A stretch of DNA of 64,000 bases from an uncultured Lewinella sp. GTDB taxonomy: Bacteria > Bacteroidota > Bacteroidia > Chitinophagales > Saprospiraceae. The DNA is taken from NCBI GenBank assembly GCA_937873655.1, contig CALMYQ010000092.1, forward strand, positions 124,001 through 188,000. Direction: 5' to 3'. The position numbers and the translations under genes are program-made. Below the pieces are notes generated by a model. It saw only the letters and a program-made list of their open reading frames with translations, was not told where the DNA came from and searched no databases. The number at the start of each line of letters is the position of its first letter. Position 1 is the first letter of the stretch. Shown one piece after another: positions 1 through 64,000 of this stretch.

Positions 1-1
1 A

Positions 2-60
2 CCAACTAAAGGTCGGACTACCCTTAGGAAACCTAGATTTGCCGACTTTAAGAAGGTTGG
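2..60. other. Imperfect stem-loop at the window edge
   Basis: CCAAC and GTCGG at 2-16 can pair with CCGAC and GTTGG at 42-60. No gene was found in 1-392; this hairpin and the following foldback repeat are the only structures seen there. It could be the end of an element lying mostly outside the window. Confidence 0.25.
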
Positions 61-114
61 GCCTGATATCCTCCCACCAGTGAATTTTTAATTTTCATCT
101 GAAGAACTCGCCTG

Positions 115-309
115 GTGGCGCGAAATCTAAGTGGCGCCTAAGTTTCGGGAGGCTATTTTTTCGACAGGCAAGGCGCGAGAAGGGAGCATAGCGGGACTCT
201 GTGACCGCCCTGTCCGCCGTACTTGTGTACTAAGGCAGGCGGGGCGAGCAACGCAGCATGCCGGAAAAAGAGGCCGCGAAACTTGAGTGGTATCTAGATT
301 TCGCGCCAC
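115..309. repeat. Long imperfect inverted repeat (foldback or MITE-like, about 195 bp)
   Basis: The ends are a perfect 14-bp inverted repeat, GTGGCGCGAAATCT at 115-128 and its complement at 296-309. A second block, AAGTTTCG at 140-147 with its complement at 277-284, keeps exactly the same spacing from each end. Further imperfect pairing runs to a centre near 212-225, where CCGCC-type arms flank GTACTTGTGTAC. No open frame within it looks like a protein. The structure resembles a non-autonomous foldback element or an intergenic palindromic repeat; no target-site duplication was evident. Confidence 0.6.
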
Positions 310-345
310 TAGTTGCCGGACCTAAACTGGGAAATTGTAGGGCAC

Positions 346-381
346 AAGAAAAAGCCCCCTCTGAATATTCCAGAGAGGGCT
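346..381 (-). terminator. Rho-independent terminator of the small membrane protein gene
   Basis: Read on the minus strand, a 10-bp GC-rich stem (AGCCCTCTCT with AGAGGGGGCT, one mismatch) is followed by TTTTTCTT. It lies just downstream of the stop of the gene at 393-863. Confidence 0.75.
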
Positions 382-392
382 GATACCGGGAT

Positions 393-863
393 TTAGTTTA
401 CGCTGGTGGTTAATCTGACATCGTCGTCGGCAATGGGCTTCCAGTTAATTTGCCTGAAGTAGGCAAATCGCATGTTTTTCCAGAATAGCACCGGCTGGAT
501 TTGCCCGAAAAGTGTGATTTCAGCGCCCTCTTTTGGAGGAAAATCACGACACCAAACCATTATTTTTTCTCCTTCGTTCTTGGATCTGATATAATAAAGC
601 CCACCGAAATAAAAATAGGACGGCTTCTCTGCAATAGCCTGTTTGATTCTGACAGGAACCCCTGCATACGCGTCTATATTGTTCAAAAGCTGTCCAAGGT
701 CTATTGTCGTTGCAGTTTCAAGTGAAAATCCCTGCGTGACTGGAATTGAACAGGCCCGAAACACCTGGACAACAACCAATAAAATTAAAATAGACTTGAG
801 GAGTGAACCAACGGTGAATTTCCTGGCGGCCATATCAATAGATTTTTTTGGTTGAAAATGCAT
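393..863 (-). CDS. Small membrane-anchored protein of unknown function
   Basis: I do not recognise a named family. The 156-residue product has one hydrophobic segment near the N-terminus (about residues 19-37, SLLKSILILLVVVQVF), so it is probably anchored with the rest outside the cytoplasm. The remainder, with a phrase like LLNNIDAYAGVPVRIK followed by short beta-rich segments and EGAEITLFGQI, recalls small OB-fold proteins, but this is only a resemblance. An in-frame ATG at 833 (MAARKF) is an equally possible start and places the hydrophobic segment closer to the N-terminus. The gene is followed by a clear terminator and is divergent from clpB. Coding assignment is likely, function open. 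Confidence 0.65.
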   Translation of the reverse strand: MHFQPKKSIDMAARKFTVGSLLKSILILLVVVQVFRACSIPVTQGFSLETATTIDLGQLLNNIDAYAGVPVRIKQAIAEKPSYFYFGGLYYIRSKNEGEKIMVWCRDFPPKEGAEITLFGQIQPVLFWKNMRFAYFRQINWKPIADDDVRLTTSVN

Positions 864-1190
864 TTTATGTGGTCAGCACGTTTATTTCGGCTTGTTTGAG
901 ATATTCTGGCAACGTTATTCAAACTATGCTGCTTCTAATTCAATTATAATATGTAGGCGAGCTGCCGAAAGGTTACACCCTACCGGAAACTTTCATGATT
1001 CTGTGCATTTGTTTGCAGAAGAAGATAATTTGCGGATTTGTGAAGAGATTAAAAGGTATGTTATTTTGGCATGTTTTTTAAGATCGGCTGACGTTTTGGC
1101 ATTTTGGTAATCGCTTCATAATTAAGGAAAATAAGGAATCCGGATATATGGCATATAAATTGTTCTGATCCGGATATAATACTTTGGAAT
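864..1190. other. Intergenic region between divergent genes
   Basis: No gene is apparent. It is AT-rich and must hold the promoters of the small membrane protein (minus) and clpB (plus). TTTTGGCAT-like words recur near 1062-1107. The only strong structure is the pair of ATCCGGAT boxes listed separately. Confidence 0.5.
1138..1178 (+). promoter_or_regulatory. Two palindromic ATCCGGAT boxes upstream of clpB
   Basis: The 11-bp word ATCCGGATATA occurs at 1138-1148 and again at 1168-1178, exactly 30 bp apart (about three helical turns). Its core ATCCGGAT is self-complementary. The second copy ends 13 nt before the clpB start codon and runs into ATACTTTG, a 7-of-8 match to the Bacteroidota -7 element. 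This is a plausible operator overlapping the clpB promoter. Confidence 0.45.
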
Positions 1191-3815
1191 ATGAACATGA
1201 ACAACTTAACCATAAAAGCTCAGGAAGCGATCCAGAAGGCCCAGCAACTGGTCATGGACAATGGCCAGCAGGCCATCGAAGCGCCGCACTTGCTGTCGGG
1301 GGTTCTGGAAGTGGATGAGAACGTAGCGCCGTTTATTTTCAAAAAACTCGGCGCCAACTACACTGCTGTCAAACAAGCTGCCGACAGCATAGTACAGTCG
1401 TATGCGAAGGTAAGCGGGGGTACGCCGTATCTGTCGCGTACGGCGACCGAAGTGCTGCAACGCGCCAATTCTTACCTCAAGGAGTTCGGCGATGAATATG
1501 TGTCGCTGGAACACCTTTTGCTGGCTTTGCTGACGGTGAGAAGCGAAGCGGCCACTTTGCTGAAGGACAGCGGCCTGACCGAAAAAGGTCTCAAAGCTGC
1601 TATTCAGGAACTGCGTAAAGGTGGACGTGTAACGAGCCATAGCGCTGAAGAAACCTATAATGCGCTGAATAAATATGCCGTCAATCTCAACGAACGCGCG
1701 CGAAACGGCAAACTGGACCCCGTGATCGGAAGGGACGAGGAGATCCGCAGGGTACTGCATATCCTGGCCCGCCGTACGAAAAATAACCCCATCCTGATCG
1801 GTGAACCCGGTGTTGGTAAAACGGCTATTGTTGAAGGCCTTGCCCACCGGATCGTCAATGGCGATGTACCGGAAGACCTGCGGGAAAAAGAAATTTATGC
1901 ACTCGATATGGGAGCCCTGATCGCAGGCGCCAAATACCAGGGCGAATTTGAGGAAAGGTTGAAATCCGTGATCAAGGAGGTCGTCTCGGCTGAAGGCAAT
2001 ATCTTTTTGTTCATCGACGAGATCCATACCCTGATCGGCGCCGGGAAAACCCAGGGCGCCATGGATGCCGCCAATATCCTGAAGCCGGCCCTTGCAAGGG
2101 GTGAACTGCGCGCCATCGGGGCAACTACGCTGAATGAATACCAGAAATACTTTGAAAGCGATAAGGCCCTCGAACGGCGTTTCCAGACCGTTATGGTCGA
2201 TGAGCCCAGCGAGGAGGACGCTATTTCCATCTTGCGGGGACTGAAGGAACGCTACGAAACGCACCACAAGATCAATATCAAGGATGACGCTATTGTAGCC
2301 GCCGTTCAGTTGTCAACGCGCTATATTTCCGACCGTTTCCTGCCGGACAAGGCCATCGACCTGATTGACGAGGCTGCGGCCCGGCTGCGCCTGGAAATGA
2401 ACTCCATGCCGGAAGAACTGGATGAAGCGGAACGCAAGATCCGCCAGCTTGAGATTGAACGGGAGGCCATGAAACGTGAGAATGACGATTCGAAGATCGA
2501 ACGGATCAACCAGGACCTGGCCAACCTGGAAGAACAGCGCAACGCCCTGCGCGCCCAGTGGGAGAGCGAACGGGAAGTGGTGCTCGGCATCCAAAAAGCA
2601 AAAGAAGAGATCGAACAATTGAAGCTGGAGGCCAATCGCGCCGAACGGGAAGGCGACTTCAGCAAGGTGGCCGAGATCCGGTACGGCCGGATCCCTGAAG
2701 TGCAAAAAGGCCTGGATGAATACAACCAGCGCCTCCAGGATATGCAAACAAGCAAAAAACTGCTGGTCAAAGAAGAGGTTGATGCTGAAGACATCGCGGA
2801 AGTGGTCAGCAAATGGACCGGGGTGCCGGTAACGCGAATGCTGCAAAGCGAAAGAGAAAAACTGCTCCACCTGGAAGAGGAACTGCACAGCCGCGTGATC
2901 GGCCAGGATGAGGCCGTGGAAGCGGTCGCCGATGCCATCCGGTTGAGCCGAACCGGCTTGTCGAATGCCAAAAGGCCGATTGGCTCCTTTCTGTTCCTGG
3001 GGACTACCGGGGTAGGGAAAACCGAGCTGGCCAAAGCGCTGGCGGAGTACTTGTTCAACGATGAAAACCTGATGACCAGGATCGATATGAGCGAGTACCA
3101 GGAACGGCATGCTGTAAGCAGGCTGGTAGGCGCACCTCCCGGATATGTCGGATACGATGAGGGCGGGCAGTTGACGGAAGCGGTCCGCCGCAAACCCTAT
3201 TCGGTGGTGCTGCTGGATGAAATTGAGAAAGCGCACCCGGATGTGTTCAATATCCTCCTGCAGGTGCTGGAAGACGGCCGCCTGACCGACAATAAAGGGC
3301 GGGTTGCCAATTTCAAGAATACAATCATTATCATGACCTCCAATATGGGGTCAGACCTGATCCGGGAGAACTTTGCCAAGATCACGCCGGAAAACGAGGA
3401 CGAGGTCATTGAAAATACCCGCAATGTGGTTTTTGAACTGCTCAAGCAATCGGTTCGTCCGGAGTTTCTCAACCGGATCGACGAAGTGGTCATGTTCCGC
3501 CCGCTTTCCCGGAAGGATATCCGCGGAATTGTGGAACTCCAGCTGCAGCAATTGAAAGAGATGCTGGCAGAGCAGAACATTGCGCTTGACATCTCACCTC
3601 AGGCCATGGATTGGCTCGCCGAAGAAGGGTACAATCCCGAATTCGGCGCCCGACCGCTGAAACGGGTCATCCAGAAAAGGGTGCTGCGCCAGCTGTCCAG
3701 GCAAATGCTGGAAGGCAGTGTAACGCCCGGCAGCCGCATCGTCCTGGATGTGTTCGACGATGTGGTGGTGTTCCGCCACGCAACCAAAAAAGAAGAAAAG
3801 GCGGTGCTGAATTGA
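1191..3815 (+). CDS. clpB: ATP-dependent disaggregase ClpB
   Basis: This Hsp100 chaperone extracts polypeptides from aggregates in the cytoplasm, working with DnaK, DnaJ and GrpE (grpE and dnaJ lie at 40-42 kb). At 874 residues it has the family's usual length and order: a Clp N-domain with two repeats (about 1-145), a first AAA+ module with Walker A GEPGVGKT near residue 204, a charged coiled-coil middle domain (about 400-530), a second AAA+ module with Walker A GTTGVGKT near residue 604, and a C-terminal small domain. The middle domain separates ClpB from ClpA and ClpC, and no ClpP-binding loop is evident. The start could be the first or third codon, both ATG. Paired ATCCGGAT boxes upstream suggest regulation; a terminator follows. 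Confidence 0.97.
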
Positions 3816-3860
3816 ACGGCGAAATATTCGCCTGAAACCACTCGCTGCAAAAAATAGAAG

Positions 3861-3897
3861 AGCGGCGGTCCGGACACGGATCGCCGCTTTTTTATTT
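3861..3897 (+). terminator. clpB terminator
   Basis: AGCGGCG at 3861-3867 pairs with CGCCGCT, and an inner TCCG/CGGA pair extends the stem. TTTTTTATTTC follows. It sits 45 nt after the clpB stop. Confidence 0.8.
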
Positions 3898-4009
3898 CTC
3901 CGGAAAAAATCAAAAAAAAATCCGCTGAAGGGTCACAAATGGAAAAAGCCATGGATAAATAGGAAACAACAAAAGTTTTACCCCAACAGGAAACTAAATT
4001 ACGCCTAAT

Positions 4010-5518
4010 ATGAAAAACCATGGTTATCGAACCCTGCGAGGATTAAGCCCTGAATCAGCATCCAGAGCCCAAAGATCGCCGCAAGCCCGGGGCGGCGCCT
4101 CAAATGCCGGTGAAGGACGTTTCAGAAGAATTTTCCCGGCATCCGGTTTTGTTCCGGATCCGGCGGTGTTCGCCGCGGTGGGAGCCGTATCCGGCCCGAT
4201 GGATGGCGGGATCAATCCGGACGCTACAGCCGATGTGCCTCTGGGCATGATCTTTCTGGGACAATTCATCGATCACGACATCACCTTCGATCCGACTTCC
4301 GGACTCGATGCGGTTAACGACCCGGATGCCGTGCTCAATTTCAGGACGCCGGCCCTTGACCTGGATTGCGTTTACGGCGCCGGCCCGGGCGACAGCGCCT
4401 ATTTGTATGACGAATCGGGCAAAAAACTGCTCTCTGCCCGGGAAGGATCTGCTTTTATTCATCAACCCGTTGTATTCAGGCAGAATGACCTGTGCAGAAA
4501 TGCGGACGGCATTGCCGTTATCGGTGATCCCCGAAATGATGAAAACCGGGTAATCTCCCAGTTGCAACTCGCCTTTATCCGTTTCCACAATAAGGTCATG
4601 GACAAGATACAGGCTGCTGACCCAAATGTGGCCAACCTGCGATTGCCGGGAGACGCCGACGACTTTGCTTTCGCGCAACGGCTTGTCAGGTGGCATTTCC
4701 AGTGGATCGTCAATAACGAATTCCTTCCTTTGTTGTGCGGGCAGACACTGGTTGACCAGATTCTTGATAATTCGGGCGCCGTGGATTCCGGCAGAAAGAT
4801 CTATGATCCGGCTGATCTATCCGAACGGGCGTTCATCCCGATCGAATTCGCGGTTGCCGCCTATCGATTCGGCCATTCCATGATCGCGCAGAGCGTCAAG
4901 ACCAAACATACACCGCTTGAATTGGAATCCCTGTTCGGACAGAAAATGGGCTCCGGTTTCTCGCCGCTGAGCCATAGTGCGGGTGTGATCAAATGGAATT
5001 ATCTGTTCGATATCAACGGGTCCGACTTTCAGCGAGCTGATCGTCTGGATACCAAACTGGCTACAACGCTCCTGAATCTGCCCTTTATTAAAATAGCGCC
5101 GGCCTCCCTTGCAGAACGCAATCTGAGAAGGGGCGCCAGTTTCAGCCTGGCTTCAGGTGAGGAAGTGGTTGACGCGATCAATGCGCAGCTTTCCAATCAC
5201 ATTCCCAAGCTTCCGGCAAATGAAATCAATACCCTTTCCGGCGGTAACTTCGGAACAGGGACTTTTGTCAATAATACGCCGCTTTGGTATTATATTCTGG
5301 CTGAGGCCGAATCGCTGGGCAACGGCGTTACCGGTGCGGGACAAGGGCTCGGGCCTGCCGGCGGACGAATTGTGGCCGAAACGCTGATCGGCATTCAACA
5401 AAAGGACGCTACTTCTTACTTGTGTTATAACCAGAATAACCCGGGGGCGCCATGGTCGCCTGATCTGATTCAGGGTCCCGGTGATTTTACCATGGCAGAC
5501 CTGCTCACTTACTCGTAA
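4010..5518 (+). CDS. Haem peroxidase of the animal (peroxidase-cyclooxygenase) superfamily
   Basis: The 502-residue product carries the hallmarks of the animal haem peroxidase family. GQFIDHDIT includes the predicted distal histidine (about His89), GDPRNDEN lies in the conserved catalytic region near residues 172-180, and YRFGHSM holds the predicted proximal haem-ligand histidine (about His289). Members use hydrogen peroxide to oxidise halides or organic substrates; the substrate here is unknown. No convincing signal peptide is visible, although the N-terminus (MKNHGYRTLRGLSPES) is like that of other bacterial members. The gene is monocistronic between terminators, convergent with the CHAT protease gene. 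Family is confident, physiological role is not. Confidence 0.88.
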   Translation: MKNHGYRTLRGLSPESASRAQRSPQARGGASNAGEGRFRRIFPASGFVPDPAVFAAVGAVSGPMDGGINPDATADVPLGMIFLGQFIDHDITFDPTSGLDAVNDPDAVLNFRTPALDLDCVYGAGPGDSAYLYDESGKKLLSAREGSAFIHQPVVFRQNDLCRNADGIAVIGDPRNDENRVISQLQLAFIRFHNKVMDKIQAADPNVANLRLPGDADDFAFAQRLVRWHFQWIVNNEFLPLLCGQTLVDQILDNSGAVDSGRKIYDPADLSERAFIPIEFAVAAYRFGHSMIAQSVKTKHTPLELESLFGQKMGSGFSPLSHSAGVIKWNYLFDINGSDFQRADRLDTKLATTLLNLPFIKIAPASLAERNLRRGASFSLASGEEVVDAINAQLSNHIPKLPANEINTLSGGNFGTGTFVNNTPLWYYILAEAESLGNGVTGAGQGLGPAGGRIVAETLIGIQQKDATSYLCYNQNNPGAPWSPDLIQGPGDFTMADLLTYS

Positions 5519-5546
5519 GGGAATAAGGCAATAAGCACCTGAAGTT

Positions 5547-5590
5547 TCCCCTGTTTTGACCGTGTTCAAAGCAGGGGGCTTCGTTATTTT
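5547..5590 (+). terminator. Terminator after the peroxidase gene
   Basis: TCCCCTG pairs with CAGGGG, extended inward by TTTTGA against TTCAAAG. A short T-rich tract (TTCGTTATTTTT) follows. It lies between two convergent genes. Confidence 0.65.
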
Positions 5591-5602
5591 TCCGAAACCG
5601 CT

Positions 5603-8600
5603 TCAATTGATGCCGACCAGGATAAACGGCGCCCAGAAATAAGGGTGATCATACCCCTTGGTGGGGCCCCCAACTGGTGAATCGCTGAGGTCGAATCCGC
5701 GTTTGGATTGCTGCCGCATCCGCTCCCGGGCAGTCTCATCTTTCAGGTAGGCGCTGATCACCTCTATGGCGGCATTAATGTCCTTTTCGGTCAGGCCGGC
5801 CAGAAAAACCTGAGCGTCGTGCAGTGCCTGGGAAAGCGCCACCCCTTTTTTTACCAAGGTGTAAAAGCGCCCCATGAGCAAACTGGTTGATAGGTCGTCA
5901 ACTGCCCAAAGGCTGACCATGACATTCTTTGAGCCCGCGGCCAATAAGCCGCGCGTCAGTCCCAGCACATCGTCCCCGCCCGTCGTTTCACCCCTGCCGG
6001 TATTGCAGGCGCTCAAAACGGCGAGATCGGAAGGCGTTTCGACCCCCATGAGTTCGTATAGGGACAGTTTTTCACCTTTTGCAAGGGCAATGGCGCTTTC
6101 GAGCGGAGAATCGGCGGATAAAAGCCCATGCGTTGCAAAATGCAGCAGCCGGACTTTATCGATCTTGCCTTTTATCTTTTTCTCAGTGGCCTGTTCTCCG
6201 AGCAAGGGTTCGGAAGAGAACAACGCAGAGATATACGCAGCTTCCGTTTCCGCCGAAGGGAGGTCGCCGGTCGGATTGCCGACAGCCAGTAAAGTTGATT
6301 GGCTGCTGATCCTTGTTTTGGATAAAAACTGCAAAGCGCTCCCGCTTGGAATATAGGAAATGGGGTAAAGCAACCCTAACGGCCGCCCCTCCAACGGCAA
6401 AGCGTGAAAAGGAAGACCATGTGCACTCCCAAAGGCGGAAAAAACCAGGCGTTTGGCTTTTTTGATGGAGTTGGAGACCGGCATCAGTATCTTTTCAGCA
6501 ATGCTTTCAGCGGGCGGTTGCCAGTCGGCAGTCTGTTCCAGCGCCGTGCGAAAAGCTTCTATTTCCCGGTCAAAGGCGGTAATGTTCATTTCAAAACCTT
6601 GTGCCTGGGAAAGGCCTTTGGCGTCTATCGCCCAGATCAAAAGGTCGCTGTCCAGGTAATAGTATTCGATGAGCAGCTGGTCGTCGGACAGTTTTTGAGC
6701 GACCTCCCGGATATTCAATACCGGCGCCTCGCTGCTGAACGCCGTTAAAAATCCCGGCGATTTTTGCATGAGCCTCGATTCCAGGTTCTGACGCGCTGAA
6801 ACCTCCCGGTCAATCTCAAGCGATAATGCCGAAATTTGCATAAGATCCTGTGCTGACTTTGAGCGTTCACGGGCGATGAGCCCCTGGAGCAAGGTAATCT
6901 TTGCGTTGATCTCCCGCCAATGCCTCAGATATTTGTTGGCGCCTGATGAACCGGAAGGCGCCAATGTATTGCCTGCCAGCAGGTCGAGCAATCCCCGGGC
7001 CTTTCCTTTTTGGGCGTAGCGGTAAGAAAGATCGTAATTTTTCATTCTCATCGCCAGGCGAGCCGTCAGAAAATAAAGGTATTGGGCGCCTTTACCCGCA
7101 GAGATGGCGGTCTTCAGTTCATCCCGGCTTAAATGGCTCCTCCTGCTCTCCAGGGTGTCTACAGCCTTCGAGTAGGCGGTCAGGGCTTTCATAGCGTTGG
7201 AGCTTAAATAATTGCCCCCGGACAACCCCTCGTACATTTCTCCCACATCGCACAGTGCCTGCCATGGACTGGGGTCCTTCAACATCCAATCCTGGCCCTC
7301 CAGCTCTTCCAGCTTTTTCAAGTGTTTGAATGCCTCAGCGTATTGTTTGATCCGGACCCACATTGAGAATGCCTGGAAATGGGATCGAAATTCCTGGAGT
7401 TTCATTTCGGCCTGCCCCAGGTTGCCTGCCTGGTTCATGACCTTTGACAAAGCGCCTGAAAGCCCGGAATTGGCGCCTCCTTTTTCCATGTATTTCCGGT
7501 AAATTTCAGCCGCTTTATCGAAGTCTTTTTTCTCCGACCACAAAATGGCTTCGTACATGGTTCGCGTGTCCGGGTCCATATTGGGCAATGCATCGTAAGC
7601 CGTTTGCCAGTAATGTTCAAAAACGGGATCATTGCCCGATTCTTTCGCTTTTCTGGCCCTGTAAAGGGGCGACAATACGGCGGATTGAGCGAGTAACTGC
7701 TCTGCCATTTGCCTGAGCGGCCAGTTTTCGGCAGCTTCCGTCAACAAGGGATCGAATCCGGTATTTTCACCGGATAGCAATGCCGCCATCTGGTAGATCT
7801 GCTCGCTATCAGCCAGGTTGACCACGGGCAGTCCGGCCAGAATTTCACGCAGCCTCCCGGCGTATCGGTCCATCTGCTCGCTATCGGAGTAGGTCAGGTT
7901 TAACTGGAACCCCGAAACGGCCAGCATCAGTAATCGGCGCTGGATATTCGACGCCTGCGCCGGGCCGCCGGGGAATTGAGGCAGATGGCTGTGCAACACA
8001 TCGGAATAGCTGTCGATAGCCTGCTCGAAAAAGGTTGTTGCAGCTTGGCGGTTACCGACGGCCTGGTGTACTACGGCCTGATCCGCTTTGTTCTGGGCGG
8101 CATTAATGGGGGCCTGCAATTCGGCAAATAAAATTCCGGCAGTCTGATATGCCGCCAGGGCATTTTCGTACCGGCCCATCCGAAGCAGTTGGTGCCTGCC
8201 CATCCGGTTGATCATTATCCCAAGGCAATGAGCGTACCCGAACGAACCGCTTTCGTTTCCCCAGCGGCCGATCTCCCGGCTTCTTTTGATGGCCTCCGCC
8301 GATTCTCCCTTGTGCAGTTTGACCAGGATAAGGTGCGCATTGGCCAGTTGGTGCGCTTTCAGGTCTCCTGTTTTCAGGAAAATGGCCGCAGCCCGGTCTA
8401 CTATTTTTTCAACGCTCCCGAGATCGTCCTGCAAAAAATGCAGGTAGCCCCATCGAAGGAGCACAGCGGCCAGTCCGCGCATGCAATTTGATCGTTCGAA
8501 CAATGTCTCCGCTTCACGGTATAGCGATGCGGCGTCTTTGAGCAGGCGCTCTTCCGGGACCTTGAATTCCTGCTCTTCCACAGAAGCAGCCAGATTGCTG

Positions 8601-9409
8601 GTTTCCGAACTGCTGTCAACAAGGGCGAAATTCCAGTAAACGGGGCTGCTGAACGGCGCGCATAAGTGATCGGCTTTGACCATCAACGCATGCCCCAAGG
8701 CGGTATTATCCCCTGAATTGCGAGCGAGAATGACGGCTTCTTCCAAAAACTGCCGGGCCTTTTCCGCCTGCATGCCCCGGAAATGCAGATCGGCTGCTGA
8801 AAGGCATAAATAGGAAGCGGTCGGATAAAAGCCGGAACTGACGAGGCTGTTCTTGACCTGTATGAGTTGTTGAAGGCTATTGTCAATGAACTGCGCTTTG
8901 TTGAACGCCGCCGGGGCAAACCGCGAGCTGTCCAGAACGGAGCGGGCTGACCGCAGGTTGCACAGCAATCCGTAAATGTACCAGGCCTGCCATTTGACGT
9001 TGGCATCATCGGCTTCCTTTCGCAACACTTCCCATCGTTCATTCAGCGGTTTCAGGTCTTCAGCGCCACGCCAGAAAACACTGACCTGAACGGCGCTTAT
9101 GCCCGACATGTCAGGAGCGGTATTGTACCTTTCGTATATTTCCAACAGCCTCAGGGTTTCGATCATCAGGTCCGCGTTCAGGTCGCCGGCAGCCGCTTTT
9201 TCGCATTCAGTCAGGCAGGCCCGGGCCATGGTCAACTCTCCCTGGAGGATATGGACCTGTGCTTTCCACAATAAGGCCGGCGTCTGGTCGGCCGGGTTTT
9301 TGGCCTTCAACAACCAGGATAAAACGGCCTCTCTCGCTCTGGAAAAGTCTCCTTTCAGATCGTCGTAATGGTAGGATTCGTGAAGCGCATTTAAAACCTG
9401 CTGAAGCAT
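5603..9409 (-). CDS. TPR-repeat protein with a C-terminal CHAT caspase-like protease domain
   Basis: The 1268-residue protein starts with about 900 residues of helical, TPR-like repeats and ends in a CHAT domain (about 970-1268). The catalytic dyad of this caspase-related family is present: HFATHG (histidine near 1094) and LSACNTGRG (cysteine near 1135), followed by the conserved GDDVLGLTRGLLAAG segment. CHAT proteases are regulated peptidases; known relatives cleave gasdermins or other partners, or act in CRISPR type III-E, but no such partner lies next to this gene. There is no signal peptide, so it should be cytoplasmic. The gene stands alone between the peroxidase gene (convergent) and tetR (divergent). 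The presence of both catalytic residues argues for an active enzyme; target and trigger are unknown. Confidence 0.9.
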   Translation of the reverse strand: MLQQVLNALHESYHYDDLKGDFSRAREAVLSWLLKAKNPADQTPALLWKAQVHILQGELTMARACLTECEKAAAGDLNADLMIETLRLLEIYERYNTAPDMSGISAVQVSVFWRGAEDLKPLNERWEVLRKEADDANVKWQAWYIYGLLCNLRSARSVLDSSRFAPAAFNKAQFIDNSLQQLIQVKNSLVSSGFYPTASYLCLSAADLHFRGMQAEKARQFLEEAVILARNSGDNTALGHALMVKADHLCAPFSSPVYWNFALVDSSSETSNLAASVEEQEFKVPEERLLKDAASLYREAETLFERSNCMRGLAAVLLRWGYLHFLQDDLGSVEKIVDRAAAIFLKTGDLKAHQLANAHLILVKLHKGESAEAIKRSREIGRWGNESGSFGYAHCLGIMINRMGRHQLLRMGRYENALAAYQTAGILFAELQAPINAAQNKADQAVVHQAVGNRQAATTFFEQAIDSYSDVLHSHLPQFPGGPAQASNIQRRLLMLAVSGFQLNLTYSDSEQMDRYAGRLREILAGLPVVNLADSEQIYQMAALLSGENTGFDPLLTEAAENWPLRQMAEQLLAQSAVLSPLYRARKAKESGNDPVFEHYWQTAYDALPNMDPDTRTMYEAILWSEKKDFDKAAEIYRKYMEKGGANSGLSGALSKVMNQAGNLGQAEMKLQEFRSHFQAFSMWVRIKQYAEAFKHLKKLEELEGQDWMLKDPSPWQALCDVGEMYEGLSGGNYLSSNAMKALTAYSKAVDTLESRRSHLSRDELKTAISAGKGAQYLYFLTARLAMRMKNYDLSYRYAQKGKARGLLDLLAGNTLAPSGSSGANKYLRHWREINAKITLLQGLIARERSKSAQDLMQISALSLEIDREVSARQNLESRLMQKSPGFLTAFSSEAPVLNIREVAQKLSDDQLLIEYYYLDSDLLIWAIDAKGLSQAQGFEMNITAFDREIEAFRTALEQTADWQPPAESIAEKILMPVSNSIKKAKRLVFSAFGSAHGLPFHALPLEGRPLGLLYPISYIPSGSALQFLSKTRISSQSTLLAVGNPTGDLPSAETEAAYISALFSSEPLLGEQATEKKIKGKIDKVRLLHFATHGLLSADSPLESAIALAKGEKLSLYELMGVETPSDLAVLSACNTGRGETTGGDDVLGLTRGLLAAGSKNVMVSLWAVDDLSTSLLMGRFYTLVKKGVALSQALHDAQVFLAGLTEKDINAAIEVISAYLKDETARERMRQQSKRGFDLSDSPVGGPTKGYDHPYFWAPFILVGIN

Positions 9410-9526
9410 TGGGTTATAAAGGTTTTCATAAAGTTAAACAAAGGCTCCGGAACACGGGCAAAAAAAAATTTCAAAAAAAATCGCATAAAACCGAACTTCC
9501 AGGCAACATAATTGATCTTAACGTCG

Positions 9527-9542
9527 TTAACCATTTGGTTAA
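9527..9542. promoter_or_regulatory. Predicted TetR operator, copy 1
   Basis: TTAACCATTTGGTTAA has perfect 7-bp arms around a 2-bp centre. It ends 12 nt before the tetR start codon and the identical 16-mer recurs in front of the efflux operon. This is the pattern of an autoregulating TetR repressor. Confidence 0.75.
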
Positions 9543-9554
9543 ACTTTTTGATTA

Positions 9555-10163
9555 GTGCAAAAGGATCATTCAACGGAACAAAAAATCAAAGATGCAGCTC
9601 GTCTGGTATTTCTCCAGAAAGGGTATGCAGGCGCTCGCATGGAAGAAATTGCAGCCCATGCCGGTATTACCAAGGCCATGCTGCATTATTATTTCCGGAG
9701 TAAAGAAAAACTCTTCGAGGTCATATTCGATGAAGTCTTCCGGTCGGCGATTCCCAGGATCAGCACTGTACTGACCAGCGACCTGGACACGATCGGTAAG
9801 ATTGAGGCTTTTGTAGATGCCTATATCGGCATCCTGATGGAAAACCCGCACGTGCCGATTTTCATTCTCCATGAGTTGAACAGCAACCCGGAGCGTTTTG
9901 TCCAAAAAATCAAGGAAAAACACGGATTCCCGGATATATCGGTCATTTTCGGAGAAATCATGAACAGCATGATGGAAGAGAAAATAAGGGCCTATCATCC
10001 GTTCCATTTGCTCATGAATGTTTTGGGCATGTGTATTTTTCCCTTTGCAGCAAGGCCGATGCTGAAAGCGGTGGGCGGCATGGATGAAGCCGGTTGGGCG
10101 GCTATCATGGCGGACAGAGCTGCCGAGATTAAGCGGTTTATCCGGGCGGCGCTTGTGATTTAA
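9555..10163 (+). CDS. TetR/AcrR-family transcriptional repressor
   Basis: The 202-residue protein has the TetR N-terminal helix-turn-helix (about residues 8-55, including GYAGARMEEIAAHAGITKAMLHYYFRSKEKLF) and a helical ligand-binding C-terminal domain. Such dimers bind palindromes and leave the DNA when a ligand binds. The start is GTG at 9555, chosen because the HTH begins almost immediately after it. The same 16-bp palindrome lies just upstream of this gene and between it and the following efflux operon, so it very probably represses both. The ligand is unknown but is likely a substrate of the exporter. Confidence 0.93.
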   Translation: MQKDHSTEQKIKDAARLVFLQKGYAGARMEEIAAHAGITKAMLHYYFRSKEKLFEVIFDEVFRSAIPRISTVLTSDLDTIGKIEAFVDAYIGILMENPHVPIFILHELNSNPERFVQKIKEKHGFPDISVIFGEIMNSMMEEKIRAYHPFHLLMNVLGMCIFPFAARPMLKAVGGMDEAGWAAIMADRAAEIKRFIRAALVI

Positions 10164-10180
10164 AATTTTTTGCGCATTGA

Positions 10181-10222
10181 TTAACCATTTGGTTAAATAA
10201 ATTAATTCATCTGTTTGGTTAA
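10181..10222. promoter_or_regulatory. Predicted TetR operator, copy 2 plus a half-site
   Basis: The 16-bp palindrome TTAACCATTTGGTTAA at 10181-10196 is identical to that upstream of tetR. A second right arm (TTTGGTTAA, ending at 10222) follows 26 bp downstream with a degenerate left arm. The region lies 17-58 nt before the efflux operon's first start codon. Confidence 0.75.
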
Positions 10223-10238
10223 ATTTAAAGAGGCTGTC

Positions 10239-11504
10239 ATGAAACACCTTTTGATGGTATGTTTAATTTTATTGACCGGATTCCGGTTGTCGGCCCAGGG
10301 CGGGCTCGACCTGGAAACCTGTTATCGTCTGGCGGAGGAACGCCTCCCGGTTCAAAAGCTTTACCCGCTTCAGGAGCAGAATGCCAATCTTGAAATGGAC
10401 AAACTGGCCTTGCAGCGCTTGCCCCAGTTGAGCTGGAATGCGAAAGTGGTCGGGCAATCGCAGGGCGTGGAGGTCCCGTTCACGCCGCCCGGCGCTGATG
10501 GCCCTATCAGGCAACCGCTGATCAACGGGCAGACAACGCTGGAAGCCAGCTATCTCCTTTATGACGGTGGCGTGAACGAAGCCCAGGGGCGGTTGATCCG
10601 CGCGGAGGAAGCTGTCGATCGCCAATCTGTCGCGGTTGAGGCCAACAAACTCAAGCCGAGGATAAACTCGCTGTTCTTTAACATTTTGCTGTTGCAAGCA
10701 CAGGATTCCATCCTTGAGAACAACCAGGGTACGCTTCAGGCACGCCTTGAAGTGCTCAAGGCCGGTGAAAAACAAGGAACCGTTTTGCCGGGCGTTGTAA
10801 CCCAGCTCGAGATCGAAATATTGAAGCTCGAATCCAGACGGGAAGAAACGGCGGGCAAACGCAAAGCCATGGCTGCGCTTTTGGCCGATATGACGGGGTT
10901 GAGCCCCGAACAGACTGCCGTACTGAAGGTGCCTGATATGCAGCCGGCGCCGGATGCAATGCAGGTAAACCGGCCTGAATTGAAATATTTTGATTTGCGC
11001 CGGCAACAAATTGCGGAAAGCAATGCCTTGATCGATGCCGGAAAAAAACCGATGCTCTCTCTGTTTGCACAGGCCGGTGTGGGGTACGCCAACCCCCTGA
11101 ATTTTTTTGATCAATCCCTGAGCCCTTTCGCAATCGGCGGAGTACAGTTTCGCTGGGCTTTCGATTGGGGAAAAAGCAAAAAGGACAAAGAACTGACGGC
11201 TGTAAAAATGCAGACGGTTGAAAATCAGCGGGAGCAATTCCTGTATGAACTGAACCTGCTGGATAACCGGTATGCTGCCGATAAAGCTACCATTGAAAAA
11301 CAGATCGAGCGGGACCGGGAAATTGCTTCCCTGCAAGCCGAATTGCTGAATATTTCGGCGTCGCAGCTGAACCATGGCGTCATTACAGCCAGCGAATACC
11401 TCCAGCAATTCAATGCCGGGGTGGATACCCAGCTCAATGTGCGCCTGCACGAATTGGCCCTGCTGCAACTTCAGGCAGATTATTTCACACAAAAAGGATT
11501 TTAA
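10239..11504 (+). CDS. TolC-like outer-membrane efflux channel
   Basis: The 421-residue product is an outer membrane factor that forms the exit duct of a tripartite pump. It has a signal peptide (MKHLLMVCLILLTGFRLSAQ), an early LDLETCYRLAEERLP segment typical of the family, and long helical coiled-coil stretches in two halves. I chose the ATG at 10239, which has AAAGAGG just upstream; an in-frame TTG at 10215 would lie inside the operator half-site. It is the first gene of a six-gene exporter operon controlled by the adjacent TetR protein. Confidence 0.88.
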   Translation: MKHLLMVCLILLTGFRLSAQGGLDLETCYRLAEERLPVQKLYPLQEQNANLEMDKLALQRLPQLSWNAKVVGQSQGVEVPFTPPGADGPIRQPLINGQTTLEASYLLYDGGVNEAQGRLIRAEEAVDRQSVAVEANKLKPRINSLFFNILLLQAQDSILENNQGTLQARLEVLKAGEKQGTVLPGVVTQLEIEILKLESRREETAGKRKAMAALLADMTGLSPEQTAVLKVPDMQPAPDAMQVNRPELKYFDLRRQQIAESNALIDAGKKPMLSLFAQAGVGYANPLNFFDQSLSPFAIGGVQFRWAFDWGKSKKDKELTAVKMQTVENQREQFLYELNLLDNRYAADKATIEKQIERDREIASLQAELLNISASQLNHGVITASEYLQQFNAGVDTQLNVRLHELALLQLQADYFTQKGF

Positions 11505-11513
11505 AAAATAACC

Positions 11514-12422
11514 ATGAGACCGTTATATTTCCTATTACTTTCCGCGGCTACCCTGACCGCATGCACCCAACAAGAGGAACAGGCCGATGCTTTCGGCAAT
11601 TTTGAAGCGGACCCGGTATCGGTCGGCGCCGAAGCATCCGGCCGGCTCGTCTGGTTTGATGTCCGGGAGGGCCAACACCTGGCCGCAGACCGGCTGATCG
11701 GACTGGTTGATACCAGCTTGCTCTACCTGCAGAAACAACAGGTACTGGCTACGATGCAGGCCCTTGGGAAAAAGACCCAGGATCCTTTGCCGCAGATCGA
11801 AGTGTTGCAGGAGCAGCGCAATTATCAGGTCGGCGAAAGAAAACGCATAGAAGCGCTGCTGGCCGATAAAGCCGCCACACCGAAACAACTGGATGATATC
11901 AATGCCCAGATCGCCGTACTGGATAAACAGATTGATGCCGCCAGAAAACAATCGCAAACAGCCAACCGGGGAATACTCAGCGAAAACGACCCGCTGAGGG
12001 CCCAACTGGCCATCCTGGACGAACAGCTGGATCGCTGTTACATCCGAAACCCGGTTTCCGGAACCGTCCTGACCAAAATCGCGGAAGCAGACGAAATGGT
12101 TGCACCCGGCGGACCTTTGTACCGGATCGCGCCGCTGGACACGCTCATCCTGAGGGCCTATATCAGCGGAAATCAATTGGCATCCGTCAAACTGGGGCAA
12201 AACCTGTACGTTCAGGTCGACGGGACCGACAAATCGTACAACGGCCGCATTACCTGGATCTCGGATCAATCGGAGTTTACTCCGAAAATGGTCCAGACCA
12301 AAGATGAGCGCATCAATCTGGTTTATGCCGTAAAGATTGCCGTGCCCAACGACGGAAGCCTGAAGATCGGCATGCCGGCAGAGGTCTACTTTTCCATGCC
12401 ACCACAACAACAGGAACAATGA
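11514..12422 (+). CDS. HlyD-family membrane fusion lipoprotein
   Basis: This 302-residue periplasmic adaptor would connect the ABC exporter to the TolC-like channel. It starts with a lipoprotein signal (TLTAC, cysteine at about residue 17), followed by a biotinyl-lipoyl-like first half (VSVGAEASGRLVWFDVREGQ), a coiled-coil hairpin (about 65-165) and the second half beginning YIRNPVSGTVLTKIAEADEMV. The layout resembles YbhG and other adaptors of ABC-2 exporters. It begins 9 nt after the channel gene, and its last codons overlap the next start by 4 nt, implying translational coupling. Confidence 0.9.
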   Translation: MRPLYFLLLSAATLTACTQQEEQADAFGNFEADPVSVGAEASGRLVWFDVREGQHLAADRLIGLVDTSLLYLQKQQVLATMQALGKKTQDPLPQIEVLQEQRNYQVGERKRIEALLADKAATPKQLDDINAQIAVLDKQIDAARKQSQTANRGILSENDPLRAQLAILDEQLDRCYIRNPVSGTVLTKIAEADEMVAPGGPLYRIAPLDTLILRAYISGNQLASVKLGQNLYVQVDGTDKSYNGRITWISDQSEFTPKMVQTKDERINLVYAVKIAVPNDGSLKIGMPAEVYFSMPPQQQEQ

Positions 12423-13327
12423 TCGCCATCAAAGCGGAAAATATCGGCAAGCGGTTCGGTGACGTAACAGCCCTGGAGGACATCAACCTTCAGGTAGCGG
12501 AAGGAGAACTGTTCGGGCTGATCGGGCCCGACGGCGCCGGTAAAACCACCTTGTTCAGGATACTGACCACTCTGATCCTGCCGGACTCCGGAACAGCGGA
12601 AGTGAACGGTCTGGATGCCGTGCGCGATTATAAGCAGATCCGCCGTCAGATCGGCTATATGCCGGGCCGGTTCTCCTTATATCAGGATCTCACCGTAGAG
12701 GAAAACCTTCGGTTTTTTGCCACCATTTTCGGTGTAACGGTTGATCAGAATTACGATCTGATCAAAGATATCTATCAACAGATAGAGCCCTTCCGGAAGC
12801 GCAAGGCCGGACAGCTTTCCGGAGGTATGAAACAAAAGCTGGCCCTGAGCTGCGCACTGGTCCACGAACCCAAGGTGTTGTTTCTGGACGAGCCTACCAC
12901 GGGCGTGGATGCGGTTTCCAGAAGGGAGTTCTGGGATATGCTCCAGAAATTGCAGGAAAAAGGAATTCCGATCCTGGTTTCTACACCGTATATGGACGAG
13001 GCAGATCGCTGCAATCGGGTAGCCCTGATCCAGCAGGGGAGAATCCTGACCGTCGACCCGCCCGGAGTGATCACCAAAGGCTTTGACAAGGCGCTTTATG
13101 CTATCCGGGCCCACAGCAATACCTATCAACTGATCCATGATCTCCGGAAATTCGAAGGGATCGATCAGGTGTACCCTTTCGGGGAGTTTCTGCATGCCAC
13201 GGCGAAAACGCCGGTGGATAAACAAGTGCTCAACCAATTCCTGGCCGACCGCGGCCACGAGCAGATTATTATTGAGGAAACTGGAGCAGATATCGAAGAT
13301 TGTTTCATCGGAATGATGGTCAAATGA
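12419..13327 (+). CDS. ABC exporter ATPase subunit 1
   Basis: The 302-residue protein is a complete ABC ATPase: Walker A GPDGAGKTT (about 36-44), signature LSGGMKQK (about 133), Walker B VLFLDEPTTGVD, and a switch region in STPYMDEADRC where the usual histidine is replaced by proline or tyrosine. A C-terminal extension of about 75 residues follows, as in DrrA-type subunits. With the next gene it corresponds to the two halves of E. coli YbhF, here split into two proteins. Overlaps of 4 nt on both sides place it firmly in the operon. Confidence 0.93.
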   Translation: MIAIKAENIGKRFGDVTALEDINLQVAEGELFGLIGPDGAGKTTLFRILTTLILPDSGTAEVNGLDAVRDYKQIRRQIGYMPGRFSLYQDLTVEENLRFFATIFGVTVDQNYDLIKDIYQQIEPFRKRKAGQLSGGMKQKLALSCALVHEPKVLFLDEPTTGVDAVSRREFWDMLQKLQEKGIPILVSTPYMDEADRCNRVALIQQGRILTVDPPGVITKGFDKALYAIRAHSNTYQLIHDLRKFEGIDQVYPFGEFLHATAKTPVDKQVLNQFLADRGHEQIIIEETGADIEDCFIGMMVK

Positions 13328-14058
13328 AAACAGATAGAGTCATCAACGTAAACCGGCTCAGCAAGCATTTCGGCGCTTTCAAAGCGGTGGATCAGATCTC
13401 TTTTGAGGTAAAAGCTGGTGAGATCTTCGGCTTTCTGGGGGCCAACGGCGCCGGTAAGACAACTGCCATGCGCATGCTCACCGGATTGCTGAAGCCTACG
13501 TCCGGAGAAGCCGAAGTCGCAGGATTTGATGTGTTCAGCCAATCCGAACAGATCAAACGACGGATCGGATATATGAGCCAGAAGTTTTCGCTGTATGAAG
13601 ACCTGAGCATCAGTGAGAATATCCGCTTTTTCGGGCATATATACGGGATGAAACCCAAAAGAATAAAACAGCGCCGGGAGCAATTGCTGGAGGAATTGGA
13701 GCTTGCCGGTCAGGCGAATGCTAAAGTGGGTTCCTTACCGTTGGGCTGGAAGCAGAAATTAGCGTTCGCGGTCTCCATGTTGCACGAACCGGCCATTGTT
13801 TTTCTGGATGAACCCACAGGAGGGGTGGATCCGCTGACGCGCCGTCAATTCTGGGAAATGATCTATGCCGCGGCCGCCCGCGGGGTGACCCTGTTTGTGA
13901 CAACACACTATATGGACGAGGCTGAATATTGCAACCGGGTTTCCATTATGGTTGACGGGCATATTTCGGCAATGGGCGCCCCCAATGAACTGAAGGAACA
14001 ATTCAAGGTCGAGACCATGGACGAAGTATTTGTACAACTGGCGAGAGGAAAAAAGTGA
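13324..14058 (+). CDS. ABC exporter ATPase subunit 2
   Basis: The 244-residue ATPase has Walker A GANGAGKTT, Walker B IVFLDEPTGGVD and a normal switch histidine in TTHYMDEAE. Its signature motif is LPLGWKQK instead of LSGGQ-like, a change I recall from the second half of YbhF-type proteins, which suggests a heterodimer with one altered ATP site. I chose the ATG at 13324, which overlaps the previous stop by 4 nt (ATGA); an in-frame upstream start at 13300 would overlap more. It pairs with subunit 1 and the two permeases that follow. Confidence 0.92.
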   Translation: MKTDRVINVNRLSKHFGAFKAVDQISFEVKAGEIFGFLGANGAGKTTAMRMLTGLLKPTSGEAEVAGFDVFSQSEQIKRRIGYMSQKFSLYEDLSISENIRFFGHIYGMKPKRIKQRREQLLEELELAGQANAKVGSLPLGWKQKLAFAVSMLHEPAIVFLDEPTGGVDPLTRRQFWEMIYAAAARGVTLFVTTHYMDEAEYCNRVSIMVDGHISAMGAPNELKEQFKVETMDEVFVQLARGKK

Positions 14059-14062
14059 TATC

Positions 14063-15169
14063 ATGAAAACGTTTATTGCATTTGTCCGGAAAGAAATTCT
14101 GCACATCCTCCGCGACCGGAGGACGCTGCTGATCCTGATCGGGATGCCGATCGTCCAGGTGCTGCTTTTTGGTTTTGCGGTGACCAACGAGTTCAAGGAC
14201 GCCAATATGGCTGTTCTGGACCTGGCCAAGGATGACCTCAGCAAAGAATTAACCGTCAAACTGGCTGCGAGCGGGCATTTTACCAATGTCGGCCAACTCG
14301 ACAGCTATTCAGCCGTTCATGAAGCTTTCAAAACCGGTGAAATCAAATTGGCAGTCGTCATCCCCGGCCGTTTTTCAGCAGATTTCTTCGGACGGGGCGG
14401 GCAGAGCCTCCAGCTGATTGCCGATGGGACAGAGCCCAATACCGCCACTTCCCTGATCAACTATGCCTCAAGCATGATTGCCGCTTTCAGCCGCGAAAAA
14501 TCGGGGATAACATCCGGACAACCGCTGATCGATGTGGAGTCCAGGCTGGTTTATAACCCGGAATTGCGGTCTACGCACCTGTTTGTGCCCGGTGTGATCA
14601 CCCTGGTGTTGATGTTGGTATCGGCTATGATGACCTCCCTGACAATTGCCCGGGAAAAAGAGCTCGGAACGATGGAGTTGTTGCTGGTATCACCCCTGCC
14701 GCCGCCTGTGATCATCCTGGGTAAAGTAACGCCTTATGTCGGGCTTTCATTCATCAACGCGGTTACGATTTTGTTGATGGGCAAGTTCATTTTCAAGGTT
14801 CCCCTGCTGGGCAGTATCGGCTTGCTGGCGGCAGTGTGTTTGTTGTTCATCGGAACGGCGCTGGCGTTGGGCATTTTCATTTCCACCAGAACACAAACAC
14901 AACAGGCGGCCATGCTGAGCTCTCTGATGATCCTTATGATGCCGACCATCCTGTTATCCGGGTTTATTTTTCCGGTGGAAAGCATGCCGCTGCCGTTGCA
15001 GGTGATTTCCAACGCCATACCGGCCAAGTACTTCATTTTGCTGTTGAAAGATATCATGTTGAAGGGAGGCGGAATCGATCTGATCTGGAAGGACGCCTTG
15101 GTCCTCACGGGTATGATGTTGTTTCTGCTGGTCGCCAGCTTTAAAAATTTCAAAATCAGGTTAGGGTAA
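14063..15169 (+). CDS. ABC-2 type permease 1 (YbhS/YbhR-like)
   Basis: The 368-residue membrane protein has an N-terminal transmembrane segment (about 22-40), a large extracytoplasmic loop of about 130 residues, then five hydrophobic segments in the C-terminal half. The pattern TIAREKELGTMELLLVSPLPP before the second segment is the conserved gate-helix motif of ABC2 permeases. The ATG at 14063, 4 nt after the preceding stop, was chosen over an upstream in-frame codon inside that gene. It forms the transmembrane channel with the next gene. Confidence 0.9.
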   Translation: MKTFIAFVRKEILHILRDRRTLLILIGMPIVQVLLFGFAVTNEFKDANMAVLDLAKDDLSKELTVKLAASGHFTNVGQLDSYSAVHEAFKTGEIKLAVVIPGRFSADFFGRGGQSLQLIADGTEPNTATSLINYASSMIAAFSREKSGITSGQPLIDVESRLVYNPELRSTHLFVPGVITLVLMLVSAMMTSLTIAREKELGTMELLLVSPLPPPVIILGKVTPYVGLSFINAVTILLMGKFIFKVPLLGSIGLLAAVCLLFIGTALALGIFISTRTQTQQAAMLSSLMILMMPTILLSGFIFPVESMPLPLQVISNAIPAKYFILLLKDIMLKGGGIDLIWKDALVLTGMMLFLLVASFKNFKIRLG

Positions 15170-15195
15170 AATACCCTGACATTCAATCCGGACGC

Positions 15196-16416
15196 ATGAA
15201 TAATATACGCATATTGGTTTGGAAGGAGCTGCTGCAGGTTTTTCGCAATAAGGCGATGCTGCCCCTCCTGACTGTGATCCCGATCGTGCAATTGATCCTG
15301 TTGTCCTTTGCGGCCAGCAACGAGGTCAAGAACATCAACCTGGCGGTATATGACGCCGATCAATCGGGCTATTCGCACAGGTTGATGAATAAATTCACAG
15401 CTTCAGGATATTTCGTATTGAAAGGCTATCCCGAAAGCAATGAACAGGCCGCCCAACTGCTGGACCGGGACGAAGCCGATCTCGTGCTTTGTTTTCCAAA
15501 AGGATTCGAGAACGATATTTTAAAAGACCGTCACGCCAAAGTGCAGATCCTGGCCAATGCCATCAACGGCACCAAGGGCGGGCTGGCCAACGGCTATGCC
15601 AACGCTATAATTGCTGGGTTCGGCAAGGAAATCCAGGGCGAACTGAGCGCGGAGTGGGCGTTGGCCCGCCGAACGAATGCAGAAAATCCATCCGCCGGCC
15701 GGAACAATAACGGCAAAAGCGGGACGACAGATCTTTCTGCAGATAAGGCCGTAGCAATGATCCCGCCTGTACCGGCTTCGATAAGGGTGCTGCCGCAGGT
15801 TTGGTACAACCCCACCCTGGATTATAAGGCGTTTATGGTACCGGGTATTTTAGGCGTACTGGTTACGATCCTGACGCTCATCCTGAGTGCAATGAATGTC
15901 GTCCGGGAACGGGAGATCGGCACGATCGAGCAGTTGAATGTCTCTCCGATCAAAAAATACCAGTTCATATTGGGCAAACTGCTGCCGTTCCTGTTCATCG
16001 GCTGGATGGATCTCGCGCTCGGGCTTGCGGTTGGCAAACTCCTTTTCCATATTCCGCTGGAGGGGAGCCTGGTGTTGATCTTTGCGTTTTGCACCGTCAA
16101 CCTGATCGTTGTGCTGGGAATAGGTTTGCTGATTTCCACACTGGTAGAAACCCAGCAGCAAGCCATGTTCGTGGCCTGGTTCTTCATGATGATCTTTATC
16201 CTGATGAGCGGGTTGTTTACCCCCATCGAAAGTATGCCGGGCTGGGCCCAGAAACTGACCATACCCAACCCCATCGCGCATTTTGTTGCCGTTATGCGGC
16301 AGGTGATGCTGAAAGGCAGCGGATGGCGCGATGTTGCCTGGCATTTTGAGGTCATGGGGGCGCTCGCGGTGGTCTTCGGCACGATGGCCGTGCTGGCTTA
16401 CCGGAAACGGGGGTGA
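15196..16416 (+). CDS. ABC-2 type permease 2 (YbhS/YbhR-like)
   Basis: This 406-residue protein has the same plan as the previous permease: first membrane segment at about 20-40, a long outer loop, the motif VVREREIGTIEQLNVSPIKKYQ and five further hydrophobic segments. The two are paralogues and probably form the heterodimeric membrane domain. The loop contains a polar insertion (about residues 160-190) absent from permease 1. It is the last gene of the efflux operon; nadB follows 71 nt later without a clear terminator. Confidence 0.9.
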   Translation: MNNIRILVWKELLQVFRNKAMLPLLTVIPIVQLILLSFAASNEVKNINLAVYDADQSGYSHRLMNKFTASGYFVLKGYPESNEQAAQLLDRDEADLVLCFPKGFENDILKDRHAKVQILANAINGTKGGLANGYANAIIAGFGKEIQGELSAEWALARRTNAENPSAGRNNNGKSGTTDLSADKAVAMIPPVPASIRVLPQVWYNPTLDYKAFMVPGILGVLVTILTLILSAMNVVREREIGTIEQLNVSPIKKYQFILGKLLPFLFIGWMDLALGLAVGKLLFHIPLEGSLVLIFAFCTVNLIVVLGIGLLISTLVETQQQAMFVAWFFMMIFILMSGLFTPIESMPGWAQKLTIPNPIAHFVAVMRQVMLKGSGWRDVAWHFEVMGALAVVFGTMAVLAYRKRG

Positions 16417-16487
16417 TGAGGCCAGGGGTGCCTTCCACATCTCCGAAAGAACTCCTATCTTGCCCGTTCAATCATTTGTGAGGGAAT

Positions 16488-18089
16488 ATGATCAAAACCG
16501 ATGTTCTCATCATAGGCGCCGGCATTGGTGGCCTGAGTACGGCCATCCGGATTGCAGAAGAGCGGCCCGACCTTCAGATTACGGTCCTGACCAAGACCAA
16601 CAGGGGAGAAAGCAATACCCGATACGCTCAGGGCGGGGTGGCCGCCGTCTGGGATTTCGGCATCGACTCATTTAACAAACACATCGAAGACACCCTGGAC
16701 GCAGGCGACGGCCTGTGCAACCTGGAAGCGGTGGAGGTCGTCGTGAAGGAGGGCCCGGACCGGGTACGGGAATTGATCGATTGGGGGGCGCGATTTGATA
16801 AAAACAAAAGCGAAGGATATGACCTTGGACGCGAAGGAGGCCATTCGGAAAATCGCATCCTGCATTTCAAGGACCTGACCGGATGGGAAATTCAGCGGAC
16901 GCTGAACGAAAAATCCAGAACCTTCTCCAACCTGACGGTTTATGAGCACTATTTTGCCGTAGACATCATTACCCAGCACCACCTCGGGTATATGGTGAAC
17001 CGGTTGACGCCGGATATCGAATGTTATGGCGCTTACGCCCTCAACAAGGATACCAAGGAGATCGAAACCATCCTTGCCAGGGTTACGGTTGTTGCCGCAG
17101 GGGGCGCCGGGCAAGTGTACAGGAATACGACAAACCCGGTTATCGCAACCGGCGACGGGATCGCCATGATCTATCGCGCAAAAGGCCACCTGGAGAACAT
17201 GGAATTCGTCCAGTTTCACCCCACGGCGTTGTACAACCCGGCCGGCGATAACCCGGATTTTCTGGTTTCCGAGGCGGTCAGAGGGTTCGGAGCGATCCTG
17301 AAAACCCGGGACGGCGAAGAGTTCATGCATAAATACGACGAGCGGAAATCACTTGCACCAAGGGATATCGTTGCCCGGGCGATCGACAATGAGATGAAGA
17401 TCAGCGGCGACGAGTGCATGTTCCTGGATTGCAGACACCTGGATAAAGACGCTTTTGTGGCGCATTTCCCCACTATTTACGACAAATGCGTGAGCCTGGG
17501 TATTGACCCGATGAAAAGCATGATCCCCGTGGTGCCGGCCTGTCATTATATGTGCGGCGGGATCAAGGTGGACCTGATCGGCCACAGCTCCATTCACCGG
17601 CTTTATGCCTGCGGCGAAAGCACCAGTACGGGTTTGCACGGAGCCAACCGGCTGGCGTCCAATTCGCTGCTGGAAGCGCTGGTTTTCGGCAACCGGATAG
17701 CAACCGACATTGTCAGGGAGATCAACGGGTATGGTTTTGAGGATAAGATACCGGCCTGGAACGCAAGCGGCACCACCGACCCCAAGGAAATGGTATTGAT
17801 CACGCAAAGCATCAAGGAACTTAAAGAGATCATGAGCAGTTATGTGGGTATAGTCCGTTCGAATGTGCGGCTCAAGCGGGCCGAAGACCGTTTGGGCCTG
17901 TTGTACCGCGAAACCGAAGCCCTGTACAACGCGACTACGCTTTCCCCTCAGTTGTGCGAATTGCGCAATCTGATCACCATCGGATACCTGGTCACAAGGG
18001 CCGCATCCATGAGACGGGAAAGCCGGGGGCTTCATTTTACAACGGATTATCCTGATAAGCTGCCTTTTATCCAGGAGTCAATACTTTAA
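16488..18089 (+). CDS. nadB: L-aspartate oxidase
   Basis: NadB oxidises L-aspartate to iminoaspartate with FAD, the first step of de novo NAD synthesis; quinolinate synthase NadA would use the product but is not in this window. The 533-residue protein begins with the FAD-binding IIGAGIGGLSTAIRIAEE and contains NTRYAQGGVAAV and the active-site stretch HGANRLASNSLLEALVFG (around residues 383-400), all typical of the succinate dehydrogenase/L-aspartate oxidase family. Lack of the longer flavoprotein C-terminus and of frdB-like neighbours favours NadB over SdhA or FrdA. Confidence 0.95.
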   Translation: MIKTDVLIIGAGIGGLSTAIRIAEERPDLQITVLTKTNRGESNTRYAQGGVAAVWDFGIDSFNKHIEDTLDAGDGLCNLEAVEVVVKEGPDRVRELIDWGARFDKNKSEGYDLGREGGHSENRILHFKDLTGWEIQRTLNEKSRTFSNLTVYEHYFAVDIITQHHLGYMVNRLTPDIECYGAYALNKDTKEIETILARVTVVAAGGAGQVYRNTTNPVIATGDGIAMIYRAKGHLENMEFVQFHPTALYNPAGDNPDFLVSEAVRGFGAILKTRDGEEFMHKYDERKSLAPRDIVARAIDNEMKISGDECMFLDCRHLDKDAFVAHFPTIYDKCVSLGIDPMKSMIPVVPACHYMCGGIKVDLIGHSSIHRLYACGESTSTGLHGANRLASNSLLEALVFGNRIATDIVREINGYGFEDKIPAWNASGTTDPKEMVLITQSIKELKEIMSSYVGIVRSNVRLKRAEDRLGLLYRETEALYNATTLSPQLCELRNLITIGYLVTRAASMRRESRGLHFTTDYPDKLPFIQESIL

Positions 18090-18094
18090 TTTTT

Positions 18095-18124
18095 TTGAAT
18101 AGCCCGCGAACCTGATTATTTTTG
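18095..18124 (+). promoter_or_regulatory. cysS promoter (Bacteroidota type)
   Basis: TTG at 18095-18097 and TATTTTTG at 18117-18124 are separated by 19 bp, an exact match to the TTG / TAnnTTTG consensus. The -7 box lies 12 nt before the cysS start, giving a very short leader. Confidence 0.6.
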
Positions 18125-18136
18125 CCGGGCTAAATA

Positions 18137-19636
18137 ATGACCATGAACCGCGAACTAAAACTGTATAACAGCCTTACCAGAGAAAAGGAAATATTCGAAC
18201 CGCTCCATCCGGGATATATCGGGATGTACGTTTGCGGGCCCACCGTCTACAATGACGTTCACCTGGGCAATTGCCGGACCTTCATGAGCTTCGACATTAT
18301 TTTCAGGTATTTGAAATACATAGGGTACAAAGTGCGCTATGTCCGCAACATCACGGATGTGGGCCATTTGCTCGACGATGGGGAAGACCGGATCCTGAAA
18401 GGCGCCAAAGCCGATAAGCTGGAGCCGATGGAGGTGGTACAGAAATACTCCAACGGCTTCCACGATATGATGCGGCTGTTCAACGTGCTGGAACCCAGTA
18501 TCGAACCCCGCGCATCGGGGCATATCATTGAGCAGATCGAAATGGTCCAGGCTATCCTCGACAACGGATACGGATATATCAAAAACGGCTCCGTTTATTT
18601 TGATACCCTCAAGTTTGCAAAAGAAAAAGGCGTCTACGGTCAGCTTTCGGGCCGCGTAGTTGAGGAGCTGATCGCCGAATCGAGGGACAACCTCAAAAAC
18701 CAGGACGAGAAGAACCACCCGGCCGATTTTGCCCTTTGGATGAAAGCGGCCCCCGAGCATATCCTCCGGTGGAATTCCCCCTGGTCGGTCGGCTTCCCCG
18801 GCTGGCACCTGGAATGCTCGGCCATGAGCACCAAATACCTGGGAGAAACCTTCGACATTCACGGCGGCGGCAACGATTTGAAATTCCCGCATCACGAAAA
18901 TGAAGTGGCCCAGAATGTCAGCGCCTGCGGTCACGCACCCGCCAGATATTGGCTGCACAGCAATATGTTGCTGCTCAACGGCAAAAAAATGTCGAAGAGC
19001 GACGGCAATACCGTTTCTCCGACCGAACTCATTGAGGGTGCAAGCGTACACATGAGCAAAGCGTACAGCCCGGCGGTCATCCGGTTTTTCATGCTCCAGA
19101 CCCATTACCGCAGCACCCTCGACCTGACGGATGAAGGGCTGCAGGCCGGCGAAAAAGGGTATCGGCGCCTGATGGAAGGCATGAAAGCGCTTGAAGGGCT
19201 AACCCCTTCGGCCGATGCCCGGCCCGGCGCCCTTGACCAGGAGCTGAACGAACTGGTGGAGCAGGCCTTCCAGGAGATGGACGACGATTTCAATACCCCC
19301 AAAGCATTGGCGCGCCTTTTTGACCTGGTTACGCGGATCAACAGCCTGGCCGGCGGCCACTTGCCGCTCGCAGAAGTCAGCGGGGATACCATCGAGCGCC
19401 TGAAGCAATTTTTCAGGGATTTTGTTTTTGACGTACTGGGATTGAAAGACGATTCTCAGGCCGGAGATACAGGTACGGCGATCATTGACGGGTTGATGGA
19501 GCTTATCGTTGATATGCGGAAAGACGCCAGGGACCGGAAAGACTGGGCTGCCTCCGACAAAATCAGGGATTCGCTCAAAGAGATCGGCGTGCAGCTTAAG
19601 GACAGCAAGGAAGGCACTTCCTGGGTAATTGAATAA
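18137..19636 (+). CDS. cysS: Cysteinyl-tRNA synthetase
   Basis: This class I synthetase charges tRNA-Cys. The 499-residue protein shows YVCGPTVYNDVHLGNCR (zinc-binding cysteine and the HIGH-type motif HLGN), WHLECSAMS with a further zinc ligand, GGGNDLKFPHHENE, and KKMSKSDGN (KMSKS loop near residue 285), then the helical anticodon-binding region. Length is slightly above the family's usual 460-480 residues. The start is at 18137 or at the ATG two codons later. It has its own promoter. Confidence 0.97.
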   Translation: MTMNRELKLYNSLTREKEIFEPLHPGYIGMYVCGPTVYNDVHLGNCRTFMSFDIIFRYLKYIGYKVRYVRNITDVGHLLDDGEDRILKGAKADKLEPMEVVQKYSNGFHDMMRLFNVLEPSIEPRASGHIIEQIEMVQAILDNGYGYIKNGSVYFDTLKFAKEKGVYGQLSGRVVEELIAESRDNLKNQDEKNHPADFALWMKAAPEHILRWNSPWSVGFPGWHLECSAMSTKYLGETFDIHGGGNDLKFPHHENEVAQNVSACGHAPARYWLHSNMLLLNGKKMSKSDGNTVSPTELIEGASVHMSKAYSPAVIRFFMLQTHYRSTLDLTDEGLQAGEKGYRRLMEGMKALEGLTPSADARPGALDQELNELVEQAFQEMDDDFNTPKALARLFDLVTRINSLAGGHLPLAEVSGDTIERLKQFFRDFVFDVLGLKDDSQAGDTGTAIIDGLMELIVDMRKDARDRKDWAASDKIRDSLKEIGVQLKDSKEGTSWVIE

Positions 19637-19646
19637 TCAATAAAAA

Positions 19647-19676
19647 AAGGGACGCAATACAACGTCCCTTCCTATT
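19647..19676 (-). terminator. Terminator for the ankyrin gene, possibly shared
   Basis: AAGGGACG at 19647-19654 pairs with CGTCCCTT at 19663-19670. On the minus strand the stem is followed by TTTTTTT, so it best terminates transcription coming from the ankyrin gene. It may also stop cysS transcription, but the T-tract on that side is weak. Confidence 0.6.
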
Positions 19677-19760
19677 AATCCCTATCAACAAAGTCTCATT
19701 TGGATGTTTTCAGGGGGGCCGGGCCTTTCCAATCCGGCCGCATTCACAATTGCAATCATT

Positions 19761-19807
19761 CTTGTCCCGCCTGTTGTCAGGGGTACCCGTTCGCCAGGCG
19801 GGACAAG
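19761..19807. repeat. REP-like palindrome
   Basis: CTTGTCCCGCCTG at 19761-19773 is perfectly repeated in inverted form at 19795-19807, with a 21-nt loop that holds GGTACC. It lies in the 238-nt gap between cysS and the ankyrin gene. Its GGCGGG-rich arms recall the centre of the foldback repeat at 115-309. Confidence 0.6.
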
Positions 19808-19874
19808 GTCATCTAATGCGTATCCGGTTGGATGTGATCAGATTAACGGCCAATAGAACGACGGCCGTTTCGTC

Positions 19875-21035
19875 TTATTGTTGGGTTGCATCCAAAACTT
19901 CGTTAATTAACATTGGGTCGGTCATGGAGGCTTCACTGATGCCGAAATCGGCAGCTGCGAAGCCTTCGAAATTGCGCCTGCCCGGGTTTGCGCCGTGTGC
20001 TGCCAGGGTTTGCGCCAGGTCGAGATGGCCGTTTTGGGCTGCTGCAGTAACCGGTGTTCCGCCCATGATATTGGCGTGGTTGGGGTCGGCGCCCTGGTCA
20101 AGGAGCAGCATGACCATTTCGGTCTGCCCTTTTTCCGAGGCGATGTTCAGGCTCGTATTTTCCATGAAGTCTTCCAGGTTGGGATCGGCTCCGAAATCCA
20201 GGAGAATGCGGGCAATTTGCTCATATTCCTTATCTATGGCAATGTTCAGGAGCGTTTCGCCCATATCGGTTTTCCAGTTGGCGTCTTTATCCGGTTTGTT
20301 GCTTTTGTACAACAGGATGCCCGCTATGACATTATAGCCGTTTCGTACGGCAATATACAGCGGGATATCGCCGTCGTCGTTGGCCTGGCTGGGGTCGGCG
20401 CCGTTCCGGATGAGCATGGCAACGGCTTTCACATTGTTGGCTGATACCGCTTTGGACATAGGCGTAGCGCCGTTCGTTTTGCGGTTTACATCGGCGCCGT
20501 TATCGATCAGGGATTGGGCCAGCAGCAGGTCTCCTTTTTCCAGCGCCAGCATAAGGGGCGTTTCTCCCGCATCGTTTTTCAGTCCGGCTTTTGCCCGTTG
20601 CAGGATGATCTGGATGATTTCGTCGTTCCCTTTTTTTATGGCGAGGGTAAGGGGTGTTTCGCCGGCTCCGTTCTTCAGGTTGATGACGGCTTTTTCTTCC
20701 AGAAAGTAAGTCATCGGGGCATCGCCATTTTGAATGGCCTGGGTAAGGGCCGATTCGCCGGCTTCATTGAGTTTGTAATAATCCATCGGATCGATCAGGT
20801 CGGCCACTTTGGCGGTGTCTCCGGCCTGAACGGCGGCAAACAAATCGGTTACCCGGTCTTCTTCCGGGTATTTTCGTTTTTTTCGCTTGTCATTTTCTTT
20901 TTCGATGGGGGCTTCTGCAACAGCGGCAGCGGGAGCAACAACAGCAGCATCAGGTGCGTCAGTTTGCGCATAGAATCCGGCTTGTGGCAGGCATGCCGCA
21001 GCGGCCAGGGTAAAAAGAACCAGCGTCAATCTCAT
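19875..21035 (-). CDS. Exported ankyrin-repeat protein
   Basis: The 386-residue product has a signal peptide (MRLTLVLFTLAAAACLPQAGFYAQ), an alanine/valine-rich linker, a basic patch (KRKKRKYPEE) and then about eight to nine ankyrin repeats from residue 65 to the end, recognisable by recurring GETPLTLAIKKGN-type phrases. Ankyrin repeats mediate protein-protein binding; here they would act in the periplasm or outside. The cysteine in the signal region (AAAAC) could also make it a lipoprotein. No partner is evident among the neighbours. Confidence 0.88.
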   Translation of the reverse strand: MRLTLVLFTLAAAACLPQAGFYAQTDAPDAAVVAPAAAVAEAPIEKENDKRKKRKYPEEDRVTDLFAAVQAGDTAKVADLIDPMDYYKLNEAGESALTQAIQNGDAPMTYFLEEKAVINLKNGAGETPLTLAIKKGNDEIIQIILQRAKAGLKNDAGETPLMLALEKGDLLLAQSLIDNGADVNRKTNGATPMSKAVSANNVKAVAMLIRNGADPSQANDDGDIPLYIAVRNGYNVIAGILLYKSNKPDKDANWKTDMGETLLNIAIDKEYEQIARILLDFGADPNLEDFMENTSLNIASEKGQTEMVMLLLDQGADPNHANIMGGTPVTAAAQNGHLDLAQTLAAHGANPGRRNFEGFAAADFGISEASMTDPMLINEVLDATQQ

Positions 21036-21109
21036 ATTTTCTCACTTTTTCAGGTTGACAATGGTACAGCTGCTTCAAAACGGATTGGTTTAAATAAAAA
21101 AATAATGAA

Positions 21110-21127
21110 CCGTTCCGGCGGGAACGG
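21110..21127. other. Short perfect hairpin
   Basis: CCGTTCC, a 4-nt loop GGCG and GGAACGG form a stable 7-bp hairpin in the gap between the ankyrin and surA-like genes. Its role is unknown. Confidence 0.4.
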
Positions 21128-21220
21128 GCGTATTGGTTAAGACTGAGAGTAGAAAGAGGAACGGCCTTGAATCCGGCCGTAAATCAGGTTGAAGATGCAA
21201 AACTAACAAAAGCTTAAATG

Positions 21221-21250
21221 AAAAACCGGGCCGGATTATTTTATCCGGGG
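21221..21250 (-). terminator. Probable terminator of the parvulin operon
   Basis: On the minus strand CCGGAT and ATCCGG pair around a 6-nt AT loop, and the sequence then runs CCCGGTTTTTC. It is about 40 nt after the stop of the surA-like gene. Confidence 0.5.
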
Positions 21251-21290
21251 ATAAAAAATCTTGTTATTCAAGTGTTAAATCCGGCAACCG

Positions 21291-22649
21291 CTATGGTTTT
21301 ATCCCCTCTTTCCGCCAAATGCTGAGGTTGGGGCAATTGGCATAAAGCGGATCCACCATGATGAAGGTAGCGTCAATTTTTTCTTCTACCCAATCGGAGA
21401 TGAATTCATTCTGTTTGGCCTGAATGGCGGCTTTCTGGATTTTGGAGTAATCCAGTGCCAGGTTGGCCTTGTGCGGGCTTGTACGCGACTGCAATTGGGC
21501 AATGCGGAAATAAATCTCCCCCGTAGGATCGCGGAACTGGAAAGGGGCGGAGATTTCGTTTATCTCAAGGGTATCGATGGCAAAGTAGATATCCGGATCG
21601 AGATCGCCAATTTCGAAGAATGTATTCCCCGTAGTGGGATTGACCATCCGGCCGTCGTTGTTAAAGCTTTGCTGATCCTTATCCGAAAATTGCTTAACCG
21701 CCTGCGAAAAACCAAGCGAATCTATTGCGATGAGGTGGCGAATGGAATCGAGGTGAACCCTGGCCAGTTCGAGGTCAGCATCGGTTACTGCCGGCTTGAT
21801 CAGGATATGGCGTACGTGGATGGAGTTGCCCCTGCGTTCGAGCATCTGTATGATATGGAAACCGAACTGGGATTCCACAACAGGTGAGATCTCGTCTTTT
21901 TCCAGTTTGTAGGCTGCGGCTTCGAACTCAGGAACGAATTTACCCCGCCGGGTCCAACCCAGGTCGCCGCCGCCGCGGGCAGAACCGTCATCCGAAAATT
22001 TCTGGGCCATTTCCTCGAAGGTGGCTTCGCCGTCCAGGATTTTCTGCCGGATCATTTCAAGTTTTTCGGTCGCCGCTTTCTTTTCTTCAGCGTTGACCTT
22101 AGGCTTATAGACGACTTCGCCGATCTCAACCTCCGAGTTGAAGTACGGAAGGCTGTCTGCGGGTATGCGGCGGAAAAAAGACTTTACTTCGGAGGGGGTT
22201 ACTGTGATGCTGTTGATCACATTGGAACGCATTCTTTCCACCAGCAGCTGGTTCTTGAGGTCTTCCCTGAATTGGTCCTTTACCTGGCTGATGGACTGGC
22301 CGTAATAAGCTTCAAACTGGCTGACATCATTGTTCATATACCCCAGGATGCGCTCGATACGGGCATTGAGCTGGTCTTCTACCTCTTCATCAGTTACCTC
22401 GATGCTATCCAGTTTTGACTGGTTGAGCAGCAATTTGGTGATGAGGATCTGATTCATGATTTCGCACCGGGCCTCGGCGGGCAAAACACCCCGTTGGGCT
22501 TCCGTAAGTGCGAATTGTTCTTCAACTTCCGAGAGCAAAACGGTTTCTCCGCCGACGGTGGCGACGACCTTGTCGATAACTTCCGATTGAGCGGAGACCC
22601 TAAAGACCGAAAGGACAAAAAATACAAGCGTAATGAATAATGACCTCAT
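21291..22649 (-). CDS. SurA-like periplasmic peptidyl-prolyl isomerase
   Basis: The 452-residue protein has a signal peptide (MRSLFITLVFFVLSVFRVSAQ), an N-terminal SurA_N-like chaperone domain (about 22-160) and two parvulin (PpiC) domains, the first around 170-270 (GGGDLGWTRRGKFVPEFEAAA and ESQFGFHIIQ) and the second around 275-385. SurA helps outer-membrane beta-barrel proteins fold in the periplasm. It is the last gene of a three-gene parvulin operon on this strand, 50 nt after the lipoprotein gene. Calling it the true SurA orthologue is an inference from domain order. Confidence 0.9.
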   Translation of the reverse strand: MRSLFITLVFFVLSVFRVSAQSEVIDKVVATVGGETVLLSEVEEQFALTEAQRGVLPAEARCEIMNQILITKLLLNQSKLDSIEVTDEEVEDQLNARIERILGYMNNDVSQFEAYYGQSISQVKDQFREDLKNQLLVERMRSNVINSITVTPSEVKSFFRRIPADSLPYFNSEVEIGEVVYKPKVNAEEKKAATEKLEMIRQKILDGEATFEEMAQKFSDDGSARGGGDLGWTRRGKFVPEFEAAAYKLEKDEISPVVESQFGFHIIQMLERRGNSIHVRHILIKPAVTDADLELARVHLDSIRHLIAIDSLGFSQAVKQFSDKDQQSFNNDGRMVNPTTGNTFFEIGDLDPDIYFAIDTLEINEISAPFQFRDPTGEIYFRIAQLQSRTSPHKANLALDYSKIQKAAIQAKQNEFISDWVEEKIDATFIMVDPLYANCPNLSIWRKEGIKP

Positions 22650-22699
22650 AAAAACTCCCGGTTATGGATGATGCGCCGAATGGATTAGCGGCAAATTTA

Positions 22700-23566
22700 T
22701 CAATGGGAAAATATTATTTCCACGTTATTTCTTCTTTGCTCGCGCTGGAACAGGTCTTCCTTGGCCTCTTCGAGCAATTTGAGCATTCGCTGGTGCAGGA
22801 TGAATTTTCGCGCCTGTCCTTCGATGTACGACAGCGGTGCGATCTCCTTCCGGTTCTTCAATTCAAATAACCGGAAAAAGTATTGATTGTTGCTGTCCTT
22901 CTGCGTAAATTCCCTTTTGGAACTAACGTTGTCGGCAGTAATGGTGCCCGGCGGCATTTCAGCCTCTATATCCTCCAGGCTGTACCAGACGCTGTCGTCC
23001 AGCAAATGGGCCGCTGCATAGCGGTTGCAATAAGCTACCAGGGAGCCGAAATCTTCCTTTTTGCTGCTGCTCCACCAGCGCCTGACCTTTTCCTCCTGCG
23101 GCAGAGGCAGTGGCACTTTGATGAAGTAACAACGGATTATCGGCGTTTCCAGCTGGTACTGGTCCTTGTTGCGCTCGTAAAAATCGGTCAGTTCAGCCTG
23201 GGAAATCGTAGAATCCAGCCGTTGCTCCACCAGCACTTTTTCGTAGTTGTGCTTGATGAGCGACGCGCGATAATCCCGGACGAGCTTGTCAATATTCAGG
23301 TCGCTCGGCACATTTCGTTCGGCTTCCTGCATCAGGACGGTTTCCCGTATCCAGCGTTGGATATAGCTGTCGATGATGGCCGTACTGTCTCCTGAAGTGG
23401 CTTCAGGAGGGAACATGCCGTCCAGTTCCGACAGATACAGGATCTTGTTCTGCACCCGGGCTAAAGGCTTATCGCCTTCAAGTTCTCCTTTTTTGGATTG
23501 GCATCCTGCGATACCGAATAAAAAAGGAAGTGCAGACAGGAAAATAATTTTAAGCCTTTTGAGCAT
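22700..23566 (-). CDS. Parvulin-related lipoprotein lacking a clear catalytic domain
   Basis: The 288-residue product begins with a lipoprotein signal (FGIAGC). The following region (VQNKILYLSELDGMFP and a helical stretch ending VLVEQRLDSTISQAELTDFYERNKDQYQ) matches the chaperone part of SurA/PpiD-like proteins. The segment where a PpiC domain would sit lacks the usual GGDLGW-type core, so it may be a chaperone without isomerase activity. It lies between two parvulin genes in the same direction, with gaps of 30 and 50 nt, so it probably works with them on outer-membrane protein assembly. Confidence 0.8.
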   Translation of the reverse strand: MLKRLKIIFLSALPFLFGIAGCQSKKGELEGDKPLARVQNKILYLSELDGMFPPEATSGDSTAIIDSYIQRWIRETVLMQEAERNVPSDLNIDKLVRDYRASLIKHNYEKVLVEQRLDSTISQAELTDFYERNKDQYQLETPIIRCYFIKVPLPLPQEEKVRRWWSSSKKEDFGSLVAYCNRYAAAHLLDDSVWYSLEDIEAEMPPGTITADNVSSKREFTQKDSNNQYFFRLFELKNRKEIAPLSYIEGQARKFILHQRMLKLLEEAKEDLFQREQRRNNVEIIFSH

Positions 23567-23596
23567 GCCTCATGCTGCCTGTTATATTCAGGCATT

Positions 23597-25573
23597 TTAT
23601 TTTTTCACAACCAGGCTTTCCAATACATCCTGGTTGATCTTGACGGTGAATTCTTTGGCCAACTGGTCAACCCATTGTTTTTCCAGGTAGTCCTGATAGT
23701 CAGCCAGGATATAACCCCGCGCTTCAGCCAGGGTTTTTTCGGTAGCCGGCAAGACCTTTTCGATTTTGTAGAACACCAGGGTCTTACTTCTTGGCAACTG
23801 AGTAGCCTTGGTGGTATTGCCCGGTTTCCATTCGATCTGGTCGAGCGTCGGATTCCGGGTTTTTTCCAGGGTTTCCTCTTCCACGTTCACGATAATCGCC
23901 TCAGGCGTATTGTATTTGGCCTGGGTTTCGGCGACGGAATGCGCGGCGGCAAAATTCCGGATATCCTCGACCTGGTCCTTGTATTGATCGCTGATCCTGA
24001 AAACGGAGGTTTCAGCCCGCTGCCCCCACCGGTATTTGCCCCGGATGGTTTCGTAGAATTTTTCCAGGCCGACTGAATCCTGGGAAGCCTTATCCCATAC
24101 CAGGGATTTGGTAGCTTCGAACAACAGGATGCCTTCCTCGTATTCCCGCATCAGGGACTTGAATTCCGGATATTTTTCTTCCAGCCTGCCTTCTTCGAAT
24201 TTCATTATCTGTTCGTCCACAAAACTGTTGTACAGGGTGTGGGCCGCTGCCGATACATCGCCGCCGCGCCCCATCCGGAGGCGTTCGCGGGAAGCGCGAC
24301 CCAGGTAATCCGTGAAATCGCCCAGGGTGACCTTGTAGTCCTTGCCCAGTGAAAAGAGGGTCTTTCCCGATTTCATTTCCGGTGCTTTCCATTTGAATGT
24401 CAGGAAAGTATCGGTCAGGCTGCCTACAAAATTATCCAGTACGTCCTTCTGTTCCCGGAGGTTGTCTTCCTTTTTGAGCCTGGCCAGCATTTCGGCTTTT
24501 GCCTTTGCAAAGCGGGGATCCTGGCTGATTTTCGTTTCTAAACGACTTTTCTCGATGTTATAAGGTTGTATGCCCTTGTGAGAAATTCGCTTCACGATAT
24601 GCCATCCGACGCTGGTACGGAATGGTTCGGAGAAATCGCCGTCGTTTTTGAGACTGAAAGCGGCTTCTTCGAAGGGTTTTTCCAGTTGCTGGATTCCGAA
24701 GAATCCGATATAGCCGCCGCGTTGTGCAGTCTGGCGGTCCTGGCTGTATTTGGTTGCCAGACCGTCAAAGTCAGCGCCTGCCACCAGGAGTTTATAGAGG
24801 CTGTCGATCCGGGGCTTGTTGCTGTTGGGGTCGCTCGAATCGAAACGAAGCAGGATGTGGGCCGCTTCGAGCTGGCCGTAAGTCGGCCTGCGTTCGTGAA
24901 CGATGACCAGGTGATACCCTGCTTCGGTCCGGATCGGACCGGTTAATTTGTTCAGTGGCGCCGTGTAGGCTGCCGTTTCCAGTTCGTACAATCCTCTGGG
25001 GAAAATGGCGGTAACAAACCCGATCCGGCCGCCGTTAACGGAAGCGCTCCGGTCATCGGAAACTTTCTGCGCTATGGATTCAAATGTTTCACCGCCCATA
25101 ATGCGCTTTTTGGCGTCCATGATTTTCTCATAAGCCGCCAGGGTATCGGCAGGGGTGGCGTCGGGCAGGATTTTTACGAGGATATGACTGATATCGACAT
25201 CCTGCTGGATGCGATCGTATGCTTCTTTGGTCAATTTGTCGGTCACCGTCCGGTCGATCAGGTAGGCGTCGGCCAATTGGCGGCGATAGCCGGCCAGTTC
25301 ATCAATGAGTTGAGGAATAGTATCCAGCCGCATCTGGCGCGCTTTCTGGACCTTCAGCTTGAATTTCACATAGAGATCGAGGTACTCTTCAAGCGATTTT
25401 TTTGTATAGTCGGCATTCTGACCGTTGGTTTTGCCGTAGATGTACTTGAATTCAGACACATGTACAGGGGCGTTGTTCACAGAAAACAATACGGGATCCT
25501 GTCCGCCCTGGGCCCGCAGGTATCCTGCAAAAGCCACCACCAGGCAAATCGAAGCAAAAATTCGTTGTGTCAT
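23597..25573 (-). CDS. Periplasmic peptidyl-prolyl isomerase with two PpiC domains
   Basis: The 658-residue protein has a signal peptide (ICLVVAFAGYLRAQ), an N-terminal helical domain, and two parvulin domains at about 125-230 (HILVKI, GGRIGFVTAIFPRGLYELE, GYHLVIVHERR) and 235-340 (HILLRF, GGYIGFFG, GWHIVKR). About 300 further helical residues follow. The organisation is PrsA/PpiD-like. It is the first gene of the operon and has a good promoter directly upstream (25600-25628). Duplicated parvulin domains suggest binding of large unfolded clients rather than simple isomerisation. Confidence 0.9.
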   Translation of the reverse strand: MTQRIFASICLVVAFAGYLRAQGGQDPVLFSVNNAPVHVSEFKYIYGKTNGQNADYTKKSLEEYLDLYVKFKLKVQKARQMRLDTIPQLIDELAGYRRQLADAYLIDRTVTDKLTKEAYDRIQQDVDISHILVKILPDATPADTLAAYEKIMDAKKRIMGGETFESIAQKVSDDRSASVNGGRIGFVTAIFPRGLYELETAAYTAPLNKLTGPIRTEAGYHLVIVHERRPTYGQLEAAHILLRFDSSDPNSNKPRIDSLYKLLVAGADFDGLATKYSQDRQTAQRGGYIGFFGIQQLEKPFEEAAFSLKNDGDFSEPFRTSVGWHIVKRISHKGIQPYNIEKSRLETKISQDPRFAKAKAEMLARLKKEDNLREQKDVLDNFVGSLTDTFLTFKWKAPEMKSGKTLFSLGKDYKVTLGDFTDYLGRASRERLRMGRGGDVSAAAHTLYNSFVDEQIMKFEEGRLEEKYPEFKSLMREYEEGILLFEATKSLVWDKASQDSVGLEKFYETIRGKYRWGQRAETSVFRISDQYKDQVEDIRNFAAAHSVAETQAKYNTPEAIIVNVEEETLEKTRNPTLDQIEWKPGNTTKATQLPRSKTLVFYKIEKVLPATEKTLAEARGYILADYQDYLEKQWVDQLAKEFTVKINQDVLESLVVKK

Positions 25574-25599
25574 TTTATTTTGATTTTTAAAAAGCGCTG

Positions 25600-25628
25600 C
25601 AAAGTTAGTAATAAGGAACGGAAACCAA
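25600..25628 (-). promoter_or_regulatory. Promoter of the parvulin operon
   Basis: On the minus strand TTG (25628-25626) and TAACTTTG (25607-25600) are separated by 18 bp, an exact match to the Bacteroidota TTG / TAnnTTTG consensus. The -7 box is 26 nt before the start codon at 25573. Confidence 0.65.
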
Positions 25629-25710
25629 CCTCAAGGATTGTAAGTCAATTGTTAATGATCTGCAAATACCGCGCCATTCCGATATGCGAAACGCTATTTT
25701 ATCCGAAAAA

Positions 25711-28188
25711 TTATTGCTCTTGCACGTAGACCCGTTTGACCCTTGGCGAAATACCGGAAAATACCTCATACGGGATCGTGCCGGTGGCCTGAGCCAATTG
25801 CTCGACCGGCCAGGTAGGACCGAAAATAACGGCGACGTCACCTTCCTGCACGCCCGGGATGCCGGTGACGTCTACCATGGTCATATCCATGCAGACATTT
25901 CCAACGGTTGGAGCGGCTTTATCCCGAATGCATACGCTGAAGCTCCCGTTGCCCGCCGATCGCTTCAATCCGTCGGCGTAGCCCAGGCTGAGGGTGGCGA
26001 TCCGCCGCGGCGACATTATTTTTCCCGATCTGCCGTAACTCACGGTTTCTCCAGGGGGCAGGTCCCTGATCTGGGAGACGGTGGCCTTGAGTGTCAGCGA
26101 GGGAAGGAGTTTGCCGCCCCGGTCAGGGCCCTGACCAATGCCGTACAGACCGATTCCCAGGCGCACCATATCCATCTGGTATTCCGGAAACCGGGAAATG
26201 CCGCTGGAGTTTAACGCGTGTTTCAACGGACGGTAACCCAGGGCCCGGGCCAGCGAATCAAACATGGCATTGTACCGGTCCATTTGCTGGTGCGTGAACC
26301 CGTCAAAGGCCGAAGATTCGCTGGCGGCGAGGTGGGTAAAGACCGATCTGACCTGCAAAAAGGGGTACCGGGTCAGCTGCCCGATCAATTCTGGGACCTG
26401 TGCGGGTTCGAAGCCCAGCCGGTGCATCCCCGTATCCAGTTTCAGGTGAATGGACATGGTCAGTTGGCGCTCATCTGCGAATGCGGCCAGTTCCCGGAGT
26501 TGTTTCAGGCTGTAGATTTCGGGTTCGAGATCATATTCGACCAGGGCGTCAAAAGTGGCCGGTTCGGGGTTGAGCACGAGGATGGGGGTAACAATGCCGT
26601 TCCGCCGCAAGTCGACCCCTTCGTCGGCATAGGCTACGGCAAGGTAATCGACATGATGGTAGGAAAGGAGCCGGGCTACTTCGATGCTGCCGCTGCCGTA
26701 AGCGCCGGCTTTCACCATCACCATGAGCCGGACGCCCGGCGCCAGAGACCGGCGGAATGCCTGCAGGTTGGAGGAGATGCCGGCAAGGTCTACTTCGAGT
26801 ACCGTCCGGTGGGTATGAGGTTGCAGGCGTTTGGCGATCCGTTCGAATGCAAACGGCCTTGCGCCTTTGAACAGGATGGCTTCCCGGAAAAAATCGCTTT
26901 GGCGGAAGGATGCCAGAAAGGTTTCCGTAGAAGGGAAAAAGAACATGGTGATATCATCGGGCAAGTGCTGTCGCAACTCTGCCACTTCCTTGCCGATACC
27001 GAAAACCCGGCTGACCCCTACCTCCTGCAGTAAACGAGCTACCCGCTGGTAGAAATCCCGCTTTTCATTCGGGCCGACCTCGAGAAAATCTGACAGAAAA
27101 AGGGTTTTTTTATCCTGATGCCGTTGTTTGCTCATGAAATGAAGGGCAACGGAAAGCGATTGAAAATCGGCGTTGTAGCTGTCATTGATGAGCGTGCAGC
27201 CGTTGATGCCGTCCCGCAGCTCCAGGCGCATTTCAATCGGATCAAGGCGGCTGAAACGGGCGGCGATCCGGTCATGAGGCATACCGAGCGCCAAGGCTGC
27301 GGACCAGACATGGAGCGCATTTTCCACGGAAGCCTCATCCGTAAACGGAATAGTGACCTGTATGGGCTTACCCTGGAACAAGGCGGTGATTTCCGTACCG
27401 GAACCGGAGTCCCGGGCTTGGGTTACTTCAAGGTCTGCAGGTCCGATGGTAGACCAGGAAAAAACCGGCCGATTGAGACTCAGCAATGCATCTTCCACCA
27501 TAGGCTCTCCCTTCCGGTAAATGATCAGACCGGCATGCTGAAAAAGCAGCAGTTTTTCTTCGATTTTCTGATTTCGGTCGGCAAATCCGGCGTCATGAGC
27601 GGGTCCGATATTGGTGAAAATGCCGATATCGGGCCGGATGACGGATGCCAGCCTGTTCATCTCGCCGGGTTTTGAAATGCCGGCTTCAAAAATGCCGATT
27701 TGATGTTCAGGTTCGATGAGCCAGACCGAGAGCGGAACGCCGATCTGGGAGTTATAGCTTCTCGGGCTCCGGACACATTTCCATTGCCCGGACAGCACCG
27801 AATAGAGCCATTCCTTTACAATGGTTTTGCCGTTGCTGCCGGTAATGCCGATCACGGGCAGCTGGAAGCGCGACCGGTGAAATGCGGCGAGACTTTGCAG
27901 GGCATCAAGTGTGGATGAGCCCCGGAGCAGCATAAAACAGGCTTCCGGGAATAGTCCGGTTTCCGGCAATTTACTGACGGCAAATGCGCGTACTCCTACC
28001 TGATAGGCCGATGCGATAAAATCGTGACCGTCCCGATTAGGCCCCTGCAGTGCAAAAAAGAGCGAGGTTGCCGGGTCGCCGATATGACGGCTGTCGGTGA
28101 TCAGGTGGTCAATTTCCGCTGCCGGGAAATCGCCCGGGAATAAATCCGCCTGTAGGATACGGGCAATATGGTGCAGGTCGTATTTCAT
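25711..28188 (-). CDS. Bifunctional MurF ligase / alanine racemase
   Basis: The 825-residue fusion joins two steps of peptidoglycan precursor synthesis. The N-terminal half (1 to about 450) is MurF, which adds D-Ala-D-Ala to the UDP-MurNAc-tripeptide; the ATP site GITGSNGKT lies near residue 115. The C-terminal half (about 460-825) is a PLP-dependent alanine racemase making D-alanine: MVKAGAYGSG with the PLP lysine near 493, and GYADG with the predicted catalytic tyrosine. This fusion is known from Bacteroidota. It starts 40 nt after the proS stop, so the two are probably co-transcribed. Confidence 0.95.
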   Translation of the reverse strand: MKYDLHHIARILQADLFPGDFPAAEIDHLITDSRHIGDPATSLFFALQGPNRDGHDFIASAYQVGVRAFAVSKLPETGLFPEACFMLLRGSSTLDALQSLAAFHRSRFQLPVIGITGSNGKTIVKEWLYSVLSGQWKCVRSPRSYNSQIGVPLSVWLIEPEHQIGIFEAGISKPGEMNRLASVIRPDIGIFTNIGPAHDAGFADRNQKIEEKLLLFQHAGLIIYRKGEPMVEDALLSLNRPVFSWSTIGPADLEVTQARDSGSGTEITALFQGKPIQVTIPFTDEASVENALHVWSAALALGMPHDRIAARFSRLDPIEMRLELRDGINGCTLINDSYNADFQSLSVALHFMSKQRHQDKKTLFLSDFLEVGPNEKRDFYQRVARLLQEVGVSRVFGIGKEVAELRQHLPDDITMFFFPSTETFLASFRQSDFFREAILFKGARPFAFERIAKRLQPHTHRTVLEVDLAGISSNLQAFRRSLAPGVRLMVMVKAGAYGSGSIEVARLLSYHHVDYLAVAYADEGVDLRRNGIVTPILVLNPEPATFDALVEYDLEPEIYSLKQLRELAAFADERQLTMSIHLKLDTGMHRLGFEPAQVPELIGQLTRYPFLQVRSVFTHLAASESSAFDGFTHQQMDRYNAMFDSLARALGYRPLKHALNSSGISRFPEYQMDMVRLGIGLYGIGQGPDRGGKLLPSLTLKATVSQIRDLPPGETVSYGRSGKIMSPRRIATLSLGYADGLKRSAGNGSFSVCIRDKAAPTVGNVCMDMTMVDVTGIPGVQEGDVAVIFGPTWPVEQLAQATGTIPYEVFSGISPRVKRVYVQEQ

Positions 28189-28228
28189 CGGTTTTCATGG
28201 GGCCCGCGCAAAAGCTGTCTGGCTTCAA

Positions 28229-29698
28229 TCAATAGGCTTTGGCGAAAAGTACCCGTTGACTGGACGGTTTACCGGTCAGGATGCAGACGCCTTCTTCCGG
28301 ATCGTTTTCGAGCGGAATGCAACGGATGGTTGCCTTGGTTAACTCCTTGATCTTCAATTCCGTTTCGGTGGTTCCGTCCCAATGGGCCGATACAAAGCCG
28401 GGAATATCTTCATCGATGATGGATTTGAAATCGTCAAAGGTATCGACGCGGAAGGTTTTTTCCGTCCGGAAATCCTTGGCCCGCTGGAACAGGCTGTTCT
28501 GAATGTCCTTCAAAAGGTCCTCGACATAACGGTCGACTCCATCAAGGGCCACCGAGGTTTTCTCCTTGGTATCCCGCCGGGCCACTTCAACAACGCCGTT
28601 TTCCAGGTCGCGCTGGCCGATGGCAAGGCGAACCGGGATACCCTTCAATTCCTGTTCGGCAAACTTGAAGCCCGGGCGTTTTTTCATATCGGTGTCGTAA
28701 ATGCAGGTGATGCCCCGCGCTTTCAACGCATTCATGATCTTCTGAGCGACCTCATCGATTTCGGTTGCCGGCTTGGGGATCGGCACAATGGCTACCTGTG
28801 TAGGGGCCAGTTTCGGCGGCAACACCAGGCCTTCGTCATCGGAATGGGTCATGATCAAGCCGCCCATCAGGCGGGTGGAAACGCCCCACGAGGTGGCCCA
28901 GACGAATTCTTCCTGGTTGTTTTCATTCAAAAACTTCACATCAAAAGCCTTGGCAAAATTCTGGCCCAGGAAGTGGGAAGTGCCGGCTTGCAAGGCCTTG
29001 CCGTCCTGCATCAGCGCTTCGATACAGAAGGTCTCTTCTGCGCCTGCAAACCGTTCGTTGGCGGTTTTGATGCCCTTTATGACCGGCATAGCCATGTACT
29101 CTTCGGCGAATCGGGCATAAATATCCAGAATCCGCAGTGTTTCTTCCATAGCCTCTTCCTTGGTGGCATGCGCCGTGTGGCCTTCCTGCCAGAGGAATTC
29201 TGCGGTGCGGAGGAATAGCCGCGTCCTCAATTCCCAACGGACTACATTGGCCCATTGGTTGATCAGCAAGGGAAGGTCGCGATAGGAGTTGATCCAATCC
29301 TTGTAAGTGTGCCAGATGATCGTTTCGGAAGTCGGCCGGACGATGAGTTCCTCTTCGAGACGGGCTTCCGGGTCCACAACCACGCCGCTTCCGTCCGGGG
29401 CGTTCATCAGGCGGTGGTGGGTGACAATAGCGCATTCTTTGGCAAAACCCTCGACGTGTTCGGCTTCCTTGCTGAGGAAACTTTTGGGGATAAACAGCGG
29501 AAAGTAGGCGTTGACGTGTCCGGTCTCCTTGAACATGCGGTCCAGCTGATCCCGTATGTTTTCCCATATAGCGAACCCATACGGCTTGATGACCATGCAA
29601 CCCCTCACAGCGGAGTTATCAGCCAGGTTGGCTTTCTTAACAATGTCGATGTACCACTGCGAGTAATCTTCCGTCCTTCCCGTTATTTCCTTTGCCAT
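28229..29698 (-). CDS. proS: Prolyl-tRNA synthetase, archaeal/eukaryotic-type
   Basis: This class II synthetase charges tRNA-Pro. The 489-residue protein begins [20 protein letters not shown] and continues with [18 protein letters not shown] and a class II motif 2 region around [25 protein letters not shown], features of the short form without the bacterial editing insertion. A C-terminal anticodon-binding domain and a zinc-type C-terminal tail typical of this form follow. Start is the ATG at 29698. It is divergent from the low-complexity protein gene and heads an operon with murF-alr. Confidence 0.95.
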
Positions 29699-29744
29699 AA
29701 GATTTTTCGGATTTGAAAAACTTGATTATCAAACGATTGTTTAT

Positions 29745-29876
29745 ATATTTGAGGATTGTTTCAATTTAAGCCTGATAGGGGGAATATTTAACAGATTTTA
29801 ACAAAGTCTTATGTGGCTTTGTCCCTGTGTCCGCGTCTTAACAATTGTTAAAACCGCAGGTTAAACGACTTTAACA
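29745..29876. promoter_or_regulatory. Divergent promoter region with repeated TTTAACA words
   Basis: Between proS and the low-complexity gene, TTTAACA occurs at 29787, 29797 (10 bp apart) and 29870, and inverted at 29846. The last is part of the perfect 14-bp palindrome TTAACAATTGTTAA at 29838-29851. A TATATTTG box on the plus strand near 29745 matches the -7 consensus. The clustering suggests a regulator binding site; which gene it controls cannot be told. Confidence 0.45.
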
Positions 29877-29981
29877 GCCCTCGGCTCAAACTTTAAAATC
29901 TTTTTAACTAAAAAGTAGCCGCAAAAGTAATAATTTAGGGCTTGTAATTGAAAATGAGTTGCTAATCACTTTAAAATTAAT

Positions 29982-31223
29982 ATGATGAGAAAGAATAAAT
30001 TGACCGCGCTTTTGATCGCAGTATTGAGTGTGGCGGCCACTTTGTCCCTTCGAGCACAGTACGATGATTTGTACTATGACCCGGACAGGGATGGTTCTAC
30101 CTACTCTGCTTCGAGCTATTCATCCGACAAGTATAGCACTGATGATTATGATGACGGCTATGACTATGATGATGAATATTATGACTACTATTATACGTCA
30201 CGCATCAAGCGTTTCTACCGGCCTTATTATGGGTTCGGTTATTACGATCCCGTATATGTTGACTCCTACTACTATGGTCAGGCGTTTTCACCCGGGGTTA
30301 CGGTGCTGATCTATGATAGTCCGTTTGGATACAACAACTATTACAACTACCGGAGATACAACCGTTGGAACAGCTGGAATCGCTGGAACAATTTCGGCTA
30401 CGCCGGCTCTTTCTATGACCCATGGTATGGTTCAGGCTTCCGTTCCGGCTGGGGCGGCGGTTACGGCAACTACTACACGGTCAATAACTATTACGGCGGC
30501 GGCGCCTACGGTTATGGCGGTTACGGCGGATTTGGCGGTTACGGCGCCGGCTATGGTTCTGCGTATTATTGCCCACCGACCTGGGGTTCCGGCTACGGTT
30601 ACACCACGGTCAATAATATCAGGAATTCCACAACCAGCAATCCTACGTCCTATGGCCCGCGTACTTACGGTACCACCCGGATCTCCCGGACGGACAACGG
30701 CCGCGAAGACGTTCGCAATACCACGGGCTCGGTACCCAGCCGTCACAGGTCAGTGACCGACGCACAGGATACGAAAACGACGACGCGGACGCCGGATAAT
30801 GCCAGCTCGCTCGAACGCCATACCATTCGTCCGGACAGAAGCGAAACGCCGCAAATGGATCGTACCCGTTCTTCCGCAGGTCGCAGCAGCATCGATAATT
30901 CCACCAGCCGCAGGGCCAGGGAAGTTGCTCCTTCCACTTCGAGAAGCTATGAAAGGGAAACGCCGAGCCGCAGCAGGTCTTATGACCGCACGCCGTCCAC
31001 CACCCGTCAAAGCGCACCGCAGAGGACTTATGAAGCGCCGCGCCAGTCCCGGTCGATGGACCGCAGTTCCAGCACGCCGAGCCGCAGCTTTGACCGCGGT
31101 TCCAGCAGCATGCCGCGCAGCAGCGGCTCTTCCGGCAGCAGCGTGGGCAGCTCGCCCCGAAGCAGCAGCTCCGGCAGCAGCAGCGCTCCCAGCAGAAGCC
31201 GCGGCGGCCGCGGGAATGAATAA
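29982..31223 (+). CDS. Exported low-complexity protein (Tyr/Asp, then Tyr/Gly, then Ser/Arg-rich)
   Basis: The 413-residue product has a signal peptide (KLTALLIAVLSVAATLSLRAQ) and three biased sections. Residues 26-75 are Tyr/Asp-rich (YYDPDRDG, DDGYDYDDEYYDYYY), residues 75-215 are Tyr/Gly/Asn-rich (YGGGAYGYGGYGG), and the C-terminal 190 residues are Ser/Arg/Thr-rich with repeated SRSFDRG-like words and an extremely basic character. No enzyme fold is apparent. Acidic and basic halves and many tyrosines suggest a self-associating surface or matrix protein. It is monocistronic, with a strong terminator. No function is assigned. Confidence 0.8.
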   Translation: MMRKNKLTALLIAVLSVAATLSLRAQYDDLYYDPDRDGSTYSASSYSSDKYSTDDYDDGYDYDDEYYDYYYTSRIKRFYRPYYGFGYYDPVYVDSYYYGQAFSPGVTVLIYDSPFGYNNYYNYRRYNRWNSWNRWNNFGYAGSFYDPWYGSGFRSGWGGGYGNYYTVNNYYGGGAYGYGGYGGFGGYGAGYGSAYYCPPTWGSGYGYTTVNNIRNSTTSNPTSYGPRTYGTTRISRTDNGREDVRNTTGSVPSRHRSVTDAQDTKTTTRTPDNASSLERHTIRPDRSETPQMDRTRSSAGRSSIDNSTSRRAREVAPSTSRSYERETPSRSRSYDRTPSTTRQSAPQRTYEAPRQSRSMDRSSSTPSRSFDRGSSSMPRSSGSSGSSVGSSPRSSSSGSSSAPSRSRGGRGNE

Positions 31224-31252
31224 TTCCTTTTCGGTTTGAATTTTATTCAAGC

Positions 31253-31300
31253 AAAAAGTGGGTGGAGGTTGTGGCCAATTTCCACCCACTTTTTTATTTT
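31253..31300 (+). terminator. Strong terminator after the low-complexity gene
   Basis: AAAAAGTGGGTGGA at 31253-31266 pairs with TCCACCCACTTTTT at 31281 onward, followed by TTATTTT. It works in either direction but lies just after the plus-strand gene. Confidence 0.85.
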
Positions 31301-31327
31301 GTAACCCCAAATTAAAATCCGGACAAG

Positions 31328-32800
31328 ATGATGCGAAACCTTTTATTGAGTATATCCATAGTATTGTGCACTTCCGCAGGCTTATATGCCCAGACCTTTT
31401 CAGACGCACTGCGCTATTCCTACCTGACGCCGTTCGGGACGGCAAGATCCGTCGGCGCCGGCGGGACTTTGGGTTCTCTGGGCGCCGACTTTTCGTCAAT
31501 TTATTCCAATCCTGCAGGGTTGGGTTGGTACCGGCAATCCGAATTTACCCTCAGCCCCATGTTTGGCGTTGCCAATATCAAATCCCAATTGTATAACGGC
31601 GACGGCAACCCGCCGAACAAGGAAAATGATACCCGTTTCAACCTGGCCAATTTCGGATTGGTCGTTGCCGGGCGGCCGCGCAACCCCAAATGGTCTACCT
31701 CTAATTTTGCGCTGGGTTTCAACCGGTTGGCTGATTTCAACCGGGAATATACTTACCGGGGGAGCTCAAGGGGGACTATCCTCGACCGCTTTGTAGAACA
31801 GGCCAACAGCCAGGGGCTTGTACCCGGGGAATCGGAAGTGGCGTACAACGCAGAAGCCCTCATTTACGATGAACAGGCCGGGGAGTACTACAGCGATTTT
31901 GACGGCCTCCCGGATGCCGTTGTCGAGCGCGAACAAACCATCGTAGCCTCCGGTTCGGTCAGTGAATTGTCCCTCGCCTTTGCCGGCAACTATGACGAAA
32001 AAGTGCTTTGGGGGCTGACGATCGGGATCCCCTTCCTGAACTATTCCGAACAAAAGACCTATAGGGAATCGGACCCCGGAACCGGCCAGGACGGCAACAT
32101 TCCTTATTTTGACGGCTTGCAATGGCAGGAAAACCTGACTACGACCGGCGCGGGCATCAATGCCAAACTGGGCATTATTGTCCGGCCCAGCCAAATGGTG
32201 CGGGTCGGGTTCGCTATCCATACCCCTACGCTTTTCGGGCTGGAAGACAATTACAGCACGGCCATGTTCTACGATTATACCTACCAGGGGGCAGCCCTGA
32301 CCGGTACCGATCAGTCGGATAACGGCCTGTTCAATTACCGGCTGCATACGCCCTGGCGGTTTTTAGGCGGCGCCGGGTTCATTTTCGGCAAGATCGGCTT
32401 TATATCCGGTGAGATCGAGTACCTCAATTACAGCAATGCAAAATTCAGGTACGACGACCAGTACGATCAATCTGAAGGCGCCGTTAATGAGGATATTAAG
32501 TCCTATTTATCATCAGCTGTCAACTTCCGCCTCGGCGGGGAAGTTGCGCTGGATGTCTGGCGGGCCCGTGCGGGCGTTGCGATCCTGGAGGCCCCGCTGG
32601 AAGGGGATCAAACCATCGCCAAGCAATTCAGCGCCGGTTTCGGCGGGCGATTCGACGGATTCTATTTTGACCTCGCCTACCGGTATTCCGACAGCAAAGA
32701 ATCCTATATACCGTATGTAACCAATGCGGGGCCTGAGCAAATCGTTGATCTGGATTTCAACTATCATCGATTTGTGGCAACACTCGGATTCAGGTTCTAA
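31328..32800 (+). CDS. FadL/OmpP1-like outer-membrane beta-barrel protein
   Basis: The 490-residue protein has a signal peptide (LLLSISIVLCTSAGLYAQ) followed by LTPFGTARSVGAGGTLGSLGADFSSIYSNPAGLGWY, the conserved N-terminal plug region of FadL/OmpP1-type transporters (the NPAGL motif). The rest alternates beta strands with aromatic girdles and ends in LGFRF, a typical terminal strand ending in phenylalanine recognised by the BAM complex. Members take up hydrophobic compounds; the substrate here is unknown. It starts at the first or second ATG and is bounded by terminators. Confidence 0.82.
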   Translation: MMRNLLLSISIVLCTSAGLYAQTFSDALRYSYLTPFGTARSVGAGGTLGSLGADFSSIYSNPAGLGWYRQSEFTLSPMFGVANIKSQLYNGDGNPPNKENDTRFNLANFGLVVAGRPRNPKWSTSNFALGFNRLADFNREYTYRGSSRGTILDRFVEQANSQGLVPGESEVAYNAEALIYDEQAGEYYSDFDGLPDAVVEREQTIVASGSVSELSLAFAGNYDEKVLWGLTIGIPFLNYSEQKTYRESDPGTGQDGNIPYFDGLQWQENLTTTGAGINAKLGIIVRPSQMVRVGFAIHTPTLFGLEDNYSTAMFYDYTYQGAALTGTDQSDNGLFNYRLHTPWRFLGGAGFIFGKIGFISGEIEYLNYSNAKFRYDDQYDQSEGAVNEDIKSYLSSAVNFRLGGEVALDVWRARAGVAILEAPLEGDQTIAKQFSAGFGGRFDGFYFDLAYRYSDSKESYIPYVTNAGPEQIVDLDFNYHRFVATLGFRF

Positions 32801-32820
32801 CCGGACAGATAGCGGGTAAA

Positions 32821-32870
32821 AAAAAAGGCTTTCCGGAATGTGAATTTTCCATTCCGGAAAGCCTTTTTTT
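32821..32870. terminator. Bidirectional terminator between convergent genes
   Basis: A run of A, the 13-bp arm GGCTTTCCGGAAT, a loop, the perfect complementary arm and then TTTTTTT make a symmetrical terminator. It serves both the plus-strand porin gene and the minus-strand T9SS cargo gene. Confidence 0.9.
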
Positions 32871-32884
32871 CAGGAACAGGTCGA

Positions 32885-35725
32885 TTAGTTCCGGGACTTG
32901 ATCAACCGCAAAGTCCGCACTTCTCCATCGGCAAAGAGCCTTAGAAAATATATGCCTGAAGGCTGATTGTTCAGATCGATCGCTTCATTCAGGGTGGAAA
33001 TCTGGCGGTAAGATCTCCCCATGATCCTTTGCCCGAAAGAATTGAACACCTCCAATGACAGATCCGAAGACCGTACCAGGTTCAGTTGCAACGAGGTTTC
33101 ACCTGTCGTCGGGTTGGGCGCCAATACAGCTGAAGAAATAAACTTACCCGGTTCGGCGACATCAGTAATGACGCTGACCGTTACCGTGATCTGATCCGAG
33201 CAACCCTGTTTATCGGCTACCTGAACCGTGTATTCACCCGGCATGAGGTCGTTTTGGGTACTGCCCTGGCCGCCATTGCTCCAGGAATAGGTGAAGGGAC
33301 CCTGGCCTGCGGCAGCCGATATGGTCGCGCTGCCGTCCGCATTTTCCGGACCTGTGGCATCCTTGATGGTAGAGCTCAGGTTGAGCGATGCCGGGCACCG
33401 CTTGAGGAAAATATTGTCAATGTCCAGGTAGTAATCGCCCGAAGCCCAGGTTGCCATGAAGCGTATTTTAATGGCAAAACCTGCGAATTCATCCAAAGAG
33501 ACGCGCATGGTCCGAAGCTGCGTGGAGGTGATATGGGTAGTGTCATTGATCACTACGACATCGGTATAGGACTCTCCGCAGTCTGTCGACACCTGGGCTT
33601 TGATCAGGCTGCCGGGGCCTAGAACGGTGGCATTTTGCCCGCTTCCGGAAAAGTCAACCACCCGGTAATCGAACAAGAGGGAATCTCCGGGTTCAACAAG
33701 GCCGAGAAGCGGCATGGTGGCCATAAAGGTCTGGTCGCTGCTCCAAAGGTTGTCGTAAAGTACAAAGGAGCTGTTATTGTGCCCGTTGGTAACGGAAAGG
33801 TCGGTATCGGCTACCCATCCTGCGGGAATGCTGCCTTGTTCGAAATCCACGACATAAGGAATGCCCAGGCCGGTTGTAGAAAAGGCGGTGTTGATGGTAT
33901 CATTGATGAGTACCAAATCGCCGTCTACCGAAGCCCAGGCCTTGATGAGATAGTCGCCCGGTATCGAGGAATCAAAAGAAGAATCGAATGTGTAGGTATA
34001 AGAAGCGTTGGGCAGCAACGTGAGGGTGTCAACGTTTTCGGTGATGACATTACCGCCGTTCACCTGAAAGGAAAAGGAGATATTCGAGAGGGTATCCGTT
34101 CCCAGGTTGACGATGGAAATGGTGGCAATATCATCCGGACCGCCGCAATCAAGCATGGGGTTGTGATTGGCGCTGGAGGCCTGGATGTCCCGGGCAACCT
34201 GCGGAGCGATATAGATATTGTCAACGCCGACGCCTTCGCGCACAACCGATCCGTCAGTGAAAAAGGACAACCGGAGGCGAACGCTCGGGTTGCCGGCTAC
34301 GTTATCGAGCGTATGGCGGACCGTTGTCCACCCAAGGAATTGAGCGCCGCTCCACCAGGGGCCCTGTACGAGATCGTTGTGGTTATACCAGTTGATGCCT
34401 TCTCCGAGGGTTCCGAGTTTTTCCCAGGTTTCTCCGCCGTCTCGGCTTACATCAACCCATAATCCGTCGTAATCGAATTCTGTGTTGAGCCAGAGGGAGA
34501 AGGACAAAACCGGGTCTTCCGTCAGCCCACTGAAGTCAAAACAGGGCGATTCCAGAAATCCCCGCTCGGTATTGTTGTATGAGCCGTCCAGGTTGGTCGC
34601 CCAGATGTTGTTTCCGCTGGCTGCGACGTTCAATTCCGGACCGGACGGATGGCCGTATTCCCAGGAAGAACTCAAGCTTTCCGGGTTGACCAGCCAGCCT
34701 TCGCTCCATTCTTCAAAAAGGGCGTAATAAGGCAGTGATTCTATGGTCGGAATACTGACCACCTTGACGGTAAACGTGTCATTGGTGGTTTCGCTGTCAC
34801 CCTGGAGGGCCGTCCAGGCCTGAATGATGTATTCGCCCGGCTCGGAAAAATCATAGGATGCGTCAAAGGTCATGGTATACAGGCTATCCTTTCCGAGAAT
34901 GCCGGTATAAAACCCATCGGTGGGCGGATTGACGGCCCCCGGATCTCCGTTGACGCTGTAGTAGAATTCGAACAGCGACTGTGGCGATCCGCCGAAGTTT
35001 TTAAAGGTTACGCTGATGGGGGTAGAACTGCTGAGGTTGCAGCCCGTAGTCGGCGTGACGACGTCGACTATGCCGACGTTTTTGGCCCAGAGTGTTTTGA
35101 ACGGATAGGGACCCACCTGGTGGCTGGTATCCCCGTTGGCGCACATAACAGATAGGTAAAATTCGTATTCGGTATTCTCCATCAAGCCGGTCAGTTTGGC
35201 TTTTTTTCCGGGAGCGGACCTGACCAGCCCGGTGCCGGGCGTAAACCCGGTGGTGTCGTATTCGATGAGATATTGGCCGTCGGGGTCGGATTGGGTCCAG
35301 CTGATATCGGCAGTAAAAGCGCGTACATCATCCACGCTGACATTTGCGGGCGGCGGAACCGGGCAGGTCGGGCAAACGACTGCAAAAGTAAAAACCGGCC
35401 CTATTGCAGGGAACGGGCCGTCGGAAAAAACTTCCAGGCCATCGGCATCGAGCAGCGTGTAGCTCACTTCATTTTCATAGTTGCCGGGAGCATAGATAAA
35501 ACTGATTTGAATGCCGTCGGTAACTGAAAGCGTGAATTCCGCTTCGTAGCCGGAAGTGAAAGTATAAGTTGTTACACCACCCGTACTGGTCAGCAGCGTA
35601 AGACTGGCGCCATTCCAGCCATCCCCGAAGCTGTCGTGCAACTGGAGCTTATACTCGCATGGGAGTTGAGCGGCGAGACTGCCGGCCAACAGGAAGAAAA
35701 AGATCAATGAGTAGCAATGTTTCAT
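32885..35725 (-). CDS. Large secreted multidomain protein with T9SS sorting domain
   Basis: The 946-residue product starts with a signal peptide (MKHCYSLIFFFLLAGSLAAQ); I chose this ATG at 35725 over an in-frame start 16 codons upstream. It contains an N-terminal beta domain with HDSFGDGWNGA, a fibronectin type III-like domain (about 125-215), CARDB-like domains, two jelly-roll regions of the MAM or choice-of-anchor type, an SprB-like repeat (PFTYSWSNGG) and a C-terminal T9SS sorting domain (LAPNPTTGETSLQLNL to the end). It should be exported through the outer membrane and fixed to the surface, probably in adhesion or matrix binding; no catalytic domain is evident. Confidence 0.88.
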   Translation of the reverse strand: MKHCYSLIFFFLLAGSLAAQLPCEYKLQLHDSFGDGWNGASLTLLTSTGGVTTYTFTSGYEAEFTLSVTDGIQISFIYAPGNYENEVSYTLLDADGLEVFSDGPFPAIGPVFTFAVVCPTCPVPPPANVSVDDVRAFTADISWTQSDPDGQYLIEYDTTGFTPGTGLVRSAPGKKAKLTGLMENTEYEFYLSVMCANGDTSHQVGPYPFKTLWAKNVGIVDVVTPTTGCNLSSSTPISVTFKNFGGSPQSLFEFYYSVNGDPGAVNPPTDGFYTGILGKDSLYTMTFDASYDFSEPGEYIIQAWTALQGDSETTNDTFTVKVVSIPTIESLPYYALFEEWSEGWLVNPESLSSSWEYGHPSGPELNVAASGNNIWATNLDGSYNNTERGFLESPCFDFSGLTEDPVLSFSLWLNTEFDYDGLWVDVSRDGGETWEKLGTLGEGINWYNHNDLVQGPWWSGAQFLGWTTVRHTLDNVAGNPSVRLRLSFFTDGSVVREGVGVDNIYIAPQVARDIQASSANHNPMLDCGGPDDIATISIVNLGTDTLSNISFSFQVNGGNVITENVDTLTLLPNASYTYTFDSSFDSSIPGDYLIKAWASVDGDLVLINDTINTAFSTTGLGIPYVVDFEQGSIPAGWVADTDLSVTNGHNNSSFVLYDNLWSSDQTFMATMPLLGLVEPGDSLLFDYRVVDFSGSGQNATVLGPGSLIKAQVSTDCGESYTDVVVINDTTHITSTQLRTMRVSLDEFAGFAIKIRFMATWASGDYYLDIDNIFLKRCPASLNLSSTIKDATGPENADGSATISAAAGQGPFTYSWSNGGQGSTQNDLMPGEYTVQVADKQGCSDQITVTVSVITDVAEPGKFISSAVLAPNPTTGETSLQLNLVRSSDLSLEVFNSFGQRIMGRSYRQISTLNEAIDLNNQPSGIYFLRLFADGEVRTLRLIKSRN

Positions 35726-35929
35726 ACCAATGGGTTTAAAAATCCAATAGCCGGTCCCGGCCTTCCCAACCATTTTTGATCGAAAGGGCTAAATTTAGAC
35801 AAAAAAATAAGGCTGGTAGCCGAAACCGGTCCGATTTTTAAAGATATATCGGCCAGGCGGCTGAAAAGAAGAGAGGCCGGAGGGCGAATTTGGGAATACC
35901 TAAACCCGTCAGGATGAAGAAGGGCCGGA

Positions 35930-36748
35930 TCAGATCATCTCCTCGTATTTGGGCTTGTGATCGTGGTTGACGCCATGGAGGTGCAGGTCCGACAATTTGT
36001 ACATCACCATCGTAGCTGCGACCGCTGCGATGCAAGGAGCGGCGATAGCTCCGGCGATCGGTACCATCAGGACAAAATACAGGAATATGCCCAATGCCAT
36101 GGCGACACCGATAAAATTCTGGCTGAACTTCAGGCTTTCCCGGATGCCCATGTGAAATTGTTCCTGGTAGTTGTCCAGCACGGCAAAACCCAGGAAAAAG
36201 CACTGAACGCCAAAGTTTAGGATGGGTTTCATCCACGCCAGGAAGCCGAAAATGCCGAAGAAAATTGAAAATCCGATAGAGAACAACAGGGTAAGCAACC
36301 AGGACAGGCCCGTGACCTTGATCATGCGGATTTCGGCCACAACAAAGTCATTCCAGGTAATATCCTTGTCTTTTCCGGTCAGTTCGGCCAGGGCCCTGCG
36401 GGCAAAATGGAAAATGGCCACTTCGAGCAATGCAAGCATGATGAATTTGGAACCGCTCGAAAACAAAAGATCATAGCTGCCGATGGCCAGGTCTTTGGCC
36501 AGGACCCCCATTTGACTGACAACCGCCTGGGGAGAGTCGTTTTGCATATGCCCCATCCATTTCAGGAAAATCCCCATGAATTTGAATCCGCCGATTACGG
36601 CGCCGATCAGCAAGATCCTGGACACCCAGCCATAGCTGAGTACGCCTTCCCACAGCCGCTTTTTTTTGATAAAGGTAATGGCCTGAGGGATCATGGCCAG
36701 GGAAAACAAAAATTGGCTGAAGTATTCGCGGACAGGTCGGATTTTCAT
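35930..36748 (-). CDS. Multi-spanning membrane protein, possibly CysZ/EI24 family
   Basis: The 272-residue protein has about five hydrophobic segments (roughly 40-60, 100-120, 150-175, 185-200 and 220-250). The N-terminal MIPQAITFIKKKRLW and the C-terminal FLGFAVLDNYQEQFHMGIRESLKFSQNFIG followed by VPIAGAIAAPCIAAVAAT resemble the EI24/CysZ family, whose bacterial member takes part in sulfate uptake. The match is from memory and partial. It is a stand-alone gene. Confidence 0.6.
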   Translation of the reverse strand: MKIRPVREYFSQFLFSLAMIPQAITFIKKKRLWEGVLSYGWVSRILLIGAVIGGFKFMGIFLKWMGHMQNDSPQAVVSQMGVLAKDLAIGSYDLLFSSGSKFIMLALLEVAIFHFARRALAELTGKDKDITWNDFVVAEIRMIKVTGLSWLLTLLFSIGFSIFFGIFGFLAWMKPILNFGVQCFFLGFAVLDNYQEQFHMGIRESLKFSQNFIGVAMALGIFLYFVLMVPIAGAIAAPCIAAVAATMVMYKLSDLHLHGVNHDHKPKYEEMI

Positions 36749-36872
36749 AATGGGCGCAAAAAGTGAACCTTAAAGTTAAGGCACTATTCTCAATCTTCAA
36801 AGCCCCATCGACCAAATAAGTGATCCTGCCGATCAGTGTTAATGCATGGGCGACTTTCGGAAGCGGCCATGT

Positions 36873-38144
36873 TCAGTTTTCGGCAAGGGTTTCTGAAATA
36901 TCGGTGAGCCGGGCCTGTAGCGAAGGGATAAAGGCTGCGATCAATCCGATCAGCAATCCGCCGCCTAAAAGTTGAAGCTCCGGACCGGGAAGAAACAGCC
37001 AACCCGTGAAAGGGTACCGGTATGTTTTTTCGAGATAGCCTGACAGGAGTTCCATGCCTATATGGCCCAGCATAAAACCAAATACACACCCCATCGCGGC
37101 CAGCAGCAAGCCTTCCAGCATAACAAGGCCGGTCAGTTTATCCGGGGAAGCGCCCATGACCCGCATAAGCGCCAGTTCATATCTGCGTTCCTTCAGCGAA
37201 GCGTACAGGGAGATAAAAATGCTGAGCGCACTCACAATGAGGATGATGACAGCGATGGCGCGCAGCGTTTTTTCACCCGAGCCGACCAGGCTGAACAGCC
37301 GATCCAGTTCAAAAGCGGGATTTGCCGCCATCAGGTCCGTATTTTCATTGATGTTGCGCGGCAGGCTCAATGTCTGAGCGTTGATGTTCTTAAACTGGAT
37401 CAGCAGACTGGTGATCTCTTTGTCTTCGTATTCGTAAAGCGGTTTTTCCGGTTCTGCATCAGCGCCTTCGTGATGGGTTACCGCTGTCGAGTCATGCGGC
37501 GCCGTTTCCGTGCCATGATCGCCATGCACTTCCCAAACGCTTTGCGGGCTGGTCAGGACCAGCTGGTCGATCACAGACCCTGTTTGTTTCAGTATGCCGG
37601 TCACCAAAAATGCATCAGCGTCTTCGTGGACCAGGTTGTCATCCAGGACAAATCCATGGGAGCTGTGGAAGCGGCTGCCCGGTTTCAAACCCGTTGATCT
37701 GGCCACTCCCGACCCCAGAACCACCTCAAACGGATGTTGCCAGGGTTGACCTTGAGCGATGGAGGCATGGTACAATTCCAATATGTCCGGGGAGGTTCCT
37801 ACAATTCGAAATCCTTCATAGCTGTCGCCGAGTGCAAGCGGCACGGCGGTTTTGATCAGCGGATGCCCCGGGCGCATGAAGGGCTTGGCTTTGGCTATGG
37901 GGATATTGCCGGTAGGAGAGTCTATATGATAGAGGCTGCTGAGGACCAATTGCAGCGGGCTGCCTTTTGCGCCGATCACCATGTTGACCCCGGCCTGATT
38001 CCGGCGCAGCTGGTCGTCCAACTGGTGATTAAGCAACAATAGCAATATGATGAGGCCGGCGCCCAGCGCAAACAATACCAGGTTGAGCAACAGGTTTAAC
38101 GGCTTGTTTTTCAGGTTTTTCCAGCTGAGTGTCAGTATGTTCAT
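36873..38144 (-). CDS. FtsX/MacB-type ABC transporter permease
   Basis: The 423-residue protein has one N-terminal membrane segment (about 15-40), a large periplasmic domain of about 230 residues, and three C-terminal segments (about 275-300, 325-350 and 385-405) with the conserved phrase LKERRYELALMRVMGASPDKL. This is the layout of LolC/LolE and MacB permeases, which extract lipoproteins or drive periplasmic work instead of ordinary transport. It starts 4 nt after its ATPase gene. A histidine/acidic patch (about 215-235, DSTAVTHHEGADAE) sits in the outer domain and might bind metal. Confidence 0.88.
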   Translation of the reverse strand: MNILTLSWKNLKNKPLNLLLNLVLFALGAGLIILLLLLNHQLDDQLRRNQAGVNMVIGAKGSPLQLVLSSLYHIDSPTGNIPIAKAKPFMRPGHPLIKTAVPLALGDSYEGFRIVGTSPDILELYHASIAQGQPWQHPFEVVLGSGVARSTGLKPGSRFHSSHGFVLDDNLVHEDADAFLVTGILKQTGSVIDQLVLTSPQSVWEVHGDHGTETAPHDSTAVTHHEGADAEPEKPLYEYEDKEITSLLIQFKNINAQTLSLPRNINENTDLMAANPAFELDRLFSLVGSGEKTLRAIAVIILIVSALSIFISLYASLKERRYELALMRVMGASPDKLTGLVMLEGLLLAAMGCVFGFMLGHIGMELLSGYLEKTYRYPFTGWLFLPGPELQLLGGGLLIGLIAAFIPSLQARLTDISETLAEN

Positions 38145-38148
38145 GCCT

Positions 38149-38778
38149 TCAGTTCAGGTGAATTTGATTGGAAATCCGGTTGCGCAACCGTCCGTCATGC
38201 GTAACGATCAGCAGGGTTGCGTTCATCTCCATGGCCTGTTGTTCGAGAAGTTGGGTTACGTATTCGCAATTCAGATCATCGAGCGCCGATGTCGGCTCAT
38301 CTGCCAGGATGATCTTCGGGGTATTGACCAGGGACCGGGCGATAGCGACCCGTTGTTGTTCGCCTACACTCAGCCTGTCGGGGCGGGATTTGAGTTTGTG
38401 AACGATATTCAACCGTTCCAGAAGACCGCTGACCTTGGATCGATCTACGGGGAAACCGGCCAGTTGTTGTGCCAGCAGCAGATTTTCTTCAACGGTAAGG
38501 GATTTGATAAAATGGGATCGCTGGAAAATAATGCCGATATGGCCGCCCCTGAATTTGTCGACGGCTTTACCGGATAAGCGGGAGATATTGGTCCCGGCAA
38601 GGATAACAGAACCCGAAGTCGGAGTCAGCATCCCCGCCAGCAGGTGCAGCAAAGTGGTTTTTCCGCTGCCCGACTGCCCCAGTACAAGCCAATGTTCGCC
38701 TTGCCGGCATTCGAAATCGGCGAAATTCAATTCGGGTTGCCCGGGATAAGCAAAGGACAAAGCGTTGGTAGACAGCAT
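38149..38778 (-). CDS. LolD/MacB-type ABC ATPase
   Basis: The 209-residue ATPase contains Walker A GQSGSGKTT (about 34-42), Q-loop, signature LSVGEQQRVAIARSL, Walker B IILADEPTSALD and the switch histidine in IVTHDGRL. Short length and the two-gene arrangement with an FtsX-type permease place it in the LolD/MacB group. The substrate cannot be told; lipoprotein release or export of a small molecule are both possible. Confidence 0.92.
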   Translation of the reverse strand: MLSTNALSFAYPGQPELNFADFECRQGEHWLVLGQSGSGKTTLLHLLAGMLTPTSGSVILAGTNISRLSGKAVDKFRGGHIGIIFQRSHFIKSLTVEENLLLAQQLAGFPVDRSKVSGLLERLNIVHKLKSRPDRLSVGEQQRVAIARSLVNTPKIILADEPTSALDDLNCEYVTQLLEQQAMEMNATLLIVTHDGRLRNRISNQIHLN

Positions 38779-38825
38779 ACAGCAGCGGCATTGAAGTCAG
38801 TTAAACTAAAGATCGCGGCGATCAT

Positions 38826-39713
38826 TCATTTTATGGTATCGGCCAGCCACACGATCCTGGCAGCCAGTTCGATATTTTCCTTGGCCAGCTCGCGTTGCGC
38901 GATCCGGTGAAGGGTATTGACCACAGGTTTTTTCTGGAGCGCCTCCGCAATATAGGCATCCTGCCGGAGTTCTTCAACATCGTCCGGCCCCGGGGGGGCG
39001 GTTATAGCGGCCAGCTGGCCCAGATTATTGCCGGTAAGGACCTCGCTTTGGCGCGCACTTTCCGGCAGTTTATGGTATCCGATCCCGATCTTATTGGTAG
39101 GTTGGTGGATCAGGTGAACCGCTTCACCGCTTGCGCGTACATAAAAGGACCTGCCCAGACGGCCCATCAGGTCGATTTTATGCGGATTGATCTTGCCCTG
39201 TTCATCGAGGATTTTCTCATCCACGTGGATTCGCAGGATTTCGCAAACGATCAGATTGCCGGCGCCGCCGTTTTCTCCCAGCGGGAGGATTTCTTTAACC
39301 TTACACTCAAACTGAACGGGAGATTCCTTAACCCTGAAGGGTTTTACCAGGTCGGACGCGATGGGGGTCAATCCGGTTTCATGAAATTCGCTCACTTCCG
39401 CCGGATATTCGACGCTGGCCAGCGCTACCTGACGAATGATGCTGAAGTTGACGGCGTTGATGACGACCTCACCCGTTTGTTGTACATTCCTGAGCGTATC
39501 CTTGGTGGTATTGTTCACTACGCGCAGGTTGGCCGAAAATATGCAGATGGGCGGATTTGAGCTGAATATATTGAAAAAACTGAAAGGGGCCAGGTTGGGG
39601 CGCCCGCCGGCATCGACCGTGCTGGCCAGGGCGATGGGGCGCGGGCCTATGCTGCCGACCAGCAACTGGTGTAGTTCAGGGACGGGTATCGTTTTTGGGT
39701 CAATTACCGGCAT
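38826..39713 (-). CDS. Flavin reductase-like FMN-binding split-barrel protein
   Basis: The 295-residue protein begins MPVIDPKTIPVPELHQLLVGSIGPRPIALASTVDAGGRPNLAPFSFFN, the conserved opening of the DIM6/NTAB flavin reductase-like family that binds FMN. I chose the ATG at 39713 because the family match begins there; an upstream in-frame codon would add 20 unrelated residues. Members act as NAD(P)H:flavin reductases or as components of oxygenases. The partner is unknown. It is divergent from a membrane-tethered thioredoxin gene. Confidence 0.85.
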   Translation of the reverse strand: MPVIDPKTIPVPELHQLLVGSIGPRPIALASTVDAGGRPNLAPFSFFNIFSSNPPICIFSANLRVVNNTTKDTLRNVQQTGEVVINAVNFSIIRQVALASVEYPAEVSEFHETGLTPIASDLVKPFRVKESPVQFECKVKEILPLGENGGAGNLIVCEILRIHVDEKILDEQGKINPHKIDLMGRLGRSFYVRASGEAVHLIHQPTNKIGIGYHKLPESARQSEVLTGNNLGQLAAITAPPGPDDVEELRQDAYIAEALQKKPVVNTLHRIAQRELAKENIELAARIVWLADTIK

Positions 39714-39823
39714 ATTGGCTAAATTTGATACAAAAGAAAAGGATTGCCGGAAATAAACCAAACGGATGCTCATTCGATTTAAAGAAGCAAGCCCTTTCTT
39801 TTAATGCGATAACAAATGGTGAG

Positions 39824-40372
39824 ATGAACTGGAATAAAATCTTTAATGTATTGTTGTGGGTTGCGGTCGTCGGCGTTGCCGGGTTTACCGTCGGGAAATA
39901 TTTCTTTTTGAAACCCAAATTCATTGTCGGTGAGGAGGCGCCGCCCTTCTCTGCTGTGACATCGGGTGGGGAAACCCTGAAGCTGGCTGATCTGCAAGGC
40001 AATATTGTGCTGCTCGATTTTTGGGGCAGCTGGTGCGGGCCCTGCCGGATGGAAAACCCCAAAACGAATCGCCTCCTGAAAGCTTTCAGGGAAAAACACG
40101 GCAACGGCAGCCCTACCTTTTTGGTTGTAGGCATCGGCATTGAGGAAAATGAACAATCCTGGCAAAGGGCTATTGCCAACGACGGCCTGGATTGGTCATA
40201 CCAGATCCTGGATAAAGCGACCAGCCTGCGGTTTTTTGATTCCCCGGTGGCCAATATATACGGCGTGAAACAAATACCGACGAAGTATCTGATCAATGAA
40301 AAGGGGATTATTGTAAAAGTAAACCCTACAGCGGAGGAAATAGAGAAATATCTGGATCAACATTTCCGTTAA
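39824..40372 (+). CDS. Membrane-anchored TlpA-like thioredoxin
   Basis: The 182-residue protein has an N-terminal membrane anchor (about 5-28) and a TlpA/ResA-like thioredoxin domain with WCGPC (Cys71 and Cys74) and the cis-proline region QIPTKYLINEKG. Its domain would face the periplasm and reduce or exchange disulfides, as in cytochrome c maturation or envelope protein repair. The ATG at 39824 gives a start directly before the anchor. It precedes the grpE-dnaJ genes but is separated by 97 nt. Confidence 0.88.
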   Translation: MNWNKIFNVLLWVAVVGVAGFTVGKYFFLKPKFIVGEEAPPFSAVTSGGETLKLADLQGNIVLLDFWGSWCGPCRMENPKTNRLLKAFREKHGNGSPTFLVVGIGIEENEQSWQRAIANDGLDWSYQILDKATSLRFFDSPVANIYGVKQIPTKYLINEKGIIVKVNPTAEEIEKYLDQHFR

Positions 40373-40469
40373 TAGGCAGCCTGCCAAAATGGCGCTTGTT
40401 GGCAGATGGCAGAATAATTGCTGTATGGTTCCATCAAGTGTTTTTACATTTATCTAAAAATGGCCGAAA

Positions 40470-41042
40470 ATGAGTCGGAAGGAAAAGTTGGATAAAGACA
40501 AACAATCAACTGCCGGTACCCATGAGGAGGCGGATACTACCCAGATGGAATTTAACCAGGAGAACCAAGACCCAGCAAAAGACCCGTCATCGGATGAAGA
40601 TGCCCTGACCGCACTTCAGCAACAGTACAACGAGCTGCAGGACAAATACCTGCGAATGTATGCGGAATTTGATAATTTCAAGAAAAGAACGGTCCGGGAA
40701 AAACTGGATCTGATCAAATCCGCCGGGCAGGACATTTTGGCATCGTTATTGCCTGTGCTTGACGATTTTGACAGGGCCAAGAAGAATGCCGAAAGCGGAG
40801 GAGAGCCGCTCAGCGAAGGTGTTCAACTGGTCTACAATAAGCTGTTCAATACCCTTCAGCAACGCGGGCTCAAACCGATGGAAAGTATCGGCACTCAGTT
40901 TGACCCGGAGTTGCACGAGGCTTTCACTGAAATACCCGCCCCGACGGAAGACCTGAAAGGGAAGGTGATTGATACCATTGAAAAAGGCTATTGGCTCAAC
41001 GATAAGATTATCCGGCACGCCAAAGTGGTAGTCGGGAGTTGA
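40470..41042 (+). CDS. grpE: Nucleotide exchange factor GrpE
   Basis: GrpE releases ADP from DnaK in the cytoplasmic heat-shock cycle. The 190-residue protein has an acidic disordered N-terminus (about 1-50), a long coiled coil (ALQQQYNELQDKYLRMYAEFDNFKKRT) and the C-terminal beta wing, with the family signature GVQLVYNKLFNTLQQRGLKPMESIGTQFDPELHEAF. It is followed by dnaJ after 95 nt; dnaK is not in this window. Start is the ATG at 40470. Confidence 0.96.
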   Translation: MSRKEKLDKDKQSTAGTHEEADTTQMEFNQENQDPAKDPSSDEDALTALQQQYNELQDKYLRMYAEFDNFKKRTVREKLDLIKSAGQDILASLLPVLDDFDRAKKNAESGGEPLSEGVQLVYNKLFNTLQQRGLKPMESIGTQFDPELHEAFTEIPAPTEDLKGKVIDTIEKGYWLNDKIIRHAKVVVGS

Positions 41043-41137
41043 TCCCGGGGCGGCTGACGGGCTGCCCGTATAAAGTATGCTTTCGCCGGCGCTAAGCCGT
41101 TGCGGCATGCAAATCAGAACCTATTCATTGTAAAATA

Positions 41138-42301
41138 ATGGCAAAGAGAGATTACTACGAGGTGCTGGGTGTCGGCAAGAACGGTAGTCAGGAGGAGATA
41201 AAGAAAGCCTACAGGAAATTGGCTTTGCAGTTCCATCCGGATAAAAATCCAGGCGACAAACAGGCAGAGGAGAAGTTCAAGGAAGCTGCTGAAGCCTACG
41301 AGATACTGAGCGATGCAGACAAACGGGCGCGGTATGACCGGTACGGCCATGCCGGGGTTGATCCCAATGTCGGCGGATTCGGCGGCGGCAGCGGTGGGAT
41401 GACGATGGAAGATATCTTCCAGCAGTTCGGAGACATTTTCGGCGACTCGGGAGGGGCTTTCGAATCTTTCTTCGGCGGCGGGCGAACGGGCCGCACCCGT
41501 TCCGGCGGAGAGCGTGGAACCAATCTTCGCGTAAAGCTCGCTTTGACCCTGGAGGAAATTGCCACCGGCGTACACAAAAAGATCAAGGTTAAAAAGCAGA
41601 CTAACTGCGAAGTTTGCGGCGGGTCGGGCGCCAAGGATTCCGGTTCGGTACAAACCTGCGGCACCTGCCGGGGGTCGGGGTACGTTCGCCAGGTGAGGAG
41701 CACCTTTCTCGGCCAGATGCAAACCACGGCGCCTTGCCCCACCTGCAACGGGTCAGGACAGACGATCACGGCCCATTGCCCCAAATGCAAAGGAGACGGG
41801 CGGGTTTACGGAGAAGAAACCATTGAGCTGGATATCCCGGCCGGTGTAGAAGAAAATATTCAGCTTTCCCTGCGAGGCAAGGGCAATGCAGGCAAGCGAG
41901 GCGGCCCTCCCGGCGACTTGCTGGTGAATGTAGAGGAGATTCCGCATGATTACTTACAGCGGGACGGGATGAACGTCGTCCATGAGCTCTATCTGAATTT
42001 TGCGGACGCCTCACTCGGCACCTCTGTGGAAGTACCCACCATTGACGGAACGGTGAAAATTAAAATCCCGGCGGGCACCCAATCCGGGAAAATTCTGCGT
42101 TTGAAAGAGAAGGGTTTGCCTTCCGTGCAAAGTTACGGCCGGGGAGACCAGCTGATCCATGTCAATGTATGGACGCCGAAGAAACTGACGGATGAAGAGA
42201 AAAACCTGCTTGAAAAATTGCGCGCCATGCCCAACTTTCACCCGCAGCCTACCAAAGGGGAAAAGGGCTTTTTTGAGCGGATGCGCGATATTTTCAAGTA
42301 G
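41138..42301 (+). CDS. dnaJ: Co-chaperone DnaJ
   Basis: The 387-residue protein is a type I J-protein: a J-domain with HPD at residues 33-35, a Gly/Phe-rich linker (about 70-110), a zinc-binding domain with four CxxCxGxG-type repeats ([24 protein letters not shown] and CPKCKGDG, about 160-230) and C-terminal substrate-binding beta domains. It stimulates the ATPase of DnaK and delivers unfolded clients, in concert with grpE just upstream and with ClpB at the start of the window. Confidence 0.97.
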
Positions 42302-42319
42302 CCGGGGTGACGAGGATAT

Positions 42320-42350
42320 TTGATGCCATACGCTGTTTTCCTTATTTTTG
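42320..42350 (+). promoter_or_regulatory. gldH promoter (Bacteroidota type)
   Basis: TTG at 42320-42322 and TATTTTTG at 42343-42350, separated by 20 bp, fit the TTG / TAnnTTTG consensus exactly. The -7 box is 15 nt before the gldH start, so gldH can be expressed separately from dnaJ. Confidence 0.6.
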
Positions 42351-42365
42351 TTATTTGACTGCCTC

Positions 42366-42869
42366 ATGATGAGAAATACCTTTCAATTGAATATCCTTGC
42401 CGCCTTTGCCCTTTTCCTCGGAGGATGCAACAGCAATATTGTTTACAAAGCATCAAAAGAAATTCCCGGCGGGGTCTGGTCCTATCAGGATACCCTCCTG
42501 TTTGATTTCAATATTGAGGATACCCTTTCCGTATACAATTTGAATCTTGAAATAGAGCACAGCCCTGAATTTTCTTACCAAAATCTGTATACCCGGATCT
42601 TTACGGGTTTTCCTTCCGGCGACCGGGCAAGGCAGGTGGTTTCGCTGGAATTGGCCGATAAGTCAGGCATGTGGCAAGGAAAATGCGGCAAGAAAAAATG
42701 CCTTTTGAAAATACCCATTCAGGAGAATGCCTATTTCAATCAGCGGGGAGCTTACTCCATGACCATTGAACAATACATGCGGCAGGATAATTTACCCGGG
42801 ATTTACGGCTTTACGCTGTCGATTGAAAAGCAGGACCGGCAAAGAGAAATAAAGGAATCGGGCGAGTAG
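42366..42869 (+). CDS. gldH: Gliding motility lipoprotein GldH
   Basis: The 167-residue product has a lipoprotein signal (ALFLGGC) and a beta-rich domain. The phrases VWSYQDTLLFDFNIEDTLSVYNL, NLYTRIFTGFPSG, GKCGKKKCLLKIPI and NQRGAYSMTIEQYMRQDNLPGI match my memory of GldH, which is required for gliding in Flavobacterium and widespread among T9SS-bearing Bacteroidota. I chose the ATG at 42366 (42369 is equally possible); an earlier in-frame TTG at 42348 overlaps the promoter. Confidence 0.85.
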   Translation: MMRNTFQLNILAAFALFLGGCNSNIVYKASKEIPGGVWSYQDTLLFDFNIEDTLSVYNLNLEIEHSPEFSYQNLYTRIFTGFPSGDRARQVVSLELADKSGMWQGKCGKKKCLLKIPIQENAYFNQRGAYSMTIEQYMRQDNLPGIYGFTLSIEKQDRQREIKESGE

Positions 42870-43189
42870 TTCTATATAATTGAAATTTGTCCCATCTTTG
42901 TCATGATTATTGCAAAATCCGCGTAGACTCCCTGACCAAGTCCATCTATTTTTGTGCATCCCTTTTGACCAAGTTGGAAAACCCATTAAACCGCGCTGAA
43001 AAAGAATAAAAGCGGTACTTATGCCATACCGTGCCCCCCGGCAAGGGGAGTCAGCGCTGCCTCGAAATTGCATGTAACCGCCTCGTCGGGAAACCGCCCA
43101 ACGGTCCTCGTTGCCTGCCGTTTTGGAAAGACAGTTGTTGAATGGTCCGCTCAGTTGTCATTCTATCACCAATCTATAAAACGGTCATT
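42870..43189 (+). other. Long untranslated leader or intergenic region with hairpins
   Basis: No gene is seen in these 320 nt. Possible hairpins are CGGTA/TACCG near 43012-43030 and CCCC/GGGG near 43034-43050. The word AACCGCC occurs twice near 43077-43109. It is more GC-rich than other gaps here, so a structured 5' leader of the downstream T9SS gene or a small RNA is possible. I do not recognise a known riboswitch. Confidence 0.35.
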
Positions 43190-45385
43190 ATGAAAAGAAT
43201 TCTTACATTGTTGATCCTGCTTTCCTTTGTAGGTTTCCGTCAGGCCAATGCTCAATTGGCGGACGGCAGCATCGCACCGGATTTTGTCGGTACGGACATT
43301 AACGGCAATACCTGGCACCTTTACGACCTCCTGGACCAGGGAATTGACGTAATCCTTGATGTGTCCGCTACCTGGTGCGGGCCTTGCTGGAACTACCACA
43401 ACACCCATGCTTTGGAGGATCTGTATGCACAATACGGTCCCAACGGCACCAATGAGTTCATGGTGCTTTTTATCGAAGGCGACCCGACCACAAACATGGA
43501 CGACCTGGAAGGCCTGACAGCAGAATCCCAGGGCAACTGGATTGCCGGCACCGAGTATCCCATCATTGACGCTGCGGAAATTGCGGATCTGTACGAGATT
43601 ACTTACTTTCCGACGATCTTCCATATTTGCCCCAACCGGATTGTTACAGAGCCGGGGCAGATCACAACGGCTGAACATTACGCAACCAAAAGCGAGTGTA
43701 CACCGGCTTTCGGCGCCAACAACGGCGGATTGCTGTTCTACACCGGCTTCAAAGGTTCGTTCTGCCAGACCAAAACCTTCTCTCCGGCCGCCAAACTTCA
43801 GAACCTCGGTACCGATACCATCAAATCTGCGACCATCGTCCTGACGGTTAACGGTGAAGTGACCGAAACAAAGGAATGGTCCGGCGCCCTCTCAAAATTC
43901 CAGATCACGGATGTTACCTTCGGCGAGATGACGGTTGAAGCCAATACGGAAATCGTTATTTCGATTCAGTCAATCAACGGGATGGCTGACGAAGACACAA
44001 GCAATGACATGCTGACAGCCAACATCGAAAGGTCAGTGATCATTGACACCACTGCGCTTAATCTGGTACTGGCAACCGACCAGTACGCCGTTGAAACCTA
44101 CTGGGAACTCCTGGATGGTACGGGAAATGCCGTTTACACCGGTGGCAATCAGGGTATTTTCACCAATCAGGTGCACCCGGATTCCTATGCCGGCAATACA
44201 GCGTATGACTTCGACCTGCCCGTGCCCAAGGACGGATGCTACGAATTCAGGGTATACGATGCCTATGGTGACGGCATGTGCTGCAACTACGGCCAGGGCG
44301 GTTACCAGATGACCGACGGGAACGGTACTGTTCTCGCAGCCGGCGGCAGCTTCGGCGATCAGGTTTCGCACCTGTTTGAACTCTCCGGCGCCGAACCCCT
44401 GGTTGACAATGCTCAGATCGTAGTATACAGCGGCGAAAGAGGCGAATTCTGCCACTCGGTATCCTATGCACCGTCTATCGCATTCCAGAATATCGGCAGC
44501 AACGATATTACTTCTGCTGATTTTGAAATCAGCCAGGACGGCCAGGTCGTCCAGACCTACAACTGGACCGGCACTTTGACGCCGCTTGACTTTACGCTGG
44601 TCAGCCTGGATGAAGTAACCTTCAATGCCGACGGAGCCATCAGCTTCAAACTGGTCAACGTCAACGGCCAACCCGACGACAAGACCTACAAGAATGAATA
44701 CCAGGTAGCCTTTAACCGCCAGCCGGTTACGGTTTACGATACCCTGACCCTGAATTTGAAAACAGACCAGTACGGCATTGAAACCTTCTGGTACCTGGCA
44801 GACGACCAGGGCGATATCGTTGCTTCCGGCGGCAACCCGAATGTGGGCCCGGACGGCGGCGGCCAAAGCGCCAGCCCCGGCAGCAGCCCGCAGGCTTATG
44901 GCGCCAACCGCAGCTACACCATCGAAATCCCTGTACCTGCCAACGGTTGCTACCAGTTTGTAATGGTGGACAGCTACGGCGACGGCATGTGCTGCAACTA
45001 TGGCCAGGGTTTCTTCAGTCTTGAAGATCCCAACGGTGAAGTGCTGGCTTCCGGCGGACAGTACGGCGCATATGACCGCAGCGGCCTGGAAGTGGATAAG
45101 CCCGTAGCTACCACCGACCTGGATGAGCTGCAAGGCGTTGAGTTGTTCCCCAACCCGGTATCTGCTTCTTTGAACATCGGCTTCAACCTGGACAAGGCGC
45201 TGCCGCTTGAAATCGGCATCGTGAATACGCTCGGTCAACGGGTATCAACGGTACAGGCAGGTCAATTTGCCGCGGGCAGGCACCAGATTTCCATGGACGT
45301 CCGCAACCTGGCAAACGGCATCTATTTCCTGACGGTACGCAGCGCTGACCGCCTGGAAAGCTTCAGGTTCGTCGTCAACAGGTAA
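43190..45385 (+). CDS. Secreted thioredoxin-fold protein with T9SS sorting domain
   Basis: The 731-residue protein has a signal peptide (RILTLLILLSFVGFRQANAQ), an N-terminal redoxin domain with WCGPCW (about 62-67), two similar beta domains each containing SYGDGMCC or AYGDGMCC followed by NYGQG (about 355 and 600), and a C-terminal T9SS sorting domain (LFPNPVSASLNIGFNL to the end). It should be secreted to the surface and may act on disulfides there. The ATG at 43190 was chosen because it starts the signal peptide. A terminator follows. Confidence 0.88.
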   Translation: MKRILTLLILLSFVGFRQANAQLADGSIAPDFVGTDINGNTWHLYDLLDQGIDVILDVSATWCGPCWNYHNTHALEDLYAQYGPNGTNEFMVLFIEGDPTTNMDDLEGLTAESQGNWIAGTEYPIIDAAEIADLYEITYFPTIFHICPNRIVTEPGQITTAEHYATKSECTPAFGANNGGLLFYTGFKGSFCQTKTFSPAAKLQNLGTDTIKSATIVLTVNGEVTETKEWSGALSKFQITDVTFGEMTVEANTEIVISIQSINGMADEDTSNDMLTANIERSVIIDTTALNLVLATDQYAVETYWELLDGTGNAVYTGGNQGIFTNQVHPDSYAGNTAYDFDLPVPKDGCYEFRVYDAYGDGMCCNYGQGGYQMTDGNGTVLAAGGSFGDQVSHLFELSGAEPLVDNAQIVVYSGERGEFCHSVSYAPSIAFQNIGSNDITSADFEISQDGQVVQTYNWTGTLTPLDFTLVSLDEVTFNADGAISFKLVNVNGQPDDKTYKNEYQVAFNRQPVTVYDTLTLNLKTDQYGIETFWYLADDQGDIVASGGNPNVGPDGGGQSASPGSSPQAYGANRSYTIEIPVPANGCYQFVMVDSYGDGMCCNYGQGFFSLEDPNGEVLASGGQYGAYDRSGLEVDKPVATTDLDELQGVELFPNPVSASLNIGFNLDKALPLEIGIVNTLGQRVSTVQAGQFAAGRHQISMDVRNLANGIYFLTVRSADRLESFRFVVNR

Positions 45386-45415
45386 TAAATTGTAACGTTG
45401 CCGTCATGGCGATAT

Positions 45416-45457
45416 GTTCAGGCGCTTGAAATTTGAGCGCCTGAACATTTTTATTTT
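45416..45457 (+). terminator. Terminator between two T9SS cargo genes
   Basis: GTTCAGGCGCT at 45416-45426 pairs perfectly with AGCGCCTGAAC at 45436-45446. ATTTTTATTTTATTTT follows. Confidence 0.85.
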
Positions 45458-45482
45458 ATTTTGGCATTGAAAATCAAAGCCT

Positions 45483-46151
45483 ATGAAAAAATCATTACTC
45501 ATTGCTATAAGCGTTTTTGCGTCGGTTGCCCTGAAAGCTCAGGTCAGCTTTACCATTGACACGGTTATTGTGCAAAATATCACGCCGGATACGTCAGATG
45601 CCGCCGGGCACAGCAAGGTGAAGAATAACGGCATCCAGGTGAAAAACTTCAAATGGGAGCGGACTGAGATCCAGATCACAGACGGTTGGCAGAGCGCCGT
45701 TTGCGATAAGAACCAATGCTACTTCCCGGAGGTCGCTACCAAGGAATTCACCCTCGGGCCCAGCGAAGAAGGCACAATGGACGTACACGCCTATCCCAAT
45801 AACCTGGAAGGCGCGGCGGTCATTCAGGTTGTCGTAACCGACCTTGTCAATTCAAATAATACCGCTACGGGAATCTATTATTTCAATCCGGCGGTAACCG
45901 GCACGCGCGAGGTCACAGCAGCCCGGGTAAAAGTCTACCCCAACCCGTCCAACGGCGTCTTCACGATCAGTCAGAATGAGGTAGCCGGAAACATTGAGGT
46001 ATTCAATATGGCCGGCAAGCGAGTGAAAGCGTTCAATTACGCTAACGGCGATTGGTACGATATCAGCGATCTGCCCAGAGGCGCCTATTTCATCCGGTTG
46101 ATCGATAAATCGGGTAAGGCCATGGTGACCAGGTTGCTGCAGAAAATGTAA
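45483..46151 (+). CDS. Small secreted T9SS sorting-domain protein
   Basis: The 222-residue product has a signal peptide (MKKSLLIAISVFASVALKAQ), a single beta-rich domain of about 120 residues with two cysteines (VCDKNQC, probably a disulfide) and a T9SS C-terminal sorting domain (VKVYPNPSNGVFTISQNEV to the end, with DLPRGAYFIRL). The middle domain is not recognised. Its closeness to the thioredoxin-fold cargo suggests a shared surface role, but it has its own transcription unit behind a terminator. Confidence 0.85.
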   Translation: MKKSLLIAISVFASVALKAQVSFTIDTVIVQNITPDTSDAAGHSKVKNNGIQVKNFKWERTEIQITDGWQSAVCDKNQCYFPEVATKEFTLGPSEEGTMDVHAYPNNLEGAAVIQVVVTDLVNSNNTATGIYYFNPAVTGTREVTAARVKVYPNPSNGVFTISQNEVAGNIEVFNMAGKRVKAFNYANGDWYDISDLPRGAYFIRLIDKSGKAMVTRLLQKM

Positions 46152-46200
46152 GCAGATCCGTACGCTTGAAGCATCCTGCTGAAAGTGCAAAAATATATCG

Positions 46201-46290
46201 TTCCCGCAGCGTTCGCGGATTTTCCCGGATGGTTTTGCCGTTGACAGGCCATTTAAACCGGGAAAGCGGATGCTGCGGGAATTGTTTTTG
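46201..46290 (+). terminator. Long nested inverted repeat, probable terminator
   Basis: TTCCCGCAGC at 46201-46210 pairs with GCTGCGGGAA at 46272-46281. Inside, TTTCCCGG at 46221-46228 pairs with CCGGGAAA at 46258-46265. ATTGTTTTTG follows, fitting a terminator for the gene upstream. The length is unusual and may also mark a palindromic repeat. Confidence 0.55.
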
Positions 46291-46304
46291 CGACCGGTAT
46301 CCTT

Positions 46305-47438
46305 TCAGAAATTCAGATACGGCGCGATTTTCTCCAGGGTTTCCGCCGGTAAGGCCAATACCTTCCGAAGGTCATCCAGCCCGCCGAAAGCGCCGTGTTG
46401 TTCCCGGTAACTGACAATGGCGGCGGCCTGTTTCCAATTGAGATAAGGATGGGTTTTTAATTGCTCCTGATCAGCGGTATTGATATCCAGTTTTCTGAAA
46501 ATGGATGAAAGCTGTAACTGCGAGCGAATGCCGAGGAAGGTCGAATCCGGCAGCCCAAACGTTTCCGCGACCTGATCTATCCGGCAGAAGCCGCCCAGTT
46601 TTTCCCTGAAATTGACTATGCGCCCGGCGTAAACCTTGCCGATGCCGCGCAATTGGGTCCATTCTTCAGCCGAAGCCAGGTTAATGTCGATGACAGGCAG
46701 CGGGCGGTTGTCTGCGGCGGCATAGTGTGCCGGCTTTGCTTCGGCTTTGGTCCTTTCAGGCCGTTGGAAATCCGTTGAACCGGTGGTGTCTATGCGAACG
46801 AACGGCGCAATGCGATTGAAATGGTCTTCCGAAAGCGTGTAGATTTTTTTGAGATCGTCAATTTTCCGGAAACGACCGCCCTTTTGGCGGTAATTGACCA
46901 GCGCGCCGACCGTTCTTTCGGGTAACCCAAGCTTTGAGAACGCCGCCGCGGATGCGGTATTGGGATCGAAGGGGAATAACTCCGGTTTCACAGGGCTAAC
47001 CACGGATTCCTCCGGGGTGGCGTCACCCGGCGGCCCGATCCGGAGGAAAGGTTCGATCAGGCTATATTCCGCTGCTGAAAGCCGGTACAGCTTTTGCAGG
47101 TCCTCTTTTTTTCTGAATGGTCCTATTTTTTCCCGGTAGCTGATCAGGTTGCGGGCGGCAGACCCCGAAACTCCGAAACTGATGATTTCCCCGAGGGTGG
47201 CGGTGTTGGGATCCAGGGCGGCCGATGCCGGCAGGGTTGGGCGTTTTTCGGATTGAGCGGATTCCCAGGAATCGATGGCCGATCGGAATGCGGAGAAATC
47301 CACAGGCGTTTTGGACCGGGTCAGCCTGGAAACATAAGCAGGAAGGATGAAAAGCAGGATAGAAGCCAGGAGCAGGCCGAACGCTCCATTGCGCTCGGTT
47401 TTCGAAAAGTAGAAGAAATTTTGCTTTTTATTTTTCAT
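46305..47438 (-). CDS. Membrane-anchored protein with four helix-hairpin-helix units (ComEA-like)
   Basis: The 377-residue protein has an N-terminal membrane segment (about 17-35) and four tandem units of about 60 residues, each starting with a (D/P)xNTA-like phrase and containing a helix-hairpin-helix: around 70-130, 155-215, 250-310 and 315-377. Such motifs bind DNA without sequence specificity; in ComEA one copy binds incoming DNA in the periplasm. The gene starts 12 nt after comEC on the same strand, which strongly supports a joint role in DNA uptake. Confidence 0.88.
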   Translation of the reverse strand: MKNKKQNFFYFSKTERNGAFGLLLASILLFILPAYVSRLTRSKTPVDFSAFRSAIDSWESAQSEKRPTLPASAALDPNTATLGEIISFGVSGSAARNLISYREKIGPFRKKEDLQKLYRLSAAEYSLIEPFLRIGPPGDATPEESVVSPVKPELFPFDPNTASAAAFSKLGLPERTVGALVNYRQKGGRFRKIDDLKKIYTLSEDHFNRIAPFVRIDTTGSTDFQRPERTKAEAKPAHYAAADNRPLPVIDINLASAEEWTQLRGIGKVYAGRIVNFREKLGGFCRIDQVAETFGLPDSTFLGIRSQLQLSSIFRKLDINTADQEQLKTHPYLNWKQAAAIVSYREQHGAFGGLDDLRKVLALPAETLEKIAPYLNF

Positions 47439-47450
47439 ATCGGTATGGGT

Positions 47451-49556
47451 TTAAAGGTGTTTTATGAATGCTCCGTCCCTTGCGGTATAATGGCATGGAA
47501 TATTCAGTTGTTTGCAGGCATCCGCCCACCGGTCGGCGGTTCGCCGGGTATTGGATCCGTCCAAAACGACGGCAGCCGGTTTGAAAAAAGCAGGTATATT
47601 CAACGGATCAAATGCGGGATTGCCGCTCACCAGAAGCAGGTCAAGCTCCGGCGGAGCGGCCGGCGGTTTGTCGGGCATGTAATCCAACAGGTAAAGCCTG
47701 TAAGAATAAAACTGCACCCAGCCGGCCAACTTGAAAAAAGAACGTTCCGTCAATTCCAGGGAATCAGCCGGGCCAAGCTGCCGGGAGACGCGGATCCGCC
47801 GGAATGCGCGGTAATTGCCGGCAGCCTGTTCCAGCCTGGGGTCTGCCAAAGGGAGGTCGCCTAAATAGATCCCTTCATTTCCGTTGAGGAGGTCGACCGC
47901 AGAATGTCCCGGAATCTGGTAAATGATCAACTCCCGTTCGTTGGCGTCTCTGAAAGCGCACAGGTTAATCCACAGTCCGGTAACGGCCATCATGGTCAAT
48001 CCCCAGAGTATTGGTTTGGATTTGTCGCGTGCAACCGCCCGCATCAGGCAGCCGGTGATTAAAAAACCGACCAGCAAGCCGGGAACGCCCGGCCATATTC
48101 CCGAAATCAATCCCCCCGGCAGCCGATGGACCTGAAAGATCAGCATATTGGTCACCCCCACCAGCAGCCGCAGCAACCATCCAAGTCCGTCACCGATCAG
48201 GGGTACGGCATCCAGGACCAGCAGGGCAATGCCGGCTGGCAGGATCAATGTGGCCATTGGAATGACGATAAGGCCAGAAAGCCAGAAATAAACCGGGAAT
48301 TGATGGAACAGGTAGAGGGTCAGCGGAAATGTCGTCAATTGAGCGCCGAGGCTGACGCTGTTCAACTTCCAGGCAAACCTTCCGAGGGCGTTTGAGATAT
48401 ACCACAGTTTAAAGACCGGCCCCTGGAAGAACACGATCCCGGTAACGGCCAGATAAGACAACTGGAATCCGGTTTCGCTGATCAATCCGGGATCAATGCA
48501 AAGCAGGCAAAAGGCGGAGGCTGCCAGGGTATTGTAAATATTGCCGTGCCGGTTGATGATGCGGCCTGTGATCATAAAACTGAACATGGCCGCAGCGCGG
48601 AGCGCGGAAGGCGAAGCGCCCGTGAAAACGGCAAAAAGCCAGATGCCCGCCAGCATGAGCAAGCCCTTCAATAACTTCGTTTGCCATTTTTTGCGGTTTA
48701 AAAACCGAAATGCAAAACCCAGCCCCAGATAGACCAGGCCGACGTGCAGCCCGGAAACCGCCAAAACGTGGATAGCGCCCGTTTCTGCGTAAGCGGAATA
48801 GGTTTCGTCGTTGACCCCGTCGCGGTAACCTAAAACCAGGGCTGCAGCAAATCCAAAATCATTTGATTCCGGCAGGTGATGTGCAAAAATCCGAATGCAC
48901 CTTTTTCTCAGGCGATCCATCCGGAGTTGCCAGCCCGCGGCTATTTCGGGAGACAACAGGACCTTGAACCGGTCGGGATCGGCGTAACATTGGTAATAGA
49001 ATCCCTTTTTCCGCATATACCGGCCGTAATCGAATGCTTTGGGGTTGAGCGGAGGGTCGAACGGCCGGACACTGCCCAGGAAGGCTACCTGGGCGCCCGG
49101 AGCGATAATGGCCGAAACCGTATCGCGTTTAAGGTATAAGACCAATCGGCCGCAGGCGTATCGCGGCGGGATTGAATCGGGAAAGCCGACACCGAGTATC
49201 TCTAACTCGAGCCTGTCCGTTTTTTCTCCCGGCCTGACCTGGATGACCTTTCCGAGGAAATACCGGTCTTCGCCCCGGGCAAAGCCGCTGAAATGCTGCG
49301 GTCGGCGGAGGTCGATATGAAGATACCCCAGGCAATAACCGAAAAACAGCAGCGCGAGGAAACAGGCCAGCCCGAAACGCCATCGTTTCCGGTGTTCGGT
49401 ACGGGGAGACCGAAGCAGGACAAGAAAGCATAAAGAGATGAATAACACGCCGCCGGAGGCCGCGGCAATCGGAGGAGCATCCCATAGGGATGCGCTGACT
49501 ATTCCTACCACAAAAAAAGGTAGGAAACGCAGGAAAGGCGCTTCGTGCCAGTTCAT
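47451..49556 (-). CDS. comEC: ComEC/Rec2-type DNA uptake channel protein
   Basis: The 701-residue membrane protein has an N-terminal pair of hydrophobic segments, a DUF4131-like OB region (about 60-200), the competence domain with AETGAIHVLAVSGLHVGLVY (about 240-260) and six to eight further membrane segments. It forms the inner-membrane pore for single-stranded DNA in natural transformation. The C-terminal 180 residues (LIIYQIPGHSAVDLLNG) only faintly recall the metallo-beta-lactamase domain of longer ComEC proteins and lack its HxHxDH motif. It is in an operon with the helix-hairpin-helix protein. Confidence 0.88.
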   Translation of the reverse strand: MNWHEAPFLRFLPFFVVGIVSASLWDAPPIAAASGGVLFISLCFLVLLRSPRTEHRKRWRFGLACFLALLFFGYCLGYLHIDLRRPQHFSGFARGEDRYFLGKVIQVRPGEKTDRLELEILGVGFPDSIPPRYACGRLVLYLKRDTVSAIIAPGAQVAFLGSVRPFDPPLNPKAFDYGRYMRKKGFYYQCYADPDRFKVLLSPEIAAGWQLRMDRLRKRCIRIFAHHLPESNDFGFAAALVLGYRDGVNDETYSAYAETGAIHVLAVSGLHVGLVYLGLGFAFRFLNRKKWQTKLLKGLLMLAGIWLFAVFTGASPSALRAAAMFSFMITGRIINRHGNIYNTLAASAFCLLCIDPGLISETGFQLSYLAVTGIVFFQGPVFKLWYISNALGRFAWKLNSVSLGAQLTTFPLTLYLFHQFPVYFWLSGLIVIPMATLILPAGIALLVLDAVPLIGDGLGWLLRLLVGVTNMLIFQVHRLPGGLISGIWPGVPGLLVGFLITGCLMRAVARDKSKPILWGLTMMAVTGLWINLCAFRDANERELIIYQIPGHSAVDLLNGNEGIYLGDLPLADPRLEQAAGNYRAFRRIRVSRQLGPADSLELTERSFFKLAGWVQFYSYRLYLLDYMPDKPPAAPPELDLLLVSGNPAFDPLNIPAFFKPAAVVLDGSNTRRTADRWADACKQLNIPCHYTARDGAFIKHL

Positions 49557-49599
49557 TTTCAGAGAGTTTTAGGTGCGCGCGTTCCGGGGTTCGGGGAAC

Positions 49600-49630
49600 G
49601 AAAAATAAACCGGCTTTAAAATTAGGTCAA
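49600..49630 (-). promoter_or_regulatory. Candidate comEC promoter
   Basis: On the minus strand TTG (49630-49628) and TATTTTTC (49607-49600, 7 of 8 matches to TAnnTTTG) are 20 bp apart. They lie about 45 nt before the comEC start. Confidence 0.4.
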
Positions 49631-49654
49631 CTTCAAGAAAAAAGCAAGAAAAAA

Positions 49655-50404
49655 TCAATCTTCATCTTCCTCACTTTCTTCGGGCAGGATTCCGAGGGAT
49701 TGCATGGCCCGTTCGGAAGCGAGCTGTTCGGCGCTCTTTTTGTTGAAATCGTCGGCGGTGGCTACTTTTTCGCCGTTGATGAGGACGGCTACCTTGAACC
49801 GGTCCCGTTTTTCGAATTTATACCGCGAAAGGAGCTTGTAGGTCACCGTTTGGCCATTTTTCTGGCACCATTCCAGCAATTGGCTCTTGTAATTGTCGTC
49901 GAAGTTTTCAAGGTCCTGAACATTGAGGTAGCTGCGCAGGATTTTTCGGACGACAAAACGCCGGGTGCCGCGATATCCGGACTCCAGGTAGAGGGCTCCG
50001 ACGAGGGCTTCGACAGCGTTGCCCAGCATGGAGCGGCTGAGCCGGGTATTGTTGAATTCGTTGAGCAGGACATCGAGGCCCATTTTATCCCCGATCTTAT
50101 TCAGGGTTTTCCGTTTGACGATCTTGGATCGCATTTTGGTCAGGAAGCCTTCGTCGCTATTGGGATATTTTTTAAACAGGTACTCAGCCACAATGGTGCC
50201 GAGCACGGCATCGCCCAGATACTCCAGCCTTTCGTTGTTCTGCATGGCATATTCCTTATCGCCTCCCGACGATTTGTGGGAAAAGGCCAGTTTGAATATC
50301 GTCAGATTGGCTGGTGTGAAACCAATAAGGGAATTCAGCCGTTTGGCCAAAATCTTGTCTGGAGATAAATAGCGATTGTAACACCGATTAATAAGCCGTA
50401 CCAA
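49655..50404 (-). CDS. rnc: Ribonuclease III
   Basis: RNase III cleaves double-stranded RNA in rRNA maturation and mRNA decay. The 249-residue protein contains the signature ERLEYLGDAVLG with catalytic acidic residues, a second acidic site (GNAVEALVGALY) and a C-terminal double-stranded RNA-binding domain (about 165-235). The start appears to be TTG at 50404: no ATG or GTG lies in frame upstream before a stop, and the next ATG would remove essential residues. The opening INRCYNRYLSPDK resembles other Bacteroidota Rnc proteins. It follows acpP and fabF, a common bacterial order, but with a 307-nt gap. Confidence 0.93.
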   Translation of the reverse strand: MVRLINRCYNRYLSPDKILAKRLNSLIGFTPANLTIFKLAFSHKSSGGDKEYAMQNNERLEYLGDAVLGTIVAEYLFKKYPNSDEGFLTKMRSKIVKRKTLNKIGDKMGLDVLLNEFNNTRLSRSMLGNAVEALVGALYLESGYRGTRRFVVRKILRSYLNVQDLENFDDNYKSQLLEWCQKNGQTVTYKLLSRYKFEKRDRFKVAVLINGEKVATADDFNKKSAEQLASERAMQSLGILPEESEEDED

Positions 50405-50711
50405 AGTAATTCGATTAAAATTTCCAAAAAATCCGGATTGTGCAATTCAACCGGAACGGCATACAAAGGCGATTGGAATTGTCCGTTGCGATCAGACAAG
50501 AAAAACCACTTATACCAGAGCGAAAAACGTGGAGGGAGGAGAAAATGGAACCCGGCCGGCATCGCGGAGTCGTTTGGTAATGGCAAACCACGCTGCGATT
50601 CACAAAAATTGTCGAAAGCCGTAAATCAGGTTTAAACTTTCTCCGACACTCGGATTTATCGCTCTTATATACCTGTTCGGTCCCGGAATCTGCTATTCCG
50701 GTGCTTAAAGT
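50405..50711 (-). other. Gap between fabF and rnc
   Basis: No convincing gene. A frame of 83 codons (50335-50586, minus) overlaps the rnc start and is not supported by a recognisable family. The perfect hairpin CCGGAAT-5 nt-ATTCCGG at 50683-50701, 10 nt after the fabF stop, may end the fabF transcript although it lacks a T-run. Confidence 0.4.
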
Positions 50712-51959
50712 TTACCCCACGAAACGTTTAAAGATAGTTGCCGAGTTGTGCCCTCCGAACCCGAAGGTATTGCTGAGGGCTGCATCGATCTTGCGTTCCT
50801 GAGCCGTGTTAAAGGTCAGGTTCAACCGGGGATCGATCTCGGGGTCATCTGTAAAATGGTTAATGGTCGGTGGGATAAAATTATGTTGAATAGCCAATAT
50901 GCAGGCGATCGCCTCGATTGCTCCGGCTGCGCCCAACAGGTGGCCTGTCATTGATTTTGTGGAACTGATGTTGAGTTTGTAGCTATGGTCGCCGAAAAAC
51001 CGCTGTACGGCTTGCAGTTCGGCGGTATCTCCCAACGGCGTGGACGTGCCGTGGGTGTTGATGTATTCGATGTCTTCGGGGTTCATGCCGGCATCTTCCA
51101 GGGCCAGGCGCATAACATTGGAAGCGCCGAGTCCTTCGGGGTGCGGCGCGGTGATATGATAAGCGTCGGATGTGGATCCGCAGCCGACAAGTTCGGCATA
51201 GATCGTTGCGCCGCGTTTGCGGGCATGCTCAAGCTCTTCCAGGATAATGGCGCCGGCGCCTTCGCCCAGTACAAACCCGTCGCGGTCGGCGTCGTAGGGC
51301 CTGGAAGCTGTTTTGAAATCGTCATTGCGGGTCGACATGGCCTTCATGGCGTTGAAACCGCCGATGCCGGCTTTGGTGACGGCCGCTTCCGAGCCGCCGC
51401 TGATCATTACGTCGACTCTTCCCAATCGGATATAGTCAAATGCGGAGCTGAGTGCGTGACCGGCGGATGCGCAGGCCGAAACGGTAGCGTAACTCGGGCC
51501 GCGGAAGCCGTATTTGATGGAAAGATGACCTGCTGCCAGGTTGGAGATCATCTTTGGGATCATGAAGGGGTTGTAGCGCGGGATGCCGTTGCCGGCGTCA
51601 AATTCTTCGATTTCTTTTTCGAGGGCTCGCAAACCGCCGATTCCCGACCCCCAGATTACACCGCAACGGTCGGGATTGAGCTGCTCAACATCCAGCCCCG
51701 AAGCCTTGAACGCTTCGTCAGCGGCAACCATGGCATAAATGGAGAAATTATCAAGACGGCGGGATTCCCTGACATCGATGACACTGGAGAAATCGGATTC
51801 CTTTATTTCGCAGGCAAACTGCGTTTTGAAATTAGCCGCATCGAAGTGGGTAATCAGATTGGCGCCGCTGATGCCTTTTTGCAAGCCATCCAAATAGCCC
51901 CGGACGTCATTCCCTATTGGAGTCAGGGCACCAATACCAGTTACGACAACCCTTTTCAT
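50712..51959 (-). CDS. fabF: Beta-ketoacyl-ACP synthase II
   Basis: FabF condenses malonyl-ACP with acyl-ACP in fatty acid elongation. The 415-residue thiolase-fold enzyme has the Cys-His-His triad: VSACASAGHA with Cys163, INTHGTSTPLGD and STKSMTGHLLGAAGA, and ends GFGGHNSATIFKRF. It lies 118 nt downstream of acpP, its substrate carrier, on the same strand. Confidence 0.97.
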   Translation of the reverse strand: MKRVVVTGIGALTPIGNDVRGYLDGLQKGISGANLITHFDAANFKTQFACEIKESDFSSVIDVRESRRLDNFSIYAMVAADEAFKASGLDVEQLNPDRCGVIWGSGIGGLRALEKEIEEFDAGNGIPRYNPFMIPKMISNLAAGHLSIKYGFRGPSYATVSACASAGHALSSAFDYIRLGRVDVMISGGSEAAVTKAGIGGFNAMKAMSTRNDDFKTASRPYDADRDGFVLGEGAGAIILEELEHARKRGATIYAELVGCGSTSDAYHITAPHPEGLGASNVMRLALEDAGMNPEDIEYINTHGTSTPLGDTAELQAVQRFFGDHSYKLNISSTKSMTGHLLGAAGAIEAIACILAIQHNFIPPTINHFTDDPEIDPRLNLTFNTAQERKIDAALSNTFGFGGHNSATIFKRFVG

Positions 51960-52077
51960 ACAAAAGTTTTTTCGGAAAGCGCTTGATTAAAGCACATCAG
52001 AACGGCGGAAGGGGCAGAGTTTTGGGAAACGTACAAAAAGCCCAGGGCTTGATCGTGCGTTTCCCAGCATATGAAAG

Positions 52078-52317
52078 TTATTCTGTAACCTGCGATTTCA
52101 GGTATTCGACGGCTTGTCCTACCGTTTGGATGTTTTCAGCTTGTTCATCCGGGATAGATATATCGAATTCTTTTTCAAATTCCATGATCAATTCCACGGT
52201 ATCCAGGGAGTCTGCTCCCAGGTCATTTGTGAAACTTGCATCGGCCAATACTTCCGATTCGTCGACACCCAATTTGTCGACAACAATTTTGCGTACTCTT
52301 TCTACAATGCTTGACAT
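52078..52317 (-). CDS. acpP: Acyl carrier protein
   Basis: The 79-residue acidic protein carries the 4'-phosphopantetheine attachment site [10 protein letters not shown] (Ser37) within the canonical four-helix ACP fold. It carries growing acyl chains for FabF, encoded next on the same strand. The size is exactly that of bacterial AcpP. Confidence 0.98.
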
Positions 52318-52645
52318 GTTGGATTCGCTTTAAGGTTAACGAATTGCGGTGCAAAGTAAAGTAGAACTACCTTGATTACAAAGTTTTTATTTAATTTTTT
52401 AGCGAAGGGGTAAACAGGGTGTTATCATCTTTCACAGTAAAACAGATACATTTGACAACTTTTATTTTGCTGCTGTTGACGAAATCCAAATTTTGCGGGA
52501 AAATCAAACCCTTTTCAGGGTGGTTTTGATTTTGTACTTTTATCGCAAATTTATTGCCCCGATTTGAGGATTTCCAAAGATTGGCGTAATTTTAGCCCTT
52601 ATTTATTGTAAAAAATACACTTACTCTAATAAGTACCAGACCTAC
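52318..52645. other. Divergent promoter region of acpP and pyk
   Basis: No gene is present in these 328 AT-rich nucleotides. It must hold the promoters of acpP (minus) and pyruvate kinase (plus). For acpP, see the separate entry. For pyk, only a weak TACTTTTA box near 52540 was noticed. Confidence 0.45.
52352..52381 (-). promoter_or_regulatory. acpP promoter
   Basis: On the minus strand TTG (52381-52379) and TTACTTTG (52359-52352, 7 of 8 matches) are 19 bp apart. The -7 box is 34 nt before the acpP start codon. Confidence 0.5.
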
Positions 52646-54079
52646 ATGGAAGTCGTTGACCACCAAAACACAAAAATCGTCGCTACGGTAGGCCCGGCCT
52701 CCAGTTCCTATGACATGCTGCTGGAACTGGTGAAAGCCGGTGTCGATGTATTTCGCCTGAATTTCTCGCACGGATCCCACGAAGATCACCAGGAAGTGAT
52801 CAATCACATCACTTACATCAATGAAAAATACAACCTGCATATCGGCATCCTCGCCGACCTGCAGGGGCCCAAGCTGCGCGTTGGGAAAATCGAAAACAAC
52901 GCGCTGGAATTGAAGGCCGGCGATATCGTCACTTTTGTGAATGAACCCTGCATGGGTACCATGGAGGCCATTTACATGAGCTACCAGGAATTTCCCAGGG
53001 ATGTCGAAGCGGGCGAAAGGGTTCTGGTCGACGACGGCAAGCTGGTTTTTGAAGTCGCCGAAACCAATAAGCAGGATAGGGTGAAACTCAGGGTCGTCCA
53101 CGGCGGCGTTCTGTCTTCCAACAAAGGCGTCAACCTGCCCAATACCAAAGTGTCCCTGCCTTCCATTACGGAAAAGGACGAAAAGGACCTTGCTTTCATC
53201 CTGACCCAGCCGGTCAACTGGATCGCCCTGTCTTTTGTCCGTTCCGCCAAGGACATCAAAGACCTCCAGAAGAAGATCGATCAGGCCCGCCATCCGGCCA
53301 AGACCATAGCCAAAATCGAAAAGCCCGAGGCCATCGACCACATCGACAAGATCATCAAAGCCTCCAACGGCATTATGATCGCCCGGGGCGACCTCGGCAT
53401 CGAAGTGCCCATTGAACGCCTGCCGATCATCCAGAAAATGATCATCCAGAAATGCATCCAGCGGGCCCGCCCGGTAATCGTCGCTACCCAGATGATGGAC
53501 AGCATGATCGTCAATCCGAGCCCGACGCGCGCCGAGGTAACCGACGTTGCCAATGCTGTGCTGGACGGCGCCGATGCCGTTATGCTCAGCGGTGAAACCT
53601 CCGTCGGCGCATTCCCGGTCAAGGTCGTGGAAGCGATGAACAAGATCATTGATGAGGCGGAAAAACTTGAGAATGTATACATCCATCGCCCGAAACTTTC
53701 TTCCAAGTCGCGGACCTTCCATTCCGATGCGGTATGTTTCCAGGCGGCGGAAATTTCTGATAAATTGAGCGCCAGGGCCATCATCGGTATGACCAGCTCC
53801 GGCTATACGGCCTTCAAGGTGTCCAGCTACCGGCCCAAATCCGAGATCTATATCTTCTCCGACCGGATGCATATGCTGTCCACGCTCAGCCTCGTCTGGG
53901 GCGTTCGTTGTTTTTACTACGACCGGTTCACCACGACGGATGAGACGATCCAGGACGTCATTGAAATCCTCAAATCCGCCGGCAGGGTGGAGGTCGGCGA
54001 TGTGCTGATCAACACGGCGAGCATGCCGCTGCACCGCCGGTTCAGGACCAATATGCTCAAGGTCACGGTCGTAGAATAG
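52646..54079 (+). CDS. pyk: Pyruvate kinase
   Basis: Pyk makes pyruvate and ATP from phosphoenolpyruvate, the last step of glycolysis. The 477-residue protein contains TKIVATVGPASSS, RLNFSHGSHEDH, ADLQGPKLRVG, the catalytic lysine region AKIEKPEAIDHIDKI, IMIARGDLGIEVP and MLSGETSVGAFPVKVVEAM, followed by the C-terminal allosteric-type domain. It is monocistronic and divergent from the fatty acid genes. Confidence 0.97.
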   Translation: MEVVDHQNTKIVATVGPASSSYDMLLELVKAGVDVFRLNFSHGSHEDHQEVINHITYINEKYNLHIGILADLQGPKLRVGKIENNALELKAGDIVTFVNEPCMGTMEAIYMSYQEFPRDVEAGERVLVDDGKLVFEVAETNKQDRVKLRVVHGGVLSSNKGVNLPNTKVSLPSITEKDEKDLAFILTQPVNWIALSFVRSAKDIKDLQKKIDQARHPAKTIAKIEKPEAIDHIDKIIKASNGIMIARGDLGIEVPIERLPIIQKMIIQKCIQRARPVIVATQMMDSMIVNPSPTRAEVTDVANAVLDGADAVMLSGETSVGAFPVKVVEAMNKIIDEAEKLENVYIHRPKLSSKSRTFHSDAVCFQAAEISDKLSARAIIGMTSSGYTAFKVSSYRPKSEIYIFSDRMHMLSTLSLVWGVRCFYYDRFTTTDETIQDVIEILKSAGRVEVGDVLINTASMPLHRRFRTNMLKVTVVE

Positions 54080-54271
54080 GCGGTTGATTGATAACGTTCA
54101 ATGAGGAACACGGTCAGTAAGTTTTGGCGAATACAGCCAAACCGGGAACTTTTTGTCCTTTCATTTAATTTTATTGACTTGAGGTTGAATGCGCTATATG
54201 GCCGGTTCAACCGGATCAGAAATTGAAAGAAGTCCGGTAAGGGCTTCCCTGCAACACCCATTTGCCCGACC

Positions 54272-55663
54272 ATGACCATAAGAGAAGCGCTTCAGCTGTT
54301 CAAGGAATCGCTCCAAAGCGAGGAAAAAGAATACACTACCGGCAGTATCAACCGCGCTATTGCGCTGTTGTCCATACCCATGATCCTGGAGATGGCGATG
54401 GAATCGGTTTTTGCGCTGGTGGATGCCTTTTTTGTTTCCAAGATCAGCCCCGACGCGATGGCTACGGTGGGGCTTACCGAATCCGTCATTACGCTTGTGT
54501 ACTCCATTGCCATTGGTCTGAGCACGGCTCCTGTCGCCCTGATTTCCCGGTTTATCGGCGAAAAGGACAAGGCCGGCGCTTCGAAAGTAGCCATGCAAGC
54601 CGTATATCTGGCCATTTTCGGCGCCCTCATTACGGGCATACCCGGCTTTATATTTGCGGAAGACATCCTACGATTCATGGGCGGGAGCGAAAGCCTGATC
54701 GCTTCCGGGCTGGGTTACACCCGCATCATGTTCGGATTCAACATTGTGATCATGCTCCTGTTCCTGCTCAACGGCATTTTCAGGGGCGCCGGCGACGCCA
54801 ATTACGCTATGCGTACCCTTTGGCTGGCCAACGGCATCAACATCATTCTGGATCCGCTGCTGATTTATGGGATCGGCCCATTTCCGGAGATGGGAGTGGA
54901 AGGCGCAGCCATAGCCACTACAATCGGGCGGGGGACGGGGGTAGCCTATCAATTGTTCATTCTGTTCAGCGGCAAGGCCCGGGTGCAATTGCTGATAAAA
55001 GCCTGGCGGCTGGATTTCGAAGTGATCCTGCGGCTGCTGAAGATTGCGGTCAACGGCGCCTTTCAATTTTTTATCGCTTCGGCCAGCTGGATCTTTCTGA
55101 TGCGCATCATTGCGAACATGGGCAGCATTGCCGTTTCCGGGTACACCATTGCTATCCGGCTCATTCTCTTTACGCTGCTGCCGGCCTGGGGCATGAGCAA
55201 TGCGGCCGCTACGCTGGTGGGCCAGAACCTGGGCGCCAAACAGCCCGACCGGGCGGAAAGCTCCGTCTGGCGGACCGCGCATTTCAATACGATATTCCTG
55301 CTTACGGCATCCGTCATCTATCTGCTGTTCACTACGCCGATCCTGTCCCTGTTCGATAAAACGCCTGAGGTGTTGGAAGCCGCTACTTCCACCCTTCGGA
55401 TCTTTGCCATCGGCTATATCTTTTACGGTTACGGCATGATCCTGGCGCAGGCCTTCAACGGGGCCGGGGACACGGCCACGCCGACCATTGTGAATTTCGT
55501 TTGCTTCTGGCTGATGGAGATCCCGCTGGGTTATTTGCTGGCGCTCAGGCTGGATTGGGGGCTGCCCGGCGTCTGTTGGGCGGTGGTGATCAGCGAAACC
55601 ATGCTGTCGGTGATCATTATGGTGCTTTTCCGGCGGGGGAGGTGGAAGACGATGGAGGTTTGA
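54272..55663 (+). CDS. MATE-family efflux transporter
   Basis: The 463-residue inner-membrane protein has about twelve hydrophobic segments in two homologous halves. SINRAIALLSIPMILEMAMESVFALVDAFFVSKI is the typical MATE opening, and GAGDANYAMRTLWLANGINIILDPLLIYGIGPFPEMGVEGAAIAT and GAGDTATPTIVNFVCFWLMEIPLGYLLA are the conserved inter-half motifs. Such carriers export cationic or hydrophobic compounds using sodium or proton gradients. The N-terminal 25 residues are a charged cytoplasmic extension. Confidence 0.93.
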   Translation: MTIREALQLFKESLQSEEKEYTTGSINRAIALLSIPMILEMAMESVFALVDAFFVSKISPDAMATVGLTESVITLVYSIAIGLSTAPVALISRFIGEKDKAGASKVAMQAVYLAIFGALITGIPGFIFAEDILRFMGGSESLIASGLGYTRIMFGFNIVIMLLFLLNGIFRGAGDANYAMRTLWLANGINIILDPLLIYGIGPFPEMGVEGAAIATTIGRGTGVAYQLFILFSGKARVQLLIKAWRLDFEVILRLLKIAVNGAFQFFIASASWIFLMRIIANMGSIAVSGYTIAIRLILFTLLPAWGMSNAAATLVGQNLGAKQPDRAESSVWRTAHFNTIFLLTASVIYLLFTTPILSLFDKTPEVLEAATSTLRIFAIGYIFYGYGMILAQAFNGAGDTATPTIVNFVCFWLMEIPLGYLLALRLDWGLPGVCWAVVISETMLSVIIMVLFRRGRWKTMEV

Positions 55664-55693
55664 AAAGGAACCGCTTATGCCTTACTATTGGAG

Positions 55694-56749
55694 TTAATCA
55701 CTGGTGATTTTCCTGGCCGAATAGATCGCCTCGCGCAGCATATTTTCGTTGTTGCGGCTGAAATAGCCCGATCGGTATGAGGATATCCGTCCGTTTGGGG
55801 CAATGATGACATTGGTGGGGAATCCTTCTACATTGTAAAGCCCCGCCACCCGGCGGCCGTTAGGGGCGTGGGTATAGGCAAAACGCTTCCTGGCGGTAAA
55901 GTCACGGACTTTTTCCGCGTTATCATAGCCGACCGCCAGGAACACGACATCGTCTTTCTTACGGAATTCCCTGACCAGGGTATTGAGTTCGGGGATCTCC
56001 TGTTCGCAGGGCGTGCAGCCGATAAACCAGAAATTGAGCACGATGGTCTTACCCCGGTGATCGGCCAGGTGAAAGGTATCACCGTCAAGTGTGGCGATGC
56101 TGAAATCGGGCGCCACGGGATCCTCCGACTTTTCCAACCGGGCTTTTTCCAGGGCGAGTTCGGCTTCATACTCGGATCGTTCCACGACCTTGAACCCGGA
56201 AATATCGAACAAGGACTCGTCAACCGGCGCTTTTTCCAGTGCGCGGGCCTGCACGCGGGTCCTGCCCAGGACGGGGTCGGGAAATTCGAATTCCAGGGCA
56301 AACCCCGGCACGTCGGCTATCGGGCAAAATGCCGGGCCCGCGGCCGGGCTGTACCAGATCTCCAGGCTGTCGGCGCCGATATGGGCAAAGGCCCTGTGGC
56401 AGGCATACCCGGCGATGACTTTCAGGGTGTCTTCGTGCAGGGTGAGTGGGAGCGGAAGCGGGAAGGCTGTTTTGAGGGCGAGGTCCCGGCGCTTTTCCTG
56501 GCGGCATTCGTAATGCAGTCCGGCGCCGAGGTCGTAGTACATCAGGGGGCCTGCCGATCCGTCGGCGTACAGGTCGCGCATGATCACCCGGTTGTCTTTG
56601 ACGGCGGCGATGCATCGCTGCGGCGTTTCGCCGGGGTATTGGGTCTTTACGACGGCGAAGTCGATGAGCAAACTTTCACTGGATTGGCTGAACAGTGCGG
56701 CGGCAGACGCCAGGAAGAAGAAAAACGGGATAAAGATTTTGAATCGCAT
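55694..56749 (-). CDS. Exported TlpA-like thioredoxin-fold protein with N-terminal extension
   Basis: The 351-residue product has a signal peptide (FKIFIPFFFFLASAAALFSQ), an N-terminal beta-rich domain of about 180 residues that I do not recognise for certain (GLPGLI-like features such as VIAGYACHRAFA), and a C-terminal AhpC/TSA-thioredoxin domain whose active site is CTPC (Cys245, Cys248) within FIGCTPCEQE instead of WCxxC. It should act on thiols in the periplasm. The ATG at 56749 was preferred to an upstream codon because it starts the signal peptide. Confidence 0.85.
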   Translation of the reverse strand: MRFKIFIPFFFFLASAAALFSQSSESLLIDFAVVKTQYPGETPQRCIAAVKDNRVIMRDLYADGSAGPLMYYDLGAGLHYECRQEKRRDLALKTAFPLPLPLTLHEDTLKVIAGYACHRAFAHIGADSLEIWYSPAAGPAFCPIADVPGFALEFEFPDPVLGRTRVQARALEKAPVDESLFDISGFKVVERSEYEAELALEKARLEKSEDPVAPDFSIATLDGDTFHLADHRGKTIVLNFWFIGCTPCEQEIPELNTLVREFRKKDDVVFLAVGYDNAEKVRDFTARKRFAYTHAPNGRRVAGLYNVEGFPTNVIIAPNGRISSYRSGYFSRNNENMLREAIYSARKITSD

Positions 56750-56776
56750 AGCTGAAGGTTTATGGAAAATGAACAA

Positions 56777-57448
56777 TTACCGGACATAATAATGTTTGAT
56801 CGCTTCGATCGGCGTGATCTGCATGCCGGTCAGGCCGGCGGCTTCGATGGCGGTTTTTAGGTTTTCGGAGATGTAAATGCCTAAACCTAATAGAGCAAAA
56901 CGAAAAATATCGCAATTGATAACATCTTGTTTCAAAACCATTTTGGAGAAACCTATTCCATAAGGCAGTTGGATTTGATCTTTTGCGATTTTGTAGTCTT
57001 CAAGGGAGTTGATGTCCAGTTTTTCTTTGAAAAATCCGAAATGCGCTCTTATGAAATCTGATCTTTCGAAATCAACGAACTCTTCTTCCACCGGGGGGTA
57101 AAAATAAACCAGATAATAATTGAATTCAACACCTTTATGAAACACCCTTGCCGGAAAAACCTGGTGGTTAGGTAGGGAAAAATCCTTCATTAAATTGAAA
57201 AATTTTGGAGATATTGTAATCATTCGAGAGTTAACAAAAACGTTATTCAACCAATCCGTTTTCCGAGCTTTAGCTTCCAATTTAAATGCAGGTGGAACAA
57301 AACTAAAGTCAACGCGATCTTTGAGAGGCAATTTACTTATGGACTCATATTGTTCCGTTGTTGAAAACTCGGTGACTATGGTCTGGACCTGACCGGAAAT
57401 ACCGATTTCTCGCAGATCTGTTGAATTAGTTATTCTATAATAATGCAT
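56777..57448 (-). CDS. Predicted immunity protein (DUF1629/Imm11-like)
   Basis: The 223-residue cytoplasmic protein has no signal peptide. Its general form, a beta-rich N-terminal half, a central NHQVFPARVFHKGVEFNYYLVYF and the ending ISENLKTAIEAAGLTGMQITPIEAIK, resembles DUF1629 (Imm11) proteins, which neutralise nuclease toxins. It lies downstream of a lipoprotein with a C-terminal AHH nuclease on the same strand, the place expected of a cognate immunity gene. The gene is clearly more AT-rich than its neighbours, suggesting recent acquisition. The family call is from memory; the role is inferred mainly from context. Confidence 0.65.
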   Translation of the reverse strand: MHYYRITNSTDLREIGISGQVQTIVTEFSTTEQYESISKLPLKDRVDFSFVPPAFKLEAKARKTDWLNNVFVNSRMITISPKFFNLMKDFSLPNHQVFPARVFHKGVEFNYYLVYFYPPVEEEFVDFERSDFIRAHFGFFKEKLDINSLEDYKIAKDQIQLPYGIGFSKMVLKQDVINCDIFRFALLGLGIYISENLKTAIEAAGLTGMQITPIEAIKHYYVR

Positions 57449-57753
57449 GACAACGCGCTTTAAAGGTCAAAAGTAACCGGATTGACTCATAATGGTATGA
57501 AGACTAAGTTATAAACGTGGATATCACATAAGATCTCAAGTCTTCAAAGTCAAAAAATCAAATCGGATTCGAGACTAAAGAAACTGAAAGCTATTTTCAT
57601 AGAAGTACTTTCTGTTTGAAAATAATTCGACCCAACCAGATCAACTCAACGATTAAATTATCAAATCTGTTCTTCGTGGCTTGTTCTCAAGTCTTTGAAA
57701 CCTTAATGATTGCATACAATTGAAATTATATGGTTGGGTCGAATTGATTATGG
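57449..57753. other. AT-rich gap between toxin and immunity genes
   Basis: No gene is visible. It contains the 122-bp inverted-repeat element listed separately and a 10-bp direct repeat, CTCAAGTCTT, at 57535-57544 and 57686-57695. It probably also holds an independent promoter for the immunity gene. Confidence 0.45.
57624..57745. repeat. 122-bp element with perfect 15-bp terminal inverted repeats
   Basis: AATTCGACCCAACCA at 57624-57638 is repeated exactly in inverted orientation at 57731-57745, with 92 AT-rich bases between. It begins 8 nt after the toxin stop codon. It may be a small non-autonomous mobile element, a recombination remnant, or a large hairpin ending the toxin transcript. Confidence 0.6.
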
Positions 57754-60060
57754 TTAAAAAAGGTCGTTAATTTTTGTATTTGGATTCGAAGTTATTACAT
57801 CTTTTAAAAAATTTGACAACTCACGGAGTTTTTCAGATGCAATATTAAATGGAATGTTGTTAAGACCACCATATTGGGTTTCAAGAGAAAGCTGAATCTC
57901 ATTAAGCTTTGCTTCCACAAATGCATCATACTGCGGATGATTAGCATGCACCCCATCAGGACTCGTATCTGCCCGGTACTTGGTTACCGGAAGCCCGTTA
58001 TCCGGATGATTCATGTGCCAGGGATAATCAACCTGTTTTCCTTTTGCCGCTCTTTGTACCAGAGGATGATCACTTTTGTTCCACGGGATTACATGGTGCG
58101 CTTCGAGGGAGCCATCCACGATATTCAAAACTTTTCTAAGTCTGCTGCGTTGACCGAAGGTAATTTTTGAATTTTTTACAGCAAAAGACAGGTTGTGCAG
58201 TTTATTCTGATACTTGACTATATATCCGGCCCATTTATTTGAAGTACTTACCCATCCCACAAACGGAAGAGTCGCAGCCAAGCTGAAAGATGCATTTTTC
58301 AAATCTCCTTCCATTACATAAAGAACCCCATTTATAGCATCAGCAGGTTCTCCTGCACCGGGGATGAACCCTATAATGTCTGCTGCAGCATGCACTTGAA
58401 ACAGGGCTACTTTCCAATGTGCTACTAGCTGAAGTTGCCAATCCGGCCATCCAGGATGGTCTTTCTTCAGCAAGGTATATTCCAGGGTGTAAAAAAAAAT
58501 ATAGGCGGGATCACCCGGACCCGAGGCCGCTTCATCATCGATTAAAGGAAATTCAGAGGCATACCGGGAAAGGATCGGTTCATAATCTTCATAATCCGTG
58601 GAATTTCCGACACCGGCTTTATCAGAATCGATAACCAGCTTTGAAGCCAATTTTGCGGCTTTCAGTTCTGTTTCTCCAGAATTGTTTTGTTCGATCTCCT
58701 CATAAAATACCTCTATCTCGGCCATTAACTCCGGATGAGCAAACAAATAAGCCCCCTGTTCCCCATTCAGGCCCAGTTCCAGCATCAGGTTCCGGGCCTT
58801 GACAAAGCTGAAGGAGTTGAACCCTTTGGAAATATCAAGCACGCCTGCGGCATACATCTGGATAACGGCGGCCGCCATTTCCAGGCTTGCAGGGCTGGTT
58901 TGATTTGGCGCCCACATGGCGAAGAAGTTCAGAACGTCGCTGTGCCCTTCTCCCAGCAGCCAGGCCAGTTCTGCCGAACCCAGCGGGATATCCCCCGTAA
59001 CGGCGCTGATCTGGTCGCAGAGGGCGACTACCTCGGCGTTGTTGCCGGCGCTGCCGGGTTCGCCCTGGGTTGCGCAGGCCTCAAAAAAAGCCTGAAGATT
59101 GGGGATGCCGAGGTTGTTGAGGCCAGGGTTGGCCAGGGCAGGATTGCCTGCATTGGGATCCTGCGGATCCGGGGTGATGATGGTATTGGGGTCGGGCCAC
59201 CACCCGGTGGTTCCCTGGGGGAAAATGGATGGGAGTCCGATGGCGGGGTTGGTTCCGTCACAGGGATAGACAACCGTTATAACCACATTAAATTCATTCC
59301 AGCCCGCGGGGCATTCCCTGAAAGATAATTCTTCATTCCCCGGATCGGACTTTATTGCATTTGTCAGTGGCATGACGCATATGTCGACCTCTACCTGATC
59401 ACTATTCCCGCAACGAAAGCCAAGAAGTTCTTCGGATGGCAACAACTCGTCTTTATGGAGTTCGAGCCAATTATTGATATCGGGATCGCCGGTTCCGAAC
59501 AGGGTGGCGTCGAAATAATTGAAAAAGGCCGACAAAAACTTGATATTGCTGATCAGCGTGGGGTCGAGATCCGGAAATACGGATTTAAGGTTATTTCGAT
59601 CGAACAATGCAAAATACGGAGGATCGTCGGGAGAAACCCAGGTGAGGAGCAGTGCGCTCACCGCCTTTTCATCCAGCCGTGCAAAAGGCGTAATAACCAG
59701 GTGTTTGTCGCCTTCCACTGAAAGATAAACCTCTGCCCGGCTCCAGAACGGGTACCCCAATTGGTCGATCATGGCCGGAACGAAATGCATCTCCTTATTG
59801 AGCAGCAGAATGCGATCAATCACGATATTGACCAGTGAATCGGTGTAGGTGCGGAACGAAAAGCCGTCCAAAAGATAGGGGTGCTTTGACTCGGCGAATC
59901 CAATGTCAAAAAAGTCTTTTTCAGGACCGGCGAGCAGGTTTTTGGCTTCTTGGGCAACGCTCATCTCTGGGGTGTTTTCCGGGTAAACGGCGTCTTTTTT
60001 ACAGGATGACACCCAGATCAGCGCAAAAAATAACGGGAAAATCCATTTTAGTTTTTTCAT
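57754..60060 (-). CDS. Lipoprotein polymorphic toxin with C-terminal AHH nuclease domain
   Basis: The 768-residue protein starts with a lipoprotein signal (FFALIWVSSC) followed directly by KKD, near the surface-export signals described for Bacteroidota lipoproteins. The middle (about 20-560) is not recognised. At about 575-625 lies GFIPGAGEPADAINGVLYV followed by ATLPFVGW, a pre-toxin motif seen before many polymorphic toxin tips. The last 125 residues contain EAHHVIPW (AHH near 654-656), HMNHPDNGLP and GVHANHPQYD, the pattern of AHH nucleases of the HNH/EndoVII superfamily. The tip's DNA is more AT-rich than the rest, suggesting cassette exchange. I chose the ATG at 60060. An immunity-like gene follows downstream. 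Confidence 0.82.
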   Translation of the reverse strand: MKKLKWIFPLFFALIWVSSCKKDAVYPENTPEMSVAQEAKNLLAGPEKDFFDIGFAESKHPYLLDGFSFRTYTDSLVNIVIDRILLLNKEMHFVPAMIDQLGYPFWSRAEVYLSVEGDKHLVITPFARLDEKAVSALLLTWVSPDDPPYFALFDRNNLKSVFPDLDPTLISNIKFLSAFFNYFDATLFGTGDPDINNWLELHKDELLPSEELLGFRCGNSDQVEVDICVMPLTNAIKSDPGNEELSFRECPAGWNEFNVVITVVYPCDGTNPAIGLPSIFPQGTTGWWPDPNTIITPDPQDPNAGNPALANPGLNNLGIPNLQAFFEACATQGEPGSAGNNAEVVALCDQISAVTGDIPLGSAELAWLLGEGHSDVLNFFAMWAPNQTSPASLEMAAAVIQMYAAGVLDISKGFNSFSFVKARNLMLELGLNGEQGAYLFAHPELMAEIEVFYEEIEQNNSGETELKAAKLASKLVIDSDKAGVGNSTDYEDYEPILSRYASEFPLIDDEAASGPGDPAYIFFYTLEYTLLKKDHPGWPDWQLQLVAHWKVALFQVHAAADIIGFIPGAGEPADAINGVLYVMEGDLKNASFSLAATLPFVGWVSTSNKWAGYIVKYQNKLHNLSFAVKNSKITFGQRSRLRKVLNIVDGSLEAHHVIPWNKSDHPLVQRAAKGKQVDYPWHMNHPDNGLPVTKYRADTSPDGVHANHPQYDAFVEAKLNEIQLSLETQYGGLNNIPFNIASEKLRELSNFLKDVITSNPNTKINDLF

Positions 60061-60135
60061 ATCTCGTGAAGTTTTAGTTACTTTGGCCTTCACAGCAAAT
60101 TTGGAATTCCCGGTTATATTGAAATTGAACTGCCC

Positions 60136-60170
60136 GGAATAAAAGTTTCCCTACGGGAATAACTTATTCC
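60136..60170. promoter_or_regulatory. Palindromes in the divergent toxin/HTH promoter region
   Basis: GGAATAACTTATTCC at 60156-60170 is a perfect palindrome with 7-bp arms. An overlapping TTCCCTACGGGAA lies at 60147-60159 and another GGAATAA at 60136-60142. Such repeats fit an operator for the adjacent XRE-type regulator, controlling itself and the toxin gene. Confidence 0.55.
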
Positions 60171-60203
60171 AATAAAGAATAAATCGCGCAAAATTCTCCA
60201 GGT

Positions 60204-60449
60204 ATGAATATCAGTGCCCGTATCAAAAAACGGCGGCTCGAAATGAATTATTCCCAGTCCTACGTCGCAACCGCAACAGGAATCAGCCAATCCTATTACA
60301 ACAAGATTGAAAACGGCCAATGCCGTCGCCTGTCATTCGGGTTGTTGACCCGGATCGCTACCGCTTTGGAAATAGAGGTCGCAGTACTTGCGTCCCCCCC
60401 CCCCCCGAGATTTCCGCAACTCCGGATGAAGGAACCTCCAACCGGATAA
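60204..60449 (+). CDS. XRE-family HTH regulator interrupted by a poly-C tract
   Basis: The first 63 residues form a Cro/C1-type helix-turn-helix domain (ISARIKKRRLEMNYSQSYVAT, then GISQSYYNKIENGQ). After ALEIEVAVLAS the frame enters a run of 13 C (60394-60406) and ends at 60449 in an unstructured tail. In another frame the DNA after the run encodes PPEISATPDEG and then a coiled coil (IKRLEDELNYLRYRLDGLEGRL) with a stop at 60515-60517. With 11 or 14 C the two parts would make one protein of about 103-104 residues. The gene is divergent from the toxin. It is either phase-variable or affected by a homopolymer sequencing error. Confidence 0.75.
   Translation: MNISARIKKRRLEMNYSQSYVATATGISQSYYNKIENGQCRRLSFGLLTRIATALEIEVAVLASPPPPRFPQLRMKEPPTG
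60394..60406 (+). repeat. Run of 13 C inside the HTH regulator gene
   Basis: Thirteen consecutive C separate the HTH domain from a coiled-coil region that is in frame only if the run has 11 or 14 C. Tracts of this kind mutate by slipped-strand mispairing. I saw no other C or G run of similar length in the window. Confidence 0.85.
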
Positions 60450-60561
60450 AAAGACTGGAAGACGAGCTTAATTACCTGCGCTATCGTTTGGATGGATTGG
60501 AGGGCCGATTGGGGTGAGCCCAAAGCAAATGATAAACGAGAAATGGCTGCTTATCCCCCGG

Positions 60562-61353
60562 TCAGAAATACACTGCCGTCTCCGCGCTGATCAGCCGGTG
60601 GTCCGTCGGGATAATGATGCATTCGGCCTGTTCGATATTGCGGGTAAACCGGAGCGCTTCTTCTCTTTTGATCATATCGTCTTTTTCGCCCAGTACCAGG
60701 CGGAGCGGGATCTTTCCTTTCCGGAGGGCGAGTTTGATCTGAGCCGGCCGGACGGGAAAATGCCCCATGGCCGCCCAGGTATGCATCATCCGCAGCCGGC
60801 GGGCTTCGTTGGTCCAGTGGTAGCGCAGGTACTTCAATCCGAAACCGCTCATGATGCCCAGGCTGTAGGCTCTTTCTGCGATCCGGAGCGCCCATTTTCC
60901 GCCGGGACGGGAAATCCGGGTGAGCCCCCTGCGAAACCAGGCGGGAATCCTGCTGGCAACCCACATATCGCGCGTGGCCAGTCCGTCGGGCGCAAACAGG
61001 GTGACGCCGGTGAGCCGGTCGCCCAGTTCGGGTGTAAGCGACAGGGCCAGCCGCCCGCCCATGCTGTATCCTACGCAGTGAAAATGCTGGGCCGGATGCC
61101 TGTCGGTGAGCTTGTCAATCCATTGCAGGGCATCGGGGCGTTTCCAGACCGGCGGTTCCCAGACGGTTTGCCCGTGCCAGGGCAGGTCGGGCGCCAGTAC
61201 GGTCCATTTTTTATCCAGCGCTTCCGCCCAGGTGGCAAAAGCGTGCCCGTCTTCGCCGAAACCATGGAACGCAAGCAAAAGTTCGGGCCCTCTGCCGAAT
61301 TTCCAATAATGAAGTCGCCCCTGCGGCAATTCTATCCAGTCGCGTTCCGTCAT
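60562..61353 (-). CDS. Alpha/beta-fold hydrolase
   Basis: The 263-residue enzyme has the alpha/beta hydrolase pattern: LLAFHGFGEDG (oxyanion hole), GYSMGGRLA with the nucleophile serine (near residue 97), an acidic residue in LGEKDDMI and a histidine in TDHRL near the C-terminus. There is no signal peptide. Family members include MenH-like and esterase or haloperoxidase-like enzymes; the substrate cannot be inferred. It converges with the HTH gene. Confidence 0.88.
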   Translation of the reverse strand: MTERDWIELPQGRLHYWKFGRGPELLLAFHGFGEDGHAFATWAEALDKKWTVLAPDLPWHGQTVWEPPVWKRPDALQWIDKLTDRHPAQHFHCVGYSMGGRLALSLTPELGDRLTGVTLFAPDGLATRDMWVASRIPAWFRRGLTRISRPGGKWALRIAERAYSLGIMSGFGLKYLRYHWTNEARRLRMMHTWAAMGHFPVRPAQIKLALRKGKIPLRLVLGEKDDMIKREEALRFTRNIEQAECIIIPTDHRLISAETAVYF

Positions 61354-61426
61354 GCTGAACCTTAGTTACAAAGGGTTTGTTCTACACATACTTCAGCCGG
61401 TTTGAGCTGATTAATTTGTTGAAATA

Positions 61427-62188
61427 ATGAGATTTTTTCCGCTGATCCTGATTTTCCTGGCACTAAACGCCTGTACCGTAAAAAAATATACCGGGACGAC
61501 GTCCCAACCCGTCAGCCACAAAATGTGGGACAAGCTGCTGAAAGAGCACGTCAACGATGAGGGCTGGGTGGATTATCAGGGATTCATAAAAGACAGCGCT
61601 CAACTGAACGGCTATCTCGACCTCCTGAGCCGCAACCATCCGAACGACGCGAACTGGTCGCGCGAGGAACAACTGGCTTACTGGATCAACGCCTACAATG
61701 CGTTTACCATCAAGCTCGTCGCGGATCATTACCCGGTTGAAAGCATCAAAGATATTAAAAAGGGGATTCCTTTTGTCAATACGGTTTGGGATATCAAATT
61801 TATCCGGATAGAAGGCGCCACTTATGACCTGAACAATATCGAGCACGGCATCATCCGGCCGACCTTCAAGGATTACCGGGTTCACTTCGCCCTGAATTGC
61901 GCCTCCAGGTCCTGCCCCAAACTGTTGAATGAAGCCTATACGGCCGAAAAACTGGACCGGCAGCTCGATGACGCAGCAAGGACATTCCTGGCCGATCCGG
62001 AAAAGAATAAGATCTCTGAAAACAAGGTGGAAGTATCCAGGATCCTGGATTGGTATTGGGGCGACTTTAAAGATAAATTCGACTCCGTGCCGGATTTTAT
62101 CAACGCATATAGCGCGGTGAAGGTCAGTAAAAAGGCGGAGGTGAGCTATCTGGAGTACGATTGGGGGTTGAATGAAGTGAGGAATTGA
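61427..62188 (+). CDS. DUF547 lipoprotein
   Basis: The 253-residue product has a lipoprotein signal (FLALNAC) and a DUF547 domain shown by LAYWINAYNAFTIKLVADHYPVESI, DLNNIEHGIIR and VHFALNCASRSCPKL. The conserved Asn-Ala-Tyr-Asn, His and Cys residues suggest an enzyme-like (cysteine protease-like) site, but no activity is established as far as I know. The stop codon lies inside an 8-bp tandem repeat. Confidence 0.9.
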   Translation: MRFFPLILIFLALNACTVKKYTGTTSQPVSHKMWDKLLKEHVNDEGWVDYQGFIKDSAQLNGYLDLLSRNHPNDANWSREEQLAYWINAYNAFTIKLVADHYPVESIKDIKKGIPFVNTVWDIKFIRIEGATYDLNNIEHGIIRPTFKDYRVHFALNCASRSCPKLLNEAYTAEKLDRQLDDAARTFLADPEKNKISENKVEVSRILDWYWGDFKDKFDSVPDFINAYSAVKVSKKAEVSYLEYDWGLNEVRN

Positions 62189-62203
62189 GGAATTGAGGAA
62201 TCG
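62179..62203 (+). repeat. 8-bp tandem repeat across a stop codon
   Basis: GAGGAATT is repeated three times (the third copy GAGGAATC) at 62179-62202. The DUF547 stop codon lies inside the run, so a change in copy number could alter the last residues. Confidence 0.6.
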
Positions 62204-62213
62204 AGTAACTGAG

Positions 62214-62267
62214 CCTGCCTGCGTGCCGTCGCCATAGGCTTTGGCCGCCGGAGACCGGCAAGGCAGG
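62214..62267. repeat. REP-like imperfect palindrome
   Basis: CCTGCCT-GCGT-GCCG at 62214-62228 pairs with CGGCAAGGCAGG at 62256-62267; the 27-nt loop is GC-rich. It lies between the ends of the convergent DUF547 and hemA genes and shares the GGCAGG word with the 115-309 repeat. Confidence 0.5.
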
Positions 62268-62294
62268 GAATGAAGGAAACACATCTGCGGTATT

Positions 62295-63530
62295 TTACCG
62301 TATCGCAGCGGCTTCCCGGGCTACCCGCATCGGGATGCCGACGCATTTCTTTTCCATATAATCCATCATTTTTTCGATCAGGGCTCTGGCGGACGGATCC
62401 AGTTGCTCCAGTTCGCCGCGGAAGACCTCATTGATGGCCTTGTGCTTGACGGCCTTGACCTCCTCGGGTACGCTGCGGAAGGCGATTTCGGCCTGTCTTT
62501 GTTTGAGCAACATCGGAAATTCATCCAGGAAAGCGCTCAGGATTTCCCGTGCTTTTTTGACCTCTTCCTCGCGGTAGGCCTGGTTGGCCTGGGCCATTTT
62601 CCGGAGGCCTTCGATCTCGATGAAACGGACCGGAAAATCGCTTACGACATCCGGGTGGACGTTATTCGGCACCGACAGGTCGATGACCGTTTTTTCGCCG
62701 GACTCGCCGGCCAGGAGCCGCTTGTAAAGGTCCGGAGTGATTATGGCTTGCTGTGCGCCGGTACAGACGATGGCGATATCGAATCCTTCGGTATAGCCGT
62801 CGAGGTCGGACAACGGGAAAGCGTTTCCATTGAACTGATCGGCCAGCCGTTGGGCTTTATCCAGGGAGCGGTTAAAAACCGCAACATGCTTCGGCTGGTG
62901 TTTGGCCAGGATCTTGGCGGCCAGCTCGTTGGTTTGGCCTGCGCCGATGAACAGGATGCGGGTATCTTCGTTCAGCGGTTTTTGCAAGAGTTGCCGGATG
63001 GCCAGCGCGACCACCGATACCGATTTTTCACCGATCCCGGTTTTGGAATAAACGGACTTGGCCGCCACAATGGCGTGTTGCAACGCCAGTTTGATGGTAT
63101 CGCCCGTTAATCCCCAGGCTGAAGACCTTTCGTATGCTTCGCGGAGTTGCCGGAGGATCTGGCGTTCGCCGACGACAAGCGAATCGATTGACGCCGCTAC
63201 CTCAAACAGGTGATTGACGGCATCCATACCCGAAAGGAGCTGAAAAATACCGGTATATTCCGTCAGTTGCGCTTCAGAGAGCCTGGGGTGGATCAAGTCC
63301 GTAAACGCCCGGATGAAACCGGCGTTCACCGGGTTGGCGGTCGAAAAGGCGTACATCACCCGGTTACAGGTGGCCATGTACATCAGCTCATCCAGGCCGA
63401 ATTCGCTTTTAAGCCGGAGAAGCTTGGTCCGGAGCGCATCTTCATCGGGCGCCTGAATTGCCAGGTCTGCCAACGTGCTGAGTTGGGTATGTTTGTGAGA
63501 AACCGTCAGAATATGGAACCGTTTGAGCAT
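62295..63530 (-). CDS. hemA: Glutamyl-tRNA reductase
   Basis: HemA reduces glutamyl-tRNA to glutamate-1-semialdehyde, the first step of C5-pathway haem synthesis. The 411-residue protein contains the catalytic cysteine in MATCNR (Cys55), the domain I phrase VVGERQILRQLREAYE, the NADPH-binding region ILFIGAGQTNELAAKILAKH and a C-terminal dimerisation helix. It supplies haem for enzymes such as the peroxidase at 4 kb. An exact -7 box (TATTTTTG, 63557-63550 on the minus strand) lies just upstream, but no TTG at the usual spacing was found. Confidence 0.95.
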   Translation of the reverse strand: MLKRFHILTVSHKHTQLSTLADLAIQAPDEDALRTKLLRLKSEFGLDELMYMATCNRVMYAFSTANPVNAGFIRAFTDLIHPRLSEAQLTEYTGIFQLLSGMDAVNHLFEVAASIDSLVVGERQILRQLREAYERSSAWGLTGDTIKLALQHAIVAAKSVYSKTGIGEKSVSVVALAIRQLLQKPLNEDTRILFIGAGQTNELAAKILAKHQPKHVAVFNRSLDKAQRLADQFNGNAFPLSDLDGYTEGFDIAIVCTGAQQAIITPDLYKRLLAGESGEKTVIDLSVPNNVHPDVVSDFPVRFIEIEGLRKMAQANQAYREEEVKKAREILSAFLDEFPMLLKQRQAEIAFRSVPEEVKAVKHKAINEVFRGELEQLDPSARALIEKMMDYMEKKCVGIPMRVAREAAAIR

Positions 63531-63549
63531 GGACGTTCATTTGCAATTG

Positions 63550-63557
63550 CAAAAATA
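63550..63557 (-). promoter_or_regulatory. Possible hemA -7 box
   Basis: TATTTTTG on the minus strand matches TAnnTTTG exactly and is 19 nt before the hemA start. No TTG lies 17-21 bp upstream, so the promoter call is weak. Confidence 0.35.
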
Positions 63558-63671
63558 GGGTCCAGGCCAACTCAAATTGTCATGATTCTGTAAACAAGGA
63601 ACCGACGGCGCGCCTGAATTCGGGTTTATGGGCTGATCTTTGTCATCTGGCCGTAAAAATAAAATACAGGG

Positions 63672-64000
63672 TCAGGATTGCACCTGCGGCTGCCTGCGCA
63701 GCAAAGCGGCGGAAATAAGTGCGATGACGAGCCCGACCGGGAAGTTTTCCAGGAAGGTGAACCCGGTAACGGCGATCGGATTTTTGTAGATCTCCTTGAA
63801 TTTTTCCATCTCCTTTACCTTCTGCTCGATCGCCTGAGCCGACTCCCCGCTCTGGCGGATCTGTTCGACAGCCTGATTGAAATACGCATCCATCAGCGAT
63901 TTGCCGTCGCCGAAATAATAGTACAGCAACCAGATGATGACGTAAAGCGCTGCGGCGATCAGCGCGATCAGCAAACCCAGCTTGAAGGCCTTGCCAAAGG
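63672..64000 (-). CDS. DUF4199-type membrane protein (partial, 5' end outside the window)
   Basis: The frame stays open to the window edge (FGKAFKLGLLIALIAAALYV at the start of the visible part), so the N-terminus is missing. Two hydrophobic segments flank a charged helical stretch (EQIRQSGESAQAIEQKVKEMEKF), with PIAVTGFTFLENFPVGLVIALISA near the end. This is the layout of DUF4199 proteins of Bacteroidota, usually about 165-180 residues. Function unknown. Confidence 0.75.
   Translation of the reverse strand, partial: FGKAFKLGLLIALIAAALYVIIWLLYYYFGDGKSLMDAYFNQAVEQIRQSGESAQAIEQKVKEMEKFKEIYKNPIAVTGFTFLENFPVGLVIALISAALLRRQPQVQS

Follow-up and report, generated by a model that had tools for sequence, protein, structure and literature searches.

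The gene pair formed by TyrSR and OMP490 is kept across most of the class and beyond, and no family model exists for its TyrSR side. TyrSR is encoded in the window, by which we mean the whole stretch of 64,000 nucleotides that was analysed. Judged by sequence, it belongs to a recurring protein family and is no orphan. Our preferred reading, tentative and held with a little less than even confidence, is that a widespread, disordered Bacteroidota envelope family works with the outer-membrane barrel OMP490, that TyrSR represents this family in Saprospiraceae, and that it docks on the barrel by its N-terminus. This reading starts from an export signal, predicted disorder, a charge split, a conserved motif and the gene pairing, to which it adds a putative docking and a putative periplasmic location. 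Pairs of a barrel and a lipoprotein are a defining trait of the Bacteroidota envelope, overlooked core components of which came to light in two papers of 2025 (PMC12611786, PMC12578637). If the TyrSR-OMP490 pair is functional, its role would be directly testable by deletion in a tractable relative.

TyrSR gene and protein

TyrSR is located between proS, on the opposite strand, and OMP490 (Table 1). It is present in a single copy in its own genome. The predicted signal peptide, MMRKNKLTALLIAVLSVAATLSLRA, is followed by Q26-YDDLYYDP as read by eye. Cleavage is predicted before Gln26, the signal sequence ending LRA-Q. The window copy has no lipobox, as no cysteine is found at the end of the signal sequence.

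Table 1. Positions of the features in the window
Feature	Position	Strand	Remarks
proS (prolyl-tRNA synthetase)	28229..29698	-	Pfam; divergent flank in most relatives
Promoter-like site TTG-N19-TAnnTTTG	29722..29751	+	230 bases before the TyrSR start codon
TyrSR ORF	29982..31223	+	ATG start, 413 codons; exported, charge-split protein, predicted disordered
Signal peptide, residues 1-25	29982..30056	+	Read from the sequence by eye; helix with high pLDDT
N-terminal motif QYDDLYYDP, residues 26-34	30057..30083	+	Least variable element of the family
Acidic Tyr/Asp block, residues 27-100	30060..30281	+	Composition
Conserved core DYYYTSRIKRFYRPYYGFGYYDPVYVD, residues 68-94	30183..30263	+	Alignment, 35 rows
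Gly/Tyr-rich part, residues 131-215	30372..30626	+	Composition
Basic Ser/Arg tail, residues 216-413, end RSRGGRGNE	30627..31220	+	Composition
Terminator-like hairpin followed by a T run	31253..31294	+	Conserved, covarying in Saprospiraceae
OMP490, FadL-family outer-membrane barrel	31328..32800	+	Constant neighbour of TyrSR

The first-pass annotation had described an exported, charge-split, Tyr-rich protein, and the signal peptide, the composition and the charge pattern of the 413-residue product all bear this out. The acidic block contains 31% Tyr and 22% Asp and has a net charge of -11. The Gly/Tyr-rich part contains 29% Gly and 20% Tyr. The tail, 198 residues long, contains 26% Ser and 17% Arg for a net charge of +16. 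Overall, Tyr content reaches 12.3%, compared with 2.2-6.5% in four neighbouring proteins. The charge split goes beyond chance, with a sequence charge decoration z of -7.0 and none of 200 shuffled sequences as low.

Comparison with 34 relatives gave identities of 0.49, 0.50 and 0.32 at codon positions 1, 2 and 3 for the whole frame, and of 0.37, 0.42 and 0.27 for the tail alone. In addition, different codons are used at 2636 of the 4191 identical residues. Therefore, the TyrSR frame is coding throughout, tail included. The non-coding substitution pattern that the first-pass annotation had named as a possible objection is absent.

TyrSR is predicted to be intrinsically disordered. Its AlphaFold model has a mean pLDDT of 44.6 and is confident only in the signal peptide; the underlying alignment has 35 rows and is of low complexity. 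The function had been called undescribed. The window TyrSR matches no Pfam or NCBIfam family at E<=10, and no open-licence PMC paper naming the family in its title or abstract was found. When 37 relatives were compared with Pfam and NCBIfam at E<=0.1, only scattered weak matches were obtained (best 8e-4), each model being found in at most two members. The TyrSR profile also met PDB entries, but these hits seem to reflect Ser-rich low complexity and were not retained.

The promoter-like site carries TTG-N19-TAnnTTTG, which we take to be the Bacteroidota-type promoter consensus. The pattern has two exact matches in the window for 0.53 expected, and 10 of 100 shuffles reach two. With a spacing of 18-21 it is found in only 3 of 97 loci, window included. 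These counts are weak evidence, and a promoter at this place is tentative.

Family spread and pairing with OMP490

TyrSR matches were found in 38 of 60 near relatives. The alignment of 35 members, drawn from 40 loci with L015, L028, L033, L036 and L039 left out, contains five invariant residues, D28, Y31, R74, R77 and F78. In the class sample, the profile matches 129 of 246 genomes at E<=1e-3, a number limited by the low complexity of TyrSR and inexact both ways, as six matches lie off the OMP490 place and the 39 missed genomes examined carry candidates in the same slot. In the phylum sample of 118 genomes, 12 have a match at E<=1e-8, including five that do not belong to the class.

Conserved features were counted over 99 rows. 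One of these is L064, where the motif rule took a wrong ORF of 118 aa although an actual ORF of 450 aa exists; it was dropped from the charge-split and lipobox tallies, which have 98 rows. Among the 99 rows, 87 contain D[DE][GVLIMA]Y in their first 60 residues, compared with 3.4 expected by shuffling. R[ILVM]xR[FY] occurs in 73 of 99. The head is negative in 96 rows and the tail positive in 98; for the charge split, 80 of 98 rows reach a z below -2. At least two Arg/Lys are found in the last five residues of 80 of the 99 rows, compared with 12% of the other five-residue stretches in the second half; the window TyrSR has one. Lipobox and motif assignments were made with regular expressions and not with a trained predictor. 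The automatic motif rule did not succeed in 7 of the 106 usable loci: a contig end truncates L028, and in L049, L053, L082, L092, L098 and L111 a long Tyr-rich ORF is present in the slot. In some rows (e.g. L040, L054, L061), the motif that this rule picked is inside the chain, away from the N-terminus. L033 (same record as L003) and L044 (same genome as L017) were dropped. L043 and L037 encode an identical protein and were both kept, so that one row is double.

The usual arrangement has a divergent proS on one side and OMP490 downstream on the same strand. Of 107 loci, one was unusable; 96 have both neighbours, seven have OMP490 only and three have proS only, the fetched stretches being short. 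proS is present and divergent in 99 of the 106 usable loci. OMP490 lies within 2.5 kb for 100 of the 106 class TyrSR matches with an OMP490 place among the matches listed, 23 of the 129 TyrSR-positive genomes having no listed place. Six class matches are off the listed place; in G104 and G260, OMP490 begins at the contig start. The TyrSR match of G210, in a frame of 1248 aa, is probably false. In the window, two further proteins are encoded on the minus strand. The first (25711-28188, 825 aa) fuses a Mur ligase part, MurF-like, to an alanine racemase. The second (32885-35773, 962 aa) matches fn3, SprB and InhA-like MAM and also has a T9SS sorting tail (1.5e-8).

Many loci were fetched by similarity to TyrSR, so the independent tests of the pairing are the 100/106 adjacency and a set of 39 regions around OMP490 in genomes without a TyrSR match. 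Such class genomes number 99 by subtraction, of which 39 were examined; the regions come from 43 listed genomes, with G214, G297, G237 and G152 left out. In all 39, an ORF judged by eye to be exported or lipobox-like precedes OMP490. Gene order finds, in every usable region examined, a TyrSR counterpart that the profile search misses. proS is on the far side in 35 regions. The slot ORF was first picked as the most Tyr-rich and was later seen to be the longest in 38 of 39. Its Tyr content ranges from 4.0 to 15.0%, with at least 6% in 31 regions and less in the other 8, so that enrichment is slight in some relatives. A DDxY-type motif is found by rule in 35; the four ORFs missed have DDGVY (L083), DDGIY (L089 and L092) and YDGVY (L098).

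Co-occurrence points in the same direction. Of the 18 class genomes that lack OMP490, not one has a TyrSR match, compared with 129 of the 228 with OMP490 (p 7e-7, a value uncorrected for relatedness, seven of the 18 genomes belonging to one family). This family, f31, may have lost or replaced the pair.

Outside the class, two of the five TyrSR loci have both proS and a FadL-like gene beside them, two have a FadL-like gene only (L122 and L125, with no proS match in the fetched stretch) and one has proS only. No FadL-like gene was found within the fetched stretch of L124. In L122, the TyrSR relative is separated from the FadL-like gene by an extra ORF of 187 aa with a lipobox-like start.

A conserved neighbourhood can persist without any interaction of the proteins. 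The gene order might be a relic beside the essential proS, with TyrSR having no tie to OMP490, and proS is indeed the other constant neighbour. We regard this as very unlikely: the order is kept even in relatives whose alignment with the window TyrSR shows no more than 23-33% identity, it is also kept outside the class, and L122 and L125 retain the FadL-like neighbour without a proS match. Among 61 loci outside Saprospiraceae, 22 have a TyrSR-OMP490 gap of less than 30 bases, as in an operon.

OMP490 and the known barrel systems

OMP490 has a match in 228 of 246 class genomes (E<=1e-10) and is single in its own genome. Its profile matches FadL-family structures (TbuX, 3.9e-7). Pfam PF03349 is found at E<=1 in 10 of 18 OMP490 members, the window copy having none. 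PF03349 also gave two weak matches in the genome itself; by eye their ORFs are unlike FadL and they were set aside. The OMP490 model has a pLDDT of 89.4 and superposes with Z of about 28-33 on CymD, TbuX, FadL, TodX and BamG chains. Asn61-Pro62 is invariant within the aligned N-terminal region. Profile and model agree in predicting a FadL-type barrel with an N-terminal hatch. OMP490 thus shares its fold with FadL, TodX and TbuX (PF03349) but has only about 12-16% identity with them in the alignments, and it differs from them by a putative N-terminal extension and by its TyrSR neighbour.

Alignments of OMP490 start at model residue 25 for three BamG chains and at residues 29-37, mostly 31-34, for FadL, TodX, TbuX and CymD. 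According to the fold alignment, the N-terminus would be about nine mature residues longer than that of FadL, and the extra stretch aligns with BamG. The BAM papers and the near-universality of OMP490 prompted us to consider that it is BamG. This was rejected on sequence grounds, as OMP490 profiles match no BamG chain of the PDB at E<=10; as a control of presence, the BamA of the genome finds the BamA chains of 9N2D, 9HJ3, 9HIV and 9HJM in the same PDB copy. PosF of Riemerella, from the part of its description available, was also considered and set aside.

The BamG-BamH pair of the Bacteroidota BAM complex belongs to the nearest known kind of system. In the available text of PMC12611786 and PMC12578637, a FadL-family barrel is bound by a lipoprotein through its lipid-adjacent N-terminal region. 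The differences are that OMP490 profiles miss the BamG chains, that TyrSR is predicted to be disordered and that BamH is surface-exposed. BamP of F. johnsoniae gives a second comparison, its linker entering BamA (available text of PMC12611786). Like TyrSR, BamP is exported, consists of three parts and has an extended linker associated with a barrel of the outer membrane. In contrast, it has folded domains, and TyrSR relatives reach well past one family; the two were compared in sequence by PDB profile search only.

TyrSR could be imagined as an assembly helper or plug, its disordered chain threading into the OMP490 or BamA barrel while outer-membrane proteins are being assembled. From the portion of PMC12611786 available, detectable BamP is limited to Flavobacteriaceae, and for species without it the authors give two possibilities, resistance to darobactin by another way or unrecognised BamP analogues. 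In B. thetaiotaomicron, BamA contains a loop rich in Tyr, with Gly and Asn also enriched (PMC12578637, available part), and the BamG alignments of OMP490 cover the N-terminal stretch missing from the FadL ones. However, neither TyrSR nor OMP490 is recognisable among the BAM subunits described in the available text of these two papers. The TyrSR profile meets no BAM chain of the PDB at E<=1, BamP not being among its matches, and OMP490 is not BamG by sequence. We find such a helper highly improbable.

Membrane side, proposed role and hairpin

By a simple rule, 48 of 98 TyrSR rows are lipoprotein-like (L017 probably wrongly), and 47 of the 62 rows outside Saprospiraceae. In 42 of these lipoprotein-like rows, the distance from the cysteine to the start of the motif is 8-15 residues. 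By eye, the five relatives from outside the class look like lipoproteins too, which suggests that the lipid-anchored form is the older one. In Saprospiraceae, TyrSR has Gln at position +1 of the predicted signal-peptidase I site, which fits the Bacteroidetes Q-rule as given in the available text of PMC5837995.

Mapping in Capnocytophaga placed an acidic surface-export signal at +2 to +6, and signals of B. fragilis and F. johnsoniae were also tested (PMC5080379, available part). None of the 48 lipoprotein-like rows has at least two acidic residues at these positions; 42 have none and six have one. Since the signal is absent, we infer that these relatives face the periplasm, by a rule that was defined in other Bacteroidota and that does not fix the membrane side of the window copy, which has no lipid anchor.

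These results bear on the role proposed by the first-pass annotation, namely self-assembly, adhesion or mineral/matrix binding. TyrSR would then leave the cell and act as a surface or matrix protein. It has a signal peptide, and its Tyr/Gly and Ser/Arg low complexity and strong charge split would suit coacervation. However, such a role needs a way out of the cell, and none was found: the window TyrSR has no Por_Secre_tail match at E<=10, while the neighbouring 962-aa protein matches a T9SS sorting domain, and the surface-export signal is lacking in the lipoprotein-like relatives. TyrSR is also widely paired with a barrel gene. Being single-copy and kept beside this gene across the class and beyond, it would be an envelope part and not a lifestyle-specific matrix protein. 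A matrix role is therefore possible but not favoured, and we consider it quite unlikely.

Alternatively, TyrSR could be a self-sufficient tether between the outer membrane and peptidoglycan or lipopolysaccharide, the link to OMP490 being one of co-expression only. Many relatives combine a lipid anchor at the start of the chain with a basic C-terminus, and their likely disordered length, about 200-670 residues, could span the periplasm. Yet no peptidoglycan-binding domain was matched at E<=0.1 among the 37 relatives, the gap to OMP490 is short in many loci, and the window copy, devoid of a lipid anchor, would need OMP490 or another partner. An independent tether is, in our view, distinctly unlikely.

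We favour docking on OMP490 instead. The mature N-terminus would dock on the outer-membrane barrel from its periplasmic side. The docking end would be pyroglutamate-YDDxYYDP here and, elsewhere, a lipid-bearing Cys, about 11 residues and then DDxYYxP. In Saprospiraceae, where the lipid anchor is missing, binding of the motif alone may hold TyrSR. The acidic Tyr-rich head and the basic Arg tail would fold back on each other, within one chain or between neighbouring copies, giving a dense brush beneath the outer membrane. The basic end would grip an anionic envelope polymer, peptidoglycan or lipopolysaccharide; the target of the tail could also be DNA, a polysaccharide or nothing in particular. 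RcsF, which is threaded through barrels, would resemble the proposed pair in that a lipoprotein containing a disordered segment has an outer-membrane barrel as its partner; the difference is the folded signalling domain of RcsF. A bolder version, which we think unlikely, makes the pair an unrecognised outer-membrane machine that is widespread in the Bacteroidota. The DDxYYxP end of the disordered, usually lipid-anchored protein would enter or cap the barrel and the charged chain would condense below the membrane, gripping the wall or gating the barrel.

A last feature concerns the gap between the two genes. The 91 bases past the TyrSR stop fold at -30.7 kcal/mol (z -4.5). In the 8.07 Mb genome the exact stem pattern has a single occurrence, and the Rfam search gave a single match, below the gathering score (E 0.16). 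Over all loci, a stem with a T run is present in 25 of 97 gaps, compared with 2.8 in shuffles. In Saprospiraceae, 30 of 32 loci have a hairpin and a T run in the same gap (that of L026 is weak), L022 and L027 having none. GGTGGA occurs in 16 of the 32 Saprospiraceae gaps, compared with 0.63 expected and with 2 of 65 other loci. Compensatory changes are observed, both sides being altered in 10 of 12 pairs over the 26 aligned rows; these represent 26 of the 32 loci, the hairpin-bearing L015, L026, L030 and L038 being left out. Choosing rows for their folding biases the share of paired cells upward, for which slid controls help partly. The hairpin may limit read-through into OMP490 and, in Saprospiraceae, may set the output of TyrSR above that of OMP490. 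About 30 bases remain between the hairpin and OMP490.
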